DNA from: a virus
IMG/VR virus record: IMGVR_UViG_3300010392_000770
Coordinates: 1 to 28,997 of that record
Length of the DNA stretch: 28,997 nucleotides
Strand: one strand, 5' to 3'
Shown here: positions 1 to 28,997 of the stretch, one piece after another
Layout of the letters: each line of letters opens with the position of its first letter
How positions within the stretch are numbered: the first letter of the stretch is position 1
The notes under the pieces: generated by a model
The model's input: only the letters and a program-made list of their open reading frames with translations
The model's database searches: none
What the model was told of the DNA's origin: nothing
Translations under genes and position numbers: made by a program

Positions 1-105
1 CCCGTGGTGAAAATGGCCGCCCGCCCACGTGATTTTTATGTGGAGTTGGACAAGGAAGGCGGCGAAACTATTGGCATGCGGATCACAGCAGAATCGCCGC
101 ACTAG
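1..105 (+). CDS. C-terminal end of a phage head protein, probably portal (partial)
   Basis: An open frame enters from the left edge and stops with TAG at 103-105, giving 34 visible residues ending in ITAESPH. Nothing in this fragment is diagnostic. Position is the only clue: it lies directly before two small genes, a scaffold and a major capsid gene, where podoviruses usually carry the portal (head-tail connector) gene. It is followed by a strong GC-rich hairpin. Reading it as portal is inference from gene order; the truncated end could belong to another head protein. Confidence 0.5.
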   Translation, partial: PVVKMAARPRDFYVELDKEGGETIGMRITAESPH

Positions 106-113
106 GCGAGGGC

Positions 114-139
114 GCGGGAGTACGCTAAGCTACTCCCGC
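114..139 (+). terminator. GC-rich hairpin after the first gene
   Basis: Arms GCGGGAGTA (114-122) and TACTCCCGC (131-139) are perfectly complementary over 9 bp; inside, GC/GC (124-125 with 129-130) can add two pairs around a TAA loop after one bulged base. The hairpin starts 8 nt after the stop of the preceding gene. There is no T-tract downstream, so it is not a textbook intrinsic terminator. It could be a weak terminator, a transcript-end stabiliser or an RNA processing site. Confidence 0.45.
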
Positions 140-177
140 ATATGAAACAATGAGTTGTATAGCAGAGGTATATCAAG

Positions 178-360
178 ATGCCAAAAGGACAGGGTTACAG
201 CTACGGGAATTCCAAAATGTACGGCACCACGAAATCCAGCGCGCGGCAAGCGCCTATGGATAAGGATGCTGGCAACACTGGAAAACCCATCGGTGACACC
301 GGCAAGAAATGCCCGAAAGGCAATAGCCGGACCCGTGGGGCCGCTGACCGTTACAAGTGA
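178..360 (+). CDS. Small hypothetical phage protein (60 aa)
   Basis: The start is ATG at 178 with AGAGG at 163-167 as ribosome-binding site. The 60-residue product begins MPKGQGYSYGNSKMYG and is rich in Gly, Lys and Ser with no hydrophobic segment. The first half is Gly/Tyr-rich and the second half basic, suggesting a flexible, possibly nucleic-acid- or capsid-associated peptide. Its stop overlaps the GTG start of the next gene (GTGA), so the two are translationally coupled. No family is recognised. Another frame open at 155-379 covers the same bases but lacks a comparable ribosome-binding site and does not fit the GTGA junction. Confidence 0.65.
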   Translation: MPKGQGYSYGNSKMYGTTKSSARQAPMDKDAGNTGKPIGDTGKKCPKGNSRTRGAADRYK

Positions 361-677
361 GCGATGCCAATACCAGTAATGCGCATCTAAGGCGCGGTAC
401 GTCCAAACGGCAATCGCCGGACGTACAGGCCGAAGAAGCGGAACGGTTGCTAAACGATCCCGCGTTTATACGTGGTTTCGAGGCCGTGCACGAAGGGCTG
501 ATTAACGAAATCCGCAATCTCAAGCACGATGGCCAGGAAGTGACTGACAATTACGAACGCGAGTTGTGCAGGACATTGCGGACGCTAGGCAGCGTCAAGC
601 GTGCAATCGCACTGGGCGTTCAAGGTCAAAAATTACGGCTTGCGGATTTTAGCCCGCAAGCACCAACACAGGAATAA
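357..677 (+). CDS. Small conserved-type phage head-region protein (106 aa)
   Basis: The start is GTG at 357, overlapping the previous stop (GTGA). The protein is mostly helical: residues about 25-50 (EEAERLLNDPAFIRGFEAVH) and 50-90 (charged helices, ending in a KRAIALG stretch) look like two or three amphipathic helices. The product is hydrophilic without transmembrane segments. Small helical genes of this kind often sit between portal and scaffold in phages, but I cannot assign a function. The next gene, the scaffold, begins 4 nt after the stop, consistent with one operon. Confidence 0.7.
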   Translation: MSDANTSNAHLRRGTSKRQSPDVQAEEAERLLNDPAFIRGFEAVHEGLINEIRNLKHDGQEVTDNYERELCRTLRTLGSVKRAIALGVQGQKLRLADFSPQAPTQE

Positions 678-680
678 GCA

Positions 681-1901
681 ATGGCGGATCAGGAAGTCAA
701 CCGACAATCTCCGGTACCAACAAGCGGACCGGAAGGCTCGGACCTTCGTTCAGTAGCCAGTCGTATCGAGGGGCTACTGGATGATGATGGACAGTTTAAC
801 CCTAACCCGCAACAGTTAAGCCGTGGCCACCCGGATTACAACCCGGATACGGACCCACGAAATGTACCATCTGAACGTGATGACCGAGGACGCTTCAAAG
901 CTGCTGCGTCTGAGGAAGGGGGCGAACAGCCACCCACAGAGGCTGAAGAAGATCAGCCAGCAGCAGGGGAAGATCAAACCGAGGACACCGAGCGCGAAGC
1001 CGGTGACACCGAGGACGATCGGACCGAACCGGCACCCGAAACCGCCGACGAAAGCACGCAAGAAACTGACAGCATCGAAACACTCGAACAACTGGCATCC
1101 GCGCTTGAGGTTCCACTGGATCAACTCAAAAGCGAGATTACCCATTCATTTCGAGCGGCTGACGGTGATGTAACAGTGACCCTTGCCGAGCTGGAAGCAG
1201 GCTACCAGAAGGACGCCGATTACAGACGCAATACCGGCAAGTTGGCAGAAGATCGCCGCCGCGCAGAGCAGGATTATAAGCTCAACATGCAGCAGTTTGA
1301 GCAGCAGCATTCATTTCTCGCACAAGGGTTGAATGTAACTGAGCAGCTAATCGCACAGGAGTTGAATGATCCACGCCTAGCCCAATTACGTGAGAGTGAC
1401 CCCGCTGAATGGACAGCTCGTCGCGAGGAAATTGGACAGCGTGTCGGACAATTACGCCAAACGCGCCAACAAGCGGCGCAGCAATACGACCAATTCAGAA
1501 CACAGGCACGTGGCGAGTTAAAGCAACGGGAAGAAACAGCGCTGAGAGAGCGGCTGCCCGACTTTGGCACCGAGCACGTGCAAATCGCACGCGGTGCGAT
1601 GGATTCGCTTGGTTACAATAACGAGGAAATTGCCGAGATTTTTGATCACCGGTTGGTGCTTGGGGCGCTAGAATTGGCCACGCTGCGAGCAGAAAACAAA
1701 CAGCTACGTGAAGAAAAATCGAAAGCGCGGGATACAGTAAAGCGGGTTAAGAAAGATATTCCAAAGCTGACCAAACCGGGCAAACAGCAATTACGCGGGC
1801 CGAAAGGCATCAAGCGTGACAACGTAACGCGATTGAAAGAGCGAGCAAGAAAATCTGGATCGGTCGATGACGCTGCGCGAGTAATCGAAACGATGATTTA
1901 G
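681..1901 (+). CDS. Capsid scaffolding protein (406 aa)
   Basis: This is the likely scaffold on which the major capsid protein assembles before being removed on DNA packaging. Residues 60-130 are extremely acidic (runs such as TEAEEDQPAAGEDQTEDTER). Residues about 180-290 are Gln/Glu/Arg-rich and predicted helical/coiled coil. Residues 335-406 are basic, fitting a scaffold tail that contacts capsid subunits. It lies immediately before the capsid gene, the usual position. ATG at 681 has AGGAA at 670-674. No protease motif is visible, so this appears to be a plain scaffold. Sequence similarity among scaffolds is low, so the call rests on composition and position. Confidence 0.85.
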   Translation: MADQEVNRQSPVPTSGPEGSDLRSVASRIEGLLDDDGQFNPNPQQLSRGHPDYNPDTDPRNVPSERDDRGRFKAAASEEGGEQPPTEAEEDQPAAGEDQTEDTEREAGDTEDDRTEPAPETADESTQETDSIETLEQLASALEVPLDQLKSEITHSFRAADGDVTVTLAELEAGYQKDADYRRNTGKLAEDRRRAEQDYKLNMQQFEQQHSFLAQGLNVTEQLIAQELNDPRLAQLRESDPAEWTARREEIGQRVGQLRQTRQQAAQQYDQFRTQARGELKQREETALRERLPDFGTEHVQIARGAMDSLGYNNEEIAEIFDHRLVLGALELATLRAENKQLREEKSKARDTVKRVKKDIPKLTKPGKQQLRGPKGIKRDNVTRLKERARKSGSVDDAARVIETMI

Positions 1902-1912
1902 AGGGTAGCCCA

Positions 1913-2929
1913 ATGAGCGCAACAAATTTTGACCGCTTCGATCTTGCGACCGAAGGCGATAATGTCCGCGAGGATTTAACGGATGTAATCTATAACATTT
2001 CCCCCACCGAAGTACCGCTACAGGCGAACGCTGGCCGGGGAAACGCAGACCAAACACTGCACGAATGGCAGATCGACGAACTGGCCGCCGTGGACACCGG
2101 CAATGCCGCAATCGACGGCGCTGATTTTGGCGCGGACGCTTCGGACCCGGCACAGCGCATCGGCGTGTTCTGTCAGATTTCGATCAAGTACATCGCAGTT
2201 TCCCGGCGTGCCAATATCGTCAATAAGGCCGGAAGAAAATCGGAGTTGGCCTATCAAATTGCTAAGAAAGGCAAGGAGTTGCGTAGGGATGTTGAAGCTA
2301 TTTCTACGTTAAACCAAGCCACGCTACAGGGCAACAGCACCACCGCTTCTCTGACTGCCGGACTGGGCGCTTGGATTGCCACTAACACCGTGCGCGGTGC
2401 CGGTGGTGCTGATCCGACACTGAGCGGCGGCACGTTTGGCCAGCCGACCACGGCAGCCGTGGATTCGGCCACACCAGTAGCGCTGACTGAAACCAATATG
2501 TTGCAGGTGTTGCGTGAATGTTACATTGCGGGCGGCAACCCCAATATGTTGATGTGCGGAACCACGGTCAAACAGCGGTTCAGCAATTTCATGTTTACGG
2601 CGAACGCGCGCATCGCTACACAGCGCCAGGACCAGGGGCCGGTTAACCGTGGCGGCGTTTCCGTAGTGGGTGCCGTTGACGTGTACGTGTCCGACTTCAC
2701 TGTGCTCGATGTGGTTCCGAATCGCTTCCAGCGTGAACGCGATTTCTGGATTCTGGACACCGAATACTGGGAAATTTCGTATCTGGACGGATACAAAACT
2801 GAGAGTATCGCCAAAATTGGTGATGCTGAAAGACGGCAGATTTTGGTGGACTGGTGTCTTACCAGTAACAACGAAGCTGCCAGCGGTGTTGTGGCTGACG
2901 TTGACGAAACGGTAGCGATGACGGCTTAA
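1913..2929 (+). CDS. Major capsid protein, SU10/DUF5309-like (338 aa)
   Basis: This gene makes the main subunit of the icosahedral head. The N-terminal region holds the pattern I recognise from the SU10-like/DUF5309 capsid family: an N-terminal stretch ending in YNISPTEVPL, then THE-like TLHEWQIDELAA (about residues 48-60), followed by a long helix rich in basic residues (KAGRKSELAYQIAKKGKELR, about 104-124). The C-terminal half contains GGVSVVGAVDVYVSDF and DFWILDTEYWEISYLDGYK typical of HK97-fold P- and A-domain strands. The length fits the family. ATG at 1913 follows AGAGGG (1900-1905 region), 11 nt after the scaffold stop. A strong hairpin follows the gene. Confidence 0.9.
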   Translation: MSATNFDRFDLATEGDNVREDLTDVIYNISPTEVPLQANAGRGNADQTLHEWQIDELAAVDTGNAAIDGADFGADASDPAQRIGVFCQISIKYIAVSRRANIVNKAGRKSELAYQIAKKGKELRRDVEAISTLNQATLQGNSTTASLTAGLGAWIATNTVRGAGGADPTLSGGTFGQPTTAAVDSATPVALTETNMLQVLRECYIAGGNPNMLMCGTTVKQRFSNFMFTANARIATQRQDQGPVNRGGVSVVGAVDVYVSDFTVLDVVPNRFQRERDFWILDTEYWEISYLDGYKTESIAKIGDAERRQILVDWCLTSNNEAASGVVADVDETVAMTA

Positions 2930-2951
2930 ACTTCACGAACAGCAGAGGCAG

Positions 2952-2974
2952 CACGGGCGGCAGCGTCGCCCGTG
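2952..2974 (+). terminator. Hairpin after the major capsid gene
   Basis: CACGGGCG (2952-2959) and CGCCCGTG (2967-2974) are perfectly complementary 8-bp arms around a 7-nt loop (GCAGCGT), beginning 22 nt after the capsid stop. A T-tract is absent; the next bases are TCTCAATCC. Partial terminators or mRNA-stabilising hairpins after the capsid gene are common in phages because they set capsid expression above that of downstream genes. Function here is inferred. Confidence 0.5.
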
Positions 2975-2998
2975 TCTCAATCCTGCATAGGAATCGAA

Positions 2999-3496
2999 AT
3001 GCCACGGGTAAAGATTAAACAGCTCGATGAACGCGTCTCCACGCAGGGTTTGCACATGGGTGGTGGGCCGGAACGGCGTAAGCTGGAGCCGGGCGAAGTA
3101 ATCGACATTGCCGAGGATTTCCTATTGCCGGATGGCCAAGCGTTATTGGAGGTACTTTGGCAAACCGGTAAGCTGGAAATGACGCTGGATGCCATTACGC
3201 GACCACTGGATTACGCCAGTTATCGCGAGGGCAAACTGTGCTCCCCAACGTGTAAACCCCGTGACATTTCCGAAACTGCGGAAATGGAAAAGGCACGTGC
3301 AGCGGTGGCTGTGCGTATTCTCAAAACAGAGTCAGATGCGCCGCTACCAGCGGACTCGCCCGCAGAAGACGTGCCCGACTCTGAGCCTATGACAGCGGCG
3401 GTTGAACTACCACCACATACAACCGCCAAAAATCGACGGGCTGAGCGCCGGGCCGCACTAAAGGCGGCACAACGTGGGGCAGAGATTTCTACTTGA
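2999..3496 (+). CDS. Hypothetical head-region protein (165 aa)
   Basis: I place the start at ATG 2999 because AGGAA lies at 2989-2993; the longer GTG start at 2972 would fall inside the post-capsid hairpin. The product begins MPRVKIKQLDERVSTQG. Its first 70 residues contain a short alternating pattern ending in EVIDIAEDFLLPDGQALLEV, resembling a small beta-rich domain. Residues 100-165 are acidic-Pro then basic-Ala, low-complexity and probably disordered. The gene lies between capsid and head-tail adaptor genes, where head-completion or decoration proteins are often found, but no family is recognised. Its end overlaps the next start by 23 nt. Confidence 0.7.
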   Translation: MPRVKIKQLDERVSTQGLHMGGGPERRKLEPGEVIDIAEDFLLPDGQALLEVLWQTGKLEMTLDAITRPLDYASYREGKLCSPTCKPRDISETAEMEKARAAVAVRILKTESDAPLPADSPAEDVPDSEPMTAAVELPPHTTAKNRRAERRAALKAAQRGAEIST

Positions 3497-3824
3497 TATA
3501 GCACCAACAGGCGTACAACACTACGTTGACATCGATGCAGACGGCGACGCGATCACCCTGATCGAGCACACGCCGACCAGTATTGAAAGCGAAATTCTGG
3601 ATGACTGCGCGCGCAAGCGTTCGCTGGTGCAGGGGCGCGGGCGGCCATTTCAGCACGCCGCGCAAATTCCGATCAATACGTATTACCTGTGGAAAAAGGA
3701 ATGGCGGCAGCGTTACCGTGATTCTATGACATGGCCGGAATTCGAGGTTATGAAATTGAATTCCCGCGATGTCTGCAAACTACGCACCGGCTACCAGCGC
3801 AGCGTTTACGGTAAAAAGTTATGA
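3474..3824 (+). CDS. Hypothetical head-completion region protein (116 aa)
   Basis: The frame starts with GTG at 3474, with AAGG at 3461-3464 nearby, overlapping the upstream gene, and ends overlapping the ATG of the adaptor gene (ATGA). The first part (QHYVDIDADGDAITLIEHTP) looks like beta strands; the second part is basic and aromatic (INTYYLWKKEWRQRYRDS), followed by a short helical segment. The tight coupling on both sides implies a structural role alongside the capsid and adaptor. Homologous small proteins between capsid and adaptor are frequent in phages of this type, but I cannot name one with certainty. Confidence 0.7.
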   Translation: MGQRFLLDIAPTGVQHYVDIDADGDAITLIEHTPTSIESEILDDCARKRSLVQGRGRPFQHAAQIPINTYYLWKKEWRQRYRDSMTWPEFEVMKLNSRDVCKLRTGYQRSVYGKKL

Positions 3825-4486
3825 GCAGCTTAGGGCAGCTCAAAACGTCAGTCGATGCATGGCTGGCGCGCGATGACGTGGCCGTAACCAACGCGGATTT
3901 CCCGCAGATTTTGGCAATTGCGGAATCCAATATCGCCCGCGATTTACGGCTGGCGATACAGGAAGCCACGGCCACGCTCAATATCACCGGGCAATCTATA
4001 GATTTGCCAAGCGATTTTCTCGAAGCGCGCAACCCATTTATCGATGACAACATTCGTCGCATCGAGTACATGACACCCCAGGCGCTGCGTGAATCGAGCG
4101 CATGGCAAAACGGCCGTGCGGGGGCGTTTTACACGCTCGAAGGAAACAACGCATCGCCGCTCACGGCAGGCGCGCTCACGTGGCAAATGACGATTGCCGG
4201 ACCCGGCAGCGTATCGACACCGGTCGATGTGCAAATCAATTATTGGGCGCGCTTTCCGGCGCTGGTTAACGACCCCGATACCAACTGGCTGATGGTCAAT
4301 CATTACGACATCTATCTGTATGCCACACTGCGCGCCGCGTGTGAGTACATACAGGAAGATGTGCTCGAAGACCGGTATCAAGCCAAGTATGACATGGCTA
4401 TCGAGAAACAGAATCGGCATGAAAATCGTAAGCGCTATGGCGCGATGCCCAAACAAGCCTACGCCAATCCGCGAGGCGTGGTATGA
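3821..4486 (+). CDS. Head-tail adaptor protein (221 aa)
   Basis: This is a probable ring-forming adaptor that binds below the portal and joins the head to the short tail. The N-terminus (LGQLKTSVDAWLARDDV, then IAESNIARDLRL) is the helical pattern I recognise from SU10-type/P22 gp4-like/T7 gp11-like adaptors. The middle (residues about 50-135) carries beta strands with IDLPSDFLEAR. The C-terminus has a long helix (YLYATLRAACEYIQEDVLED then RYQAKYDMAIEKQNR), typical of this fold. It lies directly before the stabilisation protein, as in P22 and SU10-like phages. Start and stop both overlap the neighbouring genes by 4 nt. Confidence 0.85.
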   Translation: MSSLGQLKTSVDAWLARDDVAVTNADFPQILAIAESNIARDLRLAIQEATATLNITGQSIDLPSDFLEARNPFIDDNIRRIEYMTPQALRESSAWQNGRAGAFYTLEGNNASPLTAGALTWQMTIAGPGSVSTPVDVQINYWARFPALVNDPDTNWLMVNHYDIYLYATLRAACEYIQEDVLEDRYQAKYDMAIEKQNRHENRKRYGAMPKQAYANPRGVV

Positions 4487-5958
4487 GCACCGAAGCACAG
4501 GTGATTGAGTTTGCAGAGTGGTTGCCGGACTTGCCGCAGTACAGCAATCCCGGCGCGCTGATTGCGCTTAATGTCATTCCACAGCTCAAATCTTATAGAG
4601 CGTTGAACGATCTCAGCTCGTTTACCAATGCGTTGGCCAATGTGTGTCTGGGCGCGTTCTGGGCGCGTGATGATAACAATGTGGTGTTTAACTTTTGCGG
4701 CGATATCGATGATCTGTATCAACTGTCCGGTGGCAATACGTGGATCGTTGTAAGCGGCGCAAGCGCGCCTTACTCCGCGTCAAATTGGGAGTTTACGCAG
4801 TTCGGCAACCGCGTGATTGCTACCGCCATCGAGTCGCCCATGCAGAAATGGGATTTAGGCGTGGATGCCGTGTTTTCAGATTTGGCAGGCAACCCGCCAC
4901 AAGCCAAACGTATCGCCACCGTGCGCGATTTCGTGATGGTTGGCGACATCGACAGCCTTGGACCCAATTTCATCCAGTGGAGCGCGTACAACAACAGCGA
5001 ACTGTGGACACCAAGCCTTTCCACGCAATCCGATTTCCAAGAAATTTTCGGCAGAGGTGGACGGGTGCAGCGCATCGTACCCGGCGAATACGCGGTAATT
5101 TTTTTGGAGCAATCCATTTTTCGGGCCGATTACGCCGGGCCGCCGATTGTATTTCAAATTGATGAGGTTGAGCGCAAGCGTGGCACGCCCGCGCCCAATT
5201 CCGTGGTGTGGTCAGGCGGATTGGTTTACTACTATGGTTGGGACGGTTTTTATGTTTTCGATGGCCGCCAATCGCAGGAAATTTCAGCCAATCGGGTGTC
5301 CAATTGGTTCGCGCAAAATGCCGCTACTGATGCGCTCGATTCCATGCGCGGCGCTATCGACCGGCGCAACCGGCTGGTTATCTGGGCATTCCGTACCAGT
5401 GCCAGCGAACCTATTAACAACCGGTTGATAATTTACAACTGGGCGGCGGATAAATGGTCATACGCGGAAGTTGATACCCAGATTATTGATGAATTCGTGT
5501 CGCCCGGTTTCTCGCTCGATGCCTTAGACGGACCGTTACCGCTCGGCATTGATCTTGAATCGATACCGGTAGATAGCGATCAATTCGCTGGTGGCGCACT
5601 CAGTTTGCAAGCTTTTAACAGTTCCAATGAATCCGCCACCTTCGACGGTACGCCCTTAGCGGCAACACTCGATACCAAGGAAATCAGCGGACCCGATAAC
5701 ACGCGCATGTATTGCAACAGCATTCGCCCGCTGGTCGAGGCGAGCGGTTCAAGCACCGTTACCGTGGAAGTGGGCACCCGGAATCGGCTGCAAGACAATG
5801 TGAATTTTACCTTGCCGAAAGCGTTAAACGCGATCAACGGTGAAGCCAACGTACGGGTGAATGCCCGGTATCAACGCTATCGCATCAATATTGCCAATGG
5901 ATTCAGCCACGGCAATGGCGTTAAAGCACAAATGAGATTGAATGGAGGGCGACGCTAA
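4483..5958 (+). CDS. Tail/DNA stabilisation protein, P22 gp10-like (491 aa)
   Basis: The likely role is tail-hub or packaged-DNA-stabilisation protein sealing the head after packaging. The N-terminus begins with a Pro-rich linker (EWLPDLPQYSNPGALIALNV), then repeated beta elements such as FTQFGNRVIAT, VRDFVMVGD, GGLVYYYGWDGFYVFDGRQS and NRLIIYNWAADKWSYAEVD, which fit a beta-propeller. The length is close to P22 gp10. The C-terminal third (about 375-491) forms a second beta domain with SGSSTVTVEVGTRNRL. It follows the adaptor with ATGA overlap and precedes a Gly-rich gene with TAATG overlap. Equivalent to nozzle/tail-tube B proteins of other podoviruses. Confidence 0.85.
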   Translation: MSTEAQVIEFAEWLPDLPQYSNPGALIALNVIPQLKSYRALNDLSSFTNALANVCLGAFWARDDNNVVFNFCGDIDDLYQLSGGNTWIVVSGASAPYSASNWEFTQFGNRVIATAIESPMQKWDLGVDAVFSDLAGNPPQAKRIATVRDFVMVGDIDSLGPNFIQWSAYNNSELWTPSLSTQSDFQEIFGRGGRVQRIVPGEYAVIFLEQSIFRADYAGPPIVFQIDEVERKRGTPAPNSVVWSGGLVYYYGWDGFYVFDGRQSQEISANRVSNWFAQNAATDALDSMRGAIDRRNRLVIWAFRTSASEPINNRLIIYNWAADKWSYAEVDTQIIDEFVSPGFSLDALDGPLPLGIDLESIPVDSDQFAGGALSLQAFNSSNESATFDGTPLAATLDTKEISGPDNTRMYCNSIRPLVEASGSSTVTVEVGTRNRLQDNVNFTLPKALNAINGEANVRVNARYQRYRINIANGFSHGNGVKAQMRLNGGRR

Positions 5959-6731
5959 TGGGCGGCGGACAAGGCAGCAGTGCAATCGGGCAACTTCCGT
6001 TTAACCTGCAAAACTACATCGGCGGATCGAGTTATCCCGGCATGCAGACTGGCAATCAGCCGAGTCAGTACGGCATGAATTACGGGCAAGGCGGCGGTGG
6101 TGGTATGGGCGGTTACGGTCAAGGCCGTTATAACGCGCTGACGCAGGACATGAGCCGCCAGCAGCAAGGCCAATATGGCTTTGGTGGTTACGGCCAACAG
6201 CCATTCAGCTATCAACCGTATGGCGGCGGCCAGCAGTATGGCGGCCGTACCGGCGCATGGCCGGGCTTTGGCATGGGCGGCGCACCCGGACGGTACAACA
6301 CGGCCGGAATGGGCGGCTATGGTGGTGGCGGTTACGGCGGCTATTTCGGCGGTTCTGGCTTCGGCTACAGCGGCGGCCAGAATCCCTATGGACCCGGCAG
6401 CTATAGCGCACCCGGTGCCATGCCGTTTGGTGGCGGCAGCGGCATGAGGGGCGGCAGCTTGTTCAATCAACGCGGCGCACTTGGGCAGGCAATGGGCGCG
6501 ATCGCTAATCGCTTTGGCGGCTTTATGCCGCAACAGTATGGCATGGGCGGCTATGGCGGTGGCATGGGCGGCTATGGCGGTGGCATGGGTAGTTATGGCG
6601 CACCGTATCGGCCGGTGCGTCCGGCGCAGCAAGTTTCACCCTACGTACAGCAGCGCTCGCAATACGCGGGTGGCGCTCAAGAATTAAAGCCGTATCAGCA
6701 AAATCAGGGCTTTTTCGGCCAAGTTGAATGA
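5958..6731 (+). CDS. Gly/Tyr/Met-rich low-complexity virion-region protein (257 aa)
   Basis: The start is ATG at 5958 with GGAGG at 5944-5948. Nearly the whole product is Gly, Tyr, Gln, Met and Pro, with repeats of the type GMGGYGG and GGYGG; the only less biased stretch is around residues 165-195 (SLFNQRGALGQAMGAIANRF), which looks like one amphipathic helix. The C-terminus (about 215-257) is Gln/Tyr-rich. Such sequence is expected to be disordered or filamentous. It sits between the stabilisation protein and ejection-type proteins, so it is probably a virion component, perhaps a flexible tail or ejected protein. No family is recognised. A complete antisense open frame is a by-product of Gly codon bias. 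Confidence 0.75.
   Translation: MGGGQGSSAIGQLPFNLQNYIGGSSYPGMQTGNQPSQYGMNYGQGGGGGMGGYGQGRYNALTQDMSRQQQGQYGFGGYGQQPFSYQPYGGGQQYGGRTGAWPGFGMGGAPGRYNTAGMGGYGGGGYGGYFGGSGFGYSGGQNPYGPGSYSAPGAMPFGGGSGMRGGSLFNQRGALGQAMGAIANRFGGFMPQQYGMGGYGGGMGGYGGGMGSYGAPYRPVRPAQQVSPYVQQRSQYAGGAQELKPYQQNQGFFGQVE
6540..6602 (+). repeat. 21-bp in-frame tandem repeat in the Gly-rich gene
   Basis: Two identical 21-bp units (6540-6560 and 6561-6581), beginning GGCATGGGCGG, are followed by a third diverged unit to 6602. Each encodes a seven-residue Gly-Met-Gly-Gly-Tyr-Gly-Gly type repeat. Perfect identity of two units implies recent duplication by slippage or recombination; length change would stay in frame. Confidence 0.85.
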
Positions 6732-7183
6732 GCGCCGACCCGGAAGAAATTTTTAACGACGTGGTTGCGGCCATTGGTGGCGTGCGAGCCGAGCTGTTAA
6801 CGCTGGCGTGGCCGAAAGCCGAGCCGGTGCTGCGGCGTGCCGTCCAGCCGAGCACCGGCTACACCACGGATGCCGTGTTGGATGAATTAAAAACCGGCCA
6901 CATGCAGCTATGGGTAGTTAACGATTTTCAGGGTGTGGTAGTGACACAGATTAAGGTGCTACCGCTGCATCGGGTGCTGTGGGTGATGTTTCTAGCCGGT
7001 GACGATATGGATAGCTGGCTGGCTGATTGGATTACCGTACAGGAAGCCTACGCCCGGCACAATAACTGTGCAGCCGTGGAGTTTTCCGGCCGCCACGGCT
7101 GGATCAAAGTAGCCGCCAAAAAGCACCCGGCATACAAACCGACGTGGACCATTTTCAGGAGAGAGCTAGATCATGGGCAGTAA
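6728..7183 (+). CDS. Conserved-type phage protein, possibly acetyltransferase-like fold (151 aa)
   Basis: ATG overlaps the previous stop (ATGA) and the end overlaps the next gene by 11 nt. The protein has alternating strands and helices: LWVVNDFQGVVVTQIKVLP, a hydrophobic strand VLWVMFLAGDD, a helix WITVQEAYARHNN, then CAAVEFSGRHGWIKVAAKK. This order resembles the GNAT-like small proteins sometimes coded among podovirus virion genes, in which a strand is followed by an Arg/Gly-containing turn and helix. The acetyl-CoA binding loop is not clear, so enzymatic activity is doubtful. The location suggests a virion-assembly accessory protein; the fold assignment is inference. Confidence 0.65.
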   Translation: MSADPEEIFNDVVAAIGGVRAELLTLAWPKAEPVLRRAVQPSTGYTTDAVLDELKTGHMQLWVVNDFQGVVVTQIKVLPLHRVLWVMFLAGDDMDSWLADWITVQEAYARHNNCAAVEFSGRHGWIKVAAKKHPAYKPTWTIFRRELDHGQ

Positions 7184-8624
7184 ATCCGATCAGACGACCA
7201 CAAGCGAGGCCGCACCGTGGGGTGGTCAGCAGCCCTACTTACAAGACATTTTTCGCGAAGCGCAAAACCAGTATTATGGCGGCGGGCCGCAATACTATCC
7301 CGGTCAAACGGTAGCGCCGTTTTCGCCGCAGCAGCAGCTTGGTATGGACATGACCACGCAGCGCGCGCTTGGGGGCGATCCTTCACAGCAGGCCATGGGC
7401 AATTGGTTAACCGGCCAACTTGGTCAACAAAATATTGACCCACGTCAAATACAGGCCGGGGCGATGGGTGCCATGGGCGGCCTCCCACAAGCACAACAGA
7501 TGCTCGGACAGACCGGGCAGCAAGCACAACAGATTGCAGGCGTTGGGGGTGATATGACGATGCCCCAGGCCGCACAGTTTGCGGGTGGCGCGGTTGGACC
7601 TTATGCACAGCAGTTGCAGGGGATGACCGGTTACGGCACGTTAGGCGAGGCGGGCCAGTTTTTCGATCAACCGTCCGCGACACCCGCAGCCATACCGGGG
7701 GCGGCCGCGCAGCTTGGCGCGACCGCTGGCGGGCAGTATTTGGGCTCGAACCCATATCTAGACCAGATGTACGAAACCGGCGCGGGCCGTATTCAAGAAC
7801 AGTTCGAGGAAGATGTGTTGCCAGCCATTGCCGGTCAATTTGGCGCGGCAGGGCGTACCGGCAGCGGCGCGCAAGCGCTTATGCAAGGCCGGGCGGCCGG
7901 TGACGTGGCCGGTGAGTTGGCCGGGCTGTACGGCGACATCTATTCGCCCGCGTACGAATCAGAGCGCGGACGGCAGGAACAGGCCACACAGCAACTCGGC
8001 CAGCTCGGACTTGGAGCCGGTGAGTTGGGGTTGGGCCAGCGACAGGCAGCGGGAAACTTGTATACCGGTGAACGTCAACTCGGTCAGCAGGCCGCACAGC
8101 AGGCGGGCCAGCTCGGACTGAGCGGCGGACAGCTTGCCGCCGAGCTGTACGGCACCGGCATGCAAGGCGATATTCAGCGCCGACAATTGGCGGGAGAATT
8201 GGGCTTAAGTGCCGGGCAGGCGCTGGGCAATCTCGGACTTGGCGGCTTAGAACAGCTTGGCGGGCTGTACGGCGACATCGGACAGCAGCAATTCCGCGCC
8301 GGAACGCTCGCACCGCAATACCAGAACATGCAATACGGGGACATCGATCGGCTTATGCAAGTGGGCGGCATGACCCAGGACCAAGCTCAGCGGCTGATTT
8401 CCGGCCAGCAGGCGCGTTGGGATTACGGGCAAAATCAGCCAATGGCAAATCTGGGCGCGTATGCCAATCTCATTCAGGGACTGCCCGCAGGATACGGTAC
8501 CGAAACCAGCACGGCACCCGGCGGCAGCCGTTGGTCAGGCGCGGCAGGCGGTGCGCTGGCAGGCGCTGCGACCGGCAATCCATGGTTAGCACTTGGCGGC
8601 GGACTACTTGGCGCAATCGCATAG
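7173..8624 (+). CDS. Putative virion/DNA-ejection protein, Gln/Gly-rich (483 aa)
   Basis: ATG 7173 has GGAGAGAG at 7159-7166. The N-terminus (APWGGQQPYLQDIFREAQ, then YYPGQTVAPFSPQQQLG) matches a pattern I recognise from virion proteins of large podoviruses. The central part is a long Gln/Gly/Leu/Ala array with recurrent LGQLGL and LYGDI elements (residues about 245-385). The C-terminus (about 452-483) is a glycine-zipper-like hydrophobic segment, GAAGGALAGAATGNPWLALG, which could insert in a membrane. Combined with its position between tail and large ejection genes, this suggests a protein injected with DNA into the cell envelope, comparable in role to P22 gp7/gp20. Exact family is not certain. 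Confidence 0.7.
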   Translation: MGSKSDQTTTSEAAPWGGQQPYLQDIFREAQNQYYGGGPQYYPGQTVAPFSPQQQLGMDMTTQRALGGDPSQQAMGNWLTGQLGQQNIDPRQIQAGAMGAMGGLPQAQQMLGQTGQQAQQIAGVGGDMTMPQAAQFAGGAVGPYAQQLQGMTGYGTLGEAGQFFDQPSATPAAIPGAAAQLGATAGGQYLGSNPYLDQMYETGAGRIQEQFEEDVLPAIAGQFGAAGRTGSGAQALMQGRAAGDVAGELAGLYGDIYSPAYESERGRQEQATQQLGQLGLGAGELGLGQRQAAGNLYTGERQLGQQAAQQAGQLGLSGGQLAAELYGTGMQGDIQRRQLAGELGLSAGQALGNLGLGGLEQLGGLYGDIGQQQFRAGTLAPQYQNMQYGDIDRLMQVGGMTQDQAQRLISGQQARWDYGQNQPMANLGAYANLIQGLPAGYGTETSTAPGGSRWSGAAGGALAGAATGNPWLALGGGLLGAIA

Positions 8625-8636
8625 GAGACAAAGACA

Positions 8637-9119
8637 ATGCCATTAAAAGATTTTTCTTTCGGCGGACTGAAAAACACCATGGGTGGATTGCTCAGCGATC
8701 CCAAACAGCAAGCCGCGCTACTCAACAGTCCGGGTTTCGGGGCGGGCATGGGCTTGCTGGCATCCAGCCAGGACGCAAGCATCAACCCGTTTAAGGCCGC
8801 CTATAAAGGCATGACGGCAGGCAAGAAACAGATGGAATCGCAGGAAGACCGCGACCGGCTGGAAAAGGCGCGCAAAGCATTGGCGGCTTACTTTGCGGCA
8901 CAGGGGCAACAGGTACCGGGCCAAGCGCCACCAACCGCACAAGAACAGGCGTTGCAGATGTCTCTGGCACCCGGACAGCCCGGCGCGTCGATGGGAGCGG
9001 GCATGGCACCACCCATGCCGCAAACGGGGTATGTGCCCGCTTATACGGGCTTACCGGGCGGCCAGGACATGCAGCGCCAGCAGAATCGCATGGCGTGGGA
9101 ACAGATTATCGGACGGTGA
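8637..9119 (+). CDS. Hypothetical virion-region protein (160 aa)
   Basis: ATG 8637 has TAGGAGA at 8623-8629. The first 50 residues (FGGLKNTMGGLLSDPKQQAA, then SPGFGAGMGLLASSQD) are Gly/Leu-rich and amphipathic; residues 55-90 form a charged helix (KQMESQEDRDRLEKARKALA); the rest is Pro/Gln/Met-rich and probably disordered. This composition matches its neighbours, suggesting a second small ejection or internal virion protein. No named family is recognised. Confidence 0.65.
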   Translation: MPLKDFSFGGLKNTMGGLLSDPKQQAALLNSPGFGAGMGLLASSQDASINPFKAAYKGMTAGKKQMESQEDRDRLEKARKALAAYFAAQGQQVPGQAPPTAQEQALQMSLAPGQPGASMGAGMAPPMPQTGYVPAYTGLPGGQDMQRQQNRMAWEQIIGR

Positions 9120-9125
9120 ATAATT

Positions 9126-10316
9126 ATGGCTAACGGAATCCCACAACAGCCCGGTATGCCGGTGAACGATCAGCAGACCGCTGAGCAGGCAGCGCGACAG
9201 CAAGGGCTGGAACAAATGCGGCAGATGCAGAATCGTCAGTCAGGCGCGTTGGCGGTGCAGCGCCAGCCGCCCGGTGTGCAGCCCGGTGGATTCAGTGGGC
9301 CGGGTGGCGCGAAACGGCTGAATGAAATCTACGGCATTATGGCCGAAGGCGCGGAAAGACCGTCAGCCGTGGGCCAGCAGTATGTTGACACCATGCAAAA
9401 ACAGCAGGTGCTGGATCGTGCAAACCAGCCCATTGAACAATTCTTAAAGTTGTACGGCAACGTCAACCCATACGATTGGAGCGCGAAAAGTTTGCAGCGG
9501 TTCCATGACAATTACGTACAGACCGGGCAACTGCAATTCGATCTGTTAGAACCGAAACAGACGCTGACCAGCGAGGAAAATTCCGCGATCCTGAAAGCCG
9601 ATGAAAAAATGTACACCTCTGGCAGCCAGATCGGGCGTATGGGCTCGATGGTTGACCGGCTCGATGCGGCGGCGCGTTCGGGCGATTACACACAGGGCAT
9701 TGTGGGCACCGTGGATGAATGGTTCTCGCGCAACATTACCGGTAACGTCGATGACACCGAGCTGCTGAAACAAGAATACCGTGGCTTGAAAAACAGCAAG
9801 GTGATTGCCGATCTACCGCCCGGCGTGGCATCGGATAAAGACATCGCGATCGCGCGCGAAGGGTGGCCCGGACCGAATGTCAGCCCGGCCTATTTGGCGG
9901 CGTTTATGCGCGGCGTACAGAAATTGCAGGTGATGGAATACGCATGGAATGCGCACCGCTCCCATTTTATCGGCATGGAACGCAACGTGGCGGGGTTATC
10001 AGCCGACTGGCAGAAAAATAAAGGTCGATGGATCAGCGACGCGATGTATAACAACGGGCTGCAAATGTATAACCCGCTCAATGAAGATGGCACGGAAATG
10101 GACATGAACCAAGCCGCACAGCACTACTATCGCCGTCAAGCTATCGGTGCGCAGCCGGATATTGTGCGTACCGGGCAACCCACGGTGCAAGGGCCAACGG
10201 GCCAAGCAGGGGCCATGCCGGGTGGCCCGCCACAACCTGCCGGTGGCGCGGGTGAATCCGAAGCAGACATTTTGAAAGATACGGGTACTAAACCATGCCA
10301 ACGTCAGCGGAACTGA
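9126..10316 (+). CDS. Putative internal virion/ejection protein (396 aa)
   Basis: ATG at 9126 follows the preceding stop by 6 nt, with a weak GGACGG upstream. The N-terminal 70 residues are Gln/Met/Pro-rich. The ordered central part (about 75-335) is helical with FLKLYGNVNPYDWSAKSLQRF, the segment EENSAILKADEKMYTSGSQI, and a region with AYLAAFMRGVQKLQVMEYAW. The C-terminal 60 residues are Pro/Gly-rich. Proteins of this layout precede the large ejection protein in podoviruses and are thought to be packaged in the head. It has no catalytic motif I can see. It overlaps the next gene by 22 nt. Confidence 0.7.
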   Translation: MANGIPQQPGMPVNDQQTAEQAARQQGLEQMRQMQNRQSGALAVQRQPPGVQPGGFSGPGGAKRLNEIYGIMAEGAERPSAVGQQYVDTMQKQQVLDRANQPIEQFLKLYGNVNPYDWSAKSLQRFHDNYVQTGQLQFDLLEPKQTLTSEENSAILKADEKMYTSGSQIGRMGSMVDRLDAAARSGDYTQGIVGTVDEWFSRNITGNVDDTELLKQEYRGLKNSKVIADLPPGVASDKDIAIAREGWPGPNVSPAYLAAFMRGVQKLQVMEYAWNAHRSHFIGMERNVAGLSADWQKNKGRWISDAMYNNGLQMYNPLNEDGTEMDMNQAAQHYYRRQAIGAQPDIVRTGQPTVQGPTGQAGAMPGGPPQPAGGAGESEADILKDTGTKPCQRQRN

Positions 10317-12406
10317 AACAATCCTTAGTGCAAGCCCACCAAGCGGGCGATGCTCAAGGGATAGCGATGTTTAAAAACATGCTCGATACCGGGCAGTTTG
10401 ACGATGATCGAAGCAGCTTTGGAGAATCCTTGGCACAAGGTGTCGCGCAAGGTGCCACGTTGGGTTTCCATGATGAGGCCGCCGCCGCGCTGCGCGCCGG
10501 TACGGGCGAGTTTTTCGATAAGTATCTCGGCAGTACGCTGTACGGACTTGGCGTTGGTACTGAAGGCGGCGAAGGCAGTTTTTTAGAGCGTTTCAAACAG
10601 TACAAAGACATGGCCGAAGACCCGCGCGGTTTTGGCGAAAAGTACCAAACGGCGTTGGAATCACAACGCGGCGCGCTCGAAACCGCCCGGCAGGAAGACC
10701 CATGGACCACGGGTATCGCCGAAGTGGTGGGCGGTTTGGGTACGGGTGGCGTGGGTGCGGCGAAAGCCGTGGCCGGGCAGGGACTTCGTAAAGGTGCCGC
10801 ACGGCTGGCCGGTGTTGGTGCCGGGCTCGGTGGTGCAGCCGGGTATGGCATGGGTGAAGGCGATCCGCTCGCAGCCGCTGCATTCGGTACGCCGGAAGAC
10901 GTTAGCCGCGAAACCACAGAAGCGCTCACAGCCACGGGTATTGGCGCGGGTCTCGGTGCGGGTCTCGGTGCGGCCACGCCGTTTTTGGGGGCCGCAGCGC
11001 GGGGTGTTGCGCGCAATATTCCTTTCGTTACACGACCGTTTACTAAACAAGCCAAAATCAACGAAGATGGGCGGCGATTGGTTATGGATCGTTTGCAGGA
11101 AGACATCGCAAGCGGTGATATAACGCTGGATGCAGCCAAGCGCGAACTGGCGGACACGCCGGGCATGATGGTGGCTGATCTCGGACCCGGTTTACGCGAT
11201 CTTACCGATCAATTGGCACAGACGCCGACACCAACCGGCCGCGACATTCGCGCCACGCTTACGGATCGCAACAAAGCGCAATGGAAACGCGTTTTTCCAA
11301 AACTTGCGCAAGCCATCGGCGGACAGGATAACTTTGGCCACGCGCGTAAACAGCTCATTAAAGACATGCGTGAAAGGGCGGATCGTTTATATGGTGCGGC
11401 GGAAGCGGTTCCAATTCGTTTCACACCGGAAATGCGCACTATGGTTACACGCCCCGCATTTCGACCGGCGATTAAAACCGCCAATCAATTGCGCCAGCTT
11501 GACGACAAGTCGCCGCTGCCCGGCTTCCCAAAACCCGGCACCATGATGAGCACCGTGGAGCTTGATCAGGTTTTGCAGGGTATGGATGACGTGGTAAATA
11601 AAGCGTGGAAAGATCAGCCCGCGCTCGCAAAGCGGCTCGGCCCGATGCGTAACGAATTTCGGGAAATGCTCTACACGGCAAACCCAGCACTCAGAACCGC
11701 TCGCAAGGCGTGGGCCGGTGATAAGGCCAACGATGAAGCCATGGACCTTGGATTGCGTCTATTCAGCGATGACGCCGACATTACCGCCGCAAGAATGGCC
11801 GACATGACCGATGCGGAAAAACAGTTTGTCAAAATTGGCCATCTGCGCGCCATCGGTAGAAAGCTGGGCGATAAATCTTTTACCGCTGACATAACGAAAG
11901 GCATCTTTGACAAGCCGAGAAAGCTCGAAGCGGTCAGGGCAGCGTTTGGCGGCCGGAAACAATACGATGATTTCATGAACTACATCGAACAAGAACAAAA
12001 GATGTTTAACACCTTTAAAGAAGCAACCGCCAACAGTAAAACATACAAGTATCTGGCCGCTGGTGAAAACCCAGGCGGCAGGCTGGCACAGATCATAGGC
12101 TATACGGGTGCGTTGGGTGCGGGCGGTGGTGAACTGGCGCGCGCTAGTGGTTTTGCCGCCCAAAAACTCTATGGCGCGCTATCGCCAAAGGTAGCGCAGC
12201 AAGCGCGGAAAGCGGCTGTAACAGCACGTCAAGGCGGCCTATTAATGGGCAAAGATTTAGAGGCAATTACGCAGCCGCAGACCATGGGCGGCTTGCTTGC
12301 CACCGGGGCACCCGTAACACCTTCCGCCATGATGGGCGGTTTGTTATCCACAGGATTGCCACAGCCGGGTGGACCTGAATACGGCACACAGCAGGGCGGG
12401 CAATGA
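10295..12406 (+). CDS. Large internal virion / DNA-ejection protein (703 aa)
   Basis: This gene is the largest of the ejection set. The N-terminus carries ELKQSLVQAHQAGD then GESLAQGVAQGATLGFHDEA, a pattern seen in phage internal virion proteins. Residues about 141-187 and 211-238 are Gly/Ala-rich hydrophobic segments (VVGGLGTGGVGAAKAVAG; ATGIGAGLGAGLGAATPFLG) able to cross or insert in membranes. Residues 250-600 are long helices with basic and acidic faces. The C-terminal 80 residues contain repeated MGGLL-type motifs. It likely forms part of the conduit for genome delivery. No lysozyme or transglycosylase active site is recognisable. The start ATG lies inside the previous gene's end. Confidence 0.75.
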   Translation: MPTSAELKQSLVQAHQAGDAQGIAMFKNMLDTGQFDDDRSSFGESLAQGVAQGATLGFHDEAAAALRAGTGEFFDKYLGSTLYGLGVGTEGGEGSFLERFKQYKDMAEDPRGFGEKYQTALESQRGALETARQEDPWTTGIAEVVGGLGTGGVGAAKAVAGQGLRKGAARLAGVGAGLGGAAGYGMGEGDPLAAAAFGTPEDVSRETTEALTATGIGAGLGAGLGAATPFLGAAARGVARNIPFVTRPFTKQAKINEDGRRLVMDRLQEDIASGDITLDAAKRELADTPGMMVADLGPGLRDLTDQLAQTPTPTGRDIRATLTDRNKAQWKRVFPKLAQAIGGQDNFGHARKQLIKDMRERADRLYGAAEAVPIRFTPEMRTMVTRPAFRPAIKTANQLRQLDDKSPLPGFPKPGTMMSTVELDQVLQGMDDVVNKAWKDQPALAKRLGPMRNEFREMLYTANPALRTARKAWAGDKANDEAMDLGLRLFSDDADITAARMADMTDAEKQFVKIGHLRAIGRKLGDKSFTADITKGIFDKPRKLEAVRAAFGGRKQYDDFMNYIEQEQKMFNTFKEATANSKTYKYLAAGENPGGRLAQIIGYTGALGAGGGELARASGFAAQKLYGALSPKVAQQARKAAVTARQGGLLMGKDLEAITQPQTMGGLLATGAPVTPSAMMGGLLSTGLPQPGGPEYGTQQGGQ

Positions 12407-12816
12407 CATACCAAGTTTCACACGCACAGGGTGAATTGCTCGGACGCGTGCGGCCGGGTGTGACAACACCCGTGCAACTGTTCAAGGCCAGCGAGCTGCG
12501 CACGGAACTAACGTTGCTGTTAATTGCTCAAGCACCGATCAGCGGCAGCAATACAGCGGACATTGTAATTTTTCACGATGATAGCGGTTCGGATATATAC
12601 GATGGCACCACGGCAATCGCGGCTTTTACTTACGATAAAACAACAGCAGGCGGGTTTGTTACGGGCGTGTTTCAGGCGCAGCACCCAGGCTCAGGCATTA
12701 TGCTTGCTGCGAATGGATCGATTGGAGTGAGTACCAATCAGGTGGATGAAACTGTATTCACGTGTTATGGAATCACAGAAACGCTTGCCGAAAGAGTTAG
12801 AGGATTAACGGGATGA
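12403..12816 (+). CDS. Small virion-region protein (137 aa)
   Basis: ATG overlaps the ejection gene's stop (ATGA), and its own stop overlaps the tail-fibre start (ATGA). The product is mostly beta: TELTLLLIAQAPISGSNTAD, IVIFHDDSGSDIYD, TGVFQAQHPGSGIMLAANG and ETVFTCYGITETL suggest a small beta-sandwich or jelly-roll like those of phage capsid-decoration or tail-accessory proteins. Coupling with the fibre gene suggests it attaches or decorates the tail. Function is not established from the sequence. Confidence 0.7.
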   Translation: MTYQVSHAQGELLGRVRPGVTTPVQLFKASELRTELTLLLIAQAPISGSNTADIVIFHDDSGSDIYDGTTAIAAFTYDKTTAGGFVTGVFQAQHPGSGIMLAANGSIGVSTNQVDETVFTCYGITETLAERVRGLTG

Positions 12817-14648
12817 GTGAATTAAACGCTTGGGATATCGTGGACGCCAACAATAACGCGGCTCCACCGGATGGTTGGCCCGAAAATACCATGCAGTACA
12901 GCGAGGTTAACAACACGGGCCGAGCGGTTCAAGGCACGCTCAAGCGATACTTTGCGGATGTTAACGGCTCGTTGCAAGCGGCAGGCGTGGCCGATGCCTA
13001 CACGTTAACGCTCAATGAGACGGGATACAGCAGTTATTTCCAAGGCATGTATTTCGCTTGCGAGATAAACGCCACCAATACCGGCGCGAGCACCATCGAT
13101 GTCAACGGTATTGGCGCGCAGACCATCGTGGACCGTGCCGGTACCCCATTGGCGGCGGGCGAAATACAAGCGGGTGGCATCTATGAATTCCGCTATGACG
13201 GCACGAATTTCCAAGTCATGGGCACGCTGGCCGGTACCGCAACAACGTCAGACTTGATACTGACCAACAGTAACGACCCCGATCTGGCGGATACCGATGT
13301 AGCGCTGAACATCGGCGCTGCCGATCCGACCAGCGCGCAGCATCTGGAGCAGGGACCGGGCGACATTCAAAGTAAGTCCGATGCGACCACGGCCGCTGCG
13401 CTCGATTTGAATGCGTTAGGCGGTAACGTTAACGCGGGCGCGCAATCGGGTACTGGCGTGGTAACGCTATTCAACAGCGGTTCTGCGACGCTGGTTACTC
13501 AAGCGTCTGGCGTTATTGCGCGCGGTAGTGTTGCCGCAGCGAGCCCGCCGACCACAGAGGCGGTTGATACACGCCTATCGTTTGAGGATTTAAACGGCGT
13601 CGCCAACTTGGGGCTGGTGGGTTATGAGACGGCGAACGATTTAAGCATTCGCAATAACATGCGCGGCGGCGAAATCTTTATGCGCGGCACTACGGTCGCA
13701 GGTATTGCGCAAAACATGTTTTTTGCCGATCCCGATACCGATGTGGAACTGTTTTACAATGGCGGCAGTGTAACGCGCACCATTGCATCCGCTAGCGGTG
13801 GCCTTGAAGCTAACAACATGTTGACCGGTGCCGGTTTCGAGCGTGTGCTAACAACGTCCGATCTGGGCGGCGCGAATGTCATTGCGGGCAGCGCTGACGG
13901 CGAAGTTTTGCAATGGGATACCGGCAACGTGCAATACGAACCGAGTGTGCGCGTGTTTGAAATTGCCGATGGCTGGCAGATTCGCGGCACGCTCAATAAC
14001 GATCCGGCGGTAAGCGGCACGGCGCAAGACCCACACTTAGAGTTTACCAATCTCAGCGGTCAAGTAGTCGGCTTTATCGATTGGCCCGGCGTCGATGACA
14101 TGATTATCCGCAACAGCACTCGAAACGGTTTCCTAACGCTTAGCGCAACCACTAATGCGGGCGTTACACGTAACGGTTTTGTCTTTGACCCTGATCAGCG
14201 CACTCAAATACTGGATGGCGGTACCGCAGCGGTATCTATTTCCACGCAGGTACACTCCACCGATACATGGGGCGTTGGCGGTTCCGTGCTCGATGCGGCG
14301 GGCGTGCCGCGAGCAATTGTACCGGTGGCAGGCGATCAATCTTTTGCCGCGAGTTTTAACGTTCTCAGTTCCGATCTGTACGCGGGGCATGTTGCCACGG
14401 CCGGTACAAGTACCATTACCCTGCCCGCCAGTTCGGTACCCTTTCCGCGCGGCTGCTGGTTTTACGTGTACAACGAAAGCGGTAACAACGTGACGATTAG
14501 CGATTCACCGTCAGGCGTGAATTTGCATTGGCTGGGCAATGAAGGCAACGCGGTAACTGGCAACCGGACAATTGCGGATAACGGTTGGGCGCGGATATGG
14601 AAACGGTCAGCTACAATATGGTATATCATCGGCCAATCCATTAGCTAA
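12813..14648 (+). CDS. Tail fibre / receptor-binding protein (611 aa)
   Basis: The start is ATG at 12813 after a weak AACGGG. Residues 65-145 carry the phage tail-fibre domain pattern (INATNTGASTIDVNGIGAQT, then GEIQAGGIYEFRYDGTNFQV). The middle has two related modules: residues about 252-320 (LSFEDLNG, then SIRNNMRGGEIFMRG, then FFADPDTDVELFYNGG) and about 407-478 (LEFTNLSG, then IIRNSTRNGFLTLSA, then FVFDPDQRTQILDGG), an internal duplication. The C-terminus (about 510-611) is Ser/Thr/Gly-rich beta structure ending with WYIIGQSIS. The protein probably trimerises and recognises the host surface. It is the last large gene of the late module. Confidence 0.85.
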   Translation: MSELNAWDIVDANNNAAPPDGWPENTMQYSEVNNTGRAVQGTLKRYFADVNGSLQAAGVADAYTLTLNETGYSSYFQGMYFACEINATNTGASTIDVNGIGAQTIVDRAGTPLAAGEIQAGGIYEFRYDGTNFQVMGTLAGTATTSDLILTNSNDPDLADTDVALNIGAADPTSAQHLEQGPGDIQSKSDATTAAALDLNALGGNVNAGAQSGTGVVTLFNSGSATLVTQASGVIARGSVAAASPPTTEAVDTRLSFEDLNGVANLGLVGYETANDLSIRNNMRGGEIFMRGTTVAGIAQNMFFADPDTDVELFYNGGSVTRTIASASGGLEANNMLTGAGFERVLTTSDLGGANVIAGSADGEVLQWDTGNVQYEPSVRVFEIADGWQIRGTLNNDPAVSGTAQDPHLEFTNLSGQVVGFIDWPGVDDMIIRNSTRNGFLTLSATTNAGVTRNGFVFDPDQRTQILDGGTAAVSISTQVHSTDTWGVGGSVLDAAGVPRAIVPVAGDQSFAASFNVLSSDLYAGHVATAGTSTITLPASSVPFPRGCWFYVYNESGNNVTISDSPSGVNLHWLGNEGNAVTGNRTIADNGWARIWKRSATIWYIIGQSIS

Positions 14649-14665
14649 CGCAGGAAATCTCGCCT

Positions 14666-14929
14666 ATGCAAACACCATCACCAATCACCGCACGTCCGGT
14701 TGTATACATCGATCTGCTTATGCCGAACGGCACCAAGCAAGTGTTACAGGTGGATGTGGCTCGCGCCATGCATGAGCAACTTGGGATTGCGCTGGCTAGT
14801 ATTGATGCTGTGCCAGCAGCTTCCGAAAATGATCCACAGAGCGCACTACCGTTACAGGATGACCAAGATAGTCCAGACGACGATGATTCGCCGCTTGCTG
14901 CGGGCGTGGGTTTTGGCCGGAGCGCTTGA
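14666..14929 (+). CDS. Small trailing gene of the late module (87 aa)
   Basis: ATG at 14666 has AGGAA at 14652-14656, 17 nt after the fibre stop. The N-terminal half (VVYIDLLMPNGTKQVLQVDV, then ARAMHEQLGIALASI) is a plausible small folded unit; the second half is Asp/Ser-rich and disordered (DDQDSPDDDDSPLAAG). The last 134 nt lie antisense to the nuclease gene on the other strand. The good ribosome-binding site and normal codon use over the first half argue that it is real, perhaps a fibre chaperone or a lysis-region protein, but no family is recognised. The acidic tail could instead be a by-product of the antisense gene. Confidence 0.55.
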   Translation: MQTPSPITARPVVYIDLLMPNGTKQVLQVDVARAMHEQLGIALASIDAVPAASENDPQSALPLQDDQDSPDDDDSPLAAGVGFGRSA

Positions 14930-15083
14930 ATTCTACAATTAACTTTTGACAGGCCGGGCCAAAGTAAATTTGGTCCGGCCAACCGCGTGCGGCTTTATCC
15001 AGCTTGATATGTAGCCAACCGGCTTTCTCGGCAATGCGATTGCATTCGCGTTCAGTTTCCCGCTCCAATGGCTTCAAGATCAT
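14796..15083 (-). CDS. VRR-NUC family nuclease (95 aa)
   Basis: This is a small stand-alone VRR-NUC (PD-(D/E)XK superfamily) nuclease, commonly paired with a phage SNF2-like helicase in replication or recombination. The active-site signature is visible: ARGWPDQIYFG with Asp37, then LIVEFK with Glu51 and Lys53, followed by a conserved Gln at 62 or 63 and GHPVTVVRSVDHF near the end. The 95-aa length is normal for the phage family. ATG at 15083 lies inside the end of the helicase gene (32-nt overlap), so expression is coupled. Its C-terminal half overlaps an opposing gene, and a long hairpin lies over the codons for residues 35-44. Confidence 0.9.
   Translation of the reverse strand: MILKPLERETERECNRIAEKAGWLHIKLDKAARGWPDQIYFGPACQKLIVEFKRSGQNPRPQQAANHRRLDYLGHPVTVVRSVDHFRKLLAQHQY
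14952..14980. other. Long hairpin inside the nuclease gene at the convergence of two operons
   Basis: GGCCGGGCCAAA (14952-14963) and TTTGGTCCGGCC (14969-14980) form a 12-bp stem with one G-T wobble and a 5-nt loop. It starts 22 nt after the stop of the rightward late module, but lies within leftward nuclease coding sequence, over its active-site codons. No T-tract follows on either strand. It may block rightward read-through as a stable hairpin, or be bifunctional with the coding need. Confidence 0.6.
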
Positions 15084-16479
15084 TCAAAAAATCTTCCATG
15101 CCGCTCAGTTTTCCGGTGACAACACCAAACACTGTTTCGTCAATCGTATCACTGAATAACGCGGTGTGGACATAGATTTGCTTGGCGGCTTGACCACGCC
15201 GGGCCAGCCGTCCGATGACCTGTTTATACATGCCGCCCGACCAGGGCAGCGTGAGAAAGGCGATATGGTGCGCGCCGGATTTTTGTAGGTTAAGCCCGTG
15301 CCCGGCGCTAGCCGGATGCAGTGCGAGTTGTGGCAACTCCCCAGCATTCCACGCTTTGATCGAGGTGCGCGCTTTCTTATTGGACACGCCACCGCCCAAG
15401 TAATGCAAGTCCGGGTAACGTCGGCGCAGTTCGTCCAATTCCTCGCGATAGTGATAGAACACCAATAGCTGTTTACCCAGGCCGGTGTATAAATTGTCAT
15501 ACCAATCAAAGCGGGCTTTGCTGTGCCACACAGCATCCTTAGTGCGATCCACATAGGAAAACCCGGCAACGATTTGTTGCAACTTGCCGGACAAAACGGC
15601 CGCGTTGGCGGCTTCCACTTCACGCTGTTTGCCAGTTGGATCGTCAAGATACAAAAGGAAATTCTTTTCAAGCTCCACATAGCGCGCTCGAATCGATAAG
15701 GGCAAGCGCATCTTGTGCGGTTCGAGCACCACCACATCAGGCAGATTGACGGCGGGCAAGCGGTACGCAAGGTCACTTAAAGCGTGTAGTATGGTTTGTC
15801 GGGTGTTTGGAAAGGGTGCCCACTTGCGCTGTTGAAAATCGGTTGGATAGAAATACTCGCGTTGCCACTTGTAAAAACTGCGCCCGAAACTCTGACCGCC
15901 GTCAACGATATACGCTTGCCCCCACACTTCTGTTAGCTTGTTCGGTATCAGCGTGCCCGTTAATCCAATGCGTTTATTAAAGATACCAATGCGCTCGCGA
16001 AACGCTTTGAAGCGCTGCGAACTGACATCTTTCAGCTTGTCTATTTCGTCACAGATCAGACCATCGAACGGCAGCGGATCGGGCGGGCGTATGCCTTTAC
16101 GCTTGAGCGGGCGCGGGTAGTGATTCATCAACCAGGGCAGGTTTTCATAGTTGATGACAACGATCTGCGCATCGGATTCAATAGCTTTCAAACGTTGTTT
16201 GGCGGTGCCGCAAGCGATGGCTAGTTTGATGTCTCGTAAGTGCTCCCAAAGCGATGGTTCCTGAGACCACGTATCAGTTGCTACCAGTAAGGGCGCGACC
16301 ACTAGCCAGCGTTTAACTTCACCATTATGAAACGACGATTGCAAGGCGCGCAGTGCAGCAGTCAGAGCGATAACCGTTTTACCGGTGCCGACATCGGCGC
16401 AGACCAATGCATCTTCACCGCTATCGATGAAAGCGATGCACTTGAGCTGATCGGGCTCTAGATCATTCGGTGTCAGCAT
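15052..16479 (-). CDS. SF2 / SNF2-like DNA helicase (475 aa)
   Basis: This is an ATP-dependent helicase or translocase for phage DNA replication or recombination. Motifs visible in order: Q-like LEPDQ (residue 11), Walker A CADVGTGKT (27-35), motif Ia APLLVATDTW, Walker B variant ICDEID (142-147), motif III GLTGT (172-176), motif V AGHGLNL, and motif VI QVIGRLARRGQ. The length and pattern fit phage SNF2/DEAD helicases that neighbour VRR-NUC genes. ATG at 16479 overlaps the small upstream gene by 17 nt; the end overlaps the nuclease gene. The DEID sequence departs from the usual DEAH/DEAD and is a family variant. It is transcribed against the rest of the replication genes. Confidence 0.92.
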   Translation of the reverse strand: MLTPNDLEPDQLKCIAFIDSGEDALVCADVGTGKTVIALTAALRALQSSFHNGEVKRWLVVAPLLVATDTWSQEPSLWEHLRDIKLAIACGTAKQRLKAIESDAQIVVINYENLPWLMNHYPRPLKRKGIRPPDPLPFDGLICDEIDKLKDVSSQRFKAFRERIGIFNKRIGLTGTLIPNKLTEVWGQAYIVDGGQSFGRSFYKWQREYFYPTDFQQRKWAPFPNTRQTILHALSDLAYRLPAVNLPDVVVLEPHKMRLPLSIRARYVELEKNFLLYLDDPTGKQREVEAANAAVLSGKLQQIVAGFSYVDRTKDAVWHSKARFDWYDNLYTGLGKQLLVFYHYREELDELRRRYPDLHYLGGGVSNKKARTSIKAWNAGELPQLALHPASAGHGLNLQKSGAHHIAFLTLPWSGGMYKQVIGRLARRGQAAKQIYVHTALFSDTIDETVFGVVTGKLSGMEDFLNDLEAIGAGN

Positions 16480-16636
16480 TACGCGTTATTGTCACGCCGC
16501 GTTTCGCTAATTCTGCGAATTGTTTTTCGCGAAGCAGTTGTCTTTTCCGGCGTGCTTCTGGAGTGTTGAGCAGTCGTTTTCGTTCAGCGATAGGAATGCG
16601 GCGTGCTCTTTCCCAATTGAAATCGTATATTTTCAT
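16463..16636 (-). CDS. Small basic protein (57 aa) upstream of the helicase
   Basis: A 58-codon frame runs from ATG at 16636 to TGA at 16463-16465, with GGGAG about 9 nt before the start and a 17-nt overlap with the helicase. The product (MKIYDFNWERARRIPIAERK at the start, then Arg/Lys-rich helices) is highly basic and predicted helical, suggesting DNA or RNA binding. The ribosome-binding site, operon position and start-stop coupling support it as real. It starts 2 nt from the end of the zinc-ribbon-like gene. No family recognised. Confidence 0.7.
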   Translation of the reverse strand: MKIYDFNWERARRIPIAERKRLLNTPEARRKRQLLREKQFAELAKRGVTITRNADTE

Positions 16637-16638
16637 TT

Positions 16639-16857
16639 TTATTCTCCCGATGTACTTTCATTTATAGACTGTTGGCTAGTTAGATGCCAATACCCGCACA
16701 CGCATTCATAGGCGTTATAACCGAGCACGGTAGCGCGGACTTGTGCGTACTCTTTTGTCTTAAAACGAACCTTGGACGGGTGCGGGCACGTGCCCAGCGT
16801 GTCGCGCGTGCGTTTAAGGTTTTCGATAAATTTATCAGGCGGTAACGACTCATGCAT
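16639..16857 (-). CDS. Small zinc-ribbon-like phage protein (72 aa)
   Basis: The stop is at 16639-16641. I choose ATG 16857 (MHESLPPDKF) because the longer GTG at 16887 would lie within the candidate promoter; neither start has a strong ribosome-binding site. The protein carries CPHPSKVRF, a basic/aliphatic helix, then YECVCGYWHLTS, the arrangement of a short Cys/His-rich phage protein: three Cys and His residues that could bind zinc. It is first in the leftward cassette. The motif is common in small phage and bacterial genes of unknown function; a DNA-binding or adaptor role is inference. Confidence 0.7.
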   Translation of the reverse strand: MHESLPPDKFIENLKRTRDTLGTCPHPSKVRFKTKEYAQVRATVLGYNAYECVCGYWHLTSQQSINESTSGE

Positions 16858-16876
16858 AGTGGGTGTTGGTCCCGAA

Positions 16877-16906
16877 TTGTATATCACACGGCTATCATGT
16901 TACCAT
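16877..16906 (+). promoter_or_regulatory. Candidate divergent promoter region with operator-like inverted repeat
   Basis: Rightward: TTGTAT (16877-16882), 18-nt spacer, TACCAT (16901-16906) preceded by TGT as in extended -10 sites. Leftward: TACAAT (minus strand, 16881-16876) with TG-containing upstream bases but no good -35. An inverted repeat AGTGC (16908-16912) N5 GCACT (16918-16922) lies just downstream of the rightward -10, before the ribbon-helix-helix gene. The sites are read by eye, with no experimental support. Confidence 0.4.
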
Positions 16907-16943
16907 AAGTGCATGACGCACTACAAGATGGGGAATTTTAAGT

Positions 16944-17192
16944 ATGCCAATGACAAAACGCCGGAAAAAGAAAGTCCAAGAAGCGCCTACCACGCCGTTA
17001 AAACGCGGCGGCTTTCGTGACCCGGATTACGTGCAGAGCGTGGTATTGCGCATGGGTACTGAGTTTATCGATAGGCTCGATGAGCTGTGCAATGCCAACG
17101 CGCGCAGCCGCCGCGAGATTATTGAAATACTGATATCTGAAGCATCTATGGAATATCGCGGCGATAAAGAAGCCCGCATTAATCCATTATAA
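16944..17192 (+). CDS. Ribbon-helix-helix (CopG/Arc-like) regulator (82 aa)
   Basis: This is a likely DNA-binding dimer. After a basic N-terminus (TKRRKKKVQE), residues 33-66 show the RHH fold pattern: a strand QSVVLRMG, helix TEFIDRLDELCNANA, turn RSRRE, helix IIEILISEASMEY. ATG 16944 has GGGGA at 16930-16934. ATG 16950 is an alternative start. It is the first rightward gene after the divergent intergenic region, and a short inverted repeat lies just upstream of it, so autorepression of the module is plausible but not shown. Confidence 0.75.
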   Translation: MPMTKRRKKKVQEAPTTPLKRGGFRDPDYVQSVVLRMGTEFIDRLDELCNANARSRREIIEILISEASMEYRGDKEARINPL

Positions 17193-17214
17193 ACAAAGGA
17201 CCGAGATTTTAATT

Positions 17215-17640
17215 ATGGCACGACGTAAACCAACACAAGACGAACTGAAGCAAGCGCGCGCTAAGCGCAATGCAAAGGCAAAACCAGAACAACAGTTATC
17301 GGCTGTTATGGATGTAGTTGTAATCGGCGGTTGCGCTAACGGCGTGCTGTTGAAGAAAATAAGAACAGATGCGACCTTTATTGAGCTAGCACGACCCGAC
17401 TACATTAAGCCGCTCAAATCAGCCTTGCAGAAACACCCCGAAGTAGTCAAAGAAAAAGACCGCTATGAAGTACACCCGATTGGATTAACAAACTCTGGAT
17501 TCGATCCACGCACGCACATTTTTGGCGTTGCAGTTATTCACGGTCAATCACTAACGTGGGCTTTCTCACAACTGGTGATTGGGTACGTTGAAAACGTCAC
17601 TAGCAAACTCGTAGCCGAGGGCTTAGTGCCTAACAAATAG
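17215..17640 (+). CDS. Hypothetical protein (141 aa)
   Basis: ATG at 17215 has AAGGA at 17196-17200. The N-terminal 25 residues are Lys/Arg/Gln-rich (DELKQARAKRNAKAKPEQQ); the remainder has alternating strand and helix: MDVVVIGGCANGVLLKKI, then a helix PDYIKPLKSALQKHPEV, then a beta part with EVHPIGLTNSGFDP and IFGVAVIHGQSLTWAFSQLV. This looks like a small folded enzyme-like or binding domain, but no catalytic motif or family is recognised. It sits among small accessory genes at the start of the replication module, a place where host-takeover or anti-defence proteins are often found. Confidence 0.65.
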   Translation: MARRKPTQDELKQARAKRNAKAKPEQQLSAVMDVVVIGGCANGVLLKKIRTDATFIELARPDYIKPLKSALQKHPEVVKEKDRYEVHPIGLTNSGFDPRTHIFGVAVIHGQSLTWAFSQLVIGYVENVTSKLVAEGLVPNK

Positions 17641-17666
17641 AATCGACAACAAAAGGAAACCTCGCC

Positions 17667-17900
17667 ATGGCAACCTGTAAATTTTGTCCGAACGAAGAGT
17701 ATTACGCAATACTAGGCGTCTGCCGTCAGTGCTATTCAGGGCTCGCGTATTGGCGCGGCCGCAGTCAGAGCGACAAAAAGAAACGCGCCATCCAGCTTGA
17801 AAAACTAGAAAAGCGAATGGATCACTTGATCACTAATCCGCGCGCAGTGCCGCACAAACGAACAAAGAAGAAAGCAACAAAGAAAGGGGGTAACAAATAG
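17667..17900 (+). CDS. Small zinc-finger protein (77 aa)
   Basis: ATG at 17667 follows AAAGGAAA (17650-17657). CKFC (residues 4-7) and CRQC (19-22) form a four-Cys zinc ribbon (CX2C-X11-CX2C). The remainder is strongly Lys/Arg-rich (ending in KKKATKKGGNK), typical of nucleic-acid binding. The stop TAG overlaps the GTG start of the next gene. Its role might be a transcription or replication accessory factor; that is an inference from the motif. Confidence 0.75.
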   Translation: MATCKFCPNEEYYAILGVCRQCYSGLAYWRGRSQSDKKKRAIQLEKLEKRMDHLITNPRAVPHKRTKKKATKKGGNK

Positions 17901-18295
17901 TGTCTTTTAACATCACAATAAAAAATCTCACTGAACATCAGATGGGCGATTTATTCGCGCGACTCGGCAACAAAGGATATGATATACAGGTGCAGTACAT
18001 CGACGCCAACGCGGAAGATGTACCGAAAAAGCAAGGCGGTGCGCGAAAGGTGCACATAAGCGGACGTATCGCAGCCGATGAAATTGTGCTGTTGGGCGAT
18101 ATCGAGGAAGCCACGGCCGGTTCGCTTTACGAAAAGATCACGCAGATCATGCAGCGGCTGGAGAAAAAAGACGGCATCGGCACAGTAACCAAAAAGGCAT
18201 TGTCGGAAGCACTCAGCAAACACTCAGCGGCACCCGGTGCCGCTATTTCAGTCGCGCGAAGGCGCGGCATTATCAAGCGTGGGAAGAAAAAGTAA
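17900..18295 (+). CDS. Hypothetical protein with possible winged-helix C-terminus (131 aa)
   Basis: The GTG start at 17900 overlaps the preceding TAG; AAAGGGGGT lies just upstream. The N-terminal 70 residues show strand/helix alternation (SFNITIKNLTEHQMGDLFAR, KGYDIQVQYID); the middle has VHISGRIAADEIVLLGD; the C-terminal 40 residues (TVTKKALSEALSKHSAAPGA then ISVARRRGIIKRGKKK) resemble a short winged-helix with a basic end. The architecture fits a DNA-binding accessory protein. It precedes the DUF2800-like nuclease by 51 nt. Confidence 0.65.
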   Translation: MSFNITIKNLTEHQMGDLFARLGNKGYDIQVQYIDANAEDVPKKQGGARKVHISGRIAADEIVLLGDIEEATAGSLYEKITQIMQRLEKKDGIGTVTKKALSEALSKHSAAPGAAISVARRRGIIKRGKKK

Positions 18296-18346
18296 TGGAG
18301 CATTGCGGCTTTTTGTTTCCCGCTCGCCACGGGAGACACGGAAAAA

Positions 18347-19591
18347 ATGGAACACAGTCATGTTATGGGCGGCTCAACAGCCACCCAAAGGATCAACTGT
18401 CTACTTAGCCTTACCCTAGAACAACAAGCGCCACCAAAACCCCAATCTGATTACGCCATCCAGGGTAATGTATTCCATTCAGCCATGGAACTGTTGCTGA
18501 CTGCCTTGGACCCTGAAAGCGCTAACTATGAAAAAGAGTATCGAAAAGCGCTCAAAGATTTAGAGGGGCAAGATTTAGGCTATGGCGAGCAGTGGGCGAT
18601 TACGCCGGAACAAATCAAGACCAAAATCATGCCCGCGTGGCACGCTTTCGTTCAGGTTTTAAGTGCCTATGATCTACAGGATTGGTTTATCGAGCAGCGC
18701 GTGTCGCTTGAGGAAATCATACCCGGCGCGTTTGGCACGTCTGACCTCATTGGTATCGATATCAATAATCGCCTGCATGTATTGGATTGGAAATTCGGCG
18801 AAGGTGTGTCAGTAGGTGTTGAGGGCAATATGGCGTTGGCGTTTTACGCTGCCGCCGCACTTTACGATACCGAACCGGAATTGGTGGAATTTTGCTCAGA
18901 CATTACCGGTATCGTGTTCCACATTGTGCAGCCGCGTAGCGGTAGCGATCAAGTGCTATGGACATGGGAAACCGATGAAAACTTTATCGAGGCGTTCGTA
19001 GATCAGGCCAGCGACGCCATGGAAAAGGCGCAACAGCCGAACCCACCGGCCAAGACCGGCGATTGGTGCCGCTGGTGCGCCGCTAAGCCGATCTGCCCGG
19101 CTTACAGCGAGCTGGCTTCCGAAGCGTTGAGCAAACCGCCTAAGAGCATGACAGCCGTGGAGCTGGGCCACTGGCTCAGTGTCGCCGAACAGCTTAAAAG
19201 TTGGATCGATGACCTGTACACGCTCGCACAGGGGGAAATGGAAACCGGCGTGGCCGTGCCAGGATACAAACTTGTACAAAAACGCGCCAGCCGGTCATGG
19301 GTTAATGAGGCGGCAATAGCCACGATTTTGCGGCGGCGAAAAATCAAAATCAATGAAATCTATAAGCGTACGTTACTGTCACCCGCGCAAGCGGAAAAGA
19401 AGTTACCAAAACTGTATAGCAAGGTATTAGCCGATCTTGTAGAATCAAAAAGTTCCGGCCTCACAGTGGTGAGCGATACGGATAATAGGGCGGCGGTTAC
19501 TAGCACCATGGATTTATTGGCTAACGCGCTCCCACAACAGCAAACAGCAGACAGCAGACAGCAAACAGGAAACAGGAGCAGCAAACCATGA
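18347..19591 (+). CDS. PD-(D/E)XK nuclease, DUF2800-like, with Cys cluster (414 aa)
   Basis: This is a phage RecB/Cas4-like nuclease of DUF2800 type, acting in replication or recombination. Visible core: FHSAME with His44, GTSDLIGID with Asp133, LHVLDWKFG with Asp147 and Lys149, then the Asn/Gln-rich helix region. An iron-sulphur-type Cys set is present: Cys18 near the start, then CRWCAAKPIC (Cys241, 244, 250), matching the four-Cys Cas4/AddB pattern. ATG 18347 has GGAG at 18332-18335. The gene order DUF2800, ssDNA-binding-like protein, polymerase is common in phages. Its 3' end is a heptanucleotide repeat. Confidence 0.92.
   Translation: MEHSHVMGGSTATQRINCLLSLTLEQQAPPKPQSDYAIQGNVFHSAMELLLTALDPESANYEKEYRKALKDLEGQDLGYGEQWAITPEQIKTKIMPAWHAFVQVLSAYDLQDWFIEQRVSLEEIIPGAFGTSDLIGIDINNRLHVLDWKFGEGVSVGVEGNMALAFYAAAALYDTEPELVEFCSDITGIVFHIVQPRSGSDQVLWTWETDENFIEAFVDQASDAMEKAQQPNPPAKTGDWCRWCAAKPICPAYSELASEALSKPPKSMTAVELGHWLSVAEQLKSWIDDLYTLAQGEMETGVAVPGYKLVQKRASRSWVNEAAIATILRRRKIKINEIYKRTLLSPAQAEKKLPKLYSKVLADLVESKSSGLTVVSDTDNRAAVTSTMDLLANALPQQQTADSRQQTGNRSSKP
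19537..19578 (+). repeat. Six-unit heptanucleotide tandem repeat ACAG(C/G)A(A/G)
   Basis: Six perfect-period 7-bp units run from 19537: ACAGCAA, ACAGCAG, ACAGCAG, ACAGCAA, ACAGGAA, ACAGGAG. They encode the Gln-rich C-terminus of the DUF2800-like gene, and the last unit supplies the AGGAG ribosome-binding site (19574-19578) of the next gene, 9 nt before its ATG. Because seven is not a multiple of three, a change in copy number would alter the reading frame of the nuclease C-terminus. Confidence 0.85.
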
Positions 19592-20367
19592 CTAACATTG
19601 TGAAATTCGGTACCGGACTCCCGGCCAATGCCGAAGATTTAGCAAAAAACCTACAGACCATGAATCAAAGTCTAGTCGGCAGCAGTGGCGGCATGCCGTT
19701 TCTGCGCTTGCTGAAATCCGGCTTATTTGCTTATGGCGCTGAAAAGATCGAACCGGAAGAAGGTAGCCAATGGGCCATTAATCCCTATTCATTACAGCAC
19801 GGTTTTGCGTGTTGGGGCGACGGTGAATTGCTCGATGAGCGGATGGTGCCTTTTAATCAGATGCCGCCACTTCGCGGTGAACTGCCGGACTACGGCCAAA
19901 CATGGAATCAACAGGTTAGCATGCAGTTGCAGTGTCTGACCGGCGAAGACGCGGGCCAGACCGTGCTCTACAAGGGCACATCCACCGGCTTGCGCAATGC
20001 CACCAAAAAGCTGATCGATGAGATTATCTCACAGGCACAGATAGACGCCGCCCACATTGTGCCGGTGGTGCAGTTGGAAGTGGATTCCTATGAACACAAG
20101 AAATATGGCGAAATTTTTGTGCCGCTGTTGGAAGTTGAGCAGTGGTTAGACATTAATGATGGTCAGGCCGCCGCCATTGATACCAGTGCGGAAGCCGAGC
20201 GGAAAGACGAACCCACCGTTGCACCGGAACAGGCCGCCACAAGCGAACCTGAACCGGAAAAACCGCGTCGGCGACGCCGCAGCAAAAAGACAGAAGCGGA
20301 CGCCACTAGCGAAGCCGAAGCCGAGCCGGAAAAACCCGCCCGGCGTCGGCGGCGCGCGAAAGCCTAA
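19588..20367 (+). CDS. Phage ssDNA-binding-like protein (DUF2815-type position) with basic tail (259 aa)
   Basis: ATG at 19588 overlaps the nuclease stop (ATGA). Residues 1-195 form the folded part, with VGSSGGMPFLRLLKSGLFAYGAE, SQWAINPYSLQHGFACWGDGELL, and VPVVQLEVDSYEHKKYGEIFVPLLEV. This follows the pattern of the ssDNA-binding-like proteins found between DUF2800 and DNA polymerase genes. The last 60 residues are low complexity, alternating acidic stretches with two clusters of basic residues (PEKPRRRRRSKK and PEKPARRRRRAKA), which is the reverse of the acidic tail normal in bacterial SSBs. The gene ends 37 nt before an RNA hairpin and 97 nt before the polymerase ATG. Family membership is inferred from context and weak pattern. 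Confidence 0.75.
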   Translation: MTNIVKFGTGLPANAEDLAKNLQTMNQSLVGSSGGMPFLRLLKSGLFAYGAEKIEPEEGSQWAINPYSLQHGFACWGDGELLDERMVPFNQMPPLRGELPDYGQTWNQQVSMQLQCLTGEDAGQTVLYKGTSTGLRNATKKLIDEIISQAQIDAAHIVPVVQLEVDSYEHKKYGEIFVPLLEVEQWLDINDGQAAAIDTSAEAERKDEPTVAPEQAATSEPEPEKPRRRRRSKKTEADATSEAEAEPEKPARRRRRAKA

Positions 20368-20373
20368 GTTCAA

Positions 20374-20458
20374 GCGCACTCTTTGATGGGGGTACCGGGT
20401 AACGTTGCGGCGTTTAGCCCTAAAGTACACCGCTACCATCGGAGAGTGCGCCCTTTTT
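20374..20458 (+). promoter_or_regulatory. Structured leader or attenuator before the DNA polymerase gene
   Basis: Bases 20374-20389 pair with 20436-20451 in one continuous 16-bp stem (14 Watson-Crick, two G-T pairs): GCGCACTCT with AGAGTGCGC, TT with GG, GATGG with CCATC. The 46-nt loop can form a small bulged hairpin (GGGTAA with TTAGCCC). CCTTTTTCT follows directly, as in an intrinsic terminator, only 5-10 nt before the polymerase ATG. Neither the ATG nor the in-frame TTG at 20405 has a strong, well-placed ribosome-binding site outside the structure. Function as attenuator is inferred. Confidence 0.6.
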
Positions 20459-20464
20459 CTCGCC

Positions 20465-22594
20465 ATGCCACAAATCTGTTTCGCCGATTCTGAAACGCGC
20501 TCGCTTTTAGACGTTACCGTTGTGGGTGCGTATCGCTACGCACATCACCCCAGCACCCAGGGCATTGTGTGGGGTTACGCCTTTGATGATGACGACGGGG
20601 CCGTATGGTCGCCCGCGTGGGCGTGGGGTAACACGGTGCTATCGCACGCCGATCCTTTGCGCCCGGAAACCATGCTGGAACATTGCCGGAATGGCGGCTA
20701 TTTTGTGTTCTGGAATGCCTTTTTTGATCGCTGGATTTGGAACGCGGTCATGGTGCCGAAATACGGGTGGCCAGAATTGCCGCTTGAACAGGTACTGTGC
20801 GCCCAGGCGCAAGCGGAAGGCAATAACCTGCCCGGCCAGCTTGGCAAGGCGTGCGAGGCGCTTGGCACACCCCACACCAAAGACCCGAAAGGTAAACAAC
20901 TGATTGCCCAGCTCAGCAATGGCGAGCGTGCCACGTGGGATTCACAGGCATTCGAGACCGCTGAAAAGATGGGCCATTTTCGCGCCTATTGCACCAAAGA
21001 CGTGTTGGCGATGCGCGATTTGTGGCAATGCACGCGGCCGCTAACTATGACCGAATGGGCCGAATACCACGCCAGCGAACAGATTAACGATAGAGGCGTG
21101 GCGGTGGATTTGCCGTTTGCGCGCGCCGCGCAGCATTACGCCACGGCCGAGTTTGACGACATCAATGGGCAGCTCGCCACGTTGACCGGTGATGTCGGCT
21201 TGACGCTTTCGGCGCACTTGCGCAAAGCGCGCTGGCTTCACGACCAGTTACACCCCGATCAAGAATTGCAGGAATTGGTGGAAGAGCCCATGAAAGAAGA
21301 CGGGCGGCCGCGTTATTCCTGCGACCGGCCAACCCGCGAGGCCGTGCTGGAAACGATCATGCACCCGGAGCACGCCGAACGGTTCATGGAAAGCCATGCC
21401 GAACGGATTATCCAGTTTCTTGAACTGGTGGAAGCGGGCAACAGCGCGGCGGTGCGTAAATTCACGGCTATTGTCAACCAAGCGACCGGCGATTGTAACC
21501 TTGAGCGGGTACACGGCGGCTATTCATTCAACGGCGCGGGCCAAACCGGGCGATTCAGCTCGCGCGGTATTCAGGTGCATAACATTATCCGCGCGCCGGT
21601 CAGTAAAACTGACCCCAACCGCGCGCTAGACGCCATGGAAGACATCCTAAGCGGCTTCGCGCCCACGGTACTGCGCGATACCTATGGTTATCCGGTTTCC
21701 CGGCTGCTGGCGCGTCTGATACGCCCGACTTTCGTCGCGCCGGACGGCAAACTGCTGGTGTGGGGTGATTGGGATCAAATAGAAGCGCGCGTGCTGCCGT
21801 GGCTGGCGGCTTCCCCCGGTGCCGAGCGTAAGCTGGACCTGTTTCGCAGCGGTCAGGACGTGTACAAGTTCGCCGCTGCCCCCATTTACGGGCTCACAGA
21901 CCCGCTCAGCGCCACGGACGAGCAGCGGCAGGTGGGTAAGGTGGCTGAGCTGGCGTTGGGCTTTGGGGGTGCCGTGGGGGCGTTCTCAGCGATGGGCCGG
22001 GGGTATGGCGTGACGGTACCGGCCGCACAGGTGCGCCACATTGTCGATACGTGGCGCGCGGCTAACGCGTGGTGCGTGCATTTCTGGCATGAACTGTGGG
22101 AAGCGGCTATCCAGGCGTATAGAAATCCCGGCGTTTGGCATCACGCCGGGCGCGTCAAGTATCTATTTCACCCGGATTTGATGCGTGGCACGCTGATCTG
22201 TGCGCTGCCCGATACCCGCTGGTTAGTGTATCCCCAGTTTCGCCATGAGCGGGTGGAATACGAAGACGAAGACACCGGACAGGTTTACCACCGATGGGTG
22301 ACTACCTTTGTGCGCGGTTTCGGGAGCGGCTACGGCCGCGTGGAACTGTGGTATGGGATGCTTGCGGAAAACATCACACAGGCTACGGCGGCCAGCATAC
22401 TGCGCCGCACACTGCGCAAAGTGGCCGATGTCTGCGTGCTGCATACGCACGATGAAATCGTGTGCGAGATACCACAAGGGCAGCTAGAAGCATTCACCTT
22501 AGCGCTGCGCTTTTTTATGGCCGACCACCCGGAAGCGGCGGATGGCTTACCCTTAACGGCCAGTATTGAAAGCGGACCGTATTACACGAAATAA
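20465..22594 (+). CDS. Family A DNA polymerase (709 aa)
   Basis: This is the phage replicative polymerase, Pol I type, with a 3'-5' exonuclease and no 5' nuclease domain. Exonuclease: FADSETRS (Asp8, Glu10), NAFFDRWIWN (about 84-93), YCTKDVLAM (about 174-183). Polymerase: motif A GDWDQIEARVLPWLA (about 434-448), motif B region QVGKVAELALGFGG (about 488-502), motif C LHTHDEIVCEIP (about 658-669). I choose ATG 20465 because the family starts close to this point; an in-frame TTG at 20405 would add 20 residues read through the stem-loop. The lack of a good ribosome-binding site before the ATG is unusual for this genome. Confidence 0.93.
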   Translation: MPQICFADSETRSLLDVTVVGAYRYAHHPSTQGIVWGYAFDDDDGAVWSPAWAWGNTVLSHADPLRPETMLEHCRNGGYFVFWNAFFDRWIWNAVMVPKYGWPELPLEQVLCAQAQAEGNNLPGQLGKACEALGTPHTKDPKGKQLIAQLSNGERATWDSQAFETAEKMGHFRAYCTKDVLAMRDLWQCTRPLTMTEWAEYHASEQINDRGVAVDLPFARAAQHYATAEFDDINGQLATLTGDVGLTLSAHLRKARWLHDQLHPDQELQELVEEPMKEDGRPRYSCDRPTREAVLETIMHPEHAERFMESHAERIIQFLELVEAGNSAAVRKFTAIVNQATGDCNLERVHGGYSFNGAGQTGRFSSRGIQVHNIIRAPVSKTDPNRALDAMEDILSGFAPTVLRDTYGYPVSRLLARLIRPTFVAPDGKLLVWGDWDQIEARVLPWLAASPGAERKLDLFRSGQDVYKFAAAPIYGLTDPLSATDEQRQVGKVAELALGFGGAVGAFSAMGRGYGVTVPAAQVRHIVDTWRAANAWCVHFWHELWEAAIQAYRNPGVWHHAGRVKYLFHPDLMRGTLICALPDTRWLVYPQFRHERVEYEDEDTGQVYHRWVTTFVRGFGSGYGRVELWYGMLAENITQATAASILRRTLRKVADVCVLHTHDEIVCEIPQGQLEAFTLALRFFMADHPEAADGLPLTASIESGPYYTK

Positions 22595-22606
22595 GGAGCC
22601 GATAGT

Positions 22607-22789
22607 ATGGACGAACAAATTAAAGAAGGCATGTTAAGCCGCATTACGCATGCGCTGGACTATATAGCGGCCAATGCCGAGCAGCAAAAACGCATCGCGG
22701 ACGCGCTCGAACAGTTGGTTGTGGAAGTTCAAACATTAGGCGATAAGCTGAGCGCCGCCATTGCCTACCCAGCGGAGAAAAACCAATGA
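22607..22789 (+). CDS. Small helical protein (60 aa)
   Basis: ATG 22607 has AAGGAG at 22591-22596, and the end overlaps the next ATG (ATGA). The product is a long amphipathic helix (ITHALDYIAANAEQQKRIAD, then EQLVVEVQTLGDKLSAAI), a likely coiled coil. No family assigned. It is co-transcribed with the polymerase and three downstream genes. Confidence 0.7.
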   Translation: MDEQIKEGMLSRITHALDYIAANAEQQKRIADALEQLVVEVQTLGDKLSAAIAYPAEKNQ

Positions 22790-23103
22790 CAGAGGATAAC
22801 GGAATGGACCGCGACAACACCGAACAAGACCGCGCACCGTCTAACCCCTACGAAGATTTATTGAATGAATTGGCCGTGGTGGCGGGCACCATGAGCGTGC
22901 GCCAGGAATACCCCAGCGATTATGGCGTGCAGCAATCGGGTTTATTCTATGTCGGCTTGATGCTGTGCCATCGTTTAGATGTACTTGGCGCAAAAGCCCA
23001 GCAGGTAGAGGATAGCGAACATTTTTTAGGCTGTGCCACGCTCGATAGTTTAGAAAGCATTGAAAATATTTTGAAGAAAGCGCGCGGTAACGTTGAAGAC
23101 TAA
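22786..23103 (+). CDS. Hypothetical helical protein (105 aa)
   Basis: ATG 22786 lies in an ATGA overlap. The first 20 residues are acidic; residues 23-55 (PYEDLLNELAVVAGTMSVRQ) and 50-100 (GLFYVGLMLCHRLDVLGAKA; DSLESIENILKKARG) form helices. An alternative start at ATG 22804 would shorten it by six residues. The product has no membrane segment or enzyme motif. Its end overlaps the TTG start of the next gene. It lies in a cluster with the Acb2-like gene, so a host-interaction role is possible. Confidence 0.65.
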   Translation: MTEDNGMDRDNTEQDRAPSNPYEDLLNELAVVAGTMSVRQEYPSDYGVQQSGLFYVGLMLCHRLDVLGAKAQQVEDSEHFLGCATLDSLESIENILKKARGNVED

Positions 23104-23554
23104 GGTACAAAAACCACGGCAGACATTATCGGTTAGCCAGTATCTGCGTATTCCCGAACAGGTACAAAAGGCGCGGGTGATTGGTTGCATCGCCGAGTAT
23201 GCCGAACCGATGAGGTGGTGGCAAGGGCTGCCGGATTATGTGGATGAGAATATGCACATTTTCCGGCAGTTTCTGCAATACGCAGTTCGCATGCGTAACA
23301 CCGGACGCACGCATTACGGGGCAAAAACAATTATTGAAGTGGTGCGTTATCACTCGCACTTGGAAGATACATCGGAATTCAAAATCAACAATAACGTATG
23401 TGGCGAATTCGCCCGGCTGGCTATGTTGATGTTTCCCGATACCTTTCCAAGCGGCTGGTTTGAAATCCGCGAAACGGCCGCACGCGCGTTGCGGCCAGTC
23501 ATTGAAGGAGATAACGATGGACAATCAACACCGAAAAATCGCGGGGTACCGTGA
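23093..23554 (+). CDS. Conserved-type protein of unknown function (153 aa)
   Basis: The best start is TTG at 23093, overlapping the previous stop by 11 nt. The core (IFRQFLQYAVRMRNTGRTHY, AKTIIEVVRYHSHLED, SEFKINNNVCGEFARLAMLM, FPDTFPSGWFEIRE) is a pattern I recognise from small proteins scattered over phages, plasmids and bacterial chromosomes, with FKINNN and R-containing helices as hallmarks, but no function is known to me. Its end overlaps the Acb2-like gene by 38 nt. The conserved Arg, His and Asn residues suggest a binding or catalytic site. Confidence 0.7.
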   Translation: MKTKVQKPRQTLSVSQYLRIPEQVQKARVIGCIAEYAEPMRWWQGLPDYVDENMHIFRQFLQYAVRMRNTGRTHYGAKTIIEVVRYHSHLEDTSEFKINNNVCGEFARLAMLMFPDTFPSGWFEIRETAARALRPVIEGDNDGQSTPKNRGVP

Positions 23555-23795
23555 ATTGACTGCGCAGGAAATCAAATATGTTAATGAGCTTAAAAAGGCT
23601 GAGCGTTTGTTGCTCGGACGATTGGAAGAAATGCAAATCGATATTTCAGATATGGACAAACGTTGGCTTGCAATCGGCAAAACGCATATCCAGCAGGGCT
23701 TTATGGCTGCGATCCGTAGTATAACCCGCCCGATCGAGGCGGGCGAGCCCGCTGAACCACTGCCCATTGGTGATAATTCGGACAGCGCCGCATAG
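23517..23795 (+). CDS. Acb2/Tad1-hairpin family protein, probable anti-CBASS sponge (92 aa)
   Basis: The likely role is binding and sequestering cyclic oligonucleotide signals made by host CBASS defence, so effectors are not activated. ATG 23517 has AAGGAG at 23505-23510; a longer in-frame start at 23460 is not supported. Family hallmarks visible: IAGYRELTAQEIKYVNELKK (residues 8-27), a long charged helix (ERLLLGRLEEMQ), then DKRWLAIGKTHIQQGFMAAI (47-66) and SITRP. The Arg-Trp-Leu-Ala-Ile then His-Gln-Gln-Gly-Phe-Met signature is the part I recognise from Acb2 proteins. The length fits (about 90-100 aa). It is last in its transcription unit, before a terminator. Confidence 0.85.
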   Translation: MDNQHRKIAGYRELTAQEIKYVNELKKAERLLLGRLEEMQIDISDMDKRWLAIGKTHIQQGFMAAIRSITRPIEAGEPAEPLPIGDNSDSAA

Positions 23796-23836
23796 GGCGG
23801 GCTGATACACTCGGCAGACGGTTTGCCGGTCAATAA

Positions 23837-23869
23837 AAACGGCGCTCACTGAGCGCCGTTTAACGTTTT
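23837..23869. terminator. Bidirectional-type intrinsic terminator
   Basis: AAACGGCGCTC (23837-23847) and GAGCGCCGTTT (23851-23861) form a perfect 11-bp stem with an ACT loop, followed by AACGTTTTC. On the other strand, the stem is followed by TTTTTATT. It lies 42 nt after the Acb2-like gene, ending the polymerase unit, and precedes the primase-helicase gene by about 80 nt. This implies a separate promoter for the downstream gene or partial read-through. Confidence 0.85.
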
Positions 23870-23943
23870 CAGGAACCCGACAAGTCCGTGCTTTCCGAAT
23901 AACCAGTGCTATGGAGTAACACTGAAACAGATGGAGATAAAAC

Positions 23944-26340
23944 GTGTCTGCCAAGTCTAACATGAACCGCGCGGAACTGCGCAATACCCTACTATCAAAC
24001 GGCTATACGCCACTGCCATTATTGACCAATGGCAAAGGGTTACACATTAAGGGTTGGTCAAAACAGGACATTACGGCCGAATGGCTGGACCAATACGCGC
24101 GCCGAACGGATTACACCAACACCGGGCTGCGCTGCGATCACTTGGCGGCGTTCGATCTGGATGTTATTGCTGAAAATCTATGCGATTACATTGAAGACAA
24201 AATAGAACAGCTATGTGGTGAAACGCCACTGTGCCGGTTTGGCAGCGAACCGAAACGCTTGCTGGTGTATCGCATGACCGGTGAGCCGCCCTTTAAGAGT
24301 CTACGCACGGGCAAGTATCGACCGATGCGCCCGGACGGGCCGCCAAAGCGGTATAAGGATGATACCGTTAGCCCGCTCTTTTCCCGTGACCGTGAAGCCA
24401 TTTTTAGCGATGAGCAATGGCGCAACCTGCCTGATCACATTTCCAACCGTGTCGAGCTGCTGTGTGGCGCTGGGCGGCAATTTGCCGCCTTTGGTATGCA
24501 CCCCAGCGGTAAAGCGTACCGCTGGGAATCAGAAAGCCCGCTGGATATCCCGTTAAAGGATTTGCCCGGTATCAGTTATGAGCAGGCGTGCGCGGTACTC
24601 GATGAAATCGAGTTTCGGATGCAGTTTTATTGTGGCGAGCAGATTTCGCCCGGCTTGGCGTTTGGCCACGCGGGCAGCCAGGAATGGGATTTGACCGATG
24701 ATTTTGAATGCCTGATCGATGGCGCGGTGGTGACGTGGGGTGAGCTGAAACCAACATTAGACAAAGACGGCATTTTTGGCAACATCAAACGAGAAAATGA
24801 CCTTTTCGGCGATAGTCATTCCATCAAATTCTGCATTTCCAATACCAGCGGTTTGCCGTATATCCACGATTTCGCTCGCGATTGTACACATCACGACGCA
24901 ACCATAACGCCGCAGCTTGCGGCGGCATTACCGGCTCCCGCACCCGTTACGGTGTTTACACCCGATCCGTTGGCCGATTTGTTGGAAAAGTGGGTGGTTA
25001 TCGGCGATAAAAGCGTGCGTGATATCAATCACCCCATGGAAGCGCTAACCATCGAGGGGTTTAAGCTGATTAACCGGCATCAAAAAATACCGGACCCGAA
25101 CAACGTAGCCAAGACAATACAGGCCGTTAATGCGTGGGTAGATCACCCGGACGCTATGCGAGCGCGCGCGGTGGAACTGTGCCCGGATGTGCCGGAACAG
25201 GTATTGGTAACGCGTGACGACCGAACCATTTTCAACACCTATGCGCCGCCGTTACACCCTGAACAGGGAGGCGAAGCGGAAACGGCGCTGGAATTCATTG
25301 AACACCTTATCCCAAACCCGTTAGAGCGCCAGCAGTTCATTGACTGGCACGCCGTTAAGGTGGCTAACCCAAGTTACCGGATGCACGGGCTGGTGCTGGT
25401 GACGCGTGCGTACGGCACCGGACGCGGTATCTGGTTCCAGATACTCGGCAAGCTGTTCGGGCCGGAGTACGTATGCCCGATCGTGCTCAGTGACCTGATC
25501 GGCGGTAACTCGCAAAGCGCTTATAACGAGTATTTAGCGGATAATTTGATATTAACCGTGGCTGAAGCATTCGAGGAAAAGGAGGACACAAGCCGCTGGA
25601 CTGTGCGCCATAGTGCGTATGAAAAGCTGAAAGTATTGATTGAACCGGCGGCCGGTTTTGTGCGCGTTAAACGCAAATATGGCGGTATTCTCAAAGCAAT
25701 GTGTTACGCCAGCACGGAAATCGCCACAAACCATACCGATGCGCTGGCCATCGAACCCGGCGATCGACGGCTGATTGTGCTCGATTGCACCGATGTACCG
25801 CTATGGGAAGCCGATGGCGATTTGAAAAACCGGATTGTGGACTGGATGTCGAATTCGGAAAATGTAGGCGCATTAGAGCGCTGGCTGCGCGAGCGCGCCA
25901 CGGAGACGCATTACAATCCGTTTGATCAGCCCATTATGACAGCCGCTAAAGAGCGCATGATTGAAGCCGGTCAAAGCGATACCGATGCCGCCTATGATTA
26001 TATGCTGGAAAATGCCGATGGCGATCTGGTCACGATTGAACAGTTTGGCGCTTTCGCGCGGCGCGCTCGAATCGATTTAGGGCTGGAATTACCCATGGCC
26101 GCCGATACCCTGAAACGCTCGTTAACGGCCGTATTACAGAAGCGTGCAAAAAAGGTCAGCGGCTTGCCGAAAAGTGGAATTAAGGTAGGCGGAAAGGTGC
26201 CCGTTAGGCCATGGATTATTCGCAATTTCGAGCAATGGAAAGGTAGCACCGATCACCCGAAAATCAAGGCGGAGATTTTGCGCAACGGTACGCCGGGCGA
26301 TAACATTTTAGATTTCCCCGCTACCAAACCCTTAAAATAG
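23944..26340 (+). CDS. Bifunctional prim-pol primase / SF3-like helicase (798 aa)
   Basis: This protein starts and unwinds phage replication forks. The start is GTG 23944 with GGAG at 23933-23936 (MSAKSNMNRAELRN). N-terminal prim-pol: LRCDHLAAFDLDVIA with Asp71 and Asp73, CRFGSEPKRLLVYR, and GAGRQFAAFGMHPSGKAYRWE (split here: FAAFGMHPSGKAYRWE). Residues 430-620 resemble the phage DUF5906/SF3 helicase core: LERQQFIDWHAVKVANPSYR, TRAYGTGRGIWFQILG (487-502), ILTVAEAFEEKEDTSRW, LIEPAAGFVRVKRKYG, and GDRRLIVLDCTD. The Walker A-like loop reads GTGRG, with Arg where Lys is standard. The C-terminal 150 residues are helical with a basic end. Confidence 0.88.
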   Translation: MSAKSNMNRAELRNTLLSNGYTPLPLLTNGKGLHIKGWSKQDITAEWLDQYARRTDYTNTGLRCDHLAAFDLDVIAENLCDYIEDKIEQLCGETPLCRFGSEPKRLLVYRMTGEPPFKSLRTGKYRPMRPDGPPKRYKDDTVSPLFSRDREAIFSDEQWRNLPDHISNRVELLCGAGRQFAAFGMHPSGKAYRWESESPLDIPLKDLPGISYEQACAVLDEIEFRMQFYCGEQISPGLAFGHAGSQEWDLTDDFECLIDGAVVTWGELKPTLDKDGIFGNIKRENDLFGDSHSIKFCISNTSGLPYIHDFARDCTHHDATITPQLAAALPAPAPVTVFTPDPLADLLEKWVVIGDKSVRDINHPMEALTIEGFKLINRHQKIPDPNNVAKTIQAVNAWVDHPDAMRARAVELCPDVPEQVLVTRDDRTIFNTYAPPLHPEQGGEAETALEFIEHLIPNPLERQQFIDWHAVKVANPSYRMHGLVLVTRAYGTGRGIWFQILGKLFGPEYVCPIVLSDLIGGNSQSAYNEYLADNLILTVAEAFEEKEDTSRWTVRHSAYEKLKVLIEPAAGFVRVKRKYGGILKAMCYASTEIATNHTDALAIEPGDRRLIVLDCTDVPLWEADGDLKNRIVDWMSNSENVGALERWLRERATETHYNPFDQPIMTAAKERMIEAGQSDTDAAYDYMLENADGDLVTIEQFGAFARRARIDLGLELPMAADTLKRSLTAVLQKRAKKVSGLPKSGIKVGGKVPVRPWIIRNFEQWKGSTDHPKIKAEILRNGTPGDNILDFPATKPLK

Positions 26341-26359
26341 CGTTATTCAGACTGATAGC

Positions 26360-26509
26360 GTGCTACGCGGTGCTACGCGTTTTTAACTGCGTGCTCAAGG
26401 GTTTAGCCTGAAAGGTAGCAGGTAGCACTACCCCATAGAGTTAGATATATCTTTAATCTACTTTATATACCTATTATAGGGGTATAGGGGCCGCTGCTAC
26501 GTCGCTACG
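26360..26509. repeat. Candidate replication origin: GCTAC iteron-like repeats around an AT-rich core
   Basis: Tandem GTGCTACGCG at 26360-26369 and 26370-26379; tandem GGTAGCA (opposite orientation) at 26414-26420 and 26421-26427; TGCTACG at 26495-26501 and CGCTACG at 26503-26509. Between them lies an AT-rich stretch (about 26435-26482) with palindrome AGATATATCT, then tandem TATAGGGG at 26475-26482 and 26483-26490. The region is intergenic, convergent and next to the primase-helicase gene. Origin function is inferred. Confidence 0.5.
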
Positions 26510-26535
26510 CTCGAACCGGTTGCGGCCATAAAAAA

Positions 26536-26554
26536 GGGGCAGCTTAGCTGCCCC
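26536..26554 (-). terminator. Strong intrinsic terminator for the leftward genes
   Basis: On the minus strand, GGGGCAGC (26554-26547) and GCTGCCCC (26543-26536) pair over 8 bp with a TAA loop, followed by TTTTTTATGG. This is a textbook rho-independent terminator, 35 nt after the stop of the last leftward gene. On the plus strand it is followed by AAACACAC, so it acts mainly leftward. Confidence 0.9.
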
Positions 26555-26557
26555 AAA

Positions 26558-26581
26558 CACACACACACACACACACACACA
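26558..26581 (+). repeat. (CA)12 dinucleotide tract
   Basis: Twelve perfect CA units run from 26558 to 26581, between the terminator and the stop of the last leftward gene. On the minus strand they read GT. Long dinucleotide tracts are rare in compact phage genomes and slip easily, so length may vary between isolates. It is in the transcript's 3' end, unlike the CA leaders elsewhere. Confidence 0.9.
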
Positions 26582-26588
26582 AAAGGGG

Positions 26589-26822
26589 TTAATCGGTGCC
26601 CGTTTTAACGTGCCGCTCCCGGCTATGCACGCGCCGCTCAGCAGTCGGGGATACATTCTTTAGGCCATCGATAGCGCCAAGGAAATAAACCGCCTGTACG
26701 CGCTTTAAAACACGTTCACGGGCTGGCGGCATAAACATTGACAAGTCCCGCTCGATTTCCAGCATGATGGCGCGCAGTTGATCGGGTTGTATGTCGTTCA
26801 GTTGATCGGGTTTTGCGTTCAT
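26589..26822 (-). CDS. Hypothetical protein (77 aa), last leftward gene
   Basis: ATG 26822 has TAGGAAAC upstream (minus strand), in the same layout as other leftward genes. The product is helical and charged: QPDQLRAIMLEIERDLSMFM, then ARERVLKRVQAVYFLGAIDG. It ends with a basic HSRERHVKTGTD. No family is recognised. Its small size and early-type leader suggest a host-takeover or regulatory protein. Confidence 0.65.
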   Translation of the reverse strand: MNAKPDQLNDIQPDQLRAIMLEIERDLSMFMPPARERVLKRVQAVYFLGAIDGLKNVSPTAERRVHSRERHVKTGTD

Positions 26823-26837
26823 AGTATCAGTTTCCTA

Positions 26838-27131
26838 TTAAGGCGCTAGGCCATACTGGCGAAAAATCGCGCGTTTTTCGGCGGCTGTTAGGGTGTCGGC
26901 TGGTGTCGGCATTTCTGAATAGCATTGCAGGATTTCCGCATCCGTGGCCGCCGGGCTTTTATTGCAAACCACGGGCGGCCGCGTGGCGGGAAAAAATCCC
27001 TGTTTCAGATCGGTGGCGCGCTCAATCATTAATGGCCCTATAAACCACACCACCAGCAGCCAGATTAGAACGCCTAAAGTTTCCCGCCAGTAACGCGGCA
27101 AAGAATACTGGAATGGAACAGGCGCGCTCAT
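26838..27131 (-). CDS. Small one-pass membrane protein (97 aa)
   Basis: ATG overlaps the previous stop (ATGA on the minus strand). Residues 19-36 (LGVLIWLLVVWFIGPLMI) form one transmembrane helix preceded by PRYWRETLG, a short basic cytoplasmic end. The remaining 60 residues would be on the other side of the inner membrane and contain two Cys (about 56 and 69) that could form a disulphide. No holin-type second helix is visible. It may be an envelope or superinfection-related protein, as small early membrane genes often are; this is inference. Confidence 0.65.
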   Translation of the reverse strand: MSAPVPFQYSLPRYWRETLGVLIWLLVVWFIGPLMIERATDLKQGFFPATRPPVVCNKSPAATDAEILQCYSEMPTPADTLTAAEKRAIFRQYGLAP

Positions 27132-27430
27132 TGCAGCGTGTCCGTTTCATCGGCCGATTCCATGGCCGCTTCGTCACAAAATTGCAGGGTATTAAACGCT
27201 TCCGTGGCCGAAACATCGGTTAACGTGGAAGCGATCAGCGCCATGGCGATCTGTTTGCGCTGGTATTCCGGCAAGTCTAATGCGGCATCTATTAATCCGC
27301 GTATGTGTCCGTGCTCTAATACAATCACGGGTATATCATCGATTAAGCCGTTTTGTTCCAGTTGCGCCAGTTCGCTGATAATGGTTGTAAACGTGTCAGT
27401 GTCTAATTGTTTAAGAATAATACTTTGCAT
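27128..27430 (-). CDS. Hypothetical protein (100 aa)
   Basis: ATG 27430 has ACAGGAAAC with a short CA stretch upstream. The protein is soluble and mostly helical with hydrophobic stretches: TFTTIISELAQLEQNGLIDD, IPVIVLEHGHIRGLIDAALD, RKQIAMALIASTLTDV. No enzyme motif or known family is evident. It overlaps the membrane-protein gene by 4 nt, so the two may act together. Confidence 0.65.
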   Translation of the reverse strand: MQSIILKQLDTDTFTTIISELAQLEQNGLIDDIPVIVLEHGHIRGLIDAALDLPEYQRKQIAMALIASTLTDVSATEAFNTLQFCDEAAMESADETDTLQ

Positions 27431-27460
27431 TGTCTTGTTTCCTGTGTGGTGAAGCGGCGC

Positions 27461-27697
27461 CTATCTCAGCGGCGTGCGGCTGATTAACGTCCAATCGCCG
27501 CGTGTGTCGTTTGTTTCTTCTGTCCATTCTTCTATACCCACGTAACAAATCACGCCGCTAATACTGGAAAAATCTGATGTGTGTGTATACGGCCGAAAAA
27601 AGCTGATTCTCCCATCTTTGATTTGTTTGACGGTACAGACGCCGTGTGTATTTTCGCGCGTTACTTGATCGGCAAGTTGTAAGTCTGAATTTTTCAT
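27461..27697 (-). CDS. Hypothetical protein (78 aa)
   Basis: ATG 27697 lies behind ACAGGAAAC and a CA tract. The product is a mix of beta segments (GVCTVKQIKDGRISFFRPYT, ISGVICYVGIEEW, RGDWTLISRTPLR). Two Cys are spaced for no obvious metal site. No family assigned. It stands between the DUF932 gene and the small membrane gene in the leftward unit, separated from the former by a hairpin. Confidence 0.65.
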   Translation of the reverse strand: MKNSDLQLADQVTRENTHGVCTVKQIKDGRISFFRPYTHTSDFSSISGVICYVGIEEWTEETNDTRGDWTLISRTPLR

Positions 27698-27723
27698 GGT
27701 GTCAGTTTCCTGTTGTGTGTGTG
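27698..27723 (-). promoter_or_regulatory. CA-rich translation leader before the 78-aa gene
   Basis: On the minus strand the start codon is preceded by CACACACACAACAGGAAACTG and then ACACC. The run of CA units ends directly at the Shine-Dalgarno CAGGAAAC. Similar leaders precede the DUF932 gene (28792-28825) and, shorter, the 100-aa gene. CA-rich sequences near start sites are known translation enhancers in bacteria; that role here is inferred. Confidence 0.55.
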
Positions 27724-27769
27724 ATTGCTCAAGGTTCTGTATTCTCAGCGGCTGAAAACACAGAAACTT

Positions 27770-27791
27770 GAGCGGGACTCCCTTCCCGCTC
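27770..27791 (-). terminator. Hairpin after the DUF932 gene
   Basis: GAGCGGGA and TCCCGCTC (27770-27777 and 27784-27791) form an 8-bp stem with a 6-nt loop. On the minus strand the tail AAGTTTCTGTGTTTTC is only partly T-rich, so it may end some transcripts while others read into the four small genes. It begins 8 nt from the DUF932 stop. Confidence 0.6.
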
Positions 27792-27798
27792 GATTCCG

Positions 27799-28791
27799 TT
27801 AGGCTACCAATTCCAGCGCGCTATCGAATGCGCGCGCTTTCAGGGTTGCGCCGTGGCCAAACTGGCCAGAAGAAAAGCGATTTTCTGGCGTGCGTGATAC
27901 CGTGGAAAAATCGATAAAGTTGGTTACGGCGTTCATAAGACCCCACGCGGTGCCGTCTGCGCTTTCCAGATCAGAACCCGGCCCGCTACGGTATGCATGC
28001 ATCAATTTCCCTGTAACGGCTTTTAAGGTGCGCTCATTGACTACATTGTTTTGCTCATCCGTTTTAGCATAAAGACCGATAAAATAATTTATCGCCTGTT
28101 CATCGGTGACGCGTTGCGCCGCCAGTGCATCAGCATCAGCCGCGAACGTTTCCAGCCGCTCATCGACTAAGCCCAATTCCGCCTTGACCTGATCGGCGTC
28201 AAACTGGCGGGAATGGGGTACCTTGATCGATGCACGGCCGCCGTTATGGCCAACTGCCATGCTCAAGGTGTTATTGCAGACTACCCGGACAGTCGTAAAA
28301 TCGGCGATTGTGGCCATGGTGCCATCGTTGGCCGTGGCTAGTAACAAGTAAGGTTTCAGAATGTCGCGGCCGTTGCCAAGCTTAAGATCAAGATTGCAAC
28401 GCGCCAAAGCCCAAACCTTAGCGCCGCCATTCAACGCGCCCGCCGTTTCAATACTGAAGCGGGAACCACTTACCAGATCGCGGTAAAATTCCAAGGTGTC
28501 GCCGGGTTGCATCAATTGGAAACGATTGCTGCCAATTCCCAGATGTGCCTGCGTATCGCTGCGTACGTGTGCAAAGCGATCAGGGATAACCATCGGCTCG
28601 CGGCTGCCGTCACTGTTTTCGACGCCGTAAAATATCGGCCGTTTCTGTATGTGCCAGTCTAAACCGGCTGCCGTTTTCCATTCTTCTATACTCGCATCGG
28701 CATTGATGCGCTGGCCAAGTCCGTGCCAAGGAAGTTTCCCGGTGAATGCCATATTGTCGCGGTCGTTTGAACTATCGATTAAATGTGCCAT
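27799..28791 (-). CDS. DUF932 / TIGR03299-like phage-plasmid protein (330 aa)
   Basis: This belongs to the widespread DUF932 (phage/plasmid-like TIGR03299) family, whose function is not known. Hallmarks: WHGLGQRINADASIEEWKTA (residues 23-42), a segment with DWHIQKRPIFY, HLGIGSNRFQLMQPGDTLEF (84-103), then GAKVWALARCNLDLKLG and FTTVRVVCNNTLSMAVG. The length fits the family. ATG 28791 has TAGGAAACC, a CA-repeat leader and a clear promoter upstream, so it is the first strongly expressed gene of the leftward early unit. Family proteins are typically highly expressed early in infection in phages. Confidence 0.9.
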   Translation of the reverse strand: MAHLIDSSNDRDNMAFTGKLPWHGLGQRINADASIEEWKTAAGLDWHIQKRPIFYGVENSDGSREPMVIPDRFAHVRSDTQAHLGIGSNRFQLMQPGDTLEFYRDLVSGSRFSIETAGALNGGAKVWALARCNLDLKLGNGRDILKPYLLLATANDGTMATIADFTTVRVVCNNTLSMAVGHNGGRASIKVPHSRQFDADQVKAELGLVDERLETFAADADALAAQRVTDEQAINYFIGLYAKTDEQNNVVNERTLKAVTGKLMHAYRSGPGSDLESADGTAWGLMNAVTNFIDFSTVSRTPENRFSSGQFGHGATLKARAFDSALELVA

Positions 28792-28808
28792 GGTGTTGGT
28801 TTCCTATT

Positions 28809-28825
28809 GTGTGTGTGTGTGTGTG
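28809..28825 (-). repeat. (CA)8 tract in the DUF932 leader
   Basis: On the minus strand, eight CA units lie at the very start of the predicted transcript, ending 7 nt before the TAGGAAAC ribosome-binding site. The plus strand reads GT. It is in the same orientation as the CA leader at 27698-27723, and opposite to the (CA)12 tract at 26558. Confidence 0.85.
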
Positions 28826-28832
28826 AAGTTTC

Positions 28833-28860
28833 AGTATAGCAGCTTGATATACAGTTGCAA
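28833..28860 (-). promoter_or_regulatory. Sigma-70-like promoter for the DUF932 unit
   Basis: On the minus strand TTGCAA (28860-28855) and TATACT (28838-28833) are separated by 16 nt, close to the -35 and -10 consensus. The start site would be near 28826, at the edge of the CA tract, giving a leader of about 35 nt before the ATG at 28791. An inverted repeat AGCTTG/CAAGCT (28841-28846, 28858-28863) overlaps the -35 and could be an operator. Confidence 0.7.
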
Positions 28861-28867
28861 GCTTTTT

Positions 28868-28997
28868 TTAAACTGTTGCGGCCGTGGCCAGTGCGTGCCA
28901 GATACGCGCGCGACTCGGCACCACAGAATCAGCCGCGAATTTTTCAGCATAGGCGCTGATAGTTTGGCGCTGTTCAATCGTGGCGCTATCCAGTGCG
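28868..28997 (-). CDS. C-terminal end of a leftward gene (partial, at least 42 aa)
   Basis: An open frame enters from the right edge on the minus strand and ends at TAA 28868-28870. The visible residues (ALDSATIEQRQTISAYAEKF, then AADSVVPSRARIWHALATAA and TV) are helical. Nothing identifies the family. The gene lies upstream of the DUF932 promoter, in the same orientation. Confidence 0.65.
   Translation of the reverse strand, partial: ALDSATIEQRQTISAYAEKFAADSVVPSRARIWHALATAATV

Follow-up and report, generated by a model that had tools for sequence, protein, structure and literature searches.

The window analysed here, that is, the whole stretch of 28,997 nt spanning positions 1-28,997 of the IMG/VR record IMGVR_UViG_3300010392_000770, carries on its + strand an exonuclease gene, a gene for an SSB-like protein and a family A DNA polymerase gene, with a hairpin between the last two. 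The features relevant to this junction are the following:

18347..19591, + strand: DUF2800 / PD-(D/E)XK exonuclease gene (Pfam DUF2800 3e-62, PDDEXK_1 2e-11; phrog_69 exonuclease)
19588..20367, + strand: SSB-like gene (phrog_9528 1.5e-19; fold and context)
20365..20367, + strand: TAA stop codon of the SSB-like gene, from the sequence; the stem begins 6 nt downstream
20374..20389, + strand: 5' arm of the stem, 16 bp, GCGCACTCTTTGATGG (fold, inverted-repeat and stem scans)
20390..20435, + strand: loop, 46 nt, folded internally (RNA fold)
20405..20407, + strand: TTG earlier proposed as a start; unsupported, as it is not conserved among relatives
20436..20451, + strand: 3' arm of the stem, 16 bp, CCATCGGAGAGTGCGC (fold, inverted-repeat and stem scans)
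20452..20464, + strand: tail CCTTTTTCTCGCC between the stem and the polymerase ATG, from the sequence; its TTTTTCTCGCC part is identical in the relative L175
20465..22594, + strand: family A DNA polymerase gene from the conserved ATG 20465, without a Shine-Dalgarno (SD) sequence (Pfam DNA_pol_A 6.5e-16; phrog_17)
26365..26380, + strand: short terminator-like hairpin 3' of the primase gene, possibly the end of the + strand replication operon (consensus scan only)

The exonuclease gene overlaps the SSB-like gene by 4 nt, and the Pfam and PHROG matches bear out the identification of the downstream gene as a DNA polymerase made in an earlier note on this DNA. Elsewhere in the window, a perfect 12-bp inverted repeat with a 1-nt spacer (23837-23861) lies about 80 nt before the start of the primase gene, a strong terminator-like hairpin with T6 is found on the - strand at 26536-26581, beside an (AC)12 repeat and between converging gene groups, and another 16-pair stem occupies 27099-27084 of the - strand. 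Among the relatives, the polymerase ORF of L003 (2995-6633) is split by a Hint-type intein (Hint_2, 4e-9), apparently by a second one too, and an HNH endonuclease ORF (PF13392, 4e-11) sits at 4286-4828 in another frame inside the first of these inserts.

Since the protein encoded at 19588-20367 matches nothing in Pfam and, by sequence, nothing in the PDB, its assignment draws on weak fold evidence and on genomic context. The AF2 model has a high-confidence core, and its fold matches in the PDB are mostly OB-fold SSBs, none of them significant (best E 0.03); one viral fold match, weak at E 1e-3, is annotated as an SSB. In phage MW202898, the slot between a DUF2800-type gene and the polymerase holds a PF10991 ssDNA-binding protein. 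Relatives in PHROG and GenBank are labelled (polyribonucleotide) nucleotidyltransferase, a label to which predicted fold and context lend no support. We therefore refer to the gene and its product as SSB-like.

The arms of the hairpin, which the earlier note had described and which our scans recovered mechanically, pair over 16 uninterrupted bp, and the entire structure measures 78 nt. Two of the pairs are U-G in + strand RNA but turn into A-C mismatches on the - strand, and the sense RNA therefore makes the better stem; the minimum free energy of the element is -42.0 kcal/mol on the + strand versus -35.2 kcal/mol on the - strand, and this weaker fold led us to reject a function on the opposite strand. 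Dinucleotide shuffles of the hairpin average -27.9 +/- 3.8 kcal/mol against its -42 kcal/mol (z = -3.7), with only 1 of 200 as good, and no other among 3,856 90-nt tiles taken from both strands has as large a GC-corrected stability residual. In the window, the two arms rank first among inverted repeats and form the longest + strand stem. However, a stem of at least 16 also arose when the window was Markov-shuffled, in 1 of 12 shuffles, so that length alone is not decisive and the case for non-randomness combines the stem with its position, namely 6 nt past a stop codon and with a T5 run (TTTTT) 2 nt beyond the stem, across a CC spacer. The spacing given in the earlier note needs correction: the T run lies 2 nt past the stem, and ATG 20465 lies 13 nt past the stem and 6 nt past the run. 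With regard to competing antiterminator structures, folds of two longer segments (20300-20480 and 20330-20500) retain the same hairpin.

When the hairpin DNA was searched against phage records and viral contigs, the only match was a contig, L001, that differs at 2 of 6,126 bases; it has the same hairpin and, being nearly identical, adds no independent evidence for it; in these collections the hairpin sequence has no independent homologue, and relatives sought in bacterial and archaeal genomes were not found. Likewise, Rfam searches of the window, the hairpin and related loci returned nothing above chance at the elements, and cmscan around the hairpin at E <= 10 yielded only a chance-level match.

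The position of the hairpin, by contrast with its sequence, is widely shared. Searches of viral contigs provided about 190 loci, some of which are repeats of one contig, and in most of these, though not in every one, the gap sequences contain a hairpin behind the SSB-like stop. We compared deduplicated sets of 72 SSB-like 3' ends, 69 polymerase ends and 139 other gene ends, with the SSB-like 3' ends placed automatically and thus subject to errors or shifts at a few loci (e.g., L162, where a small gene precedes the RNA). Stem scores of at least 7 were reached at 75% of the SSB-like 3' ends versus 39% of the polymerase ends and 35% of the other ends, and the scores at SSB-like 3' ends were much higher than in either comparison set (p = 6e-11 and 6e-12, respectively). 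The median stem starts 8 nt past the SSB-like stop in the deduplicated set. Where other genes intervene before the polymerase, the hairpin in most cases remains with the SSB-like gene (e.g., L002, L014, L034, L041, L053, L055, L058, L060, L061, L065, and L076), even with the polymerase hundreds of bases away, and polymerase starts that are preceded by other genes generally have no such terminator-like hairpin. Hairpins thus track the SSB-like stop, as judged from both stem scores and intervening genes, which assigns the element to the SSB-like 3' end and not to the polymerase.

A tail with a T run of at least 4 follows 15 of 54 SSB-like hairpins, that of the window included, versus 3 of 54 control hairpins. 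The run is absent from the tails of some relatives, so the property common to them is the hairpin. Textbook terminators lie 3' of the SSB-like gene in L024, L025, L027, L036, L037, L072, L178, and L187, and part of the hairpin set of the relatives are, by their sequence, plain terminators. A further group of related hairpins, of the form GGGGCTAG...CTAGCCCC with about 45-50 nt inside, was seen after the SSB-like gene in L026, L039, L145, L183, L189, and L193.

The most informative comparison is with L175, the closest relative that has the junction of the window (73% identity in the SSB-like protein and 71% in the polymerase). There, the same place reads CCGGGGCG-TCCG-CGCCCCGG-TTTTTCTCGCCGCC-ATG, a canonical, textbook terminator, and the 11 bases of its tail, TTTTTCTCGCC, are exactly those of the window, whereas the two hairpins are unrelated in sequence. 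A terminator function predicts such a pattern, in which one hairpin gives way to another while a hairpin and a T tail are kept. As a sequence comparison, L175 supports the position of the hairpin, not the particular hairpin sequence of the window. The earlier proposal that a terminator-like structure precedes the polymerase therefore finds support, as L175 combines a canonical terminator with this very tail, but a role as a leader of the polymerase does not, because hairpins in relatives track the SSB-like stop.

Collectively, these results suggest that the hairpin is a leaky, terminator-like 3'-end element of the SSB-like gene within a replication operon, a reading to which we assign a probability of roughly 0.6. 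RNA polymerase leaving the SSB-like gene would produce the stem, the base of which extends to the T5 run, some of the transcripts would stop there, and SSB-like mRNA would consequently exceed polymerase mRNA. The 13 bases between the end of the stem and ATG 20465 offer no room for a promoter, so polymerase mRNA must cross the element, and the polymerase would be made from transcripts that read through the hairpin. That the hairpin of the window itself terminates, and that it does so with partial efficiency, is what we infer from this arrangement.

Partial terminators within operons are already known, as are hairpins near phage polymerase starts, which runs against the view of the earlier note that no element of this form has been described. 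The window hairpin resembles intrinsic (Rho-independent) partial terminators in its GC-rich stem base and T5 tail, and likewise in following a stop codon, with a downstream gene transcribed only by read-through; it differs from them in the 78-nt hairpin, the folded 46-nt loop, the CC spacer and the distance of 6 nt from the stop, and its activity is predicted. The stem is stable and has a G+C-rich base, as expected of an intrinsic terminator, and its U tract is a T5 beyond the 2-nt CC spacer, the same tail that follows the canonical hairpin in L175. It is not, however, a compact short-loop hairpin with a positive classical score: the loop is 46 nt long, and d is about -40 versus +38 for L175. 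A terminator scan with loops limited to 3-8 nt missed it. As a terminator, the hairpin is thus non-canonical, given the long loop and the CC spacer.

Translation may add a further layer of control. Because the stem begins 6 nt past the stop codon, a ribosome terminating on the SSB-like gene would occlude the base of the 5' arm, and one that finishes the gene close behind RNA polymerase would thereby favour read-through. When a ribosome footprint was modelled, blocking 12-15 nt past the stop prevented closure of the stem base. In Escherichia coli, a terminator with a stop codon about 5 bp upstream drops from about 90% efficiency to less than 10% while the gene is translated, and repression was lost once translation was uncoupled (PMC4824070). 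By analogy with that organism, ribosome gating of the window hairpin is plausible.

The earlier note had attributed opening of the stem to different ribosomes, starting at the TTG at 20405, so that translation from within the hairpin would decide whether polymerase mRNA is made. This codon is indeed in frame and inside the hairpin, with a GGGGG 12 nt upstream, also inside (-9.7 kcal/mol). However, it is out of frame in L175, no such extension exists in L002 and L003, and the polymerases of relatives start at the ATG position; moreover, a 30S subunit on the TTG would leave 11 outer pairs intact. An attenuator opened from TTG 20405 is accordingly scarcely credible. A leader-peptide attenuator more generally is not supported, as the TTG is not conserved and no ORF apart from the SSB-like gene is. 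Any gating by translation would more plausibly depend on the ribosome that terminates on the SSB-like gene.

Translational control of the polymerase, with the hairpin limiting 30S access or, when looped out, bringing together a split ribosome binding site, would suit the distance of 13 nt from the end of the stem to an ATG that has no SD; as the earlier note observed, ATG 20465 has no proper ribosome binding site (anti-SD pairing of -2.2 kcal/mol). In several relatives, GGAG stands just 5' of the hairpin, as in T4 genes 25 and 38, whose ribosome binding sites are split by hairpins (PMC3014915). The window shares with these genes a hairpin directly before a start codon that has no close SD (PMC3014915), but it differs from them in having none 5' of the hairpin: no SD lies on either side of it, and a split site of the gene 25 type is eliminated because 20365-20373, from the stop codon up to the stem, contains none. 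SD sequences are weak or absent at 64% of the polymerase starts adjoining an SSB-like gene, at 73% of the other polymerase starts, and at 11% of SSB-like starts; given the similar rate at polymerase starts without a hairpin, the missing SD is unrelated to the hairpin and is not its consequence. In T4, too, a hairpin precedes the DNA polymerase gene, namely the translational operator of gene 43 (PMC3014915), yet the T4 polymerase belongs to family B and the operator there overlaps the ribosome binding site, whereas the element of the window tracks the upstream gene, which argues against an operator of the gp43 type; no polymerase-linked loop is conserved among the relatives of the window. Since the hairpin does not track the polymerase, we consider translational control of that gene highly improbable. 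Processing deserves more weight, although it too is unlikely: rather than terminate, the hairpin could serve as a 3'-end stabiliser or processing site, cut by RNase III or blocking 3' exonucleases, which would make the SSB-like part of the mRNA longer-lived than the polymerase part. Across relatives the hairpin is more constant than the T run, and an uninterrupted 16-bp stem would suit a double-strand RNase, but a mere stabiliser needs no such tail as the TTTTTCTCGCC common to the window and its closest relative. Attenuation and processing are cited as combined in E. coli rplJL-rpoBC, in a structured region between the genes for an abundant protein and for a polymerase in one operon. The window has a structured region in the corresponding place; it has no sequence relation to rplJL-rpoBC, its polymerase is a phage DNA polymerase, and termination or processing is here putative.

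Alternatively, the hairpin could be a regulatory RNA through which the SSB mRNA is controlled, such as a feedback site or a boundary against cooperative spreading of SSB into the next gene. This reading draws on two covarying RNA motifs, one or the other of which some relatives carry at the same place and neither of which is in Rfam 15 for the loci tested. The pseudoknot motif, of about 100 nt and with helices read by hand, follows the SSB-like gene in L022, L041, L051, L062, L086, L088, and L093. All 6 of its P4 pairs vary on both sides, as do 2 pairs of the pseudoknot, and none of 5,000 permutations reached the observed pairing. Its covariance model (R1) finds the held-out L162:389-495 (E 1.6e-20), where GGCAAG and CTTGCC form the pseudoknot arms and the motif follows a small gene after the SSB-like gene. 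The second, SSB-linked motif, GAAAGCGGAUGC.../...GACGCAGCGAGUA, is present in at least 113 unique copies (pattern scan, at least 120 stretches), with loci including L057, L032, L034, L114, L115, L123, L161, L195, L171:2497-2584, and from L199 onward. Positions 1 and 2 of P1 pair in 110 of the 113 copies listed, compared with permutation means of 58 and 67, and the model (R2) finds the held-out L171, in a complete phage genome, at E 2e-8.

Among the 95 of the 113 listed copies that have an upstream ORF, the SSB-linked motif starts a median of 6 nt past the stop. An SSB-type acidic tail ends 24 of 84 proteins upstream of the listed pattern-found motifs versus 9 of 5,159 other open frames; representative upstream proteins match the SSB families PF00436, PF10991, DUF669, and those of PHROG, ten belong to the SSB-like family of the window, and some upstream genes have no evident relation to SSBs. 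Within the limits of a restricted literature search, and of Rfam 15 for the loci tested, this is apparently an undescribed phage RNA motif. The nearest described SSB-associated RNA is STAXI, found near SSB genes much as the window hairpin lies near an SSB-like gene, and the L17 downstream element similarly is a structured RNA after a gene (PMC2864571); neither these two nor other Rfam 15 families gave a gathering-score match by cmscan in the window or the relatives searched. The hairpin of the window, also 6 nt past its SSB-like stop, shares the placement of a covarying motif that often follows SSB genes of unrelated families, but it matches neither model (R1, typified by L022 and L051, 1.5 bits at best, E 0.67; R2, 2.2 bits at best, E 0.46, on the wrong strand), so membership in either motif was rejected. 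As its nearest relative, moreover, has a plain terminator, we regard an SSB-linked regulatory RNA as a doubtful account of the window hairpin, less probable than a processing site.

If the terminator reading holds, it is this element that determines how much SSB-like protein is made relative to polymerase from a single transcript, and synthesis of the polymerase may be coupled to translation of the upstream gene. More speculatively, and on balance improbably in so broad a form, structured RNA control elements could generally be located at the 3' ends of phage SSB genes, the 78-nt hairpin of the window being one lineage-specific solution alongside the SSB-linked motif; they would adjust the output of SSB against that of the replication genes downstream, and might do so by sensing translation or the SSB protein. 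The recurrence of the SSB-linked motif behind phage SSB genes of unrelated families points to a common requirement for structure where SSB messages end.
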